DNA of 64,000 nucleotides from Sulfuricurvum sp. Its GTDB lineage: Bacteria > Campylobacterota > Campylobacteria > Campylobacterales > Sulfurimonadaceae. Positions within the stretch are counted from its first letter, which is position 1; each line of letters begins with the position of its first letter. Both the position numbers and the translations under genes were made by a program. Positions 1-64,000 of this stretch are shown piece after piece. The notes under the pieces are model-generated. The model was not told where the DNA came from. It did not search any database and saw only the letters and a list, made by a program, of their open reading frames with translations. The stretch spans positions 310,001 to 374,000 of the forward strand of contig NZ_JAQTUH010000001.1 in the NCBI RefSeq assembly GCF_028710345.1, written 5' to 3'.

Positions 1-615
1 ACCGAGGTGCTCTACATCGGTGCAGAACAGCCGGCGCTAATTTCGTCTGAGGAACGTGTAGAACGCCGACGTCAACTTGGGCTTAACGATTCTTTTACGG
101 TGGGGATTGTCGGGCGAATCGAAGAGCCGAAGGGACAGCATATTCTCCTTGAAGCGGTTAAGTCATTGCATCAAAACGGTATCGATGCCAAAGCAATGAT
201 TGTCGGTCATGCGATGGATGATGGGTATCTCCAAAAGCTTCAAAACGACTATGCTGATGTTGCAGTATTTACTGGATTTACCCGTGAAGCTCAGACGATG
301 ATGCAGTTATGTGATGTGATTGTCTTGGCAACGGAGAATGAAACATTTGGCTTGGTACTAATAGAAGCGATGATGTGTGGGGTGTGTGTCGTTGCAAGTG
401 CCAGCGGTGGACCGTTGGAAATTATCGATGATCATGTTAATGGATTGTTCTTTAAAACGTTTGACAGTAGTGATCTGGCAGACAAGCTAATATTACTTTA
501 CCGTGATAGTACTTTTCGTCAGGTATTTGCCGAAGCAGGAAGAATCAAAGCGTTAGAAGTATTTGAGAGTGAAAAGCAGTTTGAACAGTTACAAAAAGTT
601 TTGGAGAATTTATGA
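1..615 (+). CDS. Glycosyltransferase family 4 (GT-B), 3' part of gene
   Basis: The reading frame is open to the first base of the window, so this is the C-terminal part of a longer protein; the GTG at 7 is probably internal. About 204 residues are visible. They match the nucleotide-sugar-binding half of GT4 enzymes: the VGRIEEPKGQHILLEAV stretch after the interdomain hinge, and the E-x7-E motif in ENETFGLVLIEAMMCG, followed by the glycine-rich SGGPLEII loop. It would add one sugar to a lipid-linked glycan at the cytoplasmic face. The end overlaps the next glycosyltransferase by 4 bp (ATGA), so the two are co-translated. Donor and acceptor cannot be told from sequence. Confidence 0.85.
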   Translation, partial: TEVLYIGAEQPALISSEERVERRRQLGLNDSFTVGIVGRIEEPKGQHILLEAVKSLHQNGIDAKAMIVGHAMDDGYLQKLQNDYADVAVFTGFTREAQTMMQLCDVIVLATENETFGLVLIEAMMCGVCVVASASGGPLEIIDDHVNGLFFKTFDSSDLADKLILLYRDSTFRQVFAEAGRIKALEVFESEKQFEQLQKVLENL

Positions 616-1433
616 GAGCCAGTGTGATCGTAGCCGTTTACAAAGATGTAGAATCGCTTTCTTTAATCATAGAGGCGTTAAAGCATCAAACTTATAAAAA
701 TTTCGAAGTGATTATCGCCGAAGACGGAGAAAATCCTCAAATGCGAGAATATGTGATGAACATCACCGATTTGGATGTGAAACATACAACACACGAAGAT
801 ACCGGAGTACGTAAGTCACGTTCTCAAAATAATGGAATTATTGCCAGCAGTGGAGAGTACCTTATTTTTATCGATGGTGATTGTGTCCCTTATACGACTT
901 TTGTAGAAGCTCATGTAGCATTAGCCAAGCCAAAGACGGTTTTATCGGGTAGACGTGTTAATTTATCGGAATCCTTGACTAAAAAAGTGAAATCTAAAAC
1001 GCTTGATTTACTAGATATCGAAAAACGGCTCTATAAATATATCGGTTTGGCATTTGAGAAAAATTCCAAATATGAGTATGGTATTTATCTCTCACCTAGA
1101 GGGTGGTTATATCCCCTTCTATCGAAACTTCGCAAAAGAAATACATCGATTTTAGGGTGTAACTTCTCATGCTTTCGAGAAGATATGATCGCATTGAACG
1201 GGTTTGATGAATCGTATGGTGAAAATTCGATTAGTGATGATACTGATTTGGATTGGCGGTTTCGTGCTGCTGGATTAGAGATCAAATCATGCAAGAATGT
1301 GGCTAATCAATTTCATCTATGGCATACGTTCAATGAACGAGACGTCGGGGCAGATTGTTGGGAAAAGATGCTCAAAAATAAAGAGAAAAACCGATTTGTA
1401 TGTGAGATAGGAATCAATACTCACGTTAAATAG
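612..1433 (+). CDS. Glycosyltransferase family 2 (galactosyltransferase-like)
   Basis: A 273-residue GT-A enzyme. The N-terminus SVIVAVYKDVESL is the usual GT2 nucleotide-binding start, and FIDGDC near residue 93 is the metal-binding DxD. The C-terminal half has GFDESYG and a DDTDLDWRF segment typical of GT2 enzymes with a galactosyltransferase-like C-terminal domain. The start ATG overlaps the stop of the GT4 gene. It resembles the minus-strand GT2 at 20581-21411 along its length, sharing EYLIFIDGDCVPY, so the two are paralogues at either end of the cassette. It ends a block: a 95-bp AT-rich gap follows, with a likely promoter for rfbF. Sugar specificity is unknown. Confidence 0.85.
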   Translation: MRASVIVAVYKDVESLSLIIEALKHQTYKNFEVIIAEDGENPQMREYVMNITDLDVKHTTHEDTGVRKSRSQNNGIIASSGEYLIFIDGDCVPYTTFVEAHVALAKPKTVLSGRRVNLSESLTKKVKSKTLDLLDIEKRLYKYIGLAFEKNSKYEYGIYLSPRGWLYPLLSKLRKRNTSILGCNFSCFREDMIALNGFDESYGENSISDDTDLDWRFRAAGLEIKSCKNVANQFHLWHTFNERDVGADCWEKMLKNKEKNRFVCEIGINTHVK

Positions 1434-1496
1434 TTAAAATTATCCATAATATCATTCAAAAATGTATTGGTTGTTACGAAAAAATTACCTTTATTA

Positions 1497-1505
1497 TGTT
1501 ATAAA
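1497..1505 (+). promoter_or_regulatory. Probable extended -10 promoter of rfbF
   Basis: The AT-rich gap 1434-1528 contains TG-n-TATAAA, an extended -10 element, 23 bp upstream of the rfbF start. No good -35 hexamer is seen at normal spacing, which is common in Campylobacterota. A second TATAAT at 1514-1519 abuts the Shine-Dalgarno GGAG (1520-1523), too close to act for the ATG at 1529. Confidence 0.4.
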
Positions 1506-1528
1506 TCGTATTATATAATGGAGTTTTG

Positions 1529-2302
1529 ATGAAAGTTTTATTATTAGCTGGTGGATATGGAACACGTTTAAGTGAAGAGACCGATATACGACCAAAACCA
1601 ATGGTAGAAATTGGTGGAAAACCAATACTATGGCATATAATGAAAATTTACAGTCATTATGGTTTTAATGATTTTGTTATTCTTCTAGGATATAAAGGTT
1701 ACTACATCAAAGAGTATTTTGCCAACTATTTTTTGCATCAGAGTGATGTAACGATAGACATGCAAAATGGGAAGATGGAAGTTCTTAATAACTCAAGTGA
1801 GCCATGGAAAGTGACATTACTTGACACAGGATTAGAGACGATGACAGGTGGACGTGTTAAACGGGCACAGCACTTTATCGGACATGAGCCATTTATGCTT
1901 ACTTATGGAGATGGAGTAAGTGATGTTAATATTGATGAACTGGTTAAATTTCATACCTCACATGGTAAAGCGATGACAATGTGTTCTACTCAGCCCGAAG
2001 GACGTTTTGGAGCATTGAATATAGAAGAAAATGGTCAAGTATCTAATTTTTTAGAAAAACCAAAAGGTGATGGTGGCTGGGTTAATATTGGTTTTTTTGT
2101 TTGTGAACCCAAAATTTTTGATTATATCTTAGATGGTGACAATACAGTATTTGAGCAAGCTCCACTTCAAACGTTGGCGCGAGAAGGTGAGATTATGACT
2201 TATAAGCATCGCGGTTTTTGGAAGCCGATGGATAGCTTAAAAGACAAAACGGATTTGAATAAGCTCTGGGATAGTAAGAATGCCCCTTGGAAAGTTTGGT
2301 AA
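1529..2302 (+). CDS. rfbF: Glucose-1-phosphate cytidylyltransferase
   Basis: Makes CDP-glucose from CTP and glucose-1-phosphate, the first step toward CDP-3,6-dideoxyhexoses. The 257-residue length and the N-terminal LLAGGYGTRLSEET nucleotide loop, with KPMVEIGGKPILWHIM just after, are typical of RfbF. TYGDGVSDVNI is the metal-binding region, and VNIGFFVCEP and HRGFWKPMDSLKDK close the sugar site. I chose ATG 1529, 5 nt after GGAG (1520-1523), over a TTG one codon upstream. The stop overlaps the rfbG start (TAATG), so rfbF-rfbG-rfbH form one operon. Base composition resembles the core genes rather than the AT-rich genes downstream. Confidence 0.95.
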   Translation: MKVLLLAGGYGTRLSEETDIRPKPMVEIGGKPILWHIMKIYSHYGFNDFVILLGYKGYYIKEYFANYFLHQSDVTIDMQNGKMEVLNNSSEPWKVTLLDTGLETMTGGRVKRAQHFIGHEPFMLTYGDGVSDVNIDELVKFHTSHGKAMTMCSTQPEGRFGALNIEENGQVSNFLEKPKGDGGWVNIGFFVCEPKIFDYILDGDNTVFEQAPLQTLAREGEIMTYKHRGFWKPMDSLKDKTDLNKLWDSKNAPWKVW

Positions 2303-3399
2303 TGGATAAACTTTTTGGCGGAATCTATAAAAATAAAACTATTTTAGTAACCGGTCATACGGGATTTAAAGGCTCATGGTTAGTATACTGGCTTCATCAA
2401 ATGGGTGCTCATGTTATCGGTTATTCGCTTCCTGCCCCTACAGAACCAAATCACATTGAATTGCTCAATCTCGATATCACCTCTATTATTGGTGATATCC
2501 GAGATTTGGATAAACTTAATCAAACGTTTGCAACTTATAAACCTGAAATCGTCTTTCATCTTGCCGCTCAACCACTTGTGCGTCTTTCGTACGAAAATCC
2601 GATTGAAACGTATGAAACCAATGTGATTGGAACGCTAAAAGTTTTCGAAGCGTGTCGTGCAAACAGTGTTAAAGCAATCGTCAATATCACCAGTGACAAA
2701 GCCTATGAAAACCGTGAATGGGTCTGGGGATACCGTGAAAATGATCCAATGGGAGGATATGATCCCTATAGCTCTTCCAAAGGGTGTGCCGATTTGCTTG
2801 CCAACTCGTACCGGAACTCCTATTTCAATCCTGCCGAATATAAAAAATCACATAACACTCTTCTGGCATCGTGCCGTGCGGGTAATGTAATTGGCGGTGG
2901 AGACTGGGCAAAAGATCGTCTTATGACCGATATTATGCTTTCTGTGTCACAAGGTAAAAAAGTGAGTATCCGTAACCCCTATGCTACCCGTCCGTGGCAA
3001 CATGTCCTTGAACCTCTGAGCGGCTATTTGGCTATTGGGCAAAAGTTGTTAGAAGAGAAAGTGGAATTTGGTGAAGCGTGGAATTTTGGTCCTAGTGATG
3101 AGGGAAGCATTACGGTTGAAGAGGTCGTAAACCATGTCAAAAAACATTGGGATAAAATCGATTATGAGATCCATCGAGATCCCCATCAACTTCATGAGGC
3201 CAATCTTTTGAAACTCGATTGTTCAAAAGCCCATATCCGTTTACAATGGAAAGATGTGTGGGATAGCGAAACTACGTTTGAAAAGACGGTGAAATGGTAT
3301 AAAAATTTTTACGAAAGCGGCAATGTCACCACTGAAAAAGATTTATTGGACTATATAACTGAGGCAAAAACTAAAAAATTACTATGGACAAGAGGATAA
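2302..3399 (+). CDS. rfbG: CDP-glucose 4,6-dehydratase
   Basis: Converts CDP-glucose to CDP-4-keto-6-deoxyglucose with NAD. The 365-residue SDR-fold protein has the Rossmann motif TGHTGFKGSW, the conserved HLAAQPLVR segment, TSDKAYEN supplying the active-site Thr/Asp region, and YDPYSSSKG with the Tyr-x3-Lys pair. GGGDWAKDRL and RPWQHVLEPL are characteristic of RfbG rather than of dTDP-glucose dehydratases. Start ATG 2302 overlaps the rfbF stop; an upstream in-frame TTG (2287) is less likely. The 3' end abuts the rfbH start. The product goes to RfbH. Confidence 0.95.
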   Translation: MDKLFGGIYKNKTILVTGHTGFKGSWLVYWLHQMGAHVIGYSLPAPTEPNHIELLNLDITSIIGDIRDLDKLNQTFATYKPEIVFHLAAQPLVRLSYENPIETYETNVIGTLKVFEACRANSVKAIVNITSDKAYENREWVWGYRENDPMGGYDPYSSSKGCADLLANSYRNSYFNPAEYKKSHNTLLASCRAGNVIGGGDWAKDRLMTDIMLSVSQGKKVSIRNPYATRPWQHVLEPLSGYLAIGQKLLEEKVEFGEAWNFGPSDEGSITVEEVVNHVKKHWDKIDYEIHRDPHQLHEANLLKLDCSKAHIRLQWKDVWDSETTFEKTVKWYKNFYESGNVTTEKDLLDYITEAKTKKLLWTRG

Positions 3400-3401
3400 T
3401 G

Positions 3402-4727
3402 ATGACCCAAGCAGAACAACTCAAACAAGAGATTTTAGCCAAAACTAAAGAGTATTATGAGCTCGTACATAAGCCGATGCAAGAAAAAGCATTTGTATCC
3501 GGAAAAAGCCGAGTCAACTATGCAGGTCGTGTTTTTGATGAAAAAGAGATGATTAACCTCGTTGATAGCAGTCTTGACTTTTGGCTTACTTACGGTGATT
3601 ACTCGAAACAATTTGAGAAAAAACTTGCTGATTATCTCGGTGTTCGATGGACATTCTTGGTTAACAGTGGAAGCTCGGCAAATTTGCTCGCTTTTTACGC
3701 TCTTACCTCTCCTTTGTTAAAAGAGCGACAAGTAAAGCGTGGGGATGAAGTGATCACCGTAGCAGCAGGATTTCCGACAACGGTTGCTCCGATTGTCCAA
3801 TACGGTGCTGTTCCTGTTTTCGTCGATATGGAATTAACCCACTTTAATATCGATGTTACCCAACTCGAACAGGCACTCAGCCCAAAAACCAAAGCAGTGA
3901 TGATCGCACACACGTTGGGGAACCCGTTTAACCTCCGTGCGGTAAAAGAGTTTTGTGACAACCATAACCTTTGGCTGATTGAAGATAACTGTGACGCGCT
4001 TGGCTCTACCTATGAGGGAAAACCTACGGGGACATGGGGTGACATCGGAACATCGAGTTTTTATCCTCCTCACCATATGACGATGGGTGAAGGGGGCGCG
4101 ACCTATACCGATAATCCACTTTTGAAAAAAATCATGCTTAGTATGCGCGACTGGGGACGAGATTGCTGGTGTGAGAGTGGTGTGGATAATACCTGTGGAT
4201 GCCGTTTTTCACAAAGCTTTGGAACGTTGCCAAAAGGGTATGATCACAAATACGTCTACAGTCATTTCGGTTTCAACCTCAAAGTCTCCGATATGCAAGC
4301 GGCTATCGGTGTAGCACAACTCGAAAAATTCCCAACATTTGTTGAAAAGCGCAAAGAAAATTTTGCAAAGCTGTACGAAGGACTCCAAGGTGCTGAAGGA
4401 TTGATTTTAAATTCTGCAACACCTAACAGTGACCCAAGCTGGTTTGGATTTATGATTACGCTTGCAGATGGTGTCACTTTTAGTCGTAACGAACTGGTAG
4501 AGCATCTCGAAAATGCCAATATCCAAACCCGTAATCTTTTTGCCGGAAATATGCTTCGCCATCCGATGTTTGATAGCATGGTAGAGGGGAGTGATTATCG
4601 AGTAATCGGTGATTTGCCAAATACTGACAAAATCATGAACGACAGCTTTTGGATTGGTCTTTATCCTGGGATGGGTGATGATGCCATCGGATATATGGTT
4701 TCTAAGATTCGGGAGTTTGTAAAATGA
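3402..4727 (+). CDS. rfbH: CDP-4-keto-6-deoxyglucose 3-dehydratase (E1)
   Basis: A PMP-dependent, iron-sulfur enzyme that removes the C3 hydroxyl of CDP-4-keto-6-deoxyglucose. The fold is that of DegT-type aminotransferases, but the usual catalytic lysine is replaced by histidine in PPHHMTMGEGG, the hallmark of the E1 dehydratase. The RDCWCESGVDNTCGCRF segment carries the CxC...CxC cysteines expected to bind its [2Fe-2S] cluster. About 441 residues. Alternative ATGs lie at 3384 and 3399; AGAGGA at 3391-3396 best suits 3402. The known reaction needs a partner reductase (RfbI/E3), which is not in this window. Last gene of the normal-composition rfb block; very AT-rich DNA begins right after it. 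Confidence 0.93.
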   Translation: MTQAEQLKQEILAKTKEYYELVHKPMQEKAFVSGKSRVNYAGRVFDEKEMINLVDSSLDFWLTYGDYSKQFEKKLADYLGVRWTFLVNSGSSANLLAFYALTSPLLKERQVKRGDEVITVAAGFPTTVAPIVQYGAVPVFVDMELTHFNIDVTQLEQALSPKTKAVMIAHTLGNPFNLRAVKEFCDNHNLWLIEDNCDALGSTYEGKPTGTWGDIGTSSFYPPHHMTMGEGGATYTDNPLLKKIMLSMRDWGRDCWCESGVDNTCGCRFSQSFGTLPKGYDHKYVYSHFGFNLKVSDMQAAIGVAQLEKFPTFVEKRKENFAKLYEGLQGAEGLILNSATPNSDPSWFGFMITLADGVTFSRNELVEHLENANIQTRNLFAGNMLRHPMFDSMVEGSDYRVIGDLPNTDKIMNDSFWIGLYPGMGDDAIGYMVSKIREFVK

Positions 4728-4780
4728 GTTACTGGGGCAGCTATGTGAGTACTCATAATTTAAAATACGGAAATATGTAG
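4724..4780 (+). CDS. 18-codon ORF, possible remnant of a lost gene
   Basis: An ATG overlapping the rfbH stop in ATGA fashion opens an 18-codon frame beginning MSYWGSYV and ending at TAG 4778-4780. The overlap is the same coupling seen at most junctions in this locus, so a full-length gene may once have started here and been replaced by the AT-rich rfbS-rfbE segment. It is too short to assign and may not be translated. Confidence 0.2.
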   Translation: MSYWGSYVSTHNLKYGNM

Positions 4781-4805
4781 TGTTTAAATTAATGAAAGTG
4801 GCTGT

Positions 4806-5678
4806 ATGACTATATTATTAACGGGTGCAACAGGATTTTTAGGTAGTCATATTCTTGATGCTTTAGTGGCTCAAGGACATACAGTTATCATACTCAAACG
4901 TTCATCCAGTAAATTAAATAGGATAAAACATTTAATAAATAATATAGTTATGTATGATATTGATAAACAGCATCTTGCTGATATCTTTAAAAAATTTCAC
5001 ATTGAAATGATTATTCATTGTGCTACCAACTATGGACGATCTCAAAGAAAAGCAGATGAAATAGTAGAAGCAAATTTAATGCTTCCATTAAAACTACTAT
5101 TACTTGGGATCGAACACGGGATTAAAACTTTTATAAATACAGATACTTTATTGGACAAGCGAGTAAATGAGTATTCTTTATCTAAAAAACAATTTTTAGA
5201 TTGGCTTAAAATTTATTCTGATTCAATTTATGCAATTAATATTGCACTTGAACATTTTTATGGTCCAAATGATGATCCAAGTAAATTTACGACGTATGTG
5301 ATTAAATCTATGCTTGATCATGTGAAACAACTTGATTTAACTCTTGGACAACAAAAAAGGGATTTTATATATATTGATGATGTTGTAGAAGTTTTTTTAA
5401 CACTTGTTAATTCAATCAAGAATGAATCTTGTGGATTTATAGAGTATGAAGTTGGTACGGGAGAATTAACAACAATAGAAGAGTTTGTTAAAATGGTAAA
5501 AGTTATTACAATTAATGAAAATACTCTACTTAATTTTGGTGCAGTTCCCTATAGAAAAAATGAGCCGATGGAAAGTCATGTAAATCTTATTGCTTTGAAA
5601 AAATTAGGATGGGAAGCAAAAATAGATTTATTAGAAGGGCTCAAAAAAACAATTTTAATTGAGGAAAACAATATATGA
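4806..5678 (+). CDS. rfbS: CDP-paratose synthase-like reductase (RfbS/RfbJ family)
   Basis: A 290-residue extended SDR with the Rossmann loop TGATGFLGS and the catalytic Tyr-x3-Lys in EYSLSKKQF, preceded by TDT in place of the usual serine. It would reduce the C4 keto group of CDP-4-keto-3,6-dideoxyglucose. From remembered Salmonella RfbS, the LEHFYGPNDDPSKFT segment, QQKRDFIYIDD and the RKNEPM motif near the C-terminus match closely, better than generic epimerases. Abequose synthase RfbJ is the alternative, but the adjacent RfbE favours paratose. AT-rich composition differs sharply from rfbH. Its 3' end overlaps rfbE by 4 bp. Confidence 0.75.
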   Translation: MTILLTGATGFLGSHILDALVAQGHTVIILKRSSSKLNRIKHLINNIVMYDIDKQHLADIFKKFHIEMIIHCATNYGRSQRKADEIVEANLMLPLKLLLLGIEHGIKTFINTDTLLDKRVNEYSLSKKQFLDWLKIYSDSIYAINIALEHFYGPNDDPSKFTTYVIKSMLDHVKQLDLTLGQQKRDFIYIDDVVEVFLTLVNSIKNESCGFIEYEVGTGELTTIEEFVKMVKVITINENTLLNFGAVPYRKNEPMESHVNLIALKKLGWEAKIDLLEGLKKTILIEENNI

Positions 5679-6697
5679 AGTACCTTATAACTGGTGGATG
5701 TGGCTTTTTAGGTTCAAACATTGCAAATAAAATTATACAAAATGGGGATGATTTAATTATTTTTGATAATTTAAGTCGGTATGGAAGTGATCAAAATCTT
5801 GAATGGTTAAACAAACAAGGGCAATTTACATTCACTCATGGAGATATAAGAAATTTAAATGATATAGAAATGGTTATTAAAGAACAACGTCCGGATATAA
5901 TATATCATTTAGCAGGACAAGTTGCAATGACAACATCAATTTTAAATCCTAGGTTAGATTTTGAAATAAATGTTTTAGGTAGTTTTAATCTCCTTGAATC
6001 TGTAAGAAAATTCTCACCTGAAAGCATAATAGTTTATTCTTCTACAAATAAAGTATATGGAGATTTAGAGCAATTTGAATATGAAGAAACAACATCAAGG
6101 TATTCGTGCTTGACATTTCCAAAAGGTTTTAGTGAATCAATCACGCTTGATTTTCATTCTCCATACGGTGTATCCAAAGGTTCCGCAGATCAATACATGC
6201 TAGACTATGCTCGAATTTTTGGATTAAAAACAGTCGTGTTTAGACACTCATCAATGTACGGTGGCCGTCAGTTTTCAACTTACGATCAAGGTTGGCTTGG
6301 ATGGTTTATTCAAAAAGCTATTGAAATTAAAAATGAAACGGCAAAAGATATGTTTACTATTTCGGGCAATGGGAAACAAGTTAGAGATTTACTGCATGCA
6401 GATGATATTGTTAAGTTGTATCTTTTAGCTCCAGAAAAAATTAATGCACTAAAAGGGGAAGCATTTAATATTGGAGGAGGGATGAAAAATTCTTTTTCTT
6501 TGCTTGAGTTATTTCTATTTCTAGAAAAAGAGTTAAATATCAAGATGAGCTATATTCAGCTTCCTCCTAGAGAAAGTGATCAAAAGGTTTTTGTTGCAGA
6601 TTTATCAAAAATTGAGCAACGTACAGGATGGTATCCTAATGTAACAAAAGAAGATGGGGTGAGAAATAGTATGAATTGGTTGGAGAGTTTAGCGTGA
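5675..6697 (+). CDS. rfbE: CDP-paratose 2-epimerase (CDP-tyvelose synthesis)
   Basis: Epimerises CDP-paratose at C2 to CDP-tyvelose using tightly bound NAD. The 340-residue protein follows remembered Salmonella Typhi RfbE almost motif for motif: ITGGCGFLGSN, HLAGQVAMTTSI, YSSTNKVYGDLEQ, LDFHSPYGVSKG with the catalytic Tyr-x3-Lys, FRHSSMYGGRQF and ISGNGKQVRDLLHADD. The family is narrow, so the call is strong from sequence alone. It starts inside the rfbS stop (ATGA) and ends overlapping a GT2 gene. With rfbF, rfbG, rfbH and rfbS it completes the tyvelose pathway except for the RfbI reductase. AT-rich and probably acquired with rfbS. Confidence 0.88.
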   Translation: MKYLITGGCGFLGSNIANKIIQNGDDLIIFDNLSRYGSDQNLEWLNKQGQFTFTHGDIRNLNDIEMVIKEQRPDIIYHLAGQVAMTTSILNPRLDFEINVLGSFNLLESVRKFSPESIIVYSSTNKVYGDLEQFEYEETTSRYSCLTFPKGFSESITLDFHSPYGVSKGSADQYMLDYARIFGLKTVVFRHSSMYGGRQFSTYDQGWLGWFIQKAIEIKNETAKDMFTISGNGKQVRDLLHADDIVKLYLLAPEKINALKGEAFNIGGGMKNSFSLLELFLFLEKELNIKMSYIQLPPRESDQKVFVADLSKIEQRTGWYPNVTKEDGVRNSMNWLESLA

Positions 6698-7413
6698 GTG
6701 TATGTATGCTTTCTGTTGTATTACCTTGCTATCAAGAAGAAGAAAATCTTAGAGTGCTCATCCCAAGATTAGAATCGACGTTAGAACTTTATGACTATGA
6801 AATTATTATTGTGGATACGAATAAAGAGTTAGATGGAACAAAACAATTTTGTGAAACGCAGTTAAACAAGCGCATAAGATATATTAATCGTGAACCTCAT
6901 AATTATTATGCGGATGCTGTAAGAACAGGGTTGAGAGAGTGTAGAGGTGAATATATAATATTTATGGATGCGGATGGTTCCCATTCTCCAGAATTTATTC
7001 TTACCATGTTAGAGGATAGAGAAAATTATGATTTGATAATTGCTTCACGTTATATTGAAGGTGGATATACTGAAAATAATAAAATTTTAGTCGTTATGTC
7101 TCAGATAGTAAACATACTGTATAAATTTGTTATTGGTATAAAGTGCTATGATGTATCAAATAGTTTTAGATTATATAATGCGGATCAATTGAAAAAATTA
7201 ACTCTTAGTTGTAACAATTTTGATGTAGTTGAAGAAATACTCTTTAAACTCGTAAGAAACAAAAAAGAATTTAGATTAAAAGAGCTTCCTTATAGTTTTA
7301 AACAAAGACTTTTTGGTATCACAAAAAGAAGTCTAGTAGCTTTTATCGCATCCTATTTAAAAACATTTTTAAAACTTTTTATTCAAGATAAGTTAGTGAA
7401 TAGGAGATGGTAA
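6694..7413 (+). CDS. Polyprenyl-phosphate GT2 glycosyltransferase (Dpm1-like)
   Basis: A 239-residue GT2 enzyme of the DPM1/polyprenol-phosphate sugar synthase type: LSVVLPCYQEEENL start, FMDADGSHSP as the metal-binding DxD, and a soluble C-terminus without the paired membrane helices of GtrB/ArnC. It likely charges undecaprenyl phosphate with a sugar for the neighbouring GT-C protein. I chose GTG 6694, overlapping the rfbE stop as GTGA, because GGAGAG at 6682-6687 is well placed; the in-frame TTG at 6676 is poorer. The gene is AT-rich like its neighbours. Which sugar is transferred is not visible. Confidence 0.75.
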   Translation: MSVCMLSVVLPCYQEEENLRVLIPRLESTLELYDYEIIIVDTNKELDGTKQFCETQLNKRIRYINREPHNYYADAVRTGLRECRGEYIIFMDADGSHSPEFILTMLEDRENYDLIIASRYIEGGYTENNKILVVMSQIVNILYKFVIGIKCYDVSNSFRLYNADQLKKLTLSCNNFDVVEEILFKLVRNKKEFRLKELPYSFKQRLFGITKRSLVAFIASYLKTFLKLFIQDKLVNRRW

Positions 7414-8597
7414 TGACTAAAGACACAAAAATTGAAATCATATCAGCGATAGTAATTTTTGGATTTTTTTTATCAGTTGTGATTTCTTATATTAATGGTT
7501 ATTATTTAAAAATGGCTTATCCCTATAATACATTTTTATTTATTCCAGAGGTTAAATTTACTGATTTCATTAGTGAGGTTAATTTAGCAAGTAATCTAAA
7601 TCCATATACTAATGATAATGGTGTTGTAAAAGCTGTTTATTACCCTTTTTCTTACCTTCTATTATATGTTTTTTCATTATTTGGGAAATATTCTTTATTA
7701 TTGAGTATCGGTGTTTTTACTGTTTTATTTGTTTTTACTGCCAATAGTTATTTTAAGCCTAAACATTTTAGTAGTTATAAAAATATCCTTTTGTTAATAT
7801 TTCTCTCATATCCATTTCTTTTTGATTTAGATAGAGCTAATATTGAGTGGATGGTTTTTTTATTTACGAGTTGGTCTTTGTATTTTTACTATGAAAACAA
7901 ACATAATTTAGCAATTGTTTTTTTAAGCATGGCTGTAAGTATGAAGTTCTACCCAATAATCTTTTTGACTCTTTTTTTACTTGATAAAAAATATACAGTA
8001 ATGGTAAAAACGATACTTTTAACATCGTTGATTACATTAATTTCCATGTATAGTTTTTCGGGTGAATTAAATGAAACGTATAAAAATATTTTACTAGGGC
8101 AGCAATTTTTTAAAGATAACTATGTTTTAGCTGATTTTGGAGGATTGGCTTACAACAACAGCCTTTTTGGAATTCTCAAATTTGTTAATTTAGCAATGAA
8201 AAAAGTAATAGGTATAAAGCTATTATCGTTAGTATATTTTATAACTGTAATATCAATTTATAGCTCACTTGTTTACTTTATGTGGCGTAAAAATTTAAAA
8301 AGATGGGAAAAGATAACTATTATTACATTTAGTATGTTGCTTTTTCCATTTGTAAGCTTTGATTATAAATTACTATTTGTTTTTATCCCGATTTTTTATT
8401 TTATTCGTGAAGAAGATACACATCATACTATGGGAATGATTCCAATTGTACTATTCGCATTACTATTGATTCCCAAAAATTTTTATTTTATATATGCCAA
8501 TATATCAATATCAATTTTACTAAACCCATTAATTATGGTTTCTTTAATATTGATAGTTTTATCAAACAACTCTAATAATAAAAAGGTGACAAATTGA
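7413..8597 (+). CDS. Polytopic membrane protein, possible GT87-type mannosyltransferase
   Basis: A 394-residue hydrophobic protein with about nine to ten predicted membrane spans. The first extracytoplasmic loop contains a Tyr/Pro-rich NPYTNDNGVVKAVYYPF stretch, and DRANIEWMVF and MKFYP follow, in the pattern of GT-C enzymes of the GT87/DUF2029 group. These take sugar from a polyprenyl-phosphate donor outside the membrane, which fits the Dpm1-like gene just upstream. ATG 7413 follows AGGAG (7402-7406) by 6 nt and is preferred over ATG 7407. An undefined membrane protein of O-antigen assembly, such as a Wzy-like polymerase, remains possible. Very AT-rich. Confidence 0.5.
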   Translation: MTKDTKIEIISAIVIFGFFLSVVISYINGYYLKMAYPYNTFLFIPEVKFTDFISEVNLASNLNPYTNDNGVVKAVYYPFSYLLLYVFSLFGKYSLLLSIGVFTVLFVFTANSYFKPKHFSSYKNILLLIFLSYPFLFDLDRANIEWMVFLFTSWSLYFYYENKHNLAIVFLSMAVSMKFYPIIFLTLFLLDKKYTVMVKTILLTSLITLISMYSFSGELNETYKNILLGQQFFKDNYVLADFGGLAYNNSLFGILKFVNLAMKKVIGIKLLSLVYFITVISIYSSLVYFMWRKNLKRWEKITIITFSMLLFPFVSFDYKLLFVFIPIFYFIREEDTHHTMGMIPIVLFALLLIPKNFYFIYANISISILLNPLIMVSLILIVLSNNSNNKKVTN

Positions 8598-10393
8598 TAA
8601 AAGTTAGTGATTTCATCGCCCAATTTTTAGCAGATCATAATGATACGGCTAAAACAGTTTTTCTCGTTTCCGGTGGCGGAAATATGCATATTATCGACGG
8701 AATCGGCAAAAATAGTGGGTTGAAATATGTGTGTAATCACCATGAGCAAGCGTGTGCAATAGCCGCAGAGGGGTATGCACGAGTATCCAATAAAATAGGT
8801 ATTGCTGTCGTAACCACTGGTCCTGGAGGGACGAATGCGATTACAGGTGTGATGGGCGGATGGGTCGATTCAATCCCGATGCTCATTATCTCAGGTCAGG
8901 TGAAATTTGAAACAACGATTGCTTCTCAACCAGAACTCAATCTCCGTCAGATCGGTGATCAGGAGATCAATATCGTCGATATTGTCAAACCGATTACCAA
9001 ATACGCCGTTATGGTGAGGGATAAAAATAAAATCCGTGCTCATTTAGAGGAAGCGGTTTATTGGGCGAAAAACGGCCGTCCGGGTCCCGTATGGATCGAT
9101 GTACCACTTGATATACAGGGTGCAATGGTCGAAGAGGATGCACTGGTAGGGTTTATTCCCCCTGATGAACCTCTGTATGATTGTCAAATTGATACAGTAA
9201 TCGATGCACTTAAAAATGCAAAACGTCCAGTTATCATTGCCGGAAATGGCATTACTCTCTCTGGTGGTGTAGAACAATTTCGAAAACTGGCATCGACACT
9301 TAATATCCCTGTTATTGCAACATTTGCCCGTTATGATATTGTCAAAGACGATGACCCGTTTTATTTTGGACGTTCGGGATCATTAGGACATCGTGCTGGA
9401 AATTTTGTAGTTCAGAACAGTGATTTGATTATCACCATCGGTGCAAGACTCAATATTCGGGTAGTTAGTTATAACTGGGAGTTTTTTGCCCGTGAAGCCA
9501 AAAAAATTGTGGTTGACATTGACCCGAACGAGTTGAAAAAACATACGGTAGAAATTGATATACCGATTGAAGCGGATGCCAAAGTTTTTTGTAGCGAGTT
9601 ATTAGAAGCGACTGATTCTGCCAAATTACCATCATACAGTGAGTGGATTGAACGATGTCAGCACTATCGCCGTGATTTTCCTACGATTACAACTGAGCGT
9701 CAAGTGGTTAACGACGTAGTAGATTCGTATAATTTGTATGATGTATTTTCAAACGTTTCAAGAGATGACGATATTTTTGTTTTCGGAAACGGTACAGCCT
9801 GTGTAGCATCTTACCAGAGTTTGCGTTTACGAAAAAACCAAAAAGTGGTGGTAAATTCCGGTTGTGCATCGATGGGATACGATGTGCCTGCTGCTATCGG
9901 AGCGTGCTATGCGAATGATCAGCATGATGTTATCTGTGTGACGGGTGATGGAAGTTTGCAAATGAATATCCAAGAATTCCAAACGATTATCCACAATCAG
10001 CTCCCGATTAAACTGTTCGTCCTCAACAATGACGGCTATATCTCTATCCGCAATACTCAAGGGGGCTTTTTCAAAGGGCACTATGTCGGTTCAACCCATG
10101 AGAGCGGAGTGAGTTGCCCCGATACGATTAAAATCGCTCAGGCATATGGTTTTACAACCTATAAAATTGACAATCAAAACGATCTTGCTAATGATATATC
10201 CAAAGTCCTTGCTATGAAGGGACCGGTAGTGTGTGAAGTGATGCTCAGTCCGAGCGAAAAGATGGAACCGAAACTCTCTTCTGAAGCGAAACCGGATGGG
10301 CGAATGGTTTCTAAACCGTTGGAAGATATGTTTCCTTTCTTAGATCGAGAAATATTTAATGCCAACATGATTGTAAAGACCATCGATGAATAA
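8594..10393 (+). CDS. Thiamine diphosphate-dependent enzyme (acetolactate synthase-like)
   Basis: A 599-residue three-domain ThDP enzyme. The catalytic glutamate is Glu51 in NHHEQACAIAAEGYAR. The central domain is of the Rossmann-like type that binds FAD or ADP in relatives. The GDGSLQMN...NN metal/ThDP motif starts near residue 451. It likely cleaves or joins a C-C bond next to a ketone. It is not acetolactate synthase by context: it heads a chain of overlapping sugar-type genes and has no small subunit beside it. Relatives in glycan loci include YerE, which adds a two-carbon branch to a CDP-ketosugar, and IolD acts on cyclitol diketones. TTG start overlaps the previous stop (TTGA), with an AAGG-type site upstream. 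Composition is less AT-rich than the preceding genes. Confidence 0.8.
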   Translation: MIKVSDFIAQFLADHNDTAKTVFLVSGGGNMHIIDGIGKNSGLKYVCNHHEQACAIAAEGYARVSNKIGIAVVTTGPGGTNAITGVMGGWVDSIPMLIISGQVKFETTIASQPELNLRQIGDQEINIVDIVKPITKYAVMVRDKNKIRAHLEEAVYWAKNGRPGPVWIDVPLDIQGAMVEEDALVGFIPPDEPLYDCQIDTVIDALKNAKRPVIIAGNGITLSGGVEQFRKLASTLNIPVIATFARYDIVKDDDPFYFGRSGSLGHRAGNFVVQNSDLIITIGARLNIRVVSYNWEFFAREAKKIVVDIDPNELKKHTVEIDIPIEADAKVFCSELLEATDSAKLPSYSEWIERCQHYRRDFPTITTERQVVNDVVDSYNLYDVFSNVSRDDDIFVFGNGTACVASYQSLRLRKNQKVVVNSGCASMGYDVPAAIGACYANDQHDVICVTGDGSLQMNIQEFQTIIHNQLPIKLFVLNNDGYISIRNTQGGFFKGHYVGSTHESGVSCPDTIKIAQAYGFTTYKIDNQNDLANDISKVLAMKGPVVCEVMLSPSEKMEPKLSSEAKPDGRMVSKPLEDMFPFLDREIFNANMIVKTIDE

Positions 10394-11051
10394 GCAAACT
10401 GTTCTTATTACCGGAGCATCCAAAGGGATCGGTAAAGCAATTGCCGATTTATTAAGAGAGCAAAATATTTATGAGGTATTGATCCCTTCTCATCATGAAC
10501 TTGATCTTTCAAGCAAAGAGTCTATTAAAAAGTATTGTGCACAACATCCTACTATTGATATTTTGATTAATAATGCCGGAATTAATATTCTCGGTGCGGT
10601 AGATAGCATTAGCGATGATGATATGGATACGATGCTAGGGACGAATCTAATCGGACCAATCGCTTTAATTCGAGCCGTAGTCCCATCAATGAAAGATAGT
10701 GGATCTGGGAAAATAGTTAATATCAGCTCGATTTGGGGAATACGATCAAAAGAGAATCGGACATTGTACTCCGCAACAAAATTTGCTCTTAATGGGGTAA
10801 CAAAAGCACTATCGCGAGAATTAGGTGAACATAATATTTTGGTCAACTCGCTGTGCCCTGGATATGTCAATACCGAATTAACCCAAAAGAATGTTCCGCC
10901 CGAAGAACAACAAAAAATCAAAGCGACTATCCCCTTGGGACGTTTTGCTGAACCAAGTGAAATTGCAAAAACGGTAGCTTTTTTGATCTCTTCGGATAAT
11001 ACCTACATAACAGGACAGACGATAATCATTGATGGAGGCTTCTTGGCATGA
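10386..11051 (+). CDS. Short-chain dehydrogenase/reductase (FabG-like)
   Basis: A classical SDR of 221 residues: cofactor loop TGASKGIG, NNAG at the core, catalytic Ser in NISSIWG and Tyr-x3-Lys in YSATK, then PGYVNTEL. The C-terminus ends TGQTIIIDGGFLA as in the FabG group. It would oxidise or reduce a hydroxyl/keto group with NAD(P). It overlaps the ThDP gene by 8 bp and the cyclase gene by 4 bp, so its substrate is most likely the intermediate these enzymes share rather than a fatty acyl chain. The actual substrate is unknown. Confidence 0.85.
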   Translation: MNKQTVLITGASKGIGKAIADLLREQNIYEVLIPSHHELDLSSKESIKKYCAQHPTIDILINNAGINILGAVDSISDDDMDTMLGTNLIGPIALIRAVVPSMKDSGSGKIVNISSIWGIRSKENRTLYSATKFALNGVTKALSRELGEHNILVNSLCPGYVNTELTQKNVPPEEQQKIKATIPLGRFAEPSEIAKTVAFLISSDNTYITGQTIIIDGGFLA

Positions 11052-12133
11052 CACAACTTCAAATACACTCGAATCTCAGAGATTATACGGTCTCTTTTGA
11101 AGAGAATTTTAATTTTTTACAATCATTTAGAGAGATTGAGCATAAATGTGTCATGATTGACCGTAATGTTGCTACCCTCTATCAAAATTATTTCGATGCA
11201 GTGTTTAAAGAAGATGAGATCATTTTATTTGATGCCATCGAAGAGAACAAAACACTGGACTATGCGAGTATATTGATCGAACAAATCATTGCGAAAGCAG
11301 CCAAAAAGAATCTGACAGTGATTTCGATCGGTGGAGGGATTACTCAAGATTTGACTGGTTTTATTGCTTCAACACTCTATCGTGGTGTAAACTGGATTTT
11401 TGTTCCGACTACTTTTTTAGCACAGACGGACAGTTGTATCGGGAGTAAAACATCGATCAATTTTAAATCCTTTAAAAATCTATTGGGAACATTTTACCCA
11501 CCGTCCAAAATCTACATCAACCCCGCTTTTTTACAAACTTTAACCCCTCTTGATTTTTATAGCGGTATCGGAGAAACGATCAAGTTTCAACTTATGAAAG
11601 AAGAACCTAATAAAAACTTTGATCAGATTATAGAAACGATCGAGAAAGCGAAACAAGATCGTACTAAGCTATTACCATTGATCGAAGATAATATGCGGGT
11701 GAAACTCTCCTATATGGAGGGTGATGAATTTGATCAGGGGCGACGCAATTTACTCAATTACGGGCATTGTTTAGGTCATGCGCTCGAGACGGTAACCGAT
11801 TATTATGTTCCGCATGGTATTGCAGTGACGGTAGGGATGATTTTTGCTAATGCTGTTTCTCTGAAACGAGGGTGGATGAGTATAGAGTTATTTGATCATC
11901 TCAATGAAAAGCTCTTTGCCCCAAATATACCGCTAAATCTTGAGGATAGTCATTTTGATCGAGAACGGTTATTACAGGCAATGAAAAATGATAAAAAGCG
12001 TATCGGCAAGGCTTTAACGGCAATTATACCGGATAGCTCTTTTGCAATGCAGAAGATGGACGATATAGAAGAAGAAGAGTTTGATTATGCGTTAAACGTG
12101 ACGAGAAATTTTTTAGTGGGGAGAACAATATGA
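11048..12133 (+). CDS. Sugar phosphate cyclase (3-dehydroquinate synthase-like)
   Basis: A 361-residue AroB-family protein. GGGITQDLTGFIAS binds NAD. The metal and catalytic residues of dehydroquinate synthase appear conserved: Asp and Lys in TDSCIGSKTSIN, Glu and Lys in GETIKF, Arg-Asn-His-His in GRRNLLNYGHCLGHALE, His in PHGIAV, and Lys in NDKKR. It should therefore be an active cyclase turning a keto-acid sugar phosphate or ketose phosphate into a ring. The usual DSSIGGKTGVN is changed to DSCIGSKTSIN, which suggests a substrate other than DAHP. Position between an SDR and a lyase in a glycan locus supports a special role, for example cyclitol formation. A second chromosomal aroB cannot be excluded. 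Confidence 0.8.
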   Translation: MTQLQIHSNLRDYTVSFEENFNFLQSFREIEHKCVMIDRNVATLYQNYFDAVFKEDEIILFDAIEENKTLDYASILIEQIIAKAAKKNLTVISIGGGITQDLTGFIASTLYRGVNWIFVPTTFLAQTDSCIGSKTSINFKSFKNLLGTFYPPSKIYINPAFLQTLTPLDFYSGIGETIKFQLMKEEPNKNFDQIIETIEKAKQDRTKLLPLIEDNMRVKLSYMEGDEFDQGRRNLLNYGHCLGHALETVTDYYVPHGIAVTVGMIFANAVSLKRGWMSIELFDHLNEKLFAPNIPLNLEDSHFDRERLLQAMKNDKKRIGKALTAIIPDSSFAMQKMDDIEEEEFDYALNVTRNFLVGRTI

Positions 12134-12915
12134 ATATTATCGAACGCGAGATGGTAGAGGTTTTAACAAAGCTTAAAAATGAGTATGGTGTCATTGAGAT
12201 TAAAGCTGAATATGAAAATGAGGGTAGTAGACAAGACGAACTCATGCGATTAAAAGATGTTGCCGGAAAAGTAAATTTACCGATTATTATCAAAATCGGA
12301 GGAGTTGAAGCAATTACCGATATTTATAATGCTATTACGCTGGGAGTATCAGGGATAATAGCTCCAATGGCAGAAACGAAGTTTGCTGTAAGTAAATTTG
12401 TCAATGCTGTGGATACATTTGTTGCTGAGGATAATCGTGAAGATATCGAGTTTGCATTCAATGTGGAAACTATTACCGCTTATAACAATATTGATGATAT
12501 CTTAAGTCTTGAAAATATTAATTTACTCTCTGGTGTTACTATCGGTAGGGTAGATTTTACAGCATCCATGGAGAAAGACAGAAATTTTGCGGATAGTGAT
12601 GAAATGCTTGAATATTGTACAAAAATATTTCAAAAATCGAGAGCAAAAGGTCTCAAATGTGGATTGGGCGGAGCAATATCTACTAATTCGTCTGAATTTA
12701 TAAAATCACTGGTTTCACAAAATTTGATCGATAAATATGAAACTAGAAAAATTGTCTATAATAAAGATGCAATACATAACATTTCGGATGGTATTTTAGC
12801 GGGTGTTGAGTTTGAACTACTATGGCTTAAAAGCAAACGAAGATATTATCAACGTATTAAAAGTGAAGATGAAAAAAGAATTGAGATGTTGGAAAAACGT
12901 TTAGGGCAAAAATGA
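12130..12915 (+). CDS. HpcH/HpaI-like aldolase/lyase family protein
   Basis: A 261-residue TIM-barrel protein with features of the HpcH/HpaI and citrate-lyase-beta group: IIIKIGGVEAI, TLGVSGIIAPMAET (the substrate-loop region) and FNVETITAY with the metal-ligand Glu, then GRVDFTAS. Family members cleave or form C-C bonds with pyruvate or acetyl donors using a divalent metal. The C-terminus adds a charged, probably helical tail. It overlaps genes on both sides by 4 bp (ATGA). It is divergent, and the chemistry it performs with the cyclase and ThDP enzyme is not known. Confidence 0.65.
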   Translation: MNIIEREMVEVLTKLKNEYGVIEIKAEYENEGSRQDELMRLKDVAGKVNLPIIIKIGGVEAITDIYNAITLGVSGIIAPMAETKFAVSKFVNAVDTFVAEDNREDIEFAFNVETITAYNNIDDILSLENINLLSGVTIGRVDFTASMEKDRNFADSDEMLEYCTKIFQKSRAKGLKCGLGGAISTNSSEFIKSLVSQNLIDKYETRKIVYNKDAIHNISDGILAGVEFELLWLKSKRRYYQRIKSEDEKRIEMLEKRLGQK

Positions 12916-13826
12916 ATATTTTTATTACCGGAGCTCACGGCTTTGTCGGTCGTAATTTAACCGAGTATCTTAGTCGTACATCCAAATACACATTATTTAC
13001 CCCTAAAAGCAGTGAACTCAATCTATTGGATGAAAATGCAGTTGATGAATACGTTAGCAACCATAATATAGAGATTATCATACATGGTGCTAACCGAGGA
13101 GGCGGGCGCGATACTGCTGAGATAAATGATGTCGTTCATACGAATCTTCGGATGTTTTTTAATATCGCTAAACAATCCACAAAAGTAAAAAAGATTATTC
13201 ACCTAGGAAGTGGTGCGGAGTACGGTAAACATAAACCGATAGTAGATGCTCTCGAAGTGGATGCTTTATTGGCATTGCCGCAGGATGATTATGGATTTTA
13301 TAAATCTATCTGTGCCCGTTATATTGATAGATGTGACAATATTTATAATCTCCGTATTTTTGGAGCATACGGGAAATATGAGAACTATCGATTTAAATTT
13401 ATCTCCAATGCCATCGTCAAAAATCTTTTAGGGCTTCCGATAGAGATTATGCAAAATGTCTATTTCGATTATATTGATATCGATGATATGGTGGCAATGA
13501 TTAAGTATTTTATTGAGCATGATGGACAATATCGCACCTATAATATCTCCAAAGGGGAGAAAGTAGATTTAGTAACTTTGGCGCAAACGATCAATGAAGT
13601 GAGTGAATTTAAATCAGATATTACCGTTAAAAATTTGGGTTTAAATCTAGAATATACTTCATTAAACAATCGCATAATGAGTGAGTATCGTTTTCACTTA
13701 TCAACACACAGGGAAACTATCACACGTCTGATGGATTACTATCGAGGTATATTGCCACAGATTGATGTGGATGAGATCAGAGGCGATGATTTAGCAAAAA
13801 AAATTGCTGTTGCAAAAAAATTATGA
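12912..13826 (+). CDS. NAD-dependent epimerase/dehydratase family protein
   Basis: A 304-residue extended SDR: ITGAHGFVGRNL at the N-terminus, HLGSGAEYGKH in the active-site strand, and Tyr-x3-Lys in DYGFYKSICAR. YFDYIDIDDMVAMI matches the substrate-domain region of GDP-fucose synthase and other nucleotide-sugar epimerase/reductases. It would act on a nucleotide-activated sugar. It is the fifth overlapping gene of the ThDP-SDR-cyclase-lyase chain and probably does a late tailoring step. The specific substrate cannot be read from sequence. Confidence 0.75.
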   Translation: MNIFITGAHGFVGRNLTEYLSRTSKYTLFTPKSSELNLLDENAVDEYVSNHNIEIIIHGANRGGGRDTAEINDVVHTNLRMFFNIAKQSTKVKKIIHLGSGAEYGKHKPIVDALEVDALLALPQDDYGFYKSICARYIDRCDNIYNLRIFGAYGKYENYRFKFISNAIVKNLLGLPIEIMQNVYFDYIDIDDMVAMIKYFIEHDGQYRTYNISKGEKVDLVTLAQTINEVSEFKSDITVKNLGLNLEYTSLNNRIMSEYRFHLSTHRETITRLMDYYRGILPQIDVDEIRGDDLAKKIAVAKKL

Positions 13827-14218
13827 AACGATTTGTGAGTAAGCACGAACAAAAAATTCGTTATCTGATTGTGGGTGGATGGAATACTGTTTTTGGATAC
13901 GGTGTATTCGCCGGCTTATACTTTTGGTTGGAGGGTTCTGTACATTATTTGGTGATTCTCGCTATAAGCTACATTCTTAGCATCACTAACGCATACGTAG
14001 GATATAAATTTTTTGTTTTTAAAACCAAAGGAAATATAGTTAGAGAATATTTTCGATTTTATGTTGTTTATGGAACAGCATTTCTTGTTAATTTGATTGT
14101 TCTCCCGTTTTTGGTTGAGGTAGGTGGATTAAATATGTATGTAGCTCAAGCTTTTGTAACTTTTCTGACAATTATTGGGAGTTATATAATGCACAAAAAC
14201 TTTTCGTTTAAGGTATAA
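13823..14218 (+). CDS. GtrA family membrane protein (lipid-sugar flippase-like)
   Basis: A 131-residue protein with four predicted membrane helices, starting KIRYLIVGGWNTVFGYGVF, the typical GtrA opening, and ending with a basic MHKNFSFKV tail. GtrA proteins are thought to flip undecaprenyl-phosphate-linked sugars to the outer face for GT-C transferases. A GtrB-like GT2 lies at 18742-19689, with two large membrane proteins between, a layout like the three-component Gtr glycosylation systems. The start overlaps the previous stop (ATGA). Confidence 0.85.
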   Translation: MKRFVSKHEQKIRYLIVGGWNTVFGYGVFAGLYFWLEGSVHYLVILAISYILSITNAYVGYKFFVFKTKGNIVREYFRFYVVYGTAFLVNLIVLPFLVEVGGLNMYVAQAFVTFLTIIGSYIMHKNFSFKV

Positions 14219-14219
14219 C

Positions 14220-16715
14220 ATGAAAATGACATGGGCAAACATAAAAATAGGTTATCTTTTAGTTGTTATGATAAATATTGTTTTTCTGATTCATTATACT
14301 GCGCTGTTAATCCATATAAAACTCCCAGATTACTATCGTTTTGAGGGAGTCGCATTACTCTTTAATGCTAATAAAAAACGGGAACTTTTAGAGTATATTT
14401 TGCATATCGTATTTTTAGGTTTATTCTTTTTTATGATCATTCAAAAAAACTCTTATTTGCAGCGCTATAAGTTGAAGATTATCAAAATATTAGCTCCAAT
14501 AATTCGTCATAAAAAGTATTTTGCTGTATTAGTATTATCATGTATTATTGTTCCAATATTAATCATAATGATTGAGTTAAATCAAACGCAGAATGTATTA
14601 AAAATCAAACTTATATTTGAGATTGTTTTATTAAGCATATTAATAGGATTTCCTTTTCAAATTCAAAAAAAAATAAGTAGTTTAGGTAATAGTATCAAGA
14701 AGATAAATACGATATCTCTAATCAAATCATCATGGTTCTATAGTTTTATACTTTTTTTTGGTTTTTTACAACTAATATATATTTTTATAGACCCAATTTT
14801 TTTCAAAGCAAAAGTTACAAATGAGTTTTTTAATATTCCTGAAACTTCATATTTGCAACAAGATACAAATGCTATTGATAATACTATATTTTTCAATCAA
14901 CATTTTTCTTCGGCTATAACGCATAAAACAGATGTGACAAGCGAGGCTTATTGTAATAATTGTATTTCAGGGGCTTTATCTGATTTAGGAATTTTACCGC
15001 CGTTAATGGATGATTACAATCTTTCTTTTAATGAATCATTAGTTTGTATAAATGGAATATTAGATTATAGTCAATTGAGTGAATCTGCTAAAATAAAGCT
15101 TTACCCATTGATTTTACAAAATCAAAATACAAATGAAGAATTAAAAATCAAAAACTATAGTAGTGAAGAAGAAAGTTTTTTAAATAAAAATGCGTATGAA
15201 ATTAAATGGGGAATCTATAGTCGAGGATTTTTACATCACCAAAATTTTATGCTTTCACCCATTAATGAACTAGGATTAAATCGTCCTATTTCTGAAATTA
15301 ATGCACAATATGGTCTTGGAAGTGCCTATGTTATGAAGTTTTTTTTAGAGCGTATGACCTCAGGAATTACCTATGATAATTGGCTTAAACTCAATTATAG
15401 TTTTTATTATATTTATTTTATATTTTTTGTAATGATTGTATGGTTAATTACACGAGATGTAAGAGTAACAAGTATTGTCTTTTTACTCTCATTATCTTTA
15501 TTGAATAATAGAAAATACGATTTTATATTATTAGGACCAGCAGAAGCTCCATGGCGTCATTTTATAGATATTTTTGTTGTATATACTCTCTATAGATTTG
15601 CACTTTCACGAAAGCTATTATATTTGTTTGTTGCTTTGGTGTTAAGTTTATTAGCCATCATGCTAAATCCACAAATAGGTTTGATGATTTTCTTAGCATT
15701 TATCGGGAGTACAATTTTTTATAGTATTTATGAAAATTATCTTAAAACTGAAGTTTTTATTGGAACGTTAATTTCAACAATGATTGCAGGTGTCCTGTAT
15801 ATTAAATTTTCAAGCGAGAATGTTCTTGGAAAATATTATATTGATGGAGCACTCGGTTTTCATGTTCCATTTAGTGATCTAATGGTCTTTTTATCTGTAT
15901 TTATTGTGGGATATTCTTTATTTTTTATTATCTTAAATAAACGTTCTACTAAAATTCCATATCTTCATATAATCTTTTTGTTTTTGTATTCACAGGCTTT
16001 AATTGTATATGTAATGTGGCATTATAATTATGATGGCTTATTACCACGATCATTTATTTATATTTTGACTTTTGCTTTATTAATCAATACTCTATATTTG
16101 GAACAACCAAAATGGAAAAAGTATTCTATAGGATTATCAAACATCGTAATAATAGGGACACTGCTTGTATACGGAACAAGCTTAAAACATTTTATGAAAT
16201 CAAAGCATAGTCATGATGCTATTTTTGATACACATACAACTTATACATGGAATTTAGAGAAAGCAAAATTTATTTCGACCATGAATCCTGCTTTATTTGA
16301 AAATAGTGTGCAATTAATTCAAAAATACTCTTTACATAACAATGGAGTTTACATTATTTCGGAGTATGACAATATATTGCCTTTTTTATCGAGCAAATAT
16401 AGTTTGATGCCATTTTTTGATATGAAATGGTACATAGTAACACCGCAAGAATTGCATAAAAGTATTGCTACATTACGAGAAAATAAACCTGAATATCTGT
16501 TTGTAGATACAGGAATAGATCGAAATCTTAATAATGAAATTATTGATCCAAAATTTCCACAAATTGGAGATTTTAACGAAGAATCTATTTGGCGTGTGCA
16601 ACGATTGAATTTATTGAATAAGATATTTCAGAGCATAGCATCGGATTATCAATTAATTGAAAAAGGATATTTGATTTCTGTTTATAAAAAATGTAATAAC
16701 GAAAAAAAATATTGA
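14220..16715 (+). CDS. Large polytopic membrane protein of unknown function
   Basis: An 831-residue protein I do not recognise. Four hydrophobic helices lie in about the first 190 residues, then a long soluble stretch (about 200-380) with a CNNC pair. A second block of about eight to nine helices follows (about 390-660), then a soluble C-terminal domain of about 160 residues with an EYDNILPFLSS segment. The layout, a membrane core plus extracytoplasmic loop and C-terminal domain, fits GT-C glycosyltransferases such as the GtrC-like part of Gtr systems, but no signature motif is certain. It is among the most AT-rich genes of the window and starts 2 bp after gtrA. Confidence 0.55.
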   Translation: MKMTWANIKIGYLLVVMINIVFLIHYTALLIHIKLPDYYRFEGVALLFNANKKRELLEYILHIVFLGLFFFMIIQKNSYLQRYKLKIIKILAPIIRHKKYFAVLVLSCIIVPILIIMIELNQTQNVLKIKLIFEIVLLSILIGFPFQIQKKISSLGNSIKKINTISLIKSSWFYSFILFFGFLQLIYIFIDPIFFKAKVTNEFFNIPETSYLQQDTNAIDNTIFFNQHFSSAITHKTDVTSEAYCNNCISGALSDLGILPPLMDDYNLSFNESLVCINGILDYSQLSESAKIKLYPLILQNQNTNEELKIKNYSSEEESFLNKNAYEIKWGIYSRGFLHHQNFMLSPINELGLNRPISEINAQYGLGSAYVMKFFLERMTSGITYDNWLKLNYSFYYIYFIFFVMIVWLITRDVRVTSIVFLLSLSLLNNRKYDFILLGPAEAPWRHFIDIFVVYTLYRFALSRKLLYLFVALVLSLLAIMLNPQIGLMIFLAFIGSTIFYSIYENYLKTEVFIGTLISTMIAGVLYIKFSSENVLGKYYIDGALGFHVPFSDLMVFLSVFIVGYSLFFIILNKRSTKIPYLHIIFLFLYSQALIVYVMWHYNYDGLLPRSFIYILTFALLINTLYLEQPKWKKYSIGLSNIVIIGTLLVYGTSLKHFMKSKHSHDAIFDTHTTYTWNLEKAKFISTMNPALFENSVQLIQKYSLHNNGVYIISEYDNILPFLSSKYSLMPFFDMKWYIVTPQELHKSIATLRENKPEYLFVDTGIDRNLNNEIIDPKFPQIGDFNEESIWRVQRLNLLNKIFQSIASDYQLIEKGYLISVYKKCNNEKKY

Positions 16716-16736
16716 CATAATTTAAAAGGGATATAT

Positions 16737-18716
16737 ATGAACAAAATTATTATTAAAATGTATTCATTATTCAATAATAATTTAAGTACAAATATACAAT
16801 TATTAATTTTATCAACTGCAATATTGTTCATGAACTTTTATATCTTTTTCTTTTTTCCTCCAACAGAGGGTTGGTGGCAAACGTATGGGTTTTTGCTAAA
16901 TAAAGGACTTACACCATATATAGATTTTCATATGGCATTTCCGCCATTATTTATATATTTTAATGCACTATTATTAAAAATAACAGATTATTATGTTATT
17001 TATAGGTTGATTGGTGTCATAGAAATATTTATTATATTTTTTCTCATTATTAAAGTATTAAGAAACTTTTATCATCAAAAAATTGCTTACTATACAGCGT
17101 TTTTTGCGATATATTTGATGATGAATCTTTATCTTTTTATTCCAAATGATTATCATACATTTGTTAATTTATTAACCATTTTAAGTTTGTATTTCTATGT
17201 ACAGTATCGAAATGAAAATAAGCCAATAATGCAATTGGTTTATATGGTATGCTTAGGATTGTCTCTAAATGGATTACTGTTTGTTAAGCAAAATGTTGGT
17301 TTGATTTTTTCACTTGCTATTTTATTGATTTTTTTTATTGAGATTTTCAGAAAAAATTATTTGCCTTTCATTTATTACCTTTTGATTTATATTGGTGCTT
17401 TTGCAAATGTTTCTATATGGATGGGATTGTCTCTACAAGAGTTTGTAAACATAACACTTCAAAATGATTCAAAAGGAAGTTTAGTCAATATTATTTTCAA
17501 TTTTATACTAAATGAAACAAATAGAAAATATTTTTATTCTTCACTAGTAATGAGTTTTTTATTTTTGATTACAAAAAAATATCGATATAGAGATATGCTA
17601 TTTAAAATAATATTATTTATTTCAATTTTAATAATAGTAAAGCATATTTTTGATCATCAATCAAATATCATTCAGTATATTATTATTGCTACCATTGCTT
17701 TTTTGTGGATAAAATTGTTTAGCCTACGACAAGATATTCAAAACTATGACTTGCTATTAATCTTTTTTAGTTTGGTATATGCAAATACATTGACAGCGGA
17801 TATTACAATGATTTACCTTTTCATAATCGCTGCTTTTTTCATTGCTGAAGTTCTATTATATTACCGAAGAATATTAGCGTATCATACATTCAAAATCATG
17901 ATTTTATTTTTAATTAGTATTGTTCTTATTGCACATCTGAAAGACAAAGCAAAGCATCCGTATCATTGGTGGGGAAATCAATCTAATGTTAAGGAAGCGC
18001 AATACTCATTACCTTATGAGCAATTGAAATATCTTTATGTAGATAAAGCAACATTTCTCTTATTTAAGGACGTGAAAGAAGCAATTGATCGTCATTCTGT
18101 TGGTGATGATATTTATTTATTTCCAAATATACCTATTTTTTATCAATTACATAACAAGAGACCTCTCACTGAAAATCCTGTTCAGTGGTTTGATGTTATA
18201 ACAAATAAAAATATGAAAAATGAAATTCTCAAAGTTGAGAAACAAGAACCAAAAATAGTTATTATCCTTACTCCAACGGCATTAGCATATACAGTACATA
18301 CAAAAATTAAAAAATCGCCACAGCTCCAATCAGAAATCCCTAGATATTTTAATTCAATGGTGCTGGCAGGAAATTATAAATTAATAAAATATCAAATTTA
18401 TAGCAATGATATTTTTGGAAATGAAATAGGTTCAAATAATTTAATAACACTGGAATATCAGGTAATAAATCCAAGTCAACTGAATAAATCTTTGAATGAG
18501 TTGAATCTATCAGATATTCAATTTACAGTCAATGAAATTATAAGTGAAGGAAAGTCTTTGAAAGAAGATAAAATGTGGGAACATAAATTTGAGAAATTTG
18601 ATCGAATTAATATGACCGCCAAAGCTAGAGATGTTGATATAATTGCACAAAAAATTGGCCCACCAGATGATTTAAAAGAAGAATTAAATGCATTAAAAAT
18701 TTATCAAAAAATTTGA
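16737..18716 (+). CDS. Polytopic membrane protein, GT39/ArnT-like GT-C candidate
   Basis: A 659-residue protein with about ten to eleven predicted helices in the first 400 residues and a soluble C-terminal domain. Early in the chain, PPTEGWWQTYGFLLNKG and TPYIDFHMAFPPL reproduce the acidic residue and the PY-DF-PP pattern of the first extracytoplasmic loop of PMT/GT39 enzymes, which use polyprenyl-phosphate sugar donors. The C-terminal region (about 500-659) has a lysine- and asparagine-rich, charged composition. RBS AAAAGGG lies a few bases upstream. Very AT-rich, like the preceding gene; the two may have come together. The identity of the sugar is unknown. Confidence 0.55.
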   Translation: MNKIIIKMYSLFNNNLSTNIQLLILSTAILFMNFYIFFFFPPTEGWWQTYGFLLNKGLTPYIDFHMAFPPLFIYFNALLLKITDYYVIYRLIGVIEIFIIFFLIIKVLRNFYHQKIAYYTAFFAIYLMMNLYLFIPNDYHTFVNLLTILSLYFYVQYRNENKPIMQLVYMVCLGLSLNGLLFVKQNVGLIFSLAILLIFFIEIFRKNYLPFIYYLLIYIGAFANVSIWMGLSLQEFVNITLQNDSKGSLVNIIFNFILNETNRKYFYSSLVMSFLFLITKKYRYRDMLFKIILFISILIIVKHIFDHQSNIIQYIIIATIAFLWIKLFSLRQDIQNYDLLLIFFSLVYANTLTADITMIYLFIIAAFFIAEVLLYYRRILAYHTFKIMILFLISIVLIAHLKDKAKHPYHWWGNQSNVKEAQYSLPYEQLKYLYVDKATFLLFKDVKEAIDRHSVGDDIYLFPNIPIFYQLHNKRPLTENPVQWFDVITNKNMKNEILKVEKQEPKIVIILTPTALAYTVHTKIKKSPQLQSEIPRYFNSMVLAGNYKLIKYQIYSNDIFGNEIGSNNLITLEYQVINPSQLNKSLNELNLSDIQFTVNEIISEGKSLKEDKMWEHKFEKFDRINMTAKARDVDIIAQKIGPPDDLKEELNALKIYQKI

Positions 18717-18741
18717 TATTGCTTGAATGGAGAAGAAAGTT

Positions 18742-19689
18742 ATGAAATGTATTAGTATTATGACGGCGTGTTACAATGAAGAAGAGAATATCGCCGAGGT
18801 ATATGCTCAAGTTAAAGCAGTTTTTGAGACAAAATTACCGGAATATTACTATGAACACGTATTTATCGACAATGCCTCAGAAGATACAACAGTAGAGATT
18901 TTGCGCGGTATTGCAGCGAATGATTCGAATGTCAAAGTAATCGTCAATGCCCGTAATTTCGGACATATCCGCTCACCGTTTCATGGATTGATGCAATGTA
19001 GCGGTGACGCGGTTATCTCTATTGTTGCCGATTTACAAGATCCTCCGGAAATGATTGTTGATTTCGTCCGTCAATGGGAAGCAGGGTATAAAATTGTTAT
19101 TGGGGTTAAAGAGCAAAGTTATGAAGCACAATGGATGTTTAAGCTTCGTGAAGCATACTATAATCTACTCCATAGACTTTCAGAAGTAGAGATATTCAAA
19201 GGCTTTACGGGATTTGGTCTGTATGATAAAAAAATCATCGATTTTATGCGCGAATTTGATGATCCGTACCCATTCTTTCGGGGACTTATCGCTGAGATCG
19301 GTTTTAAAGCGGCAAAGATACCCTACACGCAACCCGCCCGTCCGCGCGGTATTTCTAAAAACAACTTTTATACCCTCTACGATATGGGGATTTTGGGGAT
19401 TATTAACAACTCAAAAGTGCCGTTGCGGATAGCGACATTTTTAGGATTTTTACTCTCATTTGTGAGCTTTATGACAGCTATCATTTATACGGTTGTTAAA
19501 TTGTTTAATTGGAACAGTATGCCGCTTGGTATTGCTCCCTTAATTATTGGTAGCTCCTTTATGTTTGGGATCGTCCTCTTTTTTCTTGGGATTATTGGAG
19601 AATACATCGGTGCTATTTATACACAAATTTTAAAACGTCCCCGCGTATTTGAATCAGAGCGGATTAATTTTAAAGATGAAGCGTTATGA
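18742..19689 (+). CDS. GtrB-like polyprenyl-phosphate glycosyltransferase (GT2)
   Basis: A 315-residue GT2 enzyme with two C-terminal membrane helices, the GtrB/ArnC architecture. It starts SIMTACYNEEENI; ADLQDPPEMI carries the catalytic DxQ/D motif typical of the DPM-like branch; RPRGISKNNF and NSKVPLRIATFLGF precede the helices. It would transfer a sugar from UDP or another carrier to undecaprenyl phosphate, the donor for GT-C enzymes such as the two upstream proteins, with GtrA as flippase. ATG 18742 follows GGAGAAG by 6 nt, better than ATG 18727. Composition returns to the normal level at this gene. Confidence 0.85.
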   Translation: MKCISIMTACYNEEENIAEVYAQVKAVFETKLPEYYYEHVFIDNASEDTTVEILRGIAANDSNVKVIVNARNFGHIRSPFHGLMQCSGDAVISIVADLQDPPEMIVDFVRQWEAGYKIVIGVKEQSYEAQWMFKLREAYYNLLHRLSEVEIFKGFTGFGLYDKKIIDFMREFDDPYPFFRGLIAEIGFKAAKIPYTQPARPRGISKNNFYTLYDMGILGIINNSKVPLRIATFLGFLLSFVSFMTAIIYTVVKLFNWNSMPLGIAPLIIGSSFMFGIVLFFLGIIGEYIGAIYTQILKRPRVFESERINFKDEAL

Positions 19690-20591
19690 AGTTTATAATT
19701 GTATCTGGTGGATATGATGATAACTCTGGAGGGATTGTTGTTCTTCATCAGCTCTGTGATAGACTCAATACACTAGGGCATGAAGCATACCTTTGGCCGT
19801 TTTTCAAGCCCGCTTTAGATGTTACAAGCCCTTTTAAAACACTCTATCTTTTTTTAAGATATTTTCGTAAAGGGATAAAATATGGATTTAAAAAAAATCC
19901 AAAACTAAATACTCCAACGGCATCGTATGATGATTTAGAGGATGCAGTGGTTATTTACCCTGAGGTAGTTGTCGGAAATCCTTTGAAAGCTCAAAATGTA
20001 GTGCGATGGTTATTGCATAAACCGGGATTTAATAACGGAGGTAAGATAGATTTTGGGGCAAATGATCTCTTTTTTTATTATGATAAAGCGTTTGATGATA
20101 GCCGATATAACAAATTTCCTGAAAATCATTTACACATAGTTTCTCAAAGATCGGATGTGTATAACGTTACCAATAATGGCACACGGAAAGGCTCTTGCTA
20201 TTTACTTCGTAAAGGATACAAGAGGGAGTTGGTGCATGATATAACCGGTACGCGATTAGTGGATGGATTGTCACATGAAGAGACAGCTAAAGTGTTTAAT
20301 GAAGTAGAATATTGTATATCGTATGATACGCATACAATGTATAACGTTTATGCTGTTATGTGCGGATGTATTCCTATTGTGATTCCTGAGGATGGGATAT
20401 CAAAAGATCAATGGCAACCGAATGAAGAAAATCGGTATGGTATAGCGTATGGATTTGATGATATAGAGTATGCGATTCAAACACGCCCTTTACTACTGCA
20501 ATACATAAAGAAGCAAGAGGGTGAATCGAATGAATCGGTTATCCATTTTGTCGAAAAATGTGAGGAATATTTTTCAAGTTTTAAAGTTTGA
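19686..20591 (+). CDS. WavQ-like putative glycosyltransferase
   Basis: A 301-residue soluble protein beginning KFIIVSGGYDDNSGGIVVLHQL, a nucleotide-sugar GT-B-like N-terminus. It has similarity, from memory and at low certainty, to WavQ of Vibrio LPS core loci. The C-terminal part, with EYCISYDTHTMYNVYAVMCG and IPIVIPEDG, resembles the donor-binding half of glycosyltransferases that lack the E-x7-E motif. It overlaps the GtrB-like gene by 4 bp. Its 3' end overlaps, tail to tail, the minus-strand GT2 by 11 bp, with no terminator visible between the two convergent units. Confidence 0.5.
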   Translation: MKFIIVSGGYDDNSGGIVVLHQLCDRLNTLGHEAYLWPFFKPALDVTSPFKTLYLFLRYFRKGIKYGFKKNPKLNTPTASYDDLEDAVVIYPEVVVGNPLKAQNVVRWLLHKPGFNNGGKIDFGANDLFFYYDKAFDDSRYNKFPENHLHIVSQRSDVYNVTNNGTRKGSCYLLRKGYKRELVHDITGTRLVDGLSHEETAKVFNEVEYCISYDTHTMYNVYAVMCGCIPIVIPEDGISKDQWQPNEENRYGIAYGFDDIEYAIQTRPLLLQYIKKQEGESNESVIHFVEKCEEYFSSFKV

Positions 20592-21411
20592 CAATCCCAT
20601 TCTTGCAATAAAATGCATTGTCTGCGCGATGTCTTTCCATAATCGCTTTGTTCACATCACCTTCGATAGCGCTAAAGCGTTTAGGATGATAGAGATGGAG
20701 GATATTGGCGTTGTTACGGCATGATTTGAGTTCAATCCCAACTCCTCGAAATCGCCAGCTCGGATCGACATCTTCACCTTCCGCAGGTAAACGGTATGTT
20801 TCGTCAAAGCCGTTTATTTTTAGAAAATCCTCTTTATAGCATGACCAGTTGCATCCGATGATATGGCGAACGTAGCGCTTATGTATCTGGCGGCTGATAA
20901 AGGAGTGGGATTTAAAGGTCAATCCATCTTCGGGATGGCGTGCATCATCACGAATCATAGCGGGTAAATACCACAAAAACTTTTTTTCGATGTCATGGAT
21001 GGTGAGTTCATGGTGTTTGAAGCGTTCGGTAAATTTGGGCCCAAGTTCGAATCGTTTTCCGCAGAGGACAGTTCCCCATTCGGCATTTTCGGCATGGGCT
21101 TGGATAAAGGTGCTATAAGGAACACAGTCACCGTCGATGAAGATCAGATATTCATTGGATGAAGCTTGGATAGCGTTATTCATCGCTTTATTTTTCCACC
21201 ATCCGTCATCTTCTTGAGTGAGGTGGATGAGGTTAGAAAAACGATCTTTTTGAGTAGCGATAAACTCTCGCATCTCTATGGAATCACCGTCTTCAGAGAT
21301 AATAATCTCATCAGCATGGAGGGTTTGATGTTCTAAACTCTCCAAAATAAACCCAAGTGCTTCAGTGTCTTTGTATACGGAGATAATGATAGTGGTTTTA
21401 GGATAAGGCAT
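20581..21411 (-). CDS. Glycosyltransferase family 2 (galactosyltransferase-like)
   Basis: A 276-residue GT2: TIIISVYKDTEALGF start, EYLIFIDGDCVPYS with the DxD, and GFDETYRLPAEGEDVDPSWRF in the acceptor domain. It is a paralogue of the GT2 at 612-1433. The gene is the last of a minus-strand unit running from galU, and faces the plus-strand arm. The short gap to the heptosyltransferase gene upstream (32 bp) suggests co-transcription. The role is likely transfer of a hexose onto LPS core or O-chain; the donor is unknown. Confidence 0.85.
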   Translation of the reverse strand: MPYPKTTIIISVYKDTEALGFILESLEHQTLHADEIIISEDGDSIEMREFIATQKDRFSNLIHLTQEDDGWWKNKAMNNAIQASSNEYLIFIDGDCVPYSTFIQAHAENAEWGTVLCGKRFELGPKFTERFKHHELTIHDIEKKFLWYLPAMIRDDARHPEDGLTFKSHSFISRQIHKRYVRHIIGCNWSCYKEDFLKINGFDETYRLPAEGEDVDPSWRFRGVGIELKSCRNNANILHLYHPKRFSAIEGDVNKAIMERHRADNAFYCKNGIVKL

Positions 21412-21443
21412 AGACTAAATCTCCTAGAAATGGTAACGTTATT

Positions 21444-22460
21444 TTATAGGATATTGGCTGATTTTAACGACTCTAAAATTATTGTCGGCGTGATTTGAGA
21501 CATACAAATATTATCAGTGCACTGTTTCATCGTTTGGGTTTTATAACATGGTGAACAGGGTAATTGTAATGAAATAGGGTGCACCGAGTTGGTATTACTT
21601 TTATAGGGGCTATCGGTGATAGGGTTGTTAGGACCCATTAAAACAAACGTTGGAGTATCGATCGCTGCTCCGATATGTCCTGTCGCTGAATCGGTACAGA
21701 TAAGCCCTTGTGCATGTTGAACGGTAGTTATAAGTTCCGAGATTGACAGTTGAGCGACCAAATCAGTTACATTAGCTGGATAGGGTTTTATATGATCAAA
21801 AAAAGCTTCTTCACCACGTGCACCTACAATAACTATCGCTATTTCGGTGCTGAGTGTTTGGATGAGTGTACGCCAATGTTCAAATGGCCATGCTCGGTAG
21901 TTAAGCCCTTTTTTCTGGTTGTGAGAGTTGCTGGGTGCAATGACAAGATAGTGTTCTGGTAAAGAAACTTTTGCTTTGAGATGATCCAAGGATGTTCCAA
22001 AGAGGGTTGGTTTGGCGTTTGTAAGAATAGCCGTATCAATGATATCTCGATAATAATATTTAGTTGCTTCGCCTCGATTGATAGTTTGATTTTCTGCTGT
22101 TTCTAATATCCCCATCCCTGTCTTATGTGTTGCGTGAATCGCTTTAATGAGGCTTTTAAATTGTTTACCGAATTCCAATGAGATGAGTAAGTTATACGGA
22201 TTCTCTTTGGAAGCGCGGATAATGGCACGTTTTTGGGGACTAAGCCAAATAGGGATTTTTTTGTGTTTCAGAGGGAAAATTTGATGGACGCGAGGATCAT
22301 TTTCGAACAATTTTCCGGTTCCTGGTGTAGTGATAAAATCGATACTAATGTCTCCGTATTGTGTGCGTAAAGCATCGATAACTGCTGTGGCATAAATCAA
22401 ATCACCGAGTGCTCCGCAACGGAGGATTAGTGCGCGTTTGATTGTGCGTGACGTAGACAT
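21444..22460 (-). CDS. Glycosyltransferase family 9 (heptosyltransferase-like)
   Basis: A 338-residue GT9 protein. It starts ALILRCGALGDLIYATAVIDAL, the canonical ADP-heptose transferase opening. DSATGHIGAAIDTPTFVLMGPNNP near residue 255 is the GT9 donor-binding region (usual form D-T-G-x-x-H-x-A-A). It would add heptose or a related sugar to LPS inner core. It follows rfbB directly with no gap, so it is in the same transcript. A cysteine-rich tail (PCSPCYKTQTMKQC) resembles the C-termini of some core heptosyltransferases. The exact acceptor is unknown. Confidence 0.85.
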   Translation of the reverse strand: MSTSRTIKRALILRCGALGDLIYATAVIDALRTQYGDISIDFITTPGTGKLFENDPRVHQIFPLKHKKIPIWLSPQKRAIIRASKENPYNLLISLEFGKQFKSLIKAIHATHKTGMGILETAENQTINRGEATKYYYRDIIDTAILTNAKPTLFGTSLDHLKAKVSLPEHYLVIAPSNSHNQKKGLNYRAWPFEHWRTLIQTLSTEIAIVIVGARGEEAFFDHIKPYPANVTDLVAQLSISELITTVQHAQGLICTDSATGHIGAAIDTPTFVLMGPNNPITDSPYKSNTNSVHPISLQLPCSPCYKTQTMKQCTDNICMSQITPTIILESLKSANIL

Positions 22461-23489
22461 TTAGATCGTTGATGTGTATTTTTTCAAATACCACTCGATG
22501 GTTTTTATGATACCGGTATCAAAATTTTCATCTGCTTTCCACCCAAGCTCCGTTTCAAGTTTGGTTGCATCGATAGCATAACGGCGATCATGCCCCGCGC
22601 GGTCTTCAACGTAGGTTATAAGCTCTTTATAGCTTGTGCCGTCTGATCTGGGTTGCATACTATCGAGCAATGAACAGATACGATCCACGATTTGGTTGTT
22701 GTTACGCTCATTACGTCCGCCGATATTGTACACTTCACCTGAACGTCCTGTGTGATAGACAATATCGATCCCTTTGCAGTGGTCTAACACATAGAGCCAG
22801 TCACGGATGTTTTTGCCATCACCATAAACGGGAATATTCTCTCCATTCAGTGCTTTGCGGATAACGGTCGGGATTAGTTTCTCGTTGTGCTGTTTTGGTC
22901 CGTAGTTGTTCGAGCAGTTGGTAATAACCGTATTCATCCCATAGGTATGATGGTAAGAACGGACAATCATATCTGAACCTGCTTTAGAAGCACTATAAGG
23001 GCTGTTAGGTGCATAGGAAGTCTCTTCGGTGAATAGATCACTTGGATCATCTGTGAGTGTTCCGTAGACTTCATCGGTACTGATATGATGAAAACGGCAC
23101 CCCTCGAATCCAGTTTTGTAGACAAACGGTTTTTCCATCCACGTTTTGTAGGCTACATCGATGAGGGTAAAGGTGCCGTTGACATTGGTTTGGACAAACA
23201 CACCCGGATTTTTAATGCTGTTATCGACGTGAGACTCAGCGGCGAAATGGATCACACCGCGAATGTCATATTGTTCAAAGAGTGATTCGATGAGAGGACG
23301 ATCGCAAATATCCCCTTGGATAAAGATATGGCGATCATTTTGGGGAGCATCATTGAGATTATTCATATCCCCCGCGTAGGTGAGCAAATCAAGATTAATG
23401 AGACGGGTATCCGGATATTTTTCTAAAAAATAAGGGACAAAGTTGCTTCCGATAAATCCGGCACATCCGGTGACTAAAATGGTTTTCAT
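22461..23489 (-). CDS. rfbB: dTDP-glucose 4,6-dehydratase
   Basis: Second enzyme of dTDP-L-rhamnose synthesis, making dTDP-4-keto-6-deoxyglucose. About 342 residues from MKTILVTGCAGFIGSNF. Signature stretches: FAAESHVDNSI, HISTDEVYGTL with the catalytic Asp-Glu, YSASKAGSD as Tyr-x3-Lys, NCSNNYGPKQHNEKLIP, and DWLYVLDHC. ATG 23489 is preferred because GGAGAAACC lies just upstream; the longer frame to 23537 would overlap rfbD by about 50 bp. Here it overlaps rfbD by only 4 bp. Gene order rfbA-rfbC-rfbD-rfbB is consistent with one operon. Confidence 0.96.
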   Translation of the reverse strand: MKTILVTGCAGFIGSNFVPYFLEKYPDTRLINLDLLTYAGDMNNLNDAPQNDRHIFIQGDICDRPLIESLFEQYDIRGVIHFAAESHVDNSIKNPGVFVQTNVNGTFTLIDVAYKTWMEKPFVYKTGFEGCRFHHISTDEVYGTLTDDPSDLFTEETSYAPNSPYSASKAGSDMIVRSYHHTYGMNTVITNCSNNYGPKQHNEKLIPTVIRKALNGENIPVYGDGKNIRDWLYVLDHCKGIDIVYHTGRSGEVYNIGGRNERNNNQIVDRICSLLDSMQPRSDGTSYKELITYVEDRAGHDRRYAIDATKLETELGWKADENFDTGIIKTIEWYLKKYTSTI

Positions 23490-24355
23490 TTGGTTTCTCC
23501 TAAGGTAATTAAGCACTCTTTGAGTGAATCTCTCCAATACGGTATGGTGAGGTTAAAATCGTTTTTGATTTTTGTTTTGTTGAGTAGAGAGTAGTGAGGT
23601 CTAGTCGCGGGAGTCGGGTACTGATCGGTGGTGATCGGATTGATGAGACATTCCACTTCTGAGAGCTCAAATATTGCTTTAGCAAAGTCGTACCAGCTTG
23701 CACATCCCTCATTACTGTAATGGTAAATTTCAGGAGATTCATTTTGTATATTTGGAAGAATCTCTAAAATCGCTTGTGCTAAATCTCGCGCATAGGTTGG
23801 TGTCCCCACTTGGTCAAAAATGACTCCGAGGCTATCGCGCTCACGACCTAAACGGAGCATTGTTTTGACGAAGTTATTTCCAAAAGAGGAATAGACCCAT
23901 GAGGTACGGATGATAACGGTGTTTGCAGAAGCGACACTAAGGATTGCATTTTCACCATCGCATTTTGTTTTTCCGTAAACTCCTTGGGGCTCAGTGGGAT
24001 CAGTTTCGATATAAGGGCGGTAATTTTGTCCGTTAAACACATAATCGGTTGATATATGAACTAAAGAGATATGGTTTTTTTTAGCGATTTTTGCGAGCAT
24101 TGAGACAAATCGGTGATTAATGGTATTTGCTAGTTCAGTGTCACTTTCTGCACGATCTACTGCAGTATAAGCAGCACAGTTAATGATGGCATCAAAAGAT
24201 TTAGTTTCAAAAAAATCTTCCATTGTGCAGAGATTACTCAAATCCAGTATTGTTCTATCGGCAAAAGTAAAAGTGTATTGCGGATAATACGAACTAATCA
24301 ACTGAATCTCAGAACCCAGTTGACCGTTTGCTCCGGTTACAAGTATATTAAGCAT
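23486..24355 (-). CDS. rfbD: dTDP-4-dehydrorhamnose reductase
   Basis: Last step of dTDP-L-rhamnose synthesis, NADPH reduction of the 4-keto group. About 289 residues from [39 protein letters not shown] and the Tyr-x3-Lys in GVYGKTKCDGE are diagnostic of RfbD, followed by RTSWVYSSFGNNFV. Start ATG 24355 lies inside the rfbC 3' end (8-bp overlap); a longer frame to 24388 would overlap more and lacks a better RBS. It overlaps rfbB by 4 bp. Confidence 0.95.
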   Translation of the reverse strand: MLNILVTGANGQLGSEIQLISSYYPQYTFTFADRTILDLSNLCTMEDFFETKSFDAIINCAAYTAVDRAESDTELANTINHRFVSMLAKIAKKNHISLVHISTDYVFNGQNYRPYIETDPTEPQGVYGKTKCDGENAILSVASANTVIIRTSWVYSSFGNNFVKTMLRLGRERDSLGVIFDQVGTPTYARDLAQAILEILPNIQNESPEIYHYSNEGCASWYDFAKAIFELSEVECLINPITTDQYPTPATRPHYSLLNKTKIKNDFNLTIPYWRDSLKECLITLGETK

Positions 24356-24920
24356 AGAGGTTGACTCCGTATTCGAATAAATCGGCATCGCCTAATAAAG
24401 GTTGCGTGGTATCTTTGGCAGAGAGTTGCATTTTCTCGTGTTCAACAATCCAATCGATATTTATAGCAGGATCATTAAACGAAATACCACGGTCACATTC
24501 CGTACTGTAGTAATTATCGACTTTATACGCAAAGGTACATTTCTCACTTAATACGACAAACCCATGGGCAAATCCGCGTGGAATAAAGAGTTGACGCTTG
24601 TTTTCACCTGATAATCGAACCGCTACATGATGACCAAAAGTAGGTGACCCTTGTCGGATATCGACTGCGACATCGAGTACTTCACCCTCGATTACCCGTA
24701 CCAGCTTACTCTGAGCATGAGGAGGAAGCTGGTAATGCAATCCACGCAATACTCCGTACGAACTGGATGATTCATTATCTTGACAAAAAGGGACTTTAAA
24801 CCCTAAAAAAGCTTCAAGTTTATCGGCACGAAACGTCTCAACAAAGTATCCTCGTGTATCACCATGAACTTTAGGGTCTATGATTACCACATCAGGAATG
24901 GCTGTACGCTCAAAGGTCAT
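24348..24920 (-). CDS. rfbC: dTDP-4-dehydrorhamnose 3,5-epimerase
   Basis: A 190-residue cupin-fold epimerase converting dTDP-4-keto-6-deoxyglucose to the L-rhamno form. Conserved residues: [31 protein letters not shown] containing the catalytic His, [18 protein letters not shown], and [15 protein letters not shown]. The Tyr in AYKVDNYYS is the expected general acid region. It starts in the rfbA stop (4-bp overlap) and overlaps rfbD, so it belongs to the rhamnose operon. Confidence 0.96.
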
Positions 24921-25804
24921 TGCACAATCCCCTCATTTGCTCTGCGAATCAAGTATTGTCCGTATTGGTTTTTACTCAATGGTTGTGCAAGCTCGAGAAG
25001 TTTTTCTTTCGTGATGTATCCCATTTCATAAGCAATCTCTTCGAGACAAGCAACTTTAAGCCCTTGACGGTTTTCAATCGTTTGGATAAACATACTTGCT
25101 TCCAAAAGCGATTCATGGGTTCCTGTGTCGAGCCATGCATACCCACGTCCCATCAATTCTACTTTGAGAGCATTTTGAGCCAAATATTCTTGGTTAACCG
25201 CGGTAATCTCTAATTCCCCACGCTCGCTTGGAGTAATTTTTTTTGCAATTTCGACGACACTGTTGGGATAAAAATAGAGACCTACTACGGCATACGAACT
25301 TTTTGGATGTTTAGGTTTTTCTTCGATAGAGAGGACATTTCCCACATGATCAAACTCGGCAACTCCATAGCGTTCAGGATCTTTTACCCAATAGCCAAAG
25401 ACGGTTGCTTTCCCTTCATCTTTAACATTTCGAACCGATTGTGCAAGCATCTTCGTTAATCCATGACCGTGAAAAATGTTATCTCCAAGAACCAAACAGA
25501 CATCATCATTGCCAATAAAATCGGCTCCCAAAATAAATGCTTGTGCAAGTCCGTCTGGTGAGGGTTGAACACAATATTCAAATCGCATACCGATATCACA
25601 TCCATCTCCCAATAGCTCTTCAAAACGGGGAAGATCTGTAGGTGTAGAGATGATTAATACCTCTTTAATCCCTGCAAGCATTAAAACAGAGAGGGGATAA
25701 TAAATCATCGGTTTATCATAGATAGGGACGAGTTGTTTCGAGACCCCTTTTGTAATGGGATAGAGTCGAGTTCCGCTTCCTCCAGCTAAAATAATCCCTT
25801 TCAT
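24917..25804 (-). CDS. rfbA: Glucose-1-phosphate thymidylyltransferase
   Basis: Makes dTDP-glucose from dTTP and glucose-1-phosphate, the entry step of the rhamnose pathway. 295 residues: [19 protein letters not shown] nucleotide loop, [28 protein letters not shown] metal site and [15 protein letters not shown] sugar-binding region. Length and motifs are those of RfbA/RmlA. It overlaps galU upstream and rfbC downstream by 4 bp each. Confidence 0.96.
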
Positions 25805-26649
25805 TTTTTCTCCTTTTCATATAGTTCAACCGTTGCTTGCACGTATCCATCGATGCTACCACAATCGTAGCGTTTACCTTGAAATTTATAAGCAATAACA
25901 TTGCCAGATTTTGCTTGCTCCATTAACGCATCCGTAATTTGAATTTCACCGCTTTTACCCGGTTTAGTATTTTTTAGAATCTCAAAAATATCAGGAGTAA
26001 GAATATAGCGCCCAATGATAGCAAGATTACTTGGTGCATCTGCTGGAGAGGGTTTTTCGACCATTGTGTTCACACGATATATTCCATTTTCGATCTCTTC
26101 TCCGGCAATGATACCGTACTTGTCGGTATACTTTGAATTGATCTCTTCGATGGCAACAATAGAGCATTGGTATTTGTTGTACAACGTGACCATTTGGGTT
26201 AAAACCCCTTCAGAATCATTAACACATAAATCATCGGCTAAAATGACTGCAAACGGTTGATTTCCAACAAGTGGTTCACCGGTTAAGATAGCGTGGCCAA
26301 GCCCTTTCATCTCTACTTGACGCGTGTATGCAAAGGTACATTTATCAATAATATGACGGATATCGGCAAGCATTTTTTCTTTCGTAGTCCCTTTGATCTG
26401 ATGCTCTAACTCATAGCTGACATCAAAATGATCTTCAATCGCCCGCTTCCCCCGTCCGGTAACGATTGCCATAGTGTTCATTCCTGCATCCATCGCCTCT
26501 TCAACACCGTATTGGATAAGGGGTTTAGTGAGTATAGGGAGCATCTCTTTAGGCATTGCTTTGGTTGCAGGGAGGAAACGTGTTCCATACCCGGCTGCTG
26601 GAAACAAACAAACATGTATTGAGGAATTTTTTTTCATAAATAAATCCAT
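25801..26649 (-). CDS. galU: UTP-glucose-1-phosphate uridylyltransferase
   Basis: Makes UDP-glucose for glycan synthesis. About 282 residues: [48 protein letters not shown] and [13 protein letters not shown] are typical GalU motifs. Two ATGs are possible, 26649 and 26637; neither has a strong Shine-Dalgarno, and family members usually begin two to three residues before the CLFPAAG strand, so the shorter form is equally plausible. It is the first gene of the minus-strand glycan unit; the 113-bp gap upstream holds its promoter, but no convincing -35/-10 pair stands out. Confidence 0.94.
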
Positions 26650-26762
26650 TTTTTGATAATAAAAGATGAGTAAAATATTAGGTAATTAATAATATTCAAA
26701 TTGTCACATAAATTGACTTAAAAAATCAAAGAAAGAGCAATGACATGGTATATTTGTTTTAA

Positions 26763-27302
26763 CTATTCATACGGTTCAGAGAGTTTAATGAAACTGTATT
26801 CAAAGGTAAATGAGGCTTGTTTGAGAGCAGAGATATTGAGATAAGGTTTGACATTTTTTCTTATGTACAGAGAGATGAGTGCACCATTTTTTAGCAATGT
26901 CGGATCAAAACAAAAGGTTACTATTTTGTTTTCATAGGAATTTTGGATTAATGCTTCGAGCAGAGTGTTATCCGGTGGTATCATAAGAATGATACCGTGA
27001 ATATTTTTCATAGTTAAGGCCTCTTTTGCCGATACGATTGAGAGGTGAATAGGGTGATCGTTAATCCCATCTGGATAGTGATTTTGAACCATACTGGAAA
27101 AATGTCGAGCAGTTTCTTGATTGGCTGGAGAGGTGACAATGGCAAGATTGATAGAGGATTGTATTCGCTCTTTTGTACCTTTTTCCATGAATAGAATTTT
27201 TGGGAAAAGCTTTGAGCTAATTTGGAGTAACGGTGTATCGTATGACTCTCCCAAAAGGGTCAATGGAATCACCAAGAAGAAAAAGTAAATTAAGTACTTC
27301 AT
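26763..27302 (-). CDS. Periplasmic YfiR-like (DUF4154-like) protein
   Basis: A 179-residue exported protein: MKYLIYFFFLVIPLTLLGES is a clear signal peptide. The core (INLAIVTSPANQETARHF, HGIILMIPPDN) has the fold pattern of periplasmic YfiR-like proteins, and the C-terminal pattern NGALISLYIRKNVKPYLNIS matches the DUF4154 ending, where a conserved GxI...N.AAL..AG occurs. The usual Y-x-KAA-x-LYNF opening is absent, so it is divergent. It overlaps the histidine kinase gene by 4 bp and probably binds the kinase's periplasmic domain. An ABC-type solute-binding fold is the alternative. Confidence 0.5.
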   Translation of the reverse strand: MKYLIYFFFLVIPLTLLGESYDTPLLQISSKLFPKILFMEKGTKERIQSSINLAIVTSPANQETARHFSSMVQNHYPDGINDHPIHLSIVSAKEALTMKNIHGIILMIPPDNTLLEALIQNSYENKIVTFCFDPTLLKNGALISLYIRKNVKPYLNISALKQASFTFEYSFIKLSEPYE

Positions 27303-28726
27303 GAACGATCCAAGGAGAGGCTGATAGTAAAAATTGCCCCTTGAACATTATTGCTAACACTGATGTTTCCCTCAAAATGTTGTTCAATGATTACTTTGGA
27401 CATATACAATCCAATACCGGTTCCCTGTTTTTGAAATTTCGTTGTAAAGTAGGGCTCAAAAATCCGTTTGGAAATATCAGACGGAACACCTCCCCCTGTA
27501 TCAGAGATATCGATGATGAGACGATTTGCTTCACACCGAAGCACAACATCGATTCTTCCTCCGTTTTGGTTGGAATTTGCAACAATAGCGTCTTTGGCAT
27601 TGTTGATAATGTTTAAAATAACTTGCTTGAATTCATTTACAACTCCATAAATTTCTGCACTGCATTCGTTATGTATGGCATAGGTAATTTTGGCATAGTG
27701 GAGTTGTTCACTTAAAAGGTGAAAAATATCGTTAATCGGTTGAGTTGGTTTGAACGTAATTTTCTCTTTATTGAGATTGAAAAAATTTCTAAAATCATCA
27801 ATCGTGTTAGACATAAAGGTGAGATTTGTCGTGATAATATCGCTATTATTTTGAATCTCTGAGTCATTAAGGATACCAAGTTGCCGCTTCATCTCCATAT
27901 TACTCATTGCTAAACCGATAACGTTGAGAGGTTGTCGCCATTGATGGGCAATACTCTCAATCATCTCGCCCATTGCCGCAAGTCTTGATTGATGAATGAG
28001 TAATTGTTCTTTTTGGCGACGTTTTTCCATCTCCGTTTCAATACGCTGTTCAAGCTTTGAATTAATCTCTTCCATTTGGTCTTTATAATTGTCAATAGTC
28101 CCAAGCATTTTATACGTTGATGAAATGATTGTACGGATCTCTTTATTGTTATTGTCGCATTGAAAAGGTTTCGTTGGCTGATCAACAATGTATTCACCCA
28201 TCCAATCGGAAATTTCACTTAAAACAAAAAACTGCTTTCTAAAATAGAGGAATGTAAAGGAAAAAATCAATAACGCAAAAAGTGATATAAGTACCAGTTG
28301 ATCAAAAAGTTTATTTTGTAACTCTTGAGCATGCGTATTGGAGTAGCTGATATAGAGTGTGGCTTGTAACTCTCCTGTAATGGGATCTTTAAGTAGTTCT
28401 GAGAGGGTGATAGAGCCTTTGATTTTTGAATGGGGGGCATATTGTTCAAACAGTGTTTTTTTATGGGTATCCATCAAAGAAATACGAGTGATACTGGGGT
28501 TTTGAAAAAAAGTATGCATAGTTTCATTGAGGAGATTTTGTTGATCAAAACTCAGATAGGTAGAGATAATCGGTTTAAGTGTGTTGGTTACCAATCTAAT
28601 TTTAGAACGCTCTTCTTCGTTGAGTACGGCAGAATTATGTGTATGGATAAAGATAAACATAGGAGCGGTGACTGCAATGTATAGGAGCCAAAAGAAAATA
28701 GCAAACTTAGCAATCAAAGAGTGCAT
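27299..28726 (-). CDS. Membrane sensor histidine kinase with CHASE8-like periplasmic domain
   Basis: About 475 residues from MHSLIAKFAIFF (ATG 28726); the longer frame to 28882 would run through the divergent promoter. Two membrane helices (about 9-30 and 155-175) flank a periplasmic domain with a layout like the CHASE8 domain of YfiN. Then a HAMP-like linker and coiled coil, the phosphorylated His (about residue 262) in IAHQWRQPLN, the N box NIINNAKDAI, and G boxes DTGGGVP and GTGIGLYMSK. No response regulator gene adjoins it. It is co-transcribed with the YfiR-like gene and divergent from a TonB-dependent receptor. Confidence 0.88.
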   Translation of the reverse strand: MHSLIAKFAIFFWLLYIAVTAPMFIFIHTHNSAVLNEEERSKIRLVTNTLKPIISTYLSFDQQNLLNETMHTFFQNPSITRISLMDTHKKTLFEQYAPHSKIKGSITLSELLKDPITGELQATLYISYSNTHAQELQNKLFDQLVLISLFALLIFSFTFLYFRKQFFVLSEISDWMGEYIVDQPTKPFQCDNNNKEIRTIISSTYKMLGTIDNYKDQMEEINSKLEQRIETEMEKRRQKEQLLIHQSRLAAMGEMIESIAHQWRQPLNVIGLAMSNMEMKRQLGILNDSEIQNNSDIITTNLTFMSNTIDDFRNFFNLNKEKITFKPTQPINDIFHLLSEQLHYAKITYAIHNECSAEIYGVVNEFKQVILNIINNAKDAIVANSNQNGGRIDVVLRCEANRLIIDISDTGGGVPSDISKRIFEPYFTTKFQKQGTGIGLYMSKVIIEQHFEGNISVSNNVQGAIFTISLSLDRS

Positions 28727-28796
28727 TATTAAAATCCAATACCAATTAACATTAAATGATGATATATAAGTTATTGTTAATATTTCTTTAAATTTT

Positions 28797-28805
28797 TGGT
28801 ACAAT
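28797..28805 (+). promoter_or_regulatory. Probable extended -10 promoter of the first TonB-receptor gene
   Basis: TGG-TACAAT in the divergent gap 28727-28834 gives an extended -10 box about 30 bp before ATG 28835. The same TTTTTGGTA-n-AAT string occurs before the second TonB-receptor gene (47031). The -35 candidate TTGTTA (28774-28779) is spaced 20 bp, which is long. Confidence 0.4.
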
Positions 28806-28834
28806 TTAACACCATAATAATAATGGAGACTATC

Positions 28835-30892
28835 ATGCAAGGTATTTGGAAAAGTCTGATTGCGTTTTTGGTGCTTACACATGAAGTAGCGGCGGATGAG
28901 AGTGATCTTACCTCTTTATTAGACGAAGTTACCGCTATTGCAACAAAAAGCAAATTAAATATTGACTATCAACCCTCTGTAGTCTCTGTTCTTCATGCAG
29001 ATAAGCTTAAAAAAACAGGTATTCGTAATCTGCATGAAGCGCTAGCTCTTTTACCGGGAATTGAAACGTCTATGCTGCATACCGGATGGAAGCAGGTTAT
29101 CGTACGGGGGATTTATAATCCTGATACTTTCGTATTTGACAAATACAAACTCTATATCGATGGGGTAGATGTTGGTAGTGATCTCTACAGCACCAGCTAC
29201 TATTATCTTGATTTTCCGATAGAACTGATTGATCGTATTGAAGTGTTGCGCGGGTCAGCCTCAACAGTTTACGGTCCAGGAGCCTTTAGTGCGGCTATTA
29301 ATGTCATAACGATTAGTTCTCAGCCGGAGGAAAACGACAAAGTTTTTGGTTCAATCGGCACTTATGGCTATACTAAAGGGGGATTTGTACAACATCTCAA
29401 CAGTGGGGATTGGTCACTCGGAATTGATGGCTATCATCAACACAGCAATAAAACTTTAGAAGCAGGTCCAGAATTTAAAGCGAATAGTGAAACTGCTTAT
29501 ATGCGTTCGGATTATAATAGTTTGGAAAATTTTGAGGATTATTCTATCGGTATAACGGCGAAACATGATGATTGGACGTTGATTGCACGATACAAATCGG
29601 AAATTACGGATAACTTTTATGGGTTAAACGAAGAGCTCGAACCGGTTACTACCGGATATCAGCATAATAAAAGCGGTATCGTTGAATTGCAAAACAATTA
29701 TTCACTGGCTCGTGATGTAGATTTGGAATCAAAAATCGGGTTCAACTATTATGCATTTACTTTTGATTCTACACTGTATCAAAATTATAACAATAGTGGG
29801 CTAACTATACGGATGAACCCGACGTTTGAGCAGTTAAATACTAATGTTGAGATGAATCTTAGAGGAAAAAATATCGATGATAATGAATGGATGATTGGTC
29901 TTAATGCTCGAAAAATTAATACGATTAAAAATGTTTTTGGGACAACCTATAGAGATCAAAACGATGGCGGTCCTATCGTTATGGGGTCAATGGAGTATTT
30001 GGATGGTCAGTATGGCTTAATTTCGGGAGATAATGATCAGTGGGTAAAATCGCTCTATGCGCAAGAGATATATTCACTCAATGACGCTTGGGATATTTCG
30101 GCTAATCTACGATTGGACAGTTATGCACTCTTTGGTGATATGGTAAGTTATCGTGTGGGGAGTGTTTATCGATTCGATGATAATAATATTTTTAAAGGAG
30201 TTTTTGGACGTTCGTATCGTGCACCTTCATACGTAGAAGCTTTTCAGACATCTCAAAAAGGGTTTAAAACGGGGAATCCAAATGTAAAACCAGAATCGAT
30301 TGATACCTATGAACTAGCGTACACCTACAAAAATAAAGAGTTTATCTTTCGAACCAATGTTTTTTATTCGATTTTACATGATGTGATTGATAGTATTCAA
30401 AATGAACCTGAGGCGTTTATAGGTGATTATGCAAATCATCGACAGCGAAATGAAAAAGGGTTAGAGATGGAGCTAACCCGCTCTTTTAATAATGGTTCTG
30501 AACTGATGGGCAATTTTTCGTATGTTACAACAGAATATTTTTCGCCAGATTATAGTACTCCTATTGAATATCAAAGCCCAGAGATTTCAGAAGTGATGAT
30601 TAAAGGATATTACCTATATCCACTGAATGAGCAGTTTGGGCTTAATACGGCATGGTATTATAATGGTCCAAAACGTGGATATATACGTGAAAGTGGCAAT
30701 ACTCAGACCTACGGTTCGACAATGGTGGTAGATGAGACATTGTCGTATCATCTCGATGATTTGTCAATGATTACGGTAAGTGTGAAAAATCTTTTTAATG
30801 AAGCGGTTATTTATCCTTCATACAGTGCTAAACATGATGGTATACTCAGAGAAGGTCGAAATTGGTTAGTGACTTATGAAAAACAATTTTAA
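28835..30892 (+). CDS. TonB-dependent outer membrane receptor
   Basis: About 685 residues. An N-terminal signal segment (GIWKSLIAFLVLTHEVAA) is followed by the plug domain: SVVSVLHADKLKKTGIRNLHEALALLPGIE, then YIDGVDVG, and ELIDRIEVLRGSASTVYGPGA. The C-terminal beta-barrel has FRAPSYVEAF-type repeats (here GRSYRAPSYVEAF) and ends with an aromatic Phe. It would import an iron chelate or similar large ligand. Start ATG 28835 has GGAG 6 nt upstream; earlier in-frame ATGs at 28823 and a GTG-type extension are unlikely. The gene is divergent from the kinase/YfiR-like operon, suggesting a ligand-sensing module. Confidence 0.93.
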   Translation: MQGIWKSLIAFLVLTHEVAADESDLTSLLDEVTAIATKSKLNIDYQPSVVSVLHADKLKKTGIRNLHEALALLPGIETSMLHTGWKQVIVRGIYNPDTFVFDKYKLYIDGVDVGSDLYSTSYYYLDFPIELIDRIEVLRGSASTVYGPGAFSAAINVITISSQPEENDKVFGSIGTYGYTKGGFVQHLNSGDWSLGIDGYHQHSNKTLEAGPEFKANSETAYMRSDYNSLENFEDYSIGITAKHDDWTLIARYKSEITDNFYGLNEELEPVTTGYQHNKSGIVELQNNYSLARDVDLESKIGFNYYAFTFDSTLYQNYNNSGLTIRMNPTFEQLNTNVEMNLRGKNIDDNEWMIGLNARKINTIKNVFGTTYRDQNDGGPIVMGSMEYLDGQYGLISGDNDQWVKSLYAQEIYSLNDAWDISANLRLDSYALFGDMVSYRVGSVYRFDDNNIFKGVFGRSYRAPSYVEAFQTSQKGFKTGNPNVKPESIDTYELAYTYKNKEFIFRTNVFYSILHDVIDSIQNEPEAFIGDYANHRQRNEKGLEMELTRSFNNGSELMGNFSYVTTEYFSPDYSTPIEYQSPEISEVMIKGYYLYPLNEQFGLNTAWYYNGPKRGYIRESGNTQTYGSTMVVDETLSYHLDDLSMITVSVKNLFNEAVIYPSYSAKHDGILREGRNWLVTYEKQF

Positions 30893-30915
30893 AATGATGG
30901 TGTATATATGAGGGG

Positions 30916-30990
30916 TGGCTCCGAATACTGGATTCGAACCAGTGACCAAGTGATTAACAGTCACCTACTCTACCGCTGAGCTAATTCGGA
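30916..30990 (-). tRNA. tRNA-Asn (GTT), copy 2
   Basis: The reverse strand folds as a full cloverleaf: acceptor TCCGAAT pairs with ATTCGGA, D-arm AGCTCAGCGGTAGAGT, anticodon loop CTGTTAATC with GTT, and T-arm GGTTCGAATCC. The CCA end is encoded. It is identical to the copy at 31017-31091, 26 bp upstream, and probably shares its promoter. Confidence 0.97.
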
Positions 30991-31016
30991 ATAAAACAAT
31001 GAAGAAATCTTAAAAA

Positions 31017-31091
31017 TGGCTCCGAATACTGGATTCGAACCAGTGACCAAGTGATTAACAGTCACCTACTCTACCGCTGAGCTAATTCGGA
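31017..31091 (-). tRNA. tRNA-Asn (GTT), copy 1
   Basis: Same 75-nt sequence as the downstream copy, with GTT anticodon and encoded CCA. It lies 10 nt downstream of the predicted transcription start of a consensus promoter (31108-31136). The two copies are separated by 26 bp of AT-rich spacer and are probably cut from one transcript. Confidence 0.97.
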
Positions 31092-31107
31092 ATCTTTAAG
31101 AGGCGCA

Positions 31108-31136
31108 ATTATACGCTATGTTGCGTTGGATGTCAA
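31108..31136 (-). promoter_or_regulatory. Consensus sigma-70 promoter for tandem tRNA-Asn genes
   Basis: On the minus strand TTGACA (31136-31131), a 17-bp spacer, and TATAAT (31113-31108) form a perfect consensus promoter. Predicted start is near 31101, ten bases before the first tRNA. It is the strongest promoter match seen in the window. Confidence 0.9.
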
Positions 31137-31147
31137 TAAAAAAGGGG

Positions 31148-32086
31148 TTATTTAGAGCGTTTTCGATGAATATTTGCAGTTGGGATAAAAAAAATGATAT
31201 TTGAGCGTTCGATTTGAGTAATTTTACCGTGGCTGAGCAAGTTTTCGAAGCGTGTTTTGGACTCAGTATCGAAAAGGGCATTGATATCATCTATACTCAG
31301 CGGACGTTTATCGAGGGTAGTAAGGATCTCGTGATCACTGTACATGCTTGGTGTCGCTGAAGCATGGGTGCGTGAAACGATATGGATTGGTAACTCAGGA
31401 TCAAAATGGTGTGCGATGGTGTATAACGCTTCAAAACTTAATCCTTGCACTGCATACGCAGGAGGACGATCAATCGTACCGATATCGATACGGTTGCAGT
31501 GAATTTTGTCGAGAATACGGTTTAATGCATCTACTTCTGTGTCAGAGTCATTAACCCCTTTGACAAACAATATCTCTAAAAAAAGTTTTCCCGTATAGAC
31601 GTTGGAAAAGCGGGTGATACTCTCTATAATGGTGCTGATTTCAATCCCTTCTGCGGGGCGATCAATCTTTTTAAAGGTTTCGGGAGTCGCCGCATCGAGG
31701 GAGAGTTTCACCTGATCGATTTTTAAAAGGGTGTTAAATACCGTAGGATCACTTAAGCAGGCACTGTTGGAGAGAATCAAGGTCTGGACGGCACCTTTGA
31801 TCATATCAATCTGTTCTACAAGAGTGTCCAAATAAGGATACATCGTGGGCTCACCGTTTGCAGTGATCGTGATTACATCGATGTTAGAGTGTTTTATTAA
31901 AGACTCTTTTAAATCGGTAATGATTGTCTCTATGGGAGTGACGGTATGCTGATATGCCATGGCAGGTGCAGGGGCAAGCTCGCAGTAGAGACAATCAAAG
32001 TTGCATTGTTTGTCAGAACTGGAAAGGTCGATCCCTAATGACGCACCGAAACGGCGTGAAAAGACGGGACCGAAAATAGTGGACAT
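31148..32086 (-). CDS. Radical SAM protein (COG0731-type Fe-S oxidoreductase)
   Basis: A 312-residue radical SAM protein. The CNFDCLYC motif (Cx3Cx2C) binds the [4Fe-4S] cluster that cleaves S-adenosylmethionine. It is preceded by FGPVFSRRFGASLGIDLS, the usual lead-in of the COG0731 group. ITANGEPTMYP is the SAM-binding GGE-like motif, and LFVKGVND lies further on. The C-terminal 80 residues look like a winged-helix or small-domain extension (LDKRPLSIDDINALF). Its substrate is unknown; wyosine synthase TYW1 is a distant relative in the superfamily. Not an operon with the tRNAs; a repeat lies in the gap to hemE. Confidence 0.82.
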   Translation of the reverse strand: MSTIFGPVFSRRFGASLGIDLSSSDKQCNFDCLYCELAPAPAMAYQHTVTPIETIITDLKESLIKHSNIDVITITANGEPTMYPYLDTLVEQIDMIKGAVQTLILSNSACLSDPTVFNTLLKIDQVKLSLDAATPETFKKIDRPAEGIEISTIIESITRFSNVYTGKLFLEILFVKGVNDSDTEVDALNRILDKIHCNRIDIGTIDRPPAYAVQGLSFEALYTIAHHFDPELPIHIVSRTHASATPSMYSDHEILTTLDKRPLSIDDINALFDTESKTRFENLLSHGKITQIERSNIIFFIPTANIHRKRSK

Positions 32087-32099
32087 GGTTAGAAAAATC

Positions 32100-32173
32100 C
32101 GTCATCCTCGGGCTTGACCCGGGGATCCATATTAAAAAACGATAGCTGGATTCCCGCCTTCGCGGGAATGACG
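32100..32173. repeat. Intergenic palindromic repeat, CGTCAT...ATGACG
   Basis: A 74-bp element in the gap between hemE and the radical SAM gene. It has CGTCAT/ATGACG ends and two internal hairpins (GGATCC-CGGG type, and TTCCCGC-CTTC-GCGGGAA). A related shorter element lies at 34851-34903. Such GTCAT-bounded repeats are dispersed in many proteobacterial genomes. Confidence 0.7.
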
Positions 32174-32183
32174 AAAAGTTTAA

Positions 32184-33224
32184 TCACTTTTTACTCACGC
32201 GTTGGCATTCACGAACGAAGTGTTGCGCGTTCTCAACCGGAACATCGGGGAGAATCCCGTGACCGAGGTTGAAGATATGGCGATGTCCACCCATAATCTC
32301 TTGGATCGCTTCGACACACACGGTCGTTTGCTCTTTAGAGTATAGGCGGCACGGTTCCATATTTCCTTGGAGGACGTAGCGATCCCCAAGTTTTTCTTTC
32401 GCCAATGCCATTGGAGTGCTCCAGTCAACTCCGAATACGTCGAAATTTCCGTACACTTTATCTAAAAAGGCAGGAATCCCTTTTGGGAACATAATAACGG
32501 GGACATGAGGGTATTTTTCTTTTAAATACTCAGCGATTTCGACCATATAGCTCCACGAGAACTCATCGTATTTGCTTGGCTCAATAGCGGCTGCCCAACT
32601 GTCGAAGATTTGGACAACATCAATCCCTGATTGAATCTGTTTTTCCATGTAAAATTTGACCACTTCGGTCACTTTACGGAGGATTTTATGGAGAAGTTCA
32701 GGATTTGAGTACATCATTTTTTTGCAGATGTTATAAGTTTTTGTCCCTTGCCCCTCGATCATGTAGGTAGCCAATGTCCACGGTGCTCCCGTAAAACCGA
32801 TAAGGGCTTTGTTGTCGTCACGCGCATCAAGCTGTGTACGCAAAATCTTGATCGTTTCATATACATAGGTAAGTTTAGAGGCAGCTTCTTCTCCGCCGAT
32901 GAGCGCATCCAAATCTTCTTCAGATGCGATGGGAGAATCAAAAACGGGACCTTCACCTTTGATGAAATCGAGTTTCATCCCCATCTCATTTGGGACAACC
33001 AAGATATCACTGAACAAAATCGCCGCGTCAACACCGACAAGATCGACAGGTTGAATGGTCACTTCTGCCGCCATATCGGGTGCATGACAAAGGTTAAGGA
33101 AATTTCCGGCACGTTTGCGCACTTCCATATACTCAGGGAGGTAACGTCCCGCTTGGCGCATCATCCAAACAGGGGTGTAAGGGGTCTCTTTACCGAAACA
33201 TGCATCGACGAATATTTTACTCAT
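32184..33224 (-). CDS. hemE: Uroporphyrinogen decarboxylase
   Basis: Decarboxylates uroporphyrinogen III to coproporphyrinogen III in heme synthesis. 346 residues from [26 protein letters not shown] is the diagnostic N-terminal motif holding the substrate-binding Arg; [12 protein letters not shown] and [16 protein letters not shown], plus [12 protein letters not shown] and GNMEP, complete the family pattern. ATG 33224 is chosen over the in-frame TTG 33233. It overlaps the UPF0114 gene by 8 bp, so the two are coupled. Confidence 0.96.
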
Positions 33225-33741
33225 GGTGACCAACTTTACTCAGGAAATAAAGACCGACAGAAACGGCCGTGATGGAGAGAGCAAGATAAAATAACTCTAA
33301 TGCTCCATTAAACTCTGTACGTCCAACTTTTTGAAAAAAACCGACGACGAGAACCATAACGATAACTTTTGAGATTTTATCTTTGAGTTGATCGAGGGAA
33401 TGGACAGCGAGGAGTTGATTCTCTTTTCCGTGTTCATCTTTGGCAGGATCGATATCGGAGATAAAGAGCTCGTATAAACCGAAAGAGAAAATAATCATTA
33501 CAACACCGATAAGGTATAGATCAACCGCACCGATAATCCCCCCGATGACATCTTCGTGAAAATGTTCTGGATGTCCTTGTGTGAGGTAGGAATTAAGAAC
33601 GTATGATGCTGTATGATAGATATCAAAACTGGCAATTGTAAAGAGCAAGATTGCACCGAGCAAGCCAAAGACGACTGCTAAAACAATGATGAATCGTGAA
33701 CTCCATAAGCCGTGTTCAAATAGGTTTTCGATGAAATTCAT
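33217..33741 (-). CDS. UPF0114 (YqhA-type) membrane protein
   Basis: A 174-residue integral membrane protein with about four helices, beginning [25 protein letters not shown] as in the UPF0114 family. Conserved [22 protein letters not shown] sits in the centre. No function is established. ATG 33741 has AGGAG 7 nt upstream on the minus strand, better than the in-frame start at 33768. It lies between asd (2-bp gap) and hemE (overlap), so all three are one transcript. Confidence 0.8.
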
Positions 33742-33743
33742 CA

Positions 33744-34772
33744 CTATTCTCCTTGCATCTCTACCCATTTTTGGGCGATGCGGACGGCATTGGTTGCCGC
33801 ACCAACACGGAGATTATCGGCAACCACCCACATGTGTAAAACATTATCACGGGTTAAATCGCGGCGAATACGTCCGACAAACGTCTCATTTTGATCTATA
33901 CAAAGAGAAGGCATTGGATAAACACTCTCATACGGATTATCAAGGACGATGATATTGGGTGCTTTACTCAATAATTCACGTGCTTCATCAGCATCAACAG
34001 CCCCATCAAAAGTGAGAGTAAGGGTTTCTGCATGACCGCGAAGGGTTGGGATACGGACACACGTGGCACTTACTTCAATATCTTTGTGCATAATTTTTTG
34101 GGTCTCATTCACCATTTTGAGCTCTTCTTTGGTGTAGCCACTATCGGTAAATGAATCGATTTGAGGGATAGCATTCAGAGCAATGCGATGAGGGAATTTT
34201 TTTGGTTCTGCATCATCGAGTTTAAATGCAAAAAAGGCTTGCATTTGCTCAACCAACTCTTCCATTGCCGTTTTACCCGCACCGGAAGTCGCTTGATAAG
34301 TGCTGACATCGATACGTTGCAAATCATACGCATCATCGAGAGGCTTAAGTGCTTGCACCATTTGGATGGTGGAACAGTTAGGATTGGCGATGATACCGGT
34401 ATTTTTCCATTGAGCAATGTCTTCAGGATTGACTTCAGGAACGACGAGAGGGACATCTTCAACCATACGAAAATGGCTGGTATTATCGATAACAACAGCA
34501 CCCGCAGCAGCTGCATAAGGGGCAAATTCTGCTGATACACTACCACCGGCACTAAAGAGAGCAATTTCGATATGTTCTTCATCGAAGATAGTAGGGGTAA
34601 GTTCTTGGATAGGGAGCTCTTCGTCATTAAATGTGACGGTTTTCCCAACACTTCGAGCGCTGGCAAGGGGGATTAAGTTAGCAAGAGGGAAATCAATCTC
34701 TTCCAAAACACGTAAAATTTCTTCTCCGACAGCACCATTGGCACCGACAACGGCAACATTATAACGTTTCAT
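33744..34772 (-). CDS. asd: Aspartate-semialdehyde dehydrogenase
   Basis: Reduces aspartyl phosphate to aspartate semialdehyde, for lysine/DAP, threonine and methionine. 342 residues: VAVVGANGAVGEEIL NADP loop, SAGGSVS, ANPNCSTIQM with the catalytic Cys (about residue 130), TSGAGKTAMEEL, and RIPTLRGHAETL with the catalytic His. The neighbourhood flgR-asd follows the gene order of C. jejuni. A TATAAT box lies at 34808-34813. Confidence 0.96.
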   Translation of the reverse strand: MKRYNVAVVGANGAVGEEILRVLEEIDFPLANLIPLASARSVGKTVTFNDEELPIQELTPTIFDEEHIEIALFSAGGSVSAEFAPYAAAAGAVVIDNTSHFRMVEDVPLVVPEVNPEDIAQWKNTGIIANPNCSTIQMVQALKPLDDAYDLQRIDVSTYQATSGAGKTAMEELVEQMQAFFAFKLDDAEPKKFPHRIALNAIPQIDSFTDSGYTKEELKMVNETQKIMHKDIEVSATCVRIPTLRGHAETLTLTFDGAVDADEARELLSKAPNIIVLDNPYESVYPMPSLCIDQNETFVGRIRRDLTRDNVLHMWVVADNLRVGAATNAVRIAQKWVEMQGE

Positions 34773-34807
34773 TCGTATGTTCCTAAAAAGGGTGTATTAT
34801 TGGCGCG

Positions 34808-34813
34808 ATTATA
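34808..34813 (-). promoter_or_regulatory. Probable -10 box of the asd operon
   Basis: TATAAT on the minus strand, about 35 bp before the asd ATG (34772). No clear -35 hexamer is visible. It is 38 bp from the repeat element. Confidence 0.55.
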
Positions 34814-34850
34814 GCGAAAGAGGGCTTGGAATAAACTGTATTAAATTGTT

Positions 34851-34903
34851 GTCATCCTGAACTTGATTCAGGATCTGAGATTGCGGATCAAGCCCGCAAT
34901 GAC
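34851..34903. repeat. Intergenic palindromic repeat, GTCAT...ATGAC
   Basis: A 53-bp element between asd and flgR with GTCAT/ATGAC ends and two hairpins (ATCCTGAA-CTTGA-TTCAGGAT and ATTGCGG-ATCAAG-CCCGCAAT). It shares the GTCATCCT start and the ATGAC end with the 32100-32173 element, with stem bases changed in pairs. Confidence 0.7.
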
Positions 34904-34909
34904 GGAGGG

Positions 34910-36073
34910 CTAAATTCTTCCAAATCCTCGTGCTTCTAAAAAGAGGTCATTGGATCCGATTATGTCACCATCACTGAGTATTGCGGCACGTTCGACAACG
35001 GAGATAAGTTCTCGAATATTCCCCGGCCATCCATAGAGTTGCAAGGCGGCTTTTGCCTCTTCATCAAATTTTTTCTGTGTGAAACCGTATTGGGCACAGT
35101 TTTGCTCTAATATTGATGTTGCAATAGAGAGAATCTCTTCTCGACGTTCCCGCAAGGGTGGGATAATCAGAGGGATAGTATTGAGACGGTAATAGAGATC
35201 TTCACGAAATTTTCCATCTGTAATATTTTGTTGAAGATTGGCGTTCGTGGCACATACAATTCGGACATCGATTTTGACACTTTTAGACGATCCTAATCGT
35301 CTTATTTCACGCTCTTGTAAAACACGCAACAACTTAGCTTGAAGAGTGTAGGGCATTTCGGCAATTTCATCAAGAAAAAGTGTCCCTCCATCTGCCAGTT
35401 CAAATTGACCGATTTTACTCTCAATCGCATCGGTAAAAGAGCCTTTTTCAAAGCCAAAAAGTTCACTTTCAATCAAGTTTTCAGGAATGGCAGCCATATT
35501 AATAGCGATAAAAGGTTTATCATGACGAGACGATTGATCATGAATATGGTGGGCAAATACCTCTTTACCGACACCACTTTCTCCTAAAAGCATGATACTC
35601 GCATCGGTTCGAGCCGCTTTGTTAATGTAGCCGAGAAGCTTTTCGAGTGATGGCGAAGTTCCCAAAAATGAGCCCAATTTACGTGGTGATTGTGGATGAG
35701 AAGGGGAACTTTTTGGAGTTTTTTTCTGAACAGTAGCACTTCTCTCGATAGCAGCTATTAGTGTTTCAATCTCGAAAGGTTTGAGTAAAAAATCTTTTAC
35801 CCCCAGTTGTATCGACTCGATAGCACGAGTAAGGGTAGCATTACCGGTAATAAAAATAAGTTCAAATTTTCCGCCAAGGGTTTTGGCAAATTCGATACCA
35901 TCCATTCCCGGCATATTAATATCACTGATAATGAGATCAAAGCTATCATCGAGTTTTTTAAGGGCATCTTTAGGGTTTTTATAGGTATGGACTTCATAGT
36001 CAGGATAGTCTGACATCGCAATTTCGAGCGATTTACGCATATTGATATCATCTTCGACGATTGCGATTTTCAT
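34910..36073 (-). CDS. flgR: Sigma-54-dependent response regulator FlgR, lacking HTH
   Basis: About 387 residues. An N-terminal receiver (IAIVEDDINMRKSL; Asp in DLIISDINMPGMDG) is followed by a sigma-54 AAA+ domain with Walker A GESGVGKEVF, DGGTLFLDEIAEM Walker B, and GSFTDA in place of GAFTGA. The protein stops after VERAAILSDGDIIGSNDLFLE, so it has no Fis-type DNA-binding domain, as reported for Helicobacter FlgR. It should activate sigma-54 flagellar promoters with RpoN and a kinase (FlgS) elsewhere. GTG 36082 is an alternative start; ATG 36073 has the better RBS (GGGGTGG). Synteny flgP-flgQ-flgR-asd supports the name. Confidence 0.9.
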   Translation of the reverse strand: MKIAIVEDDINMRKSLEIAMSDYPDYEVHTYKNPKDALKKLDDSFDLIISDINMPGMDGIEFAKTLGGKFELIFITGNATLTRAIESIQLGVKDFLLKPFEIETLIAAIERSATVQKKTPKSSPSHPQSPRKLGSFLGTSPSLEKLLGYINKAARTDASIMLLGESGVGKEVFAHHIHDQSSRHDKPFIAINMAAIPENLIESELFGFEKGSFTDAIESKIGQFELADGGTLFLDEIAEMPYTLQAKLLRVLQEREIRRLGSSKSVKIDVRIVCATNANLQQNITDGKFREDLYYRLNTIPLIIPPLRERREEILSIATSILEQNCAQYGFTQKKFDEEAKAALQLYGWPGNIRELISVVERAAILSDGDIIGSNDLFLEARGFGRI

Positions 36074-36084
36074 GTAATCCACCC

Positions 36085-36489
36085 CTATTGTAATAGGGTG
36101 ATTGTAGCAAAATCCTCATTAAAATCGACCGCATAACATTGGGCAGGCAATGTTAATGTATCGTGTGAATTCTGAAAAAGAGGAGAAATGAGACTATTAC
36201 TTTTGAGCTGTATTGGTTGTTGCATTGCAAAGCTTAAAAATTCTTCTTCATGATTTTGGATGGTAGTTTTAAGTGATTCATCTGACGTGCGTTGTAAACG
36301 GACAAAAGAGGTTAAATTTCCTTTGCAGGGAACCATTGCTTTAGAAATTGAGAGTGTTTCATTTTGCAAAGTAGCATTATTGGTAGTGAGACGATACCCA
36401 ATTAGGTAGTCATCTCCCATAAGCCAAGAGGAAAAAATTATTTGGAGAGTTGTGAATAAGAGAGGACAACTTCGAGTTGGACTTCGCAC
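36085..36489 (-). CDS. flgQ: FlgQ-like flagellar-motility protein
   Basis: A 134-residue exported protein of unknown fold lying between flgP and flgR, the position of flgQ in C. jejuni. It has a hydrophobic stretch (LLFTTLQIIFSSWLMG) that could be a signal peptide, then a polar region with one Cys in MVPCKG and another in PAQCYAVDF. The name rests mainly on synteny. The start is uncertain: GTG 36489 overlaps flgP by 52 bp; ATG 36420 would remove the signal-like segment. Known FlgQ works with FlgP in the outer-membrane disc of the motor. Confidence 0.6.
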   Translation of the reverse strand: MRSPTRSCPLLFTTLQIIFSSWLMGDDYLIGYRLTTNNATLQNETLSISKAMVPCKGNLTSFVRLQRTSDESLKTTIQNHEEEFLSFAMQQPIQLKSNSLISPLFQNSHDTLTLPAQCYAVDFNEDFATITLLQ

Positions 36490-36887
36490 AAACCATCTTT
36501 AAAGGTAGCATCAACGATGTTAGCACCGCGAACAAGAGCCGCAACGGAGGTATTAACGCTTGAGCGTTGCAACATCATATTTTTGACAGTATCTTGTCCC
36601 TCAACATTTACCCCTTTGACCCGTTCTGCAATTTGACGATAGCCATCGGCAAGTGCAGCACGTTTAGCAAGTGCGTATGCTTGTGCGGGAGAAGCGATTA
36701 CGGTAGGAGCAACCCCTTGTCCAAAAACAGTAATAACGAGCTGTTGAGAGGAATTAAGTATGGGCTCTACACAATTACCATCAGTTCCGCTATACACACA
36801 ACGTACTTTTTGATCATCCGACGCAAGTATGCCTGCGTTAAGTGATGATACGGCAAGGCATAATGCTAAAATTGTCGAATATTTCAT
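36438..36887 (-). CDS. flgP: FlgP-like LPP20-family motility protein
   Basis: A 149-residue protein with an N-terminal signal peptide (MKYSTILALCLAVSSLNAG). The central part, ASPAQAYALAKRAALADGYRQIAERVKGV, is the LPP20/FlgP signature; the domain ends VEVVLSYSQL. Campylobacter FlgP is an outer-membrane lipoprotein forming the large basal disc of the flagellar motor. Here no standard lipobox cysteine follows the signal (the Cys at position 10 is within the hydrophobic run), so the protein may be a non-lipidated form. It sits 46 bp downstream of gyrA and overlaps the flgQ frame. Confidence 0.82.
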   Translation of the reverse strand: MKYSTILALCLAVSSLNAGILASDDQKVRCVYSGTDGNCVEPILNSSQQLVITVFGQGVAPTVIASPAQAYALAKRAALADGYRQIAERVKGVNVEGQDTVKNMMLQRSSVNTSVAALVRGANIVDATFKDGLCEVQLEVVLSYSQLSK

Positions 36888-36933
36888 AATGAATGTCCTT
36901 TGAAGGGTTAGTAATAGCTAATTAAAGCAATTA

Positions 36934-39423
36934 CTATTCCAAAATTAATGTTCCTTCAGTTGCTTCACCCTCTTCACTATCTTCTTCGTCCTCTTCTTTT
37001 TTCGGACATCGAGAGATACTTTTTACATCATCCCCTTTGATAATGTAAACACCACTGGTGTTACGTCCTGATTTTGCAATCGTTTGCATATCTACACGGA
37101 TCATTTTGCCCGCTTTGGTGAGTGCCATCATATCCATAGTCTCATCGACCATCAGACATCCGACAACCGTAGTTCCTGTTTTGGCGTTGAGTTTCATAGC
37201 GATAACACCGGTTCCGGCACGGTTCGTGAGGCGGTACTCTTCGGCTGTTGTACGCTTACCGATCCCTTTTTCACTCACCATCAAGATCTCTTGTTCATCG
37301 TTTTTGATGATATTGGCATCAACAACAACATCACCCTCTATTTTGAATTTGATACCGCGCACACCACGGGTACTACGTCCTTGATCACGGGTTTTCTCAA
37401 TTTCAAATTTGATACATTGGGCAAATTTAGTGACGATAAAGAGATATTTTGTCTCCTCATTGGCGATGTGTGCGGTGATCAGTGTATCATCATCATCGAG
37501 AACAATTGCACGGACACCGTTGCTTCGAACGTTAGAGAATTCATTGAGTGCAGTACGTTTGACAATACCGTTTTGGGTGAAGAATACTAACGATTTATTT
37601 TCATCAAAATCGCTGGTCGGGATGATAGAACGAATTTTCTCATCGGCTTCAAGATTGATGAGGTTAACGACTGCTTTACCTTTTGCGGTACGAGAACCTT
37701 CTGGGATTTTGTACACTTTCAACCAGTGGAGCTGACCGCGATCGGTGACAAACATCAAGGTATCGTGGGTATTACAGGTATAAAAGCGTTCGATAAAATC
37801 ATCATCATAAGTGGTGACAGCAACTTTACCTTTTCCACCGCGACGTTGTTTTTCATACGCCGCGAGAGGGACACGTTTAATGTATCCGCGATGGCTGATG
37901 GTAACAACCATTGGCTCGTTCGGAATCAAATCTTCGATATTAATATCATCATAATTGTCTTCGATTTCGGTTACACGGTCGATATCAAATTGTTCTACGA
38001 GCTCGATGAACTCCTCTTTAATGATCCCTTTGAGAACCTCTTCACTTCGGAGGATTGATTCAAGGTAGTCGATATGTGCCAAAATCTCTTTAAGCTCATT
38101 TTCGATTTTTTCACGCTCTAAACCTGTAAGACGTTGAAGACGCATATCCAAAATAGCTTGGGCTTGAATAGGGGAAAATCCAAACTCTTCGATAAGCCCG
38201 TTTTTAGCAGTCTCACCATCTTTACTTGCACGGATAAGTTTGATAATTGCTTCGATATGGTCAAGCGCTTTTTTCAAACCTTCCAAGATATGGGCACGTG
38301 CTTTTGCTTTTTCCAAATCAAAGATAGTACGGCGGATGATAACCGTTTTACGGTGATTGACGAAATGACCCAACATCTCTAAAAGGGTAAAAACACGTGG
38401 CTCTTGGTTGAAAACTGAGAGCATAATGATTCCGAAAGTGGTCTCCATATTGGTTGACTTATAGAGGTTGTTGAGGACGATTTCACTCATTGCATCCCGT
38501 TTAAGTTCGATAACGACACGGATACCTTCACGGTCTGATTCATCGCGGATTTCACTGATCCCTTCGATAAATTTATCTTTAACCAGTTCAGCGATATTTT
38601 CGATTAATCGAGCTTTATTAACTTGATACGGGAGCTCATCAATAACGATAACGTCTTTGTTGGATTTTTTCTCAATATGGGTTTTCGCACGTACACGGAT
38701 ACGTCCGCGACCTGTTTCGTATGCGTCTAAAATCCCTTTTTTACCATAAATGGTTCCGCCGGTTGGAAAATCGGGAGCTTTGATAAATTGCATAATATCG
38801 ATGAGTGAAGCATCCGGATGGTCCATGAAATAGACAAGTGCACTCAAAACCTCTTTTGGATTGTGCGGAGGGATATTGGTTGCCATCCCGACGGCAATAC
38901 CGGATGAACCGTTAATGAGAAGATTTGGTACACGGGTCGGGAGAACGGCAGGTTCTTGCGTTGTGCCGTCATAGTTATCAATCATATCGACTGTATCTTT
39001 TTCCAAATCTTTGAGCAACTCTCCCGCATAACGGGTCATACGTGCTTCGGTATAACGCATAGCTGCCGCGTTATCTCCATCAACCGAACCAAAGTTCCCT
39101 TGACCGTCTACGAGCGGTGCACGCATCGCAAACGGTTGTGCCATACGAACCAAGGCATCATAAACCGAAGTATCACCGTGTGGATGATACTGTCCGATAA
39201 CATCCCCGACGATACGGGCAGATTTTTTGTATTTTGCACCTGCTGATAGACTGAGTTTGTCCATCGCGTACAAAATACGACGATGTACCGGTTTAAGTCC
39301 GTCTCGAACATCGGGAAGAGCCCGCCCGATGATTACGCTCATAGAGTAATCAAGATAACTACTCTTTAATGTGTCTTCTATATTAATGTCGTTGATTTCG
39401 CTGTTGTCTAACAGATCGTTCAT
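36934..39423 (-). CDS. gyrA: DNA gyrase subunit A
   Basis: 829 residues: breakage-reunion domain starting with [41 protein letters not shown], catalytic Tyr in [10 protein letters not shown], and the C-terminal beta-pinwheel with the GyrA-box QRRGGKG (near residue 530) and repeats such as [18 protein letters not shown]. The QRDR has Thr and Asp at the positions of E. coli Ser83 and Asp87, as in wild-type Campylobacter, so no resistance change is visible. An acidic C-terminal tail ([17 protein letters not shown]) ends the protein. Promoter TATAAT at 39457-39462. Upstream of flgP as in Campylobacter. Confidence 0.98.
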
Positions 39424-39456
39424 GCAGTCCCCGAAAAAGTGAAGATTAAGTCGCCT

Positions 39457-39462
39457 ATTATA
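39457..39462 (-). promoter_or_regulatory. Probable -10 box of gyrA
   Basis: TATAAT on the minus strand in a CGCTATAATAGGCG context, 33 bp before the gyrA ATG. It is the best -10 match in the gap between gyrA and the amt operon. Confidence 0.6.
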
Positions 39463-39506
39463 GCGGAGTGAGGCTTAATGTTTATAAGATTTGGCTAAGA
39501 ATCACT

Positions 39507-39527
39507 ATTGATTAAATTTTAATCAGT
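39507..39527. promoter_or_regulatory. Palindromic operator upstream of first amt gene
   Basis: TGATTAAA-T-TTTAATCA, two perfect 8-bp arms around one base, centre 39517. The same TTGATTAAAnTTTAATCA 17-mer occurs upstream of the second amt gene (centre 41460). A TAAAAT -10 candidate lies at 39558-39563, 41 bp from the centre, nearly the same distance as at the other gene (40 bp). Confidence 0.7.
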
Positions 39528-39603
39528 TATTTGCATTTTTATGCCTTCTTTCATAGGTAAAATGGTGGTTGAGTTTTCAATAACACATTTAAAAGGAGAG
39601 AAA

Positions 39604-40986
39604 ATGAAGAAATTCATTTGGCCATTAGCGCTTACGCCTATTATGGCATTCGCAGACGAGGCAGTAGCAACAGCAACCGATGCTGTAGCAGCAACAGCAA
39701 CAGCGGCAGCTGAAACAGTAGCAGCAGCGGCACCGGTACTTGACCATGGAGATACTGCATGGATGATGATATCAACAGCACTTGTTTTGTTGATGACACC
39801 GGCTGGTTTGGCATTGTTTTATAGCGGTATGACACGCTCTAAAAATATTTTGAATACTTATGCAATGGTATTTGGTGCTTTTGTTATCGCATTTATTGCA
39901 TGGATCGTTGCAGGTTTCTCTGTAGGATTCGGTACAGCAGATGGTTCAATGAATCAAGTAATCGGTGGATTTAGTAATGTAATGCTTAACGGTATTAAAT
40001 GGGATGATTTACAAGATCCAAAATTAGGTTTATTGTTCCCTAAATTTGTGTTTGTAGCGTTCCAAGGGACATTTGCGGCGATTACGATTGCCATCGTTGC
40101 GGGATCTATTATTGAACGTATGAAGTTCTCTACATGGATGGTATTTGCAGCGATTTGGACAGTAGTGGTTTATGCTCCGATTGCCCACATGGTATGGGGT
40201 GGCGGTTACCTCTTTAACCTTGGTGCTCTTGACTTTGCAGGTGGTACAGTTGTTCATATGAACGGCGGTTTGGCTGGTTTAGTGTTAGCGGTATTAATCG
40301 GTAAACGTGCTGGATATCCAAAAGTAGCGATGAAACCTGCGAGTGTTATTTTGACAGCTCTTGGTGCATCTCTCCTATGGTTTGGTTGGTATGGATTTAA
40401 TGCCGGTTCAGCGTTCGGTGCAAATGCTATCGCTGGTGTAGCATTCTTATCTACAACTATTGCGGCTGCGGTTGCTTCAGTAACATGGATTTTACTTGAA
40501 TACATGGTGTTCAAAAAAGCAACATTGCTTGGAGCAGCGTCTGGTGCGATTGCCGGTCTTGTTGCGATTACTCCTGCTGCCGGATTCGTTTTGGTATCGG
40601 GTGCATTTACTATCGGTATCACCGGAGCATTGGTTGCATTCTTCGGAGTAATGGTATTGAAGAAAAAATTGGGTTACGACGATTCATTGGATGCTTTTGG
40701 GGTACACTTCCTTGCAGGTCTATGGGGTGCGATTGCAACCGGTATCTTCGCTGTCAATGATAAAGCACTTCTTTGGGCAGGACCGCTTAAAGATTCGGGT
40801 GATCGTATGGGACAAATTATGGTACAACTTCAATCGGTAGCAATTGTTGGTACATTTACCTTGGTTGGAACGATTGTAGTGTATTATATCGCTATGGCTC
40901 TTACTGGTGGATCACGTGTTAATGAAGAAGAAGAGAGCATGGGTCTCGATGAATCTGTACACGGTGAGCGTGGATTTAATCTATAA
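39604..40986 (+). CDS. amt: Ammonium transporter with Ala-rich N-terminal extension
   Basis: About 460 residues and 11 membrane helices. Conserved transport residues are present: GTVVHMNGGLAGLVLAVLIG with the first pore His and VHFLAGLWGAIATG with the second. An N-terminal signal peptide (MKKFIWPLALTPIMAFA) precedes an Ala/Thr-rich segment of about 25 residues before the first helix, an added feature relative to short Amt proteins. ATG 39604 follows AAAGGAGAG; the longer frame from 39541 would skip this RBS. Forms an operon with glnB, the usual PII partner that blocks the channel. Controlled by the palindrome at 39507-39527. Confidence 0.95.
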   Translation: MKKFIWPLALTPIMAFADEAVATATDAVAATATAAAETVAAAAPVLDHGDTAWMMISTALVLLMTPAGLALFYSGMTRSKNILNTYAMVFGAFVIAFIAWIVAGFSVGFGTADGSMNQVIGGFSNVMLNGIKWDDLQDPKLGLLFPKFVFVAFQGTFAAITIAIVAGSIIERMKFSTWMVFAAIWTVVVYAPIAHMVWGGGYLFNLGALDFAGGTVVHMNGGLAGLVLAVLIGKRAGYPKVAMKPASVILTALGASLLWFGWYGFNAGSAFGANAIAGVAFLSTTIAAAVASVTWILLEYMVFKKATLLGAASGAIAGLVAITPAAGFVLVSGAFTIGITGALVAFFGVMVLKKKLGYDDSLDAFGVHFLAGLWGAIATGIFAVNDKALLWAGPLKDSGDRMGQIMVQLQSVAIVGTFTLVGTIVVYYIAMALTGGSRVNEEEESMGLDESVHGERGFNL

Positions 40987-41445
<459 letters not shown>

Positions 41446-41449
41446 TCAC

Positions 41450-41470
41450 ATTGATTAAAATTTAATCAAT
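41450..41470. promoter_or_regulatory. Palindromic operator upstream of second amt gene
   Basis: ATTGATTAAA-A-TTTAATCAAT, two perfect 10-bp arms around one base, centre 41460. Nearly the same palindrome lies upstream of the first amt gene. It starts 5 bp after the glnB stop codon and sits 40 bp from the TATAAT box at 41500-41505. Confidence 0.75.
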
Positions 41471-41499
41471 AACTCTTCTTAAGACCATTTAATTGGTTA

Positions 41500-41505
41500 T
41501 ATAAT
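41500..41505 (+). promoter_or_regulatory. -10 box of second amt gene
   Basis: TATAAT in GGTTATATAATGC, 32 bp upstream of the ATG at 41537. No -35 hexamer fits at 17 bp; the palindrome at 41450-41470 is centred near -53 to the predicted start, where an activator could act. Confidence 0.65.
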
Positions 41506-41536
41506 GCACACCTTTATCTCTAATTAAAGGTGATGC

Positions 41537-42715
41537 ATGGATACTGCATACGTGATCGACACTCTCTTTGCCCTTTTTTCAATCACATTGATTATTTTAA
41601 TGGTTCCCGGTTTCGCGATGCTCGAAGCGGGTTTGGTGCGTACTAAAAACGTTTCTAGCGTTTTGACCGTCAATGTAATGATTTACGCGGTGGCTTCAAT
41701 GGCGTTTATTTTGGTCGGATTTCATCTAGCGTTTGGAAATGCTCCTACACAAACGATGAGTTATTGGGCATTTTTTATGTTCCAAATGGCATTTGTCGGA
41801 AAAGCAATCAATATTATGAGCGGTGGAGTCGGTGAACGGGCAAAATTACTGCCATTAACCCTTTTTACGGTTGTAATGGGTGGCTTTATCTATCCAACGG
41901 CGGTGAATATCAGCTGGGGAAGCGACTGGATTAAGGATACTATTTTTGATTTGAATATGGTTGATTTGGCAGGTTCTACCGTTATTCACTCTACGGGTGG
42001 ATGGGCATTGCTTGCGGCAATATTGGTTATCGGTTCACGTAAAGGGCGTTACGTAGGGGATCAAATGCGTGTTATCCCTGCATCCAATATTCCTCTTGTT
42101 GTTTTGGGAGCGATGTTGTTGTGGATCGGATGGTTCGGTTTTAACGGTGGATCTGTGGGGAGTATTGCCACTAAAGAGATGGCCGATAGCGTTGCTTTGA
42201 CGGTTTTTAATACCAACGTTGCCGGTCTTGCAGGGGCAATTTCTGCGGGAATGTTGATCTATGCACGTTATAAACTTTTTGATATTACAATGATTCTTAA
42301 TGGTGCATTAGGCGGTTTAGTCGCAGTAACTGCAGGTGCTCATTTATTTTCCCTTTATGATGCATTAGCGGTAGGATTTATCGGTGGAATTTTAGTTGTT
42401 TTGGCTATTCCACTGTTTGATAAAGTGCGTATTGATGATCCGGTTGGAGCATTGTCTGTTCATCTTGTGAACGGTATCTGGGGGACGTTGGCTGTCGGTA
42501 TTTTTGCAAGTGATGCCGCAAAAAATATCACTTTTATAAATCAGTTTAAAGGGGTTGCGGAAATAGCACTGTTTGTGTTCCCTGTTTCTTTTATTATTAT
42601 TTATCTCCTTAATAAGGTATTCCCTTTCCGTGCAACCGATGAGGAACAACAGCAAGGGCTTGATGTTAGTGAATGCGGGCTTGAAGCCTATCCTGAATTT
42701 AAAAGAGCCATTTGA
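41537..42715 (+). CDS. amt: Ammonium transporter (second)
   Basis: 392 residues and 11 helices, a shorter Amt without a signal peptide (starts DTAYVIDTLFALFSIT directly in the first helix). DLAGSTVIHSTGGWALLAAIL and SVHLVNGIWGTLAVG contain the twin histidine pore motifs; FQMAFVGKAINIMSGGVGER is typical. RBS AAGGTGATGC. The two Amt sequences are clearly different subtypes, so this is not a recent duplicate. It has its own promoter and operator and ends with the second stem-loop element (42724-42806). Confidence 0.95.
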   Translation: MDTAYVIDTLFALFSITLIILMVPGFAMLEAGLVRTKNVSSVLTVNVMIYAVASMAFILVGFHLAFGNAPTQTMSYWAFFMFQMAFVGKAINIMSGGVGERAKLLPLTLFTVVMGGFIYPTAVNISWGSDWIKDTIFDLNMVDLAGSTVIHSTGGWALLAAILVIGSRKGRYVGDQMRVIPASNIPLVVLGAMLLWIGWFGFNGGSVGSIATKEMADSVALTVFNTNVAGLAGAISAGMLIYARYKLFDITMILNGALGGLVAVTAGAHLFSLYDALAVGFIGGILVVLAIPLFDKVRIDDPVGALSVHLVNGIWGTLAVGIFASDAAKNITFINQFKGVAEIALFVFPVSFIIIYLLNKVFPFRATDEEQQQGLDVSECGLEAYPEFKRAI

Positions 42716-42723
42716 TTTATTAC

Positions 42724-42806
42724 GCCATCGGAACGCGTCCCGATTGGCTACGCTAACGCTGAGTTTCGCTCGGCGCGATGCCCGCGCGCAGAATCAGCGC
42801 TTTATT
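42724..42806 (+). repeat. Stem-loop element after second amt gene (amt element 2)
   Basis: Three hairpins: GCCATCGG/CCGATTGGC around AACGCGTC, CGCTGAG/CTCGGCG around TTTCG, and GCGC/GCGC followed by TTTATT. The first has the loop and flanks of the hairpin between amt and glnB but with different paired bases. It is probably a processed RNA or terminator-like element belonging to a repeat family. Confidence 0.6.
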
Positions 42807-42885
42807 AACACTTCTGTAACACTTCTTTATTATTCTTTCAGTGGGGTTTTTTGCCCCATATAACACTCTTTTACTGTTCACATTG

Positions 42886-42891
42886 TATAAT
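42886..42891 (+). promoter_or_regulatory. Probable -10 box of pyrC
   Basis: TATAAT in TTGTATAATTTG, 29 bp before the small leader ORF at 42920 and 70 bp before pyrC. No matching -35 is seen. Confidence 0.5.
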
Positions 42892-42919
42892 TTGTTAATG
42901 TTGTATGCAAAGGGAAACT

Positions 42920-42964
42920 ATGTCTATTGATTTTAAAAATGAGTTGAATAAGGTATATCTATGA
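42920..42964 (+). CDS. 14-codon leader ORF overlapping pyrC
   Basis: ATG 42920 follows AGGGA (42911-42915) and opens a 14-codon frame (MSIDFKNELNKVYL) whose TGA overlaps the pyrC ATG by 4 bp. pyrC itself has a weaker upstream site. It may couple pyrC translation or sense translation of the leader; it may also be chance. Confidence 0.3.
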   Translation: MSIDFKNELNKVYL

Positions 42965-43968
42965 AATCATTAACGCTAACTATGCCACTGGATATGCATG
43001 TACATCTTCGTGATGGAGATATGCTAAATATTGTTGCTCCGCTAACTTCGTACAGTTTTAGCGGTGCTTTGGTAATGCCTAATCTTGTCCCTCCGCTAAC
43101 GACACTTGAAGGGATAAAAGAGTATCGGCATCGTATTAAAGTGGCAATGGAAGCGGATGATTTTGAACCCTATATGACCCTTTTTTACCAAAACTACACC
43201 CGTGAGTTTTTGGAGAGTGTGCAGAACCATATCACCGCTATTAAGATTTACCCCAGTGGTGCTACCACAAACTCTGAGGGTGGTGTTGTTAGTTTTGACA
43301 TTGAGCCGATGCGTGAGACGCTTGAAGCGATGAGCGATTTGGGGATAATTCTTGCAGTACATGGTGAGACAAATGGGTTTGTAATGGATCGCGAAGCGGA
43401 ATTTATGAGTGTGTATGAAAAACTTGCCATTAATTTTCCCCGTCTAAAAATTATTATGGAACATATCACCACGGCCGCAGCTGTTGAGATGCTTGATAAA
43501 TATGAGAACTTATATGCGACGATTACTGTTCATCATTTGATGATTACCCTTGACGATGTAGCGGGAGGGATGCTCCGCCCCCATCTGTTTTGCAAACCAA
43601 TTGCCAAACGTCCCGAAGATCGTAGCGCACTTTTAAAAGTGGCACTTGAAGCCCATCCGAAAGTGATGTTTGGCTCCGATTCCGCACCCCACCCAAAACA
43701 TACTAAAGAATCGTGTGGGTGTGGAGCAGGGGTATTTACCGCTCCGATTGCCTTGCAATTGCTTTGTGAAGTGTTTGATGCGCATAAAAAACTCGATAAT
43801 CTTCAAGCGTTTGTGAGTGATAATGCACAGAGAATCTATGGGATATGTCCCGATTTTAAAGAGGTAGTGCTTATAAAACACGATTTTGTGGTTCCTGAGA
43901 TGTATGGGGAGGTTGTACCGATGATGGCGGGAGAAACTTTAAAATGGTCAATCGAACGTGTTGAGTAA
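42961..43968 (+). CDS. pyrC: Dihydroorotase
   Basis: Closes the ring of carbamoyl-aspartate in pyrimidine synthesis. 335 residues of the class II (E. coli type) family: MHVHLRDGDML metal-binding start, AIKIYPSGATTNS with the carboxylated-lysine site, and FGSDSAPHP as the Asp site. ITTAAAVEML is near the histidine site. ATG 42961 overlaps a leader ORF (see 42920). The 3' end overlaps the response regulator GTG by 11 bp. Confidence 0.95.
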   Translation: MKSLTLTMPLDMHVHLRDGDMLNIVAPLTSYSFSGALVMPNLVPPLTTLEGIKEYRHRIKVAMEADDFEPYMTLFYQNYTREFLESVQNHITAIKIYPSGATTNSEGGVVSFDIEPMRETLEAMSDLGIILAVHGETNGFVMDREAEFMSVYEKLAINFPRLKIIMEHITTAAAVEMLDKYENLYATITVHHLMITLDDVAGGMLRPHLFCKPIAKRPEDRSALLKVALEAHPKVMFGSDSAPHPKHTKESCGCGAGVFTAPIALQLLCEVFDAHKKLDNLQAFVSDNAQRIYGICPDFKEVVLIKHDFVVPEMYGEVVPMMAGETLKWSIERVE

Positions 43969-44620
43969 AATACTTCTGCTCGAAGATGATCCTCTCTTCG
44001 GTGAATCGATTCAAGATTTTTTAGAGGAAGAGGGGTTTGAAGTAACTCTTTGCCCTAATGGACAAGAGGCTTTGAGCTCGACCTATGAGCATCAATACGA
44101 CCTGTATTTATTTGATATTAATGTACCATTGATAGATGGATTATCACTTTTGAGTGAATTACGCGGTTCACATGATCAAACCCCTGCTATCTTTCTCACT
44201 TCTCACCAAGAGCTTACTGTACTGACCGAAGCGTTTAAAAACGGTGCGGATGATTATTTAAAAAAACCGTTTGCAACGGATGAATTGCTAGTCCGTATCC
44301 ATGCTCTTTTACGTCGGAGTGGTGGTGGAGCGAAAGAGATTCAAAGTGTTGGTGATTTGAGTATCGACACCCAGCATAAAGTAGTTTTAGTGGAAGGAAA
44401 GGAGATACTTCTCTCACCGAAAGAGTATCAGTTAATGACACTTTTTATCCGAAATGCGGGTGAAGTGGTAACCAAAGAGATGATAACCAATGAACTATGG
44501 AGTGCTTCTGAACCTTCCAGTGAAGGAGCGATTCGTGTTTACATCACCAGACTGAAGCAAGAGATAGGTAATGAACGTATCCTGAATGTCAGAGGATTGG
44601 GGTATCGGCTTGTTCCGTAG
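43958..44620 (+). CDS. OmpR-family response regulator
   Basis: 220 residues: receiver with EDD start, phosphoacceptor Asp53 in LFDINVPLIDG, Thr in FLTSHQ and Lys in YLKKPF, then a winged-helix DNA-binding domain (KEYQLMTLFIRNAGEVVTKEMI; GAIRVYITRLKQ). GTG 43958 or the TTG three bases later may be the start; both lie within the pyrC end. Its sensor is the kinase gene overlapping its 3' end. Target genes are unknown; the exbBD/TonB receptor cluster downstream is a possibility. Confidence 0.93.
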   Translation: MLSKILLLEDDPLFGESIQDFLEEEGFEVTLCPNGQEALSSTYEHQYDLYLFDINVPLIDGLSLLSELRGSHDQTPAIFLTSHQELTVLTEAFKNGADDYLKKPFATDELLVRIHALLRRSGGGAKEIQSVGDLSIDTQHKVVLVEGKEILLSPKEYQLMTLFIRNAGEVVTKEMITNELWSASEPSSEGAIRVYITRLKQEIGNERILNVRGLGYRLVP

Positions 44621-45449
44621 TGTTGAAATTGCCCTGATTGCCCTTTTTGTGATGGGGGTTGCCGTTATTGTTGCGGTCATTTACACGCTCCATGAGATAG
44701 CTCATATCAATCAATGGGGGGTGATTGCGCTTGGGGTGTTAGTTGGCTCTATCGGATTGGGAAAAATCCTTTCGCATATCGCCATTGAACCGCTTAAAGA
44801 GCATTTTTATCATCTCGACCGTTTTTCAAAAGAGACACTTCATGAACTCAATCTTCCTATCAATACTATCACAGCAAATGTAGAGATGTTGCGTAAAACC
44901 CATATCGATGAGAAGTCTCAAAAACGGCTTGAGCGGATAGAATTGGCTGCGAAGATGTTAAAAGAACGGTATAATGAGCTCGATTATTTGATACAAAAAC
45001 AGATGGAACGTGAAGTTATAAAAAACTTTGATCTTAAAGAGCTAATCGAAGAGAGATTTGTCTTTTTGAATGGTTTATACCCGAGTGTAGAATGGGATAT
45101 CCGTTGTGAATCCTTTCTTGTAGATCTCGATCCTATCGGTATGGCTAAAGTAATCGATAATCTGGTGGATAACGGGGTAAAATATTCCCCTACAGAGCCA
45201 TATATCACGATTAAACTCTTTAACAATGCGATGAGTATTTGTGACCGAGGGTGCGGTATGGATGAGGTGACCCTCATGAAAATTTTTGATTCGTATTATC
45301 AAAGTGATAAAACAATGGCGGGATATGGAATCGGGCTGGGGCTGGTTAAACGCTATTGTGATCGTCATCGTATAGTGTTAAGTGTTCAATCGCAAGTGGG
45401 TGAGGGGACGTGTATTACCCTTGATTTACCACGCAAAAAAAATGGTTAA
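44586..45449 (+). CDS. Small membrane histidine kinase (intramembrane-sensing type)
   Basis: 287 residues. Two membrane helices (about 14-34 and 43-62) are separated by only about 8 residues, so no periplasmic sensor domain exists. The dimerisation helix holds His86 in LHELNLPIN; the ATP domain has NLVDNGVKYSP (N box), GCGMDEV and GYGIGLGLVK (G boxes). It overlaps the regulator gene by 35 bp, a large overlap; a TTG at 44610 would shorten it. It may sense membrane state or a partner protein, perhaps ExbB/D just downstream. Confidence 0.9.
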   Translation: MSEDWGIGLFRSVEIALIALFVMGVAVIVAVIYTLHEIAHINQWGVIALGVLVGSIGLGKILSHIAIEPLKEHFYHLDRFSKETLHELNLPINTITANVEMLRKTHIDEKSQKRLERIELAAKMLKERYNELDYLIQKQMEREVIKNFDLKELIEERFVFLNGLYPSVEWDIRCESFLVDLDPIGMAKVIDNLVDNGVKYSPTEPYITIKLFNNAMSICDRGCGMDEVTLMKIFDSYYQSDKTMAGYGIGLGLVKRYCDRHRIVLSVQSQVGEGTCITLDLPRKKNG

Positions 45450-45468
45450 AATCTAAAAAGGACAAAAA

Positions 45469-45912
45469 ATGGAAAACAGCAGCATGTTAGAGTTCGCCCA
45501 TATGGGAGTAGATTACGGAATCATCGGAATCCTTATTATCATGAGTATCACCTCATTATGGCTCTTTATCGAGAGAATGATGAGCTACGGCTCACTCCGA
45601 CTCGAAGAGTACAAAAATAAAGAAGAACTCGAACTCGATTTGGGTAATAACGTGAGCACTATCGCCACCATAGGATCAAACGCACCCTACGTTGGACTAC
45701 TAGGAACCGTACTGGGAATTATGATTACCTTCTATAGCCTAGGTGATATCGGAGCAGTCGATCCCAAAAAAATTATGACAGGATTGGCACTCGCCCTTAA
45801 AGCAACCGCAATGGGTCTCGTCGTCGCTATCCCCTCTATCGTGTTCTATAACATCCTGCTCCGTAAAATGGAGAGACTCCTCACTATGTGGGAAATTAAA
45901 AACAAAGGGTAA
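45469..45912 (+). CDS. exbB: ExbB-type proton channel subunit (MotA/TolQ family)
   Basis: 147 residues with three membrane helices. The NAPYVGLLGTVLGIMITF segment and GLALALKATAMGLVVAIPS are the MotA/TolQ/ExbB signature. With ExbD it uses the proton gradient to drive TonB for outer-membrane import. The shorter form is usual in this phylum. Codons here use more C- and A-ending triplets than neighbours. RBS AAAAGGAC lies upstream. No tonB gene is found in the window. Confidence 0.92.
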   Translation: MENSSMLEFAHMGVDYGIIGILIIMSITSLWLFIERMMSYGSLRLEEYKNKEELELDLGNNVSTIATIGSNAPYVGLLGTVLGIMITFYSLGDIGAVDPKKIMTGLALALKATAMGLVVAIPSIVFYNILLRKMERLLTMWEIKNKG

Positions 45913-45915
45913 CCC

Positions 45916-46302
45916 ATGAAAATGAAACGTATGGATACCATCAACGTTATCCCCTTTATCGACATTATGCTCGTACTGCTCGTCATGGTACTTACCACCG
46001 CGACCTTTATACGAACCGGACTTATCCCCGTTGATTTACCGGATGCCAAGGGGAGCGCAACCGAGCATAAACCATCAGAACTAAAACTCACCATCAAAAA
46101 AGATGGAACCCTCTGGGTTGATGAAACCACCACGGTGAGTTTAGAACAATTCGAACAACGGGTTGTTTCAGGGGGAAAAGAGATGACAGTAGTGCTTTAT
46201 AGCGATAAAGATGCGGCATTCCAAAACTTCGTCGGAGTGATGGATGTTCTCAAACGTCTGGGGCATGAACAGCTCTATATTGTGACCGATAAGCAAAAAT
46301 AA
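45916..46302 (+). CDS. exbD: ExbD-type biopolymer transport protein
   Basis: 128 residues: cytoplasmic MKRMDTINVIPFIDIMLVLLVMVL with the conserved Asp in the single helix (NVIPFIDIMLVLL), then a periplasmic domain starting TGLIPVDLPDA. It starts 3 bp after exbB and is followed directly by the 2OG oxygenase gene. Partner of ExbB; shares its codon bias. Confidence 0.93.
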   Translation: MKMKRMDTINVIPFIDIMLVLLVMVLTTATFIRTGLIPVDLPDAKGSATEHKPSELKLTIKKDGTLWVDETTTVSLEQFEQRVVSGGKEMTVVLYSDKDAAFQNFVGVMDVLKRLGHEQLYIVTDKQK

Positions 46303-46304
46303 CG

Positions 46305-46997
46305 ATGCATCAAATCAGTAATTACGTTTATGCTCAGGATGAACTTTTAGGTTGGGATATTCCGACTAAGCGTCTTCCTAATCCGTATAATGATTTTCCC
46401 TATATGGTATTAGAGGGGGTTCTTAGCCCCGCTGAGTGTCGCGCTATTACCGCTTGGGCATTGTCAGATAAAGAAGCGGTACGGGCAGAACTTCGTGGAC
46501 GTGCTCTTGATACTGCTATTCGTAAAACCGATATTCATACCCTTAGCCCTGAACATCGCCTCATGTATGAGCACCGTTTTGATGCGGTTCGTCGTGAGAT
46601 AGAAGAGTTTTTTGCTCTTTCGCTTAGTACACCAACCGATGTACAAGTATTAGGTTACGAGCAGGGGGGATTTTATCTCAAACACAGTGATGATGCGAGT
46701 GAACTTCGTAATCATGATGGCGATACAATTGGTTACAAAACAGTCGCTCCAGAGAGAGTCCTTACCACCGTCCTCTTTACCACCTCCTATACTCCCCATC
46801 CGACGGATACGGATCATTTTAGTGGTGGAGAGCTACTTTTTAATTATCTCTGTGATCAGTATGGCAATACGATAACTCTTCGCCCCGAAGCGGGAGATAT
46901 GGTAGTTTTTCTCAGTAACCCTTATTTTTCTCATGAAGTGCTTCCTGTCAAAGAGGGGTTTCGACTCTCTCTTGTTCAATGGCATAATGCACTATAA
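46305..46997 (+). CDS. 2-oxoglutarate/Fe(II)-dependent oxygenase (PiuC-like)
   Basis: 230 residues. The H-x-D pair is His127 and Asp129 in YLKHSDDAS, and the distal His and Arg lie in FSHEVLPVKEGFRLSL, near residues 208-220, as in prolyl-4-hydroxylase-like PiuC proteins. ERVLTTVLFTTSY forms a core strand; HFSGGELLFNY is the iron-site loop. Such proteins sit beside TonB receptors and exbBD in iron-uptake loci; their substrate is usually unknown. Starts 2 bp after exbD, so it is in one operon. Confidence 0.82.
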   Translation: MHQISNYVYAQDELLGWDIPTKRLPNPYNDFPYMVLEGVLSPAECRAITAWALSDKEAVRAELRGRALDTAIRKTDIHTLSPEHRLMYEHRFDAVRREIEEFFALSLSTPTDVQVLGYEQGGFYLKHSDDASELRNHDGDTIGYKTVAPERVLTTVLFTTSYTPHPTDTDHFSGGELLFNYLCDQYGNTITLRPEAGDMVVFLSNPYFSHEVLPVKEGFRLSLVQWHNAL

Positions 46998-47000
46998 AGA

Positions 47001-47036
47001 ATTAGGAGCATAACCTAATCTATTTTTTGGTAGAAT
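47001..47036 (+). promoter_or_regulatory. Promoter region of second TonB-receptor operon
   Basis: An inverted repeat ATTAGG-agcataa-CCTAAT (47001-47019) precedes an extended -10 box TGG-TAGAAT (47028-47036). The TTTTTGGTA-n-AAT string is shared with the first TonB-receptor promoter. No Fur-type palindrome is seen. Confidence 0.4.
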
Positions 47037-47077
47037 AGAGAATTATTTTTATTCTGAAGAGGGGGATATAAGCTGTT

Positions 47078-49021
47078 ATGCTTATGAGTCAGTCACGCTT
47101 ACGATCCCTTTTTTTGATTTCTTTAGCTCTTACTACATTTTTGAGCGCAGATGACACTCCTAAAGATGTGACAACAATCCCTTTAGAAGAGCTTCTCCAA
47201 ACCGAATATATCCCCGCCAGTCACATCGCTAATCAAATCAGTAATGCCGCTTCAGCCGTATCGATTGTTACAGCGCAGGATATAAAAGATTACGGTTATC
47301 AAACATTAGGGGATATCTTGGGGAGTATGCGTGGATTGCATACCTTTCAAGATTATTCGTATACTTTTTTAGCAGGGCGTGGTTACAGTACCCCAAAAGA
47401 GTATGCAGGTCGAATCGCGGTACTGATTGATGGATACCGCGCTGATGATAGTATGTTTGGGCAAGCGTATCTCGGCAATGACGGAATACTGGATGTCTCG
47501 ATGATTGAGCGTGTCGAATATATCCCCGGTGGGAGTTCGGCCGGATACAGTAACGGGGCATTACTGGGTGTAATCAATATTATCACCAAAAAAGGCTCCG
47601 ACATCGATGGAACTCAGGTGGCACTTGGTTTTGGACGTTATGAAACTTTAAGCCGACGGGCTACATTTGGTAAACGGTTTGAAAATGGTGTTGATATCGT
47701 AACATCGTTTTCAGATTATGATAGTAACGGTCAAAGTTATACATATAATATAAATGGCATTGATACGCTTCAAAGTAATCAGCATGGTGAAAACTCAAAA
47801 AAACTTTTCGTTAAAGGTTCTTATGAATACTTTTCTCTTGTAGCTGCATACTCAAAGCGTAATGTCGATATTCCTTCTTATCCTTATGCCGGTGAATGGA
47901 ACGACCAAGCGATTCACAATCATGATGAGAACCGATTTATTCGATTGGCTGCCGATTTCGATATAACCAATTATTTAAAATTCTCTTCTTCTGTTTGGTA
48001 TGGTTCTTATCAATATGCATTAGAAGATTCTGTATCGATGAGCTCAATGGATTCTTTGATGGAGTTTAAAGATGATGCGAAATGGTATGGTGGTGATGTA
48101 AAATTGGTTGGAACATGGTTTGATGATCATGTTATTTCAATAGGAACAGAATACCGTCATGACTACCGATGGGATAACTCCCATGTTTTTACCGATGTTG
48201 TGGCAAATGATGTTTGGTGGTCATATCATGGGAGCTATCCGGCTAGAAAAACATACAGTGTTTATGGTTACGACGAGTGGAGATGGTCTCAAGTATGGGA
48301 ATTAAATTATGGGGCTCGGTATGAAAAAAGTGATAATGGATATCATGCGTTCACTCCGCAAGCGGCATTGATTTGGAAACCCCGCTTAAGTACAGAAGTT
48401 AAACTCTCTACCGGTATAACCCATCGACAAGCAACCCCTTCAGAGGATACAACTCTAACACCTGAGCGTGTACATACAAATGAACTTGTTATTGAAGAGA
48501 GATTGGATCATCAAAACAAAATTCTAACCTCTTTTTATCAGTATCGCCTTCGGGACCAAATCTCTAAAAAAGATAATAACGGGATTGATGCTCGTGGTGT
48601 GGAAGTGGAATTTGAGAAATATTGGGATAATCGTACCCGTCTGCGGACGAGTTACGCCTATCAAAATGTAAGCGAGTCGGATACCGGACTTGCATTAGTA
48701 AACGCACCACACCATATTGCCAAATTGAATTTTTCGGTACCATTTGTGGACGAAAAATTACGGATGGGGCTAGATATACAGTATTTGGGAACTCGTCCAC
48801 TTTATACGGATGCACGTCAAGAGTATGCCCCATCTCATACATTGACGAATCTAACTCTTCTTTCACATGAATGGGTTCCTAAGAGTGATCTTTCGCTAAA
48901 AGTGAGTAATCTATTTAATAAAACGTATGGGGATGTTGTTGATCCGCAAAGCAACGGAGATTTACTTTATCCTCAAAATGGGCGGGCATTTTGGATTCAA
49001 TGGGAGTATAACTTCCGATGA
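47078..49021 (+). CDS. TonB-dependent outer membrane receptor
   Basis: 647 residues with a signal peptide (SLFLISLALTTFLSA). Plug: SNAASAVSIVTAQDIKDYGY and LGDILGSMRGLHTF, LIDGYRADDSMFG, MIERVEYIPGGSSAGYSNGA. The barrel ends with FWIQWEYNFR, the C-terminal aromatic. An upstream GAGGGGG is 12 nt away, further than usual; ATG 47084 is a little further still. Its 3' end overlaps the YfiR gene by 4 bp. The first TonB receptor (28835-30892) has a comparable YfiR-like partner. Confidence 0.93.
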   Translation: MLMSQSRLRSLFLISLALTTFLSADDTPKDVTTIPLEELLQTEYIPASHIANQISNAASAVSIVTAQDIKDYGYQTLGDILGSMRGLHTFQDYSYTFLAGRGYSTPKEYAGRIAVLIDGYRADDSMFGQAYLGNDGILDVSMIERVEYIPGGSSAGYSNGALLGVINIITKKGSDIDGTQVALGFGRYETLSRRATFGKRFENGVDIVTSFSDYDSNGQSYTYNINGIDTLQSNQHGENSKKLFVKGSYEYFSLVAAYSKRNVDIPSYPYAGEWNDQAIHNHDENRFIRLAADFDITNYLKFSSSVWYGSYQYALEDSVSMSSMDSLMEFKDDAKWYGGDVKLVGTWFDDHVISIGTEYRHDYRWDNSHVFTDVVANDVWWSYHGSYPARKTYSVYGYDEWRWSQVWELNYGARYEKSDNGYHAFTPQAALIWKPRLSTEVKLSTGITHRQATPSEDTTLTPERVHTNELVIEERLDHQNKILTSFYQYRLRDQISKKDNNGIDARGVEVEFEKYWDNRTRLRTSYAYQNVSESDTGLALVNAPHHIAKLNFSVPFVDEKLRMGLDIQYLGTRPLYTDARQEYAPSHTLTNLTLLSHEWVPKSDLSLKVSNLFNKTYGDVVDPQSNGDLLYPQNGRAFWIQWEYNFR

Positions 49022-49524
49022 AACAGATAATCGTACTCTTTTTTGTAGCTGTCATGCTTTCAGCGGGACTTCGAGCGGATGCTCTTCCAGAATACACACT
49101 TAAAGCAGCGTATTTATATAATTTTGCCCTGTTGACCGATTGGCCGAAAGAGGAAGAATCAACTGGGTTTAACATGTGTTTTTATAAAGAAAACTTGGGG
49201 AGTGCTTCTGATGCTCTTCAAAATAAAATAGTTGGAAATAAAAAAGTTAAAGTGTTAAATGTGACGACTGCCGAAGAAGCTAAAGGGTGTCAAATGCTTT
49301 TTATCCCTGAAAGTGAGGGGCAAAACGGTGAAAAAATGATCCGTCAATTGGTCAAAACACCGGTTCTAATCGTTTCAGAAAATGCGAGTAGCAATGATGC
49401 TCATATTGTTATTATTCGAGAAGGACGAAAACTTGCTTTTGATATTAGTCTGAAAGCATTAAAATATAGTAATTTATTATTGAGCTCTCGATTATTGAAA
49501 TTGGCACGTAAGGTTGAACAGTGA
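49018..49524 (+). CDS. yfiR: Periplasmic YfiR family protein (DUF4154)
   Basis: 168 residues with a signal peptide (MKQIIVLFFVAVMLSAGLRA). The canonical opening EYTLKAAYLYNFALLTDWP is the DUF4154/YfiR signature, and LAFDISLKALKYSNLLLSSRLLKLA is the matching C-terminus. The domain includes two cysteines (MCFY; KGCQ). In Pseudomonas YfiR binds the periplasmic domain of the diguanylate cyclase YfiN and holds it inactive. Here it lies between a TonB receptor and a YfiN-like cyclase, all overlapping by 4 bp. Confidence 0.9.
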   Translation: MKQIIVLFFVAVMLSAGLRADALPEYTLKAAYLYNFALLTDWPKEEESTGFNMCFYKENLGSASDALQNKIVGNKKVKVLNVTTAEEAKGCQMLFIPESEGQNGEKMIRQLVKTPVLIVSENASSNDAHIVIIREGRKLAFDISLKALKYSNLLLSSRLLKLARKVEQ

Positions 49525-50753
49525 TTTTTCTCAATCGTTTAAATGAATGGCCTATCCAAAAAAAATTGATTTATTCACACATGTTAGGTATCTTTCTTGC
49601 TTTTTTACCCGTATTTTTAGTGATGGTTGTGTACGAATATTATGCTTTACGTAATGCTGTGCTACATGAAATAAGAGTTCAAGCGGAGATTATAGGGGAA
49701 AGTTCCGCAGCAGCAATGGCATTTAGTGATAAAGAATCGGCGTTTGAGACTCTTGCGTCATTAAATGGGTCAGAAGATATGATTGCCGCGTATTTAATTC
49801 TTCCTAATGGAGGATTATTTGAAAGTTTTTATTATTCTAAGAAAGCTAAGCCACCTTATTTGAAATCTTTAAATACTCCTGTCATGTACAATGAACATTT
49901 CTCTTTTTCTGAGGTTACGATTGTAAAGCCAATTTATTTGCGCACGGAGTATGTTGGATCATTGACACTTGTTAGTGGTTTAAATTCCTTTTATACGCGT
50001 TTATCGTTTTTTTGGATACTTATTTTATCGGTAGCACTATTTGGATTTGTACTTGCCCGTTACGTAGCTTCTAAGATCAGTCATACTATTACAGAACCAT
50101 TAATGCATTTGATTGCTGTAGCACAAAAAGTGACTTCTGTACAAGATTATAATGCCTCAATATCAATTGATTCCAAAGATGAGGTAGGGAAACTTTCAAA
50201 AGCTTTTGGGGAAATGATGTCTCAGATTCATAAGCGGGATCTTTCAATGCAGCAACTTGCGTATTATGATCGCGTGAGTGGAATTGCAAATCGTCATTAC
50301 TTTGAAGAACGGATTGTTCAGGCTGTAGGGAATGCTGAACGCTATGGAACAGTTTGTTATCTTTTGATGATCGATTTGGATGATTTTAAAATAGTAAACG
50401 ACAGTATGGGACATGATGTTGGTGATATGTTACTACGTCATGTCAGTGAAAGTATTATCCATACTCTTCGACAAAATGATTTTATTTTTCGTATCGGAGG
50501 AGATGAATTTGCTGTGATTATTGAGAGTACATCTAATCTTGAATCGATTGAACAAATCGCACAGAAAGTTATTTTTGCAGTATCAACTCCTGTAGCTTTG
50601 GAAGGACAATACGTCAAGGTAGGAGCCAGCATAGGTGTTAGCTGCTTTCCAAAACATGCGCATGATGTTCGTTCGTTAATCAGAACAGCTGATGAAGCAA
50701 TGTATGAAGCAAAAAATAATGGAAAAAATAATTTTCAGATATACCGAGGATAA
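49521..50753 (+). CDS. yfiN: YfiN-like membrane diguanylate cyclase (CHASE8-HAMP-GGDEF)
   Basis: 410 residues. Two membrane helices (about 19-38 and 155-175) flank a periplasmic CHASE8-like domain; then HAMP, and GGDEF domain with the active loop RIGGDEFAVI (about residue 328). The inhibitory I-site RxxD (RQND) is five residues before GGDEF, so product feedback is expected. Makes c-di-GMP. GTG start overlaps yfiR (GTGA). With the YfiR it likely forms a ligand-controlled switch; TonB-receptor linkage suggests the ligand is imported or sensed at the outer membrane. Confidence 0.9.
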   Translation: MIFLNRLNEWPIQKKLIYSHMLGIFLAFLPVFLVMVVYEYYALRNAVLHEIRVQAEIIGESSAAAMAFSDKESAFETLASLNGSEDMIAAYLILPNGGLFESFYYSKKAKPPYLKSLNTPVMYNEHFSFSEVTIVKPIYLRTEYVGSLTLVSGLNSFYTRLSFFWILILSVALFGFVLARYVASKISHTITEPLMHLIAVAQKVTSVQDYNASISIDSKDEVGKLSKAFGEMMSQIHKRDLSMQQLAYYDRVSGIANRHYFEERIVQAVGNAERYGTVCYLLMIDLDDFKIVNDSMGHDVGDMLLRHVSESIIHTLRQNDFIFRIGGDEFAVIIESTSNLESIEQIAQKVIFAVSTPVALEGQYVKVGASIGVSCFPKHAHDVRSLIRTADEAMYEAKNNGKNNFQIYRG

Positions 50754-51108
50754 AATCTAATAGTTGACTTCAATAATCAAATGAAGCAAACTTTTTTAAT
50801 CTACTTTCCCTCTTCAAAAGATACATAACAATATTACTTTGTACAGTACCATAATATTAACTACTTATTAGCTTCCATTTTTATGTAATAACTGCATTGA
50901 AATACTTCTAAAAAATAAAATTATTCATTTAATAAACATACGAAAAACCGTATATAATATATATTAAAATATATATTTAACTATATATAGTGTTTTTAAT
51001 AGTAATTATAAAGTATAAATAATCATATAAAATACATTAAAATATATATATTAAGTATTTAAATTCAGTTTAATACTTATTTAATTCAAAAAAACGTATA
51101 CTGCTCTG
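50754..51108. promoter_or_regulatory. 355-bp AT-rich gap upstream of the XRE operon
   Basis: No gene is seen. The right half is extremely A+T-rich, with ATTAAAATATATAT occurring at 50963-50976 and 51036-51049, and runs of TATATA between. TATACT at 51097-51102 is placed so that transcription would begin at the ATG of the XRE gene (51109), with no Shine-Dalgarno between. The left half contains TTGTACAGTACC and no obvious terminator. Confidence 0.4.
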
Positions 51109-51354
51109 ATGGAAACAAACGATCTTTTTAATCTCTTGCATAATGCTCTTGAGGCACAGCGTAACGGGAAAAAAATATCGCAAAAAGAGATGGCAGAGAC
51201 ATTGGGTATTTCCATGCGCACCTACCAAGACTGGCGGTTAGGTAATGCTAAACCTCAAGCAGCCAATGCGGTGCTAGAAATGCTAGGGATGTTAGAGGAT
51301 GAAGAGATAATTCGTGTGGTGCGACGTATTAATAAATTAAAAGGTGGCAAATGA
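51109..51354 (+). CDS. XRE-family HTH transcriptional regulator
   Basis: 81 residues with one helix-turn-helix of the XRE/Cro type: SQKEMAETLGISMRTYQDWRLG, then a short helical tail. The mean length suits a single-domain regulator. It is probably autoregulated through the repeats in the AT-rich gap. It overlaps the next small gene by 4 bp (ATGA). No RBS is present near ATG 51109; see the leaderless-transcript observation. The target is unknown. Confidence 0.8.
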   Translation: METNDLFNLLHNALEAQRNGKKISQKEMAETLGISMRTYQDWRLGNAKPQAANAVLEMLGMLEDEEIIRVVRRINKLKGGK

Positions 51355-51605
51355 GTTGTTTAAGCGAACGTGAACGTATAGCTTTAGATGATATCTTTTT
51401 ATCCATGTCGGTGAACCAATCACCGTTTGAGAGATGTAAAATGGCATGTAATAATTATGCGCCGCGTTTAAAAGAGGGGGCAAAAAGTGTTATGATATTG
51501 GTTCACCCTCAAAAATATTTAAAAAGTTATCAAAATGCCAAACTTTTTGTTCGACGAAAGCAAAAGAGGATAGGACGACGATTAGGCTTTTTTAGTCATA
51601 AATAA
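51351..51605 (+). CDS. Small basic hypothetical protein
   Basis: 84 residues, not recognised. The N-terminal half has a helix pattern (ERERIALDDIFLSM) and a Cys pair (CLSE, CKMAC); the C-terminal part is strongly basic (RRKQKRIGRRLGFF). Coupled to the XRE gene by ATGA overlap, so it may be its co-regulated partner, such as an antitoxin/toxin-like or nucleic acid-binding protein, but no family motif is visible. Confidence 0.55.
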   Translation: MSCLSERERIALDDIFLSMSVNQSPFERCKMACNNYAPRLKEGAKSVMILVHPQKYLKSYQNAKLFVRRKQKRIGRRLGFFSHK

Positions 51606-51658
51606 TTCTTTAATAGGCTAAATAGTCTATAATATCGCATCTTAACTCAGGGTGTGTT

Positions 51659-52636
51659 ATGCGCTACTTTTATTCTTCCTTTTTAATCATGGCTATCGGT
51701 TTGATAGCCGCTTTTTATCTTGGCGGTCTTGCCGCTGTCTACATCACTTTTTTATTAATCGTCCTTGAAGTCTCTCTCTCGTTTGACAATGCGGTTGTCA
51801 ATGCCAAAGTGTTAGAGACGATGGAGCCGATTTGGCAAAAGCGGTTTATCTATTTTGGTCTTCCGATAGCTGTTTTTGGTATGCGTCTTGTGTTCCCCCT
51901 TGCGATTGTTTCGATTGTTACGGGGATGGGACTTATAGAGACATTACAAGTTGCGATGAATCAACCGGATGTATATGAAAAAGCACTTAAAGGGGCAGAA
52001 TCGACTATTTTTGCTTTTGGTGGGGCATTTTTGTTGATGGTATTTTTAGACTTTTTCTTCGACGAACATGATGTTAAGTGGGTGACGTTTGTCGAAGGTT
52101 CTAAAGCGATGGAACACGTTTCCGGGATTGCTAATATTGAGTTAATTACAGCGATAATCGTAGGGATTGGTTTGGGACATGTGACACAAGATTTTGGTGT
52201 CGTATTGGCATTTATGTATGGGGTATTGCTTCACTCATTACTGGGGATGCTGGATCATTTCCTCTCATCCGATACACTAAAAAGTGGGATAGCTGGATTT
52301 ATCTATCTCGAAATACTCGATGCAAGTTTCAGTTTTGATGGTGTCATCGGAGCGTTTGCCCTCACCAGTAATATTTTCATTATCATGATCGGATTGGGTG
52401 TAGGTGCGATGTTTGTACGGAGTATTACCCTCTATTTTGTTGAGCACAAAACATTATCTCAATTTCAATACCTTGAACACGGTGCCCACTATGCAATCGG
52501 TATTTTAGCGATTATTATGTTGATGAAAATCACCATGCCGGTAAGTGAAATGGTGACTGGAACCATTGGGATTGGATTAATATCCATCGCTTTCATCCAT
52601 TCGATATACGAAAACCGACAGCTCAATCAAATTTAA
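51659..52636 (+). CDS. DUF475 (TerC-like) membrane protein
   Basis: 325 residues with about nine helices. The LEVSLSFDNAVVNAKVLETM segment with its FDNAV motif and the EILDASFSFDGVIGAFALT repeat are typical of the TerC/DUF475 group of integral proteins. Relatives are linked to metal ion handling or tellurite resistance. Standalone gene; convergent with the next minus-strand gene by 4 bp. Substrate unknown. Confidence 0.85.
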   Translation: MRYFYSSFLIMAIGLIAAFYLGGLAAVYITFLLIVLEVSLSFDNAVVNAKVLETMEPIWQKRFIYFGLPIAVFGMRLVFPLAIVSIVTGMGLIETLQVAMNQPDVYEKALKGAESTIFAFGGAFLLMVFLDFFFDEHDVKWVTFVEGSKAMEHVSGIANIELITAIIVGIGLGHVTQDFGVVLAFMYGVLLHSLLGMLDHFLSSDTLKSGIAGFIYLEILDASFSFDGVIGAFALTSNIFIIMIGLGVGAMFVRSITLYFVEHKTLSQFQYLEHGAHYAIGILAIIMLMKITMPVSEMVTGTIGIGLISIAFIHSIYENRQLNQI

Positions 52637-52998
52637 CGCGCATACCGTTTAGTACTCCCTATGGGAGTGCCGTTTTGAAACATTACTTCGGATTCCAATT
52701 TCCCATTTTCGTAATAACTTTGTACTAATCCGTTCTGCTTACCTTTGGTGTAGGTAACAATCGATTCAAGCTGTCCGTTTTCGAAATAGCTTTTGGTGAT
52801 ACCGTCACGTTTGCCGTTGATATAATTCATTTCAGCTTCAAGCTTACCGCTTTCAAAATAACTTTTAGCAGGACCGTTTTTAACCCCATTTTCATAACTC
52901 TCTTCGAGTTCGATATTCCCATTGGGATAAAACTCTTTTTTTATCTCAGCGCTATTGACGATAGATAATAAAGAGAGAAGTAGTATAAATGATTTCAA
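52633..52998 (-). CDS. Exported MORN-repeat protein (YwqK-like)
   Basis: 121 residues with a signal peptide (MKSFILLLSLLSIVNSAE) and four to five tandem MORN_2-type repeats of about 23 residues, each like YENGKLESEV and NGKRDGITKSYF. Such repeats form elongated beta-sheets and occur in surface or exported proteins; family members are often named YwqK. The function is unknown. Its stop overlaps the DUF475 stop by 4 bp on the opposite strand. Confidence 0.78.
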   Translation of the reverse strand: MKSFILLLSLLSIVNSAEIKKEFYPNGNIELEESYENGVKNGPAKSYFESGKLEAEMNYINGKRDGITKSYFENGQLESIVTYTKGKQNGLVQSYYENGKLESEVMFQNGTPIGSTKRYAR

Positions 52999-53063
52999 TA
53001 GTTGTCTCCAAAATAGTATTTGTTTATTCTATAAGATAAATCCTTATAGAATATTAAAAAATA

Positions 53064-53321
53064 TTATCGTGAGTGTTTGATGGTGCGATAAGCTTTTAGA
53101 GTTCCATAGAGACTGAGGGTAAACCAGATAGCTTCCATTATAAAAGAAGCAAGGTTCCATGAATAGAATAACGATATAAGGATCATGATTGCACCAAGTG
53201 TGTTTAAAAGTGAAAACGAGAATCCTTTTGGATTCATTCGATCGACTTGCATTAAAATATAGGCTACAACGATAATAAAAACGCCGATGATGCCGATAAT
53301 ATCTCCAAAGATAGGATTCAT
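53064..53321 (-). CDS. Small membrane protein, CBU_0592-like
   Basis: 85 residues with three predicted helices: DIIGIIGVFIIVVAYILMQ, FSLLNTLGAIMILISLFY and FIMEAIWFTLSLYGTLKAY. The pattern of a polar NPKG turn after the first helix is found in small CBU_0592-type proteins. Function unknown. The upstream gap of 88 bp to the next gene contains no clear promoter. Confidence 0.6.
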   Translation of the reverse strand: MNPIFGDIIGIIGVFIIVVAYILMQVDRMNPKGFSFSLLNTLGAIMILISLFYSWNLASFIMEAIWFTLSLYGTLKAYRTIKHSR

Positions 53322-53409
53322 AAAAGTTCCTTGCGTGGTAAAGAGTGGAAAAGAAGATAGTCTGTTTTACCACGAATGTCAAGGGTTTGTATTTATGAAA
53401 AGTTTTATG

Positions 53410-53907
53410 TTAGATAAAAACAAGAAGCTTTTCGTTTGGATGGATAGCAATATGACCCTCAAGGGTATTAAGTGCGGTAATTATTGAATCAGAAAGTTGT
53501 TCGAAACGGCTAAAAAGTTGTTGTATTTTTTGCTGATCTTTTTTTGTAATGACCGAAGGATTAAGTCCTAAAAGTGTTTTTAAATAGGAAGATTTTATCT
53601 CTTTGGTATATGTGGAATGAATTTCTTGATAAATTGGTTGAAGTTCATTGTAGAAAAGTTCAATGTTTAAGACATATTTTTTTAACTCAGGAAACTTTTT
53701 AAACTGTACAGAGCGACCAAAAAACCATTTTGAAAATTCTGAATTATTCAAATCCTGTGGAATGGTTGTTACATCCACAGGTAAATTATCCGCCATATGT
53801 TTAATGCGTCGATTTAAACGTTTATGTGCGGTGGTTGCACAATGCATTTCGTTTAAAAGTTGTTGTTTTATGATAAGACCATAGTTTGTGAATTGAGGTT
53901 TACACAT
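53410..53907 (-). CDS. CZB-like (chemoreceptor zinc-binding) protein
   Basis: 165 residues, soluble. The middle part, NNSEFSKWFFGRSVQFKKFPELKKY, matches the layout of CZB domains (usual C-x-F-G-K-W-Y), and the N-terminal EMHCATTAHKRL supplies His/Cys that may bind zinc. The final histidines (EGHIAIHPNEK) could add ligands. It stands alone and is not fused to a receptor or GGDEF. Alternative: a cytoplasmic four-helix-bundle protein without metal. Confidence 0.5.
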   Translation of the reverse strand: MCKPQFTNYGLIIKQQLLNEMHCATTAHKRLNRRIKHMADNLPVDVTTIPQDLNNSEFSKWFFGRSVQFKKFPELKKYVLNIELFYNELQPIYQEIHSTYTKEIKSSYLKTLLGLNPSVITKKDQQKIQQLFSRFEQLSDSIITALNTLEGHIAIHPNEKLLVFI

Positions 53908-54078
53908 TGTTTTATTCCCCTTACATAGAAATGATTATCTAATTTTAGGAGATGATTGTGTGTGAATTGTTGCAATTTTTTCATTGTGATTAATTTATGT
54001 GGAATAAAATGGTAAAATTGAGTTAAATAATTTAAGTATTGCTGTATTTATAATATATTAACTTTTAGGAGCGCTGTC

Positions 54079-54780
54079 ATGATGCAATCTGATCTACAAA
54101 TGCTCAGAGAAAAAAGTGTCCTTTATGCTGAAGATGATACGATCACTCGTATTCAAATGACAGAAATATTAGAGATGCTATTTGCCAAAGTATATGTCGC
54201 CAGTGATGGAGAAGAAGCTTACTATCTTTATGAAGATACATCCCCGGATATACTCATCACTGATATTAAAATGCCGAAAAAAGATGGATTAAGCCTTATT
54301 CGAAGAATACGTCAACATAATTATAAACTTCCCATTATTTTGATGACCAGTTTTGCCGAGCAAGAGTTACTTTTGAGTGCGGCAAATCTTTCGATTGATG
54401 GTTATCTTGTTAAACCGGTAGAGCTTGAAAAGCTTACGTCGACAATTACCAAAGCGATTCAGCGTACTTATAAAGATGAAGGGCTTATAGTGTTAAGTAA
54501 CCATCTTTATTATAACTTTGCCACAAAAGAGCTCTATCAGAATGGGAAAGTTGTCGTTTTGGGAATAAAAGAGCAAGAGCTATTGTTGTTACTTTTAAAG
54601 GACCGTTATAAAACAATTACTAAAGACGAGATAGGAAAAGCCCTTTGGCCGTTTGACCCAATGTGTGATTCAGCTATAAAAAATATTATTTTGAGATTAC
54701 GTAAAAAACTAGGCGCAGATATTATTGTTTCTGTTCGCGGAATAGGGTACAGACTTTATAATAGTGAAGTTTTGAGCTAA
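54079..54780 (+). CDS. OmpR-family response regulator
   Basis: 233 residues. Receiver with Asp62 in LITDIKMPKKDG, EDD at 18-20, Lys in YLVKPV, then a winged-helix domain ending with SAIKNIILRLRKKLGADI and VRGIGYRLY. ATG 54079 has AGGAG 7 nt upstream; a TATAAT lies at 54049-54054. It is followed after 3 bp by the multi-PAS kinase, its likely partner. Confidence 0.92.
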   Translation: MMQSDLQMLREKSVLYAEDDTITRIQMTEILEMLFAKVYVASDGEEAYYLYEDTSPDILITDIKMPKKDGLSLIRRIRQHNYKLPIILMTSFAEQELLLSAANLSIDGYLVKPVELEKLTSTITKAIQRTYKDEGLIVLSNHLYYNFATKELYQNGKVVVLGIKEQELLLLLLKDRYKTITKDEIGKALWPFDPMCDSAIKNIILRLRKKLGADIIVSVRGIGYRLYNSEVLS

Positions 54781-54783
54781 AAG

Positions 54784-57700
54784 ATGTTGCTTCTAATCTT
54801 ATTAGGGCTGACATCATCTTTGGTTGTTATCCTTAGCTATAAGCTAATAGTACTTCAAAAAGAGCATCATCGACTGTTGCAAGATACGAAAGAAGATGAA
54901 AAAGTTCTTTTTTTAAAATCGCGCTATACCTCGATGGGAGAGACGCTTGGAAATATCGCTCATCAGTGGAAGCAACCGTTAAATGCTATCGGAACGATTC
55001 AAAACGGAATTAAAGCTGCGCTCATTTTTCAGGGGGAAATTTCTAAAGAGAAACTTTTAAACTCTGTCGAAACCAGTTTTAAACTTCTTCAGCATTTAGC
55101 AGAAACAATCGATACTTTTTACAGTTTTTTAGCCCAGAGAGGGGATGATAAGATGAGTTTTATCATCTCTGAAGAGCTCGAAAAGGTACGAAAAATTACC
55201 GAATATTCGTTTAAAAATAGTAATATCGTACTGAAGTTTGAATTGGAAGTTAACCCAACTATTCGGGGAAATGCCAACGAATTCACCCACGCGATTCTGA
55301 ACCTAATTCTCAATGCTAAAGATGCTTTTGATGATGAAAAAATTGTAAATCCTACGATTAGTGTTCAGGTATTAGAGAAGGAAAAAACATCTATTATTAT
55401 CGTGTCCGATAATGCTGGAGGAATCCGTATCAAGCCGATTGATATGGTTTTTGATCTTCATATTACGACCAAAGAGAGCGGTTCAGGATTGGGGCTCTTT
55501 ATGACAAAAAATATCATCGAGAATCGTTTCGGTGGGAAGATAACAGTTAAAAATAAAAAGAGAGGCGCATGTTTTACAATAGAACTCCCCTATGAAGAAT
55601 ATAGTGAGCACCATAATAATATCATTACTGTCGATGAGCAATTAACCTTAGAGCGGATCAATCAACTCTCCCATAAAATCATCGAACTCGAAGAGGTTGA
55701 AAAAGCCCTCAAAAAATGGGCAGATATCTTCAAACAAGCGCACTGGGCCATAGCTATTCATGTAGGGACTAGTAATACATTCGAGCTAACAAATGCTGCA
55801 TTTCAAAAACTATACGGATACACTGCTGCTGAATTTAAAACGTTGAGTGTCTCTGAACTTTTTACCCCTGAGTCGCTTCCAATGTTCGAAAATCTTCAAA
55901 AAGAGGCATTTGTAAAAGGGTATATTACTTTTGAAGCGGTACATAAACGCAAAGATGGTTCTACGTTTCCCGTATCAGTTGAGCTTATTATTATCAAAGA
56001 CGAAGAGGGGGAAATCCTCTACCATATGGAAAATATATGGGATTTGAGTGAGAAAAAAGCGGCTGAAAGAGATCTTTTACTCATTAACAAAGCCTTTAAC
56101 AATACGAATGAAGCGACCTATATCATGATAAGGGATCGCTTTATTCAGGTTAACGACGGGGCATGTAAGATGTTAGGGTATAGTCATCAGGAATTTGCAG
56201 TAATGACCCTTTCAGATATCGATTCTGACGTAACGGAAGAACATATCAACGCCATTAAAGATAATGTTGAACAGCATATAACTTATCGAGTGGAGAGGCA
56301 ACATCGTACAAAAGATGGGCGAATATTGGATGTAGAAATTGTTGCTAGCTTCTTCGAGCACGATGGCGTGACGTATTCATTTGCCGCTACTAGGGACATT
56401 ACAAAACAGAAAAAAGCGCGGGAAGAGCTTCTCCTCAAAGAGTTTGCCCTTAATACTATCAACGAAGCGGTATATCTGATTGATGAAAATTCCATGTTCC
56501 ACTATGTCAATGAGGGAGCTTGTAGTGCTTTAGGCTATACCAAAGAGGAACTTTTTTCTATGAGTGTTAGCGATATTGATCCTAATGTATCTACTGCATT
56601 TTGGAAAGAGCATTGGAAAGATATTAAAAGGCTTGGAACAACACTTACACCGACACAACATAAAAGAAAAGATGGTAGTATCTATCCCATCGAGGTAAGT
56701 TCAAATTACTTTGAATATAATGGGACCGAATACAGCCTTGCTGTCGCACGAGACATTACTGAACGCAAGCTTCTTGAACAGCAAAAAGATAATGAGCGTA
56801 TGCGTCTTTTCTTTGAGCGACAACTTGTTGGTATGGCGATTGTCTCATCGGATAAAAAATGGTTACAAACAAATCAAAAGCTACAAGAGATGCTTGGCTA
56901 TACACATGAAGAGCTCGATGGGCACACCTGTGTTGAGTTAACGTATCCTGATGATATTGTTGCTGATTTGGAACTTTTTGGGCAACTATTAAAGGGTGAA
57001 ATTGATGATTATATGCTCGAAAAACGTTTCTATCGTAAAGATGGAACTATCGTGTATACAAAACTTGCCGTAAGTTGTGTTCGAAATGATGATCGCAGTG
57101 TCAACTATGTGCTTGTTCTTCTTGAAGATATTACGGAGCAAAAACATACACACAAATCATTGGTTGCTAGAGAACGAGAACTTCGAGCTTTAGCTGATTC
57201 ATCACCTGGAATGATGGGCGCATTTCATCTCCGTTCTGACGGTTCATTTAGTATGCCATATGTTTCCCCTAATATTATAGAACTTTTTGGATTAAACCCT
57301 CACGATGTGAGAGAAGATGCGACACTCCTAATGGCTCTAAATCATCCAGAGGATACCGAACGAATACATACATCAATCCTTGAATCAGCTCAGTCAATGA
57401 GTATTTGGCATGAAGAATACCGCATTATTCATCCAACTAGAGGGATCCGATGGATGGAGAGTCATACAAAACCAGAATTGCATCCAGAAGGTGGAATTAT
57501 TTGGTATGGGTACGTACACGATATTACTGAACGCAAAAAGTTGGAAGCCTTACTAGAAAAAGAGCGTAAATTTCTCATCGATGCTCAACGTGTCTCTCAT
57601 ACGGGTAGCTGGTATTTGGATATACGTAATGATATCCTCACATGGTCGGATGAAACCTATAGGATATTTGAGTTTGATAAAGAGCATATAGATGATCTCC

Positions 57701-59529
57701 ATAAAGCTTTCTACGAGTGCGTTCATCCTGAGGATCGGGAGATGGTACAAGCACCGTATTTAGAATCCTTGAATACGAAGCTCCCCTACAAGATAGAGCA
57801 CCGGATTGTTATGCGTGACGGTAGAATTAAATATGTTATCGAGAGCTGTGAACATGTATATGACCATGATGGCATACAGCTGTATTCGATAGGGACGGTG
57901 CAAGACATCACAGTACGCAAACAGTTGGAAGAAAAACTATCTGATTCGTATGCATTTCTAAATCAATTAATCGACTCCGTTCCCGATTCTATTTTTGTCA
58001 AAAATAAAGAACATATTTGGGTATTGTTAAATAAAGCTTTTTGTGAATTAATCGGTCAATCGCGGGAATTGTTAATTGGAAAATCCGATTATGATTTTTT
58101 CCCGAAAGAAGAAGCTGATGTTTTTTGGGAAAAAGACGAGCTTGTTTTTCAATCAGGCGAAAGCAATCACAACGAAGAGTCCTTCACCGCCACTGATGGT
58201 ACTACACACCATATTGAAACCGTCAAATCGATGTTTGTCGGCAGGGATGGAAAAGAGTATCTCATAGGGACTATCAGGAATATTACCGAACGCAAACAAA
58301 TCGAAGACAAACTGCAATCAAATAGAAATCTCCTCCACGCTATCTTAGAGAGTTCTCCTGATGTGATCACTTTTGCTCTTGATACACACTATCGCTATAT
58401 TGCCTTTGATTCCAAACATGCTTATGTAATACGTACGATGTTCGGCAAAGAGATCGCTATCGATATGGATATGTTTGACGTGATAGGTTCTAATGCTGAT
58501 AGTGATGTTGCAAAACGAAGCTTTGATCGAGCATTAGCAGGAGAGAGTTTTATAGCTGAAGAGGAATACGGGGATGAAGGCCTCTCACGTCATTACTGGC
58601 AAATATATTACGCCCCTATCTACTCAGAGAGTAACGAGATTATTGGACTTACCTGTTTTAACATGGATATCACCAAACGAAAACAAGCAGAAAAGACTAT
58701 TCAAGAACTTAATGCTTCACTGGAAAACAATGTCCAAATCCGGACCGCTCAGCTTCAAAATGTGCTTATGACTATGCAATATGAGATTGACGAACGAAAA
58801 AAAATAGAGCATATTTTAAGAGAAAGAGAAGAAACTTTTCGTGCTATTGTAGAGAATTCCCCAGATGTTATCAGCCGTTATGATTTACAAATGTGCCGTA
58901 CCTATGTCAATCCGATGATGCAATATCTATTAGGGAAACCATTAGAGGAAATTTTAGGCAAAACTCCACATAAATTCTCCCCACTCCCTGATATAGAAAA
59001 GTTCGAACAGCTTTTTAACATGGTAGTTCGTACGGGAACTGAAATTGAATATGAAGGGGAGTACCTCACTACATGGGGTGAGAAACGTTGGGGAAATCAG
59101 CGGATTATTCCAGAATTTGATAATGACCACAATGTTATCAGTGTCATGGTGATTGGACGTGATATAACGGTCCGGATTGAAGCGGAAAAACGGCTTAAAC
59201 TCCTTGAAATTGCACTCAACAATGCCAATGATGCTATTTACGTCATAGATGACAATAGTTCGATAATCTATGCCAATGATGCTTCATGTACAATGCTAGG
59301 CTATACAAAAGATGAGCTACTCTCTATGAAAATCTATGAGGTGGACGTTTATTTGTCCAAAGAACAATTAAGCGTTATTGAGAGTAGTGTTGATAGGGAA
59401 AAAACAGTAACATTCGAGACTAAGCACAAAACAAAAGAGGATTGTATTATTGATGTGCTGGTTACAATGACTTACTTTGAATATGAAAATATCCGTTATG
59501 GAGTATCTTTAACTAAAAGTATCCATTAG
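54784..59529 (+). CDS. Histidine kinase with N-terminal core and ten C-terminal PAS domains
   Basis: 1581 residues. One membrane helix (about 4-24), then HisKA with His60 in NIAHQWKQPLN and an ATP domain with NLILNAKDAF (N box, about 170-180), DNAGGI and GSGLGLFMTK. Ten PAS domains of about 120-130 residues follow from about residue 311, most ending in DITERK-type linkers. PAS usually sits before a kinase, so the order is inverted. The last PAS ends at SLTKSIH without the DITERK linker, and no GGDEF or other output follows, suggesting a lost C-terminal part. It would sense several signals through these domains. Partner: the regulator at 54079. Confidence 0.85.
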   Translation: MLLLILLGLTSSLVVILSYKLIVLQKEHHRLLQDTKEDEKVLFLKSRYTSMGETLGNIAHQWKQPLNAIGTIQNGIKAALIFQGEISKEKLLNSVETSFKLLQHLAETIDTFYSFLAQRGDDKMSFIISEELEKVRKITEYSFKNSNIVLKFELEVNPTIRGNANEFTHAILNLILNAKDAFDDEKIVNPTISVQVLEKEKTSIIIVSDNAGGIRIKPIDMVFDLHITTKESGSGLGLFMTKNIIENRFGGKITVKNKKRGACFTIELPYEEYSEHHNNIITVDEQLTLERINQLSHKIIELEEVEKALKKWADIFKQAHWAIAIHVGTSNTFELTNAAFQKLYGYTAAEFKTLSVSELFTPESLPMFENLQKEAFVKGYITFEAVHKRKDGSTFPVSVELIIIKDEEGEILYHMENIWDLSEKKAAERDLLLINKAFNNTNEATYIMIRDRFIQVNDGACKMLGYSHQEFAVMTLSDIDSDVTEEHINAIKDNVEQHITYRVERQHRTKDGRILDVEIVASFFEHDGVTYSFAATRDITKQKKAREELLLKEFALNTINEAVYLIDENSMFHYVNEGACSALGYTKEELFSMSVSDIDPNVSTAFWKEHWKDIKRLGTTLTPTQHKRKDGSIYPIEVSSNYFEYNGTEYSLAVARDITERKLLEQQKDNERMRLFFERQLVGMAIVSSDKKWLQTNQKLQEMLGYTHEELDGHTCVELTYPDDIVADLELFGQLLKGEIDDYMLEKRFYRKDGTIVYTKLAVSCVRNDDRSVNYVLVLLEDITEQKHTHKSLVARERELRALADSSPGMMGAFHLRSDGSFSMPYVSPNIIELFGLNPHDVREDATLLMALNHPEDTERIHTSILESAQSMSIWHEEYRIIHPTRGIRWMESHTKPELHPEGGIIWYGYVHDITERKKLEALLEKERKFLIDAQRVSHTGSWYLDIRNDILTWSDETYRIFEFDKEHIDDLHKAFYECVHPEDREMVQAPYLESLNTKLPYKIEHRIVMRDGRIKYVIESCEHVYDHDGIQLYSIGTVQDITVRKQLEEKLSDSYAFLNQLIDSVPDSIFVKNKEHIWVLLNKAFCELIGQSRELLIGKSDYDFFPKEEADVFWEKDELVFQSGESNHNEESFTATDGTTHHIETVKSMFVGRDGKEYLIGTIRNITERKQIEDKLQSNRNLLHAILESSPDVITFALDTHYRYIAFDSKHAYVIRTMFGKEIAIDMDMFDVIGSNADSDVAKRSFDRALAGESFIAEEEYGDEGLSRHYWQIYYAPIYSESNEIIGLTCFNMDITKRKQAEKTIQELNASLENNVQIRTAQLQNVLMTMQYEIDERKKIEHILREREETFRAIVENSPDVISRYDLQMCRTYVNPMMQYLLGKPLEEILGKTPHKFSPLPDIEKFEQLFNMVVRTGTEIEYEGEYLTTWGEKRWGNQRIIPEFDNDHNVISVMVIGRDITVRIEAEKRLKLLEIALNNANDAIYVIDDNSSIIYANDASCTMLGYTKDELLSMKIYEVDVYLSKEQLSVIESSVDREKTVTFETKHKTKEDCIIDVLVTMTYFEYENIRYGVSLTKSIH

Positions 59530-59699
59530 GGCAAAACTTTTTCTTTAGAAAGAAGAGATTCTATCTCTATTTTACACTTTTTCAATGCACTGATGTTTTG
59601 ATTTTTTATACGATTTTCGATTTTTTGTAAAGATTTTATTGTGGTAAATATTTGATTAAATGCTTTACAAATAGTTTCATCACTGTTTTCATTACTCAT
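59526..59699 (-). CDS. Small acidic-basic coiled protein
   Basis: 57 residues from MSNENSDETICKAF. Not recognised. Mostly helix-forming with a heptad-like pattern (ICKAFNQIFTTIKSLQKIENRI) and a lysine-rich second half. ATG 59699 has GGAG 6 nt upstream on the minus strand, a good sign of translation. Overlaps the 3' end of the big kinase gene by 4 bp on the opposite strand. Confidence 0.5.
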   Translation of the reverse strand: MSNENSDETICKAFNQIFTTIKSLQKIENRIKNQNISALKKCKIEIESLLSKEKVLP

Positions 59700-59864
59700 A
59701 ATAGACTCCATCTATTTTGTGTATTTAAAATACTATACTGAAAATTATTTTACTGTTAAATCGGTCATATAATGGTCTTATAGCAGAGAATATATATGAC
59801 CGTTTCGTGACTTAAATATTGATATGATTACAAGGATTAAGTTTAAATTAGAGGAATAGTTTAT

Positions 59865-59897
59865 ATGATGAACTATAGAGTTTTTTTATGTCTGTAG
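59865..59897 (+). CDS. 10-codon leader ORF overlapping the GGDEF-EAL gene
   Basis: ATG ATG at 59865 after AGAGGAATAG opens a 10-codon frame (MMNYRVFLCL) ending at TAG 59895-59897, 7 bp past the ATG of the next gene (59888). The main gene has only a weak site of its own, so coupling is possible. Confidence 0.3.
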   Translation: MMNYRVFLCL

Positions 59898-61951
59898 AAG
59901 AACAAAATTTAGAAAAATTAAAATATATTTTCGATAATGCTAAAGTAGGGATTACAATTTGCAATGCTGAGAATAATCGTTTAGAGATGGTGAATCCGGC
60001 ATTTGCTCATATTCATGGCTATGAACCTCATGAGCTGATCGGGACCTATTCCAATGAAGTTTTTGCCCCTGAATGTATGTTACGATTAAATGAATTTGAG
60101 CACAGTTTATCATGTGGAATAAACGATATCGTATTTGAAGCTACCCATATACGTAAAGATGGCTTACCGGTATATGTTTCGGTTCATATTACGGTGATAA
60201 AAGATGAATCGGGGAGTATTAAACAACGAATTGTTAATCTTCAAGATATCACTGAACGTAAACAGATGGAAGATGAAATAAAATACAATGAAGCTCGTCT
60301 GAAAGAAGCCCAAAAAATTGCAAAAATTGGGAGTTGGGAATATTTGTTTCCTGATTTAAGTCTCACATTTTCAGATGAGATGTACCGTATTTTTGAGATA
60401 GAACAAACAGTATCACACGCGTCGTATGAAGAGTATATTAACACTATCTATCCCGAAGATCGTAAGAGACTCGAAACAATTTTTGACGAGTCTGTAAAAA
60501 ACAAAGTACCTTATGATATCGTTCACCGCCTTTTGATGAACGATGGACGGATTAAATATGTTCAAGAACGGGGTAAAACCATCTATGATGAGGATGGAAA
60601 TCCGATTCGTAGCATTGGAACGGTACAAGATATCACCGAGCAAAAAAATATTCAAAAAAAAATCGAACATATGGCACATCATGATGCTCTAACGGGATTA
60701 CCGAATCTCGCTTTAGCAAAAATGCATACCGAAAAGATTATTGAAAAAGGGAAATCGCTAGATAATAAAGTTGCTATTCTCTTTATCGACCTCGATGGTT
60801 TTAAGTCGATCAATGATTCTTTGGGGCATTCATTAGGAGATTTGGTACTTAAAATGGTCGCTTCGCGTTTGATGGAAGTGACAGGGATAAACGATATCCT
60901 CAGTCGCCAAGGGGGAGATGAATTTTTATTGATTTGCTCTGATATCAAAGATGTGGGTGAAGTGATAAATATTTCCGAAAAACTTCTCCATGTTTTTGAA
61001 GAATCTTTTCATGTTCATAACCATTTTTTATCTTTGTCTGCTTCGGTTGGGATATCTCTTTATCCTGATCATGGGGAAAGTTTTGAAGTACTTCTTCAAA
61101 GTGCCGATACCGCAATGTACAAAGCGAAAGAGCAGGGAAAAAACGGATATTGTTTTTATACTCAGCAAATGAATCATAATATGATTGGGCAATTCAAACT
61201 TGTAAACGATCTGAAAACGGCATTGAAACGAGAAGAATTCATTCTCCATTATCAGCCACAAATCGAGTTAAGTAGTAAACGTATTATGGGTGTTGAAGCC
61301 CTTATCCGTTGGAATCATCCCCAATTAGGGATGATATCTCCGATGAGTTTTATTCCGATTGCTGAATCCAGCGGTCAAATCGTCCAAATCGGTCAGTGGG
61401 TTATTGAAGAGGCGTGTACTCAAGCAGCTCTTTGGCATCAAAATGGGATAGAAATTAGTGTGGCTGTTAATATTTCTGCCGTTCAATTTAGACGTGGTAA
61501 TCTCGAATCGGTCATCATTAAAGCACTTATTAATTCAGGATTAAATCCTAAATTTTTAGAGTTAGAACTCACAGAATCAATTATGATGCAAGATATTGAG
61601 AGTACCCTTGAAACTGTCCATAATCTAAAAGCTTTGGGGATTCAATTCTCTATCGATGATTTTGGTACGGGATATTCGTCTCTTGCATATCTCAAACGTT
61701 TTGCTGTTGATAAGCTCAAGATTGACCAGTCATTTGTTCGAGATATCGTCCAAGATCAAGAAGATGCAGCTATCGTCAATACCATTATTCAAATGGCAAA
61801 AAATCTTAATCTTAAAACGATTGCAGAGGGTGTAGAAGTTAAAGAGGTATTAGATATATTGGAACGTTATGGGTGTGATGAGGTGCAGGGGTATTATTTT
61901 GCTAAACCGATGGATGCTAAAGCATTTGAAGAGTATGTAGCGCAAAGATAA
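59888..61951 (+). CDS. PAS-PAS-GGDEF-EAL c-di-GMP turnover protein
   Basis: 687 residues without membrane helices. Two PAS domains (about 5-125, 130-255), both ending in DITE linkers, then a GGDEF domain with QGGDEFLLIC (about residue 343) and an EAL domain with GVEALIRW (about 468), DDFGTGYSSLAYL and KIDQSFV. The active-site motifs are intact in both, so both synthesis and hydrolysis of c-di-GMP are possible. No RxxD I-site is seen (GINDILSRQGGDEF lacks R at the right place). It sits downstream of the multi-PAS kinase. Confidence 0.92.
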   Translation: MSVEEQNLEKLKYIFDNAKVGITICNAENNRLEMVNPAFAHIHGYEPHELIGTYSNEVFAPECMLRLNEFEHSLSCGINDIVFEATHIRKDGLPVYVSVHITVIKDESGSIKQRIVNLQDITERKQMEDEIKYNEARLKEAQKIAKIGSWEYLFPDLSLTFSDEMYRIFEIEQTVSHASYEEYINTIYPEDRKRLETIFDESVKNKVPYDIVHRLLMNDGRIKYVQERGKTIYDEDGNPIRSIGTVQDITEQKNIQKKIEHMAHHDALTGLPNLALAKMHTEKIIEKGKSLDNKVAILFIDLDGFKSINDSLGHSLGDLVLKMVASRLMEVTGINDILSRQGGDEFLLICSDIKDVGEVINISEKLLHVFEESFHVHNHFLSLSASVGISLYPDHGESFEVLLQSADTAMYKAKEQGKNGYCFYTQQMNHNMIGQFKLVNDLKTALKREEFILHYQPQIELSSKRIMGVEALIRWNHPQLGMISPMSFIPIAESSGQIVQIGQWVIEEACTQAALWHQNGIEISVAVNISAVQFRRGNLESVIIKALINSGLNPKFLELELTESIMMQDIESTLETVHNLKALGIQFSIDDFGTGYSSLAYLKRFAVDKLKIDQSFVRDIVQDQEDAAIVNTIIQMAKNLNLKTIAEGVEVKEVLDILERYGCDEVQGYYFAKPMDAKAFEEYVAQR

Positions 61952-62013
61952 AAATTTATCTTTTAAGCTAAGTCTCACTACTCACTTCGTTCGGCACTTT
62001 TACTTTTAGACCT

Positions 62014-62036
62014 AAAAACGTCCATAGAGGACGTTT

Positions 62037-62038
<2 letters not shown>
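62014..62038. terminator. Bidirectional terminator between groEL and the GGDEF-EAL gene
   Basis: AAAAACGTCC pairs with GGACGTTTTT (10 bp, loop ATAGA). A and T tracts give a T-run on both strands, so it serves the convergent groEL transcript and the plus-strand gene. It overlaps the groEL stop codon (62037-62039). Confidence 0.85.
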
Positions 62039-63680
<1,642 letters not shown>

Positions 63681-63694
63681 TTAATAATAGATAA

Positions 63695-63955
63695 TTATTT
63701 AATAATTCCGAGTAAATCACTTGTAGTAATAACCAAATAGGTTTTACCTTCAAGTGTTAATTCGGTTCCTGAATACTTACCGAAAACAACGACATTACCA
63801 ACCTCTACATTGCTAACTTTATCGCTTACCGCAACAACAGTCCCTTGAGAAGGTTTTTCTTTAGCATTATCAGGAATAATGATACCTGATGCAGTTGTTG
63901 ATGATTCTTCGAGACGTTGAACCAAGACTCGTTTTCCAAGTGGTTGAAAATTCAT
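63695..63955 (-). CDS. groES: Co-chaperonin GroES
   Basis: 86 residues from [33 protein letters not shown] is the mobile loop and following strand; [15 protein letters not shown] completes the family pattern. ATG 63955 has AAGGGAA upstream; the longer frame to the window edge begins without one. The promoter lies mostly outside the window; no CIRCE repeat is visible in the 45 bp present. Confidence 0.96.
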
Positions 63956-64000
63956 TACATTTCCCTTTAATATGATGTTTATATGCTCGGGATTGTACAC

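Follow-up and report, generated by a model that had tools for sequence, protein, structure and literature searches.

Systems related to the locus

The closest described systems are YfiBNR, TpbB, AwsXRO and HmsCDE of Pseudomonas, Escherichia and Yersinia, which have in common with the locus analysed here the YfiR fold, a CHASE8-HAMP-GGDEF effector, the tandem yfiR-yfiN order and conserved patch residues. In the YfiBNR scheme, YfiN is held repressed by YfiR until YfiR is sequestered at the outer membrane. Malone et al. reported in 2012 that the outputs of YfiR-YfiN are modular and that yfiB is missing from most distant YfiR-YfiN operons (PMC3375315). A three-part design is also modeled in NCBIfam as the trio TOL_0244 TonB-dependent receptor (TBDR; NF053590), TOL_0243 YfiR-like protein (NF053591) and HK_near_YfiR_like (NF053592). 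In Cycloclasticus P1, consecutive genes encode the outer-membrane receptor PahS, the periplasmic substrate-binding protein PahP and the histidine kinase PahK (PMC8547461), a row of receptor, periplasmic binding protein and kinase like the design described below; PahP, however, has 318 aa and is described as a substrate-binding protein. PahS and the alkane-sensing OmpS of Alcanivorax dieselolei are outer-membrane receptors required for the substrate response (PMC8547461, PMC6304351, PMC5174103), and no YfiR has been reported with OmpS. In FecA-FecR-FecI a TBDR likewise reports its ligand to the cytoplasm; however, that system requires an STN domain, FecR and an ECF sigma factor, all of which the present locus lacks.

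Unlike YfiBNR, the locus has no OmpA-like outer-membrane lipoprotein YfiB, and a TBDR has joined the operon instead. We consider it probable that the locus encodes a Yfi-type unit for transmembrane signalling, with the TBDR replacing YfiB as the outer-membrane input.

A TonB receptor, YfiR and a predicted diguanylate cyclase form one coding unit

The host organism is Sulfuricurvum, and in the window, the whole 64-kb stretch of DNA analysed, an outer-membrane receptor of the nutrient type, a small periplasmic YfiR and a predicted c-di-GMP-making membrane enzyme form one tight coding unit on the forward strand at 47078-50753. Using the list of open reading frames and Pfam, with every domain call above its curated cut-off, we identified a TBDR of 647 aa (47078-49021), a YfiR-like periplasmic protein of 168 aa (DUF4154; 49018-49524; also by AF2 model) and a YfiN-like CHASE8-HAMP-GGDEF diguanylate cyclase of 410 aa with a GTG start (49521-50753). 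The sequence reads ATGA where the TBDR stop overlaps the YfiR start (49018-49021) and GTGA where the YfiR stop overlaps the YfiN start (49521-49524), and the preliminary description, which had proposed these three genes with 4-bp overlaps, was exact in its coordinates. Upstream on the same strand lie ExbB, an energizer of the TonB system (45469-45912), ExbD (45916-46302; both by ORF list and NCBIfam) and, 80 bp ahead of the receptor, a weakly matched PKHD/YbiX-like 2OG-Fe(II) oxygenase (46305-46997; Pfam and NCBIfam). This ExbB-ExbD-oxygenase context was looked for beside orthologous modules and was not found there. No OmpA-like ORF lies beside the module, nor beside any of 81 Campylobacterota YfiR entries.

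The order of TBDR, YfiR-like protein and CHASE8 sensor is that of the NCBIfam trio, with GGDEF rather than a kinase as the output. All three proteins fall under the trio cut-offs (66 vs 645, 85.5 vs 125 and 139 vs 194 bits), and the YfiR and the cyclase also score under the cut-offs of the NCBIfam sequestration YfiR (36.9 vs 85) and DgcN (229 vs 325), respectively. Among the surveyed loci described below, one Pseudomonadota receptor passes the TOL_0244 model (691 vs 645 bits) and several YfiRs score near or above the TOL_0243 cut-off.

The receptor consists of a signal peptide, a pre-plug segment of ~30 residues with a PLEELL motif, a plug (Plug, 50 bits) and a barrel (TonB_dep_Rec, 75 bits), and its closest solved structure is the colicin I receptor Cir (E 2e-7). 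A TBDR sharing one operon with a signalling protein is also what a FecA-type transducer would look like; however, Pfam gives the receptor only Plug and barrel and no STN signalling domain, the short pre-plug segment is all that separates signal peptide and plug, and no FecR or ECF sigma gene was recognised among the neighbouring ORFs scanned. Signalling of the FecA type is thus disfavoured and very improbable. The lack of STN was also weighed against a receptor-coupled reading of the locus.

The cyclase has CHASE8 (55 bits), HAMP (29 bits) and GGDEF (156 bits) domains, arranged as a transmembrane helix (residues 19-37), a periplasmic CHASE8 (43-151), a second helix (161-179) and HAMP (186-237), followed by an intact GGDEF motif (326-330) of the diguanylate cyclase GG[DE]EF type and an intact RQND I-site. 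TpbB/YfiN is among its matches, and with its CHASE8-HAMP-GGDEF layout, active site and two transmembrane helices the protein has the predicted make-up of a YfiN, with predicted diguanylate cyclase activity.

The periplasmic protein has the YfiR fold

The small middle protein matches DUF4154 (YfiR/HmsC-like) with 117 bits and has a signal peptide at approximately residues 4-22 and the cysteines Cys54 and Cys91. Its lone sequence found no match among PDB sequences, and a profile search matched YfiR at E 5e-4. The identity of its fold was settled because the fold search with the AF2 model agreed with YfiR crystal structures (4yn9/4yn7; E 2e-8, TM 0.65-0.73), and the model thus confirms, as a prediction, the periplasmic repressor fold of YfiBNR.

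The next-best fold matches are substrate-binding proteins (6k1x, 8wgl, 5z6v, 3lkv and 3lft), as would be expected if the TBDR were a transporter only and ligand-bound YfiR, not receptor contact, set the cyclase. This substrate relay would also agree with the Cycloclasticus P1 genes pahS, pahP and pahK, each hit in transposon mutants failing on PAHs (PMC8547461), and with the sevenfold rise of TOL_0244 on C28 alkane (PMC6304351). However, these structural similarities are weak (TM ~0.5 and E no better than 5e-4), and the replacement of the TBDR by YfiB or a Phenol_MetA_deg barrel in some loci is easier to reconcile with a sensor in the outer membrane than with a protein that only imports. We regard the relay as a tentative possibility of roughly one in three; it is a sub-case of receptor coupling, and its likelihood overlaps with that of our preferred reading.

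Two distantly related modules in the window

A second module of the same parts lies at 26763-30892 and is divergent, with its TBDR on the forward strand (28796-30892; ORF list and Pfam) and, on the reverse strand, a YfiR-like protein (26763-27302; 19.7 bits, below the Pfam cut-off of 24.9) and a histidine kinase output (27299-28882) that overlaps its YfiR by 4 bp and has no CHASE8 by Pfam. The preliminary description held that receptor and YfiR had been retained between the modules while the output changed from kinase to c-di-GMP synthesis. The same parts are indeed present and the outputs differ; however, the homologues are only 18% (TBDR), 12% (YfiR) and 11% (sensor N-terminus) identical, and the six nearest relatives of the 47078-50753 module all have a CHASE8-GGDEF output (6/6). 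A recent output swap is ruled out by this low identity, because of which the two modules are, as judged by sequence, ancient relatives and not one module with a locally changed output. In the 3.0-Mb genome there are 18 TBDRs, yet 4/4 YfiR-like genes adjoin one, which exceeds chance. Two modules within 64 kb are unusual; the two further ones lie on contigs C4 and C16.

YfiR genes are usually paired with TonB receptors

We surveyed DUF4154 loci in an unbiased draw of 200 Pseudomonadota genomes, with a neighbour limit of 4 kb, and found a TBDR beside 47/60, compared to 1.3 expected. In Campylobacterota the count was 61/64 full-flank loci, and the linkage recurs in Acidobacteriota, Betaproteobacteria and Geobacteraceae. 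TBDR and YfiR lie on the same strand in 179/195 cases, with a median gap of 6 bp. Random receptor-yfiR linkage, named beforehand as the result that would speak against a family, is decisively contradicted by these counts. The strongly different layouts and sequences of the two window modules could suggest that they are neighbours by chance and represent no family, yet the genome-wide and phylum-wide statistics refute this, leaving it a negligible probability. A TBDR is missing from the vicinity of about one fifth of the YfiR loci in Pseudomonadota, which counts against a coupled reading.

YfiR genes are normally found paired with a TBDR, and the well-studied lipoprotein version, YfiBNR, is rare. 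YfiB adjoins YfiR in only four loci (L224, L259, L262 and L268), none of which has a TBDR, and a YfiB-like gene occurs in 0/196 TBDR-linked entries.

The receptor-YfiR pair is constant while the outputs beside it vary, comprising kinases, GGDEF and GGDEF-EAL proteins; CHASE8 is found in kinase as well as GGDEF outputs. The patch proposed to bind YfiR retains its F in 116/134. Direct fusions also occur (YfiR-coil-TM-GGDEF and YfiR-coil-TM-SpoIIE), and 8/8 of them adjoin a TBDR. Their predicted 131-residue helix (~20 nm) could place YfiR close to the outer membrane.

Linked receptors cluster in a few lineages

TBDRs linked to YfiR are clustered on the receptor tree, with 9 label changes compared to 29.5 after shuffling (0/500 shuffles as low). 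A first tree placed 57/58 of them in one group, but adding 20 unlinked controls split this single clade into several lineages. We therefore claim, from the trees, only that linked receptors belong to a few dedicated lineages. Two unlinked controls, L302 and L307, are placed inside a linked lineage, which counts against the coupled reading. A profile of the N-terminal segment ahead of the plug, built from one set of receptors, gave scores above 5 bits for 55/58 linked receptors that had been held out, compared to 9/38 unlinked ones. Pairwise distances of TBDR and YfiR are correlated, with rho 0.56 across all pairs and 0.65 inside a single genus, values that none of the permutations reached. A shared regulon, or transfer of the two genes together, could alternatively account for both co-divergence and linkage.

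Iron uptake and c-di-GMP are frequently under common regulation, and the locus has the YfiR fold, the CHASE8 sensor and the GGDEF domain of YfiBNR, as would be the case if this were a classical YfiBNR with YfiB encoded elsewhere and the TBDR a co-regulated passenger such as an iron-uptake gene. We find this unlikely, since the linkage is conserved across phyla and with a large variety of outputs, no YfiR has both a YfiB-like gene and a TBDR as neighbours, linked TBDRs are confined to a few lineages and a search throughout the window returned no match to a Fur box.

Discussion

For the reading we prefer, a TBDR in place of YfiB, the observations are the gene content with its tight overlaps, the intact domains, a linkage that is not random, the exclusion of YfiB, the restriction to a few lineages and co-divergence; physical receptor-YfiR coupling, the sign of the response and the ligand are inferred. 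An extracellular ligand would be bound by the receptor, whose loading or TonB-driven state would alter how YfiR is engaged, either directly or by way of the imported ligand, by the receptor's periplasmic face (the plug together with the conserved N-terminal segment). YfiR would then alter its grip on the CHASE8 of the inner-membrane YfiN-like protein, and HAMP would relay the change to GGDEF to move c-di-GMP up or down, subject to feedback at the I-site. Other members of the family may use this receptor-YfiR-CHASE8 front end to drive histidine kinases or GGDEF-EAL proteins.

The preliminary description had suggested a modular, possibly undescribed family. A modular receptor-linked family does exist, with non-random linkage in each group surveyed, and "undescribed" is half right: output modularity and the NCBIfam trio were known beforehand, but in the literature searched we found no paper tying YfiR to TonB receptors. 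The survey supplies a concrete candidate input, a TonB-dependent receptor, for the YfiR-YfiN operons without yfiB, and shows that the model system YfiBNR is atypical among YfiR genes.

More broadly, TonB receptor-YfiR-CHASE8 units may constitute a general class of systems that signal ligands from the outer membrane to the cytoplasm, beside the FecA and SusCD types and present in at least Campylobacterota, Pseudomonadota, Acidobacteriota and Geobacteraceae. In this proposal, which we hold to be evenly balanced, the dedicated TBDRs serve as sensors instead of importing nutrients, and in the YfiBNR branch YfiB has taken the place of the receptor. If a TBDR is indeed the input, many receptors now listed as transporters of siderophores or vitamins would become candidate environmental sensors, and extracellular ligands would be tied to biofilm and motility decisions through c-di-GMP, or to phosphorelays, in widespread environmental bacteria.

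Architecture of the module

We confirmed the proposed three-gene layout, in which a TonB-dependent receptor (TBDR; 47078-49021), a YfiR (DUF4154) protein (49018-49524) and a YfiN-like CHASE8-HAMP-GGDEF cyclase (49521-50753) are encoded on the + strand with 4-bp overlaps, ATGA and GTGA. Each was called as an ORF with Pfam matches above the curated cut-off. The YfiR protein has a signal peptide and Cys residues at 54 and 91, columns that hold Cys in 105/134 and 93/134 aligned family members, and the top structural match of its AF2 model (pLDDT 87) is to the Pseudomonas YfiR crystal structures (E 2e-8, TM 0.65-0.73). The cyclase contains two TM helices (19-37, 161-179), the GGDEF motif at 326 and an RQND I-site. 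The closest named contigs bearing the module are from Sulfuricurvum, with a YfiR identity of 60-61%, and we accordingly assign the window to Sulfuricurvum (Campylobacterota). Upstream (43958-46997, +), a co-directional series of genes extends to the receptor and encodes a response regulator, a histidine kinase, ExbB, ExbD and a 2OG-Fe(II) oxygenase; this exbBD-oxygenase neighbourhood was not found at orthologous modules. Downstream, ~900 bp (50754-51658), mostly very AT-rich, precede the next gene and include a small helix-turn-helix-like ORF near 51110.

YfiR genes are linked to TonB-dependent receptors

The unbiased test of linkage was a draw of 200 Pseudomonadota genomes, 50 of which contain DUF4154. 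Among 60 loci fetched from 49 of these 50 genomes, a TBDR lies within 4 kb in 47, compared to 1.3 expected; with a single locus per genome the figures are 39/49 and 1.1. The non-randomness on which the preliminary description depended thus holds, within surveys that used simple ORF calling, window-seeded profiles, incomplete genomes and a null from TBDR density only, with plugs counted per Pseudomonadota genome using Pfam (frequently just 2-5). Independent Pfam plug matches coincide at many linked sites (e.g. G520:C27, G628:C139 and G492:C2, given as genome and contig). DUF4154 is present in 23/41 genomes of the window's genus and in 34/397 genomes sampled across Campylobacterota, where 61/64 YfiR loci having 4 kb on each side contain a TBDR within 4 kb; here the proteins of the window seeded the profiles used to call ORFs and domains. 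The same linkage was observed in a named contig set, which has a bias for the window's YfiR and covers Betaproteobacteria, Acidobacteriota, Geobacteraceae and further groups, and on two annotated plasmid records, from Sphingobium and Pseudoalteromonas. The TBDR and YfiR genes are co-oriented in 179/195 cases, a pool that counts some loci twice because they were fetched by different routes; the TBDR comes first in 135/179, and the median gap is 6 bp. Two YfiR genes flank or lie amid TBDRs at loci of Nitrosomonas (L212/L139) and Geomonas (L208).

The window's genome encodes 18 TBDRs in 3.0 Mb and four YfiR-like genes, three from a genome-wide search plus the weak one at 26763, and every one of the four adjoins a TBDR. 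The window's two modules (the other at 26763-30892) are just 18% identical in the TBDR, 12% in YfiR and 11% in the sensor N-terminus. The remaining two differ in layout: one (L032, contig C4) has the order GGDEF-YfiR-kinase-TBDR, and the other (L033, contig C16) pairs TBDR-YfiR with an oppositely oriented GGDEF gene. In a Sulfuricurvum relative (L042, G002 contig 32), two full TBDR-YfiR-cyclase modules are adjacent and face one another.

Receptor lineages and exchange of outputs

We built a tree of 90 receptors comprising linked TBDRs, unlinked TBDRs from the same and other genomes, and E. coli BtuB, CirA, FepA and Fiu. The linked label requires 9 changes on this tree vs 29.5 when shuffled, with 0/500 shuffles as low. 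A single clade of linked TBDRs (57/58 in a first tree with fewer controls) proved too optimistic once controls were added. In both trees the unlinked receptors of the window's genome fall outside the set containing the window's two receptors. The module's receptor groups with Betaproteobacterial and Geobacteraceae receptors from like units in a clade of 13 rows that is well supported.

Linked receptors have a common consensus between signal peptide and plug, DLTDLSLEELVQVEVTSASK, which reads PLEELLQTEYIPAS in the window (47078-47250; segment consensus LSLEELVQVEVTSASK). A profile trained on one set scored >5 bits in 55/58 held-out linked vs 9/38 unlinked receptors. Since the profile is weaker in Campylobacterota (33/72) and partly covers the signal peptide and TonB-box region, we treat the segment as a lead only, a candidate YfiR docking site or modified TonB box.

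TBDR and YfiR distances are correlated (rho 0.56, n=134; 0.65 in the window's genus, n=32), as are those of YfiR and the sensor N-terminus (0.78 overall, 0.79 in the genus), and no permutation reached the observed values; organism phylogeny adds to the overall values and affects the single-genus value less. Of 173 non-redundant linked loci, 86 have a kinase output beside YfiR and 54 a GGDEF output, while 33 are unassigned. The receptor tree requires a minimum of 12 changes of output type vs 43 for shuffles, indicating that outputs were swapped repeatedly, though rarely. Pfam CHASE8 occurs in kinases, hybrid kinases and GGDEF-EAL proteins, and the Phe of the YfiR-binding patch proposed by Malone et al. 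(PMC3375315) is F in 116/134, its column matched by alignment to E. coli DgcN.

Fusions of YfiR to its output

Seven Campylobacterota genes (L047, L059, L060, L066, L069, L102, L103) encode YfiR fused to GGDEF, with a long coil and a single TM helix in between, and an eighth fusion (L086:5625-7535), likewise with a coil and TM helix, ends in a SpoIIE-type phosphatase, an output of which we found no mention in the YfiR literature examined. All eight immediately adjoin a TBDR. No CHASE8 was found in the two fusion proteins scanned with Pfam. An AF2 model of a fusion (low pTM, moderate pLDDT) has a single helix at 182-312 between YfiR and TM; its 131 residues would span ~20 nm at 0.15 nm/residue, and common figures for the width of the periplasm are close to this. 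The predicted architecture suggests that the YfiR head operates close to the outer membrane, and that YfiR could do without free diffusion and sequestration.

A proposed outer-membrane input to YfiR

Malone et al. (2012; PMC3375315) described YfiR-YfiN as widespread and highly modular, with kinase, HPT and GGDEF-EAL outputs and yfiB missing from most distant operons; the word TonB is absent from that paper. Our search for literature linking YfiR or DUF4154 with TonB, in sources mostly outside subscription journals, returned nothing relevant. NCBIfam has models for TOL_0244 (TBDR), TOL_0243 (YfiR-like) and a 'YfiR-like protein-associated' kinase, so curators had already noticed the trio. TOL_0244 rises sevenfold on C28 alkane and was related by its authors to OmpS, the Alcanivorax alkane sensor (PMC6304351), and Cycloclasticus pahS-pahP-pahK (PMC8547461) is a possible analogue. 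The ligands of these systems are not transferable to the Sulfuricurvum receptor.

Taking E. coli yfiR-dgcN-yfiB as the reference arrangement, we found a YfiB-like OmpA gene adjoining YfiR at four loci only (L224, L259, L262, L268), none with a TBDR nearby. In Verrucomicrobia (L149, L166), a Phenol_MetA_deg-type protein gene precedes YfiR-kinase, in the position that a TBDR holds in other phyla. What these loci share seems to be an outer-membrane protein, mostly a TBDR, of a kind that varies by lineage. In the coupling we propose, the TBDR, directly or via an imported ligand, would set YfiR's grip on CHASE8, and this grip would raise or lower c-di-GMP output; the TBDR is most likely the outer-membrane input to YfiR-CHASE8 and thereby to c-di-GMP output.
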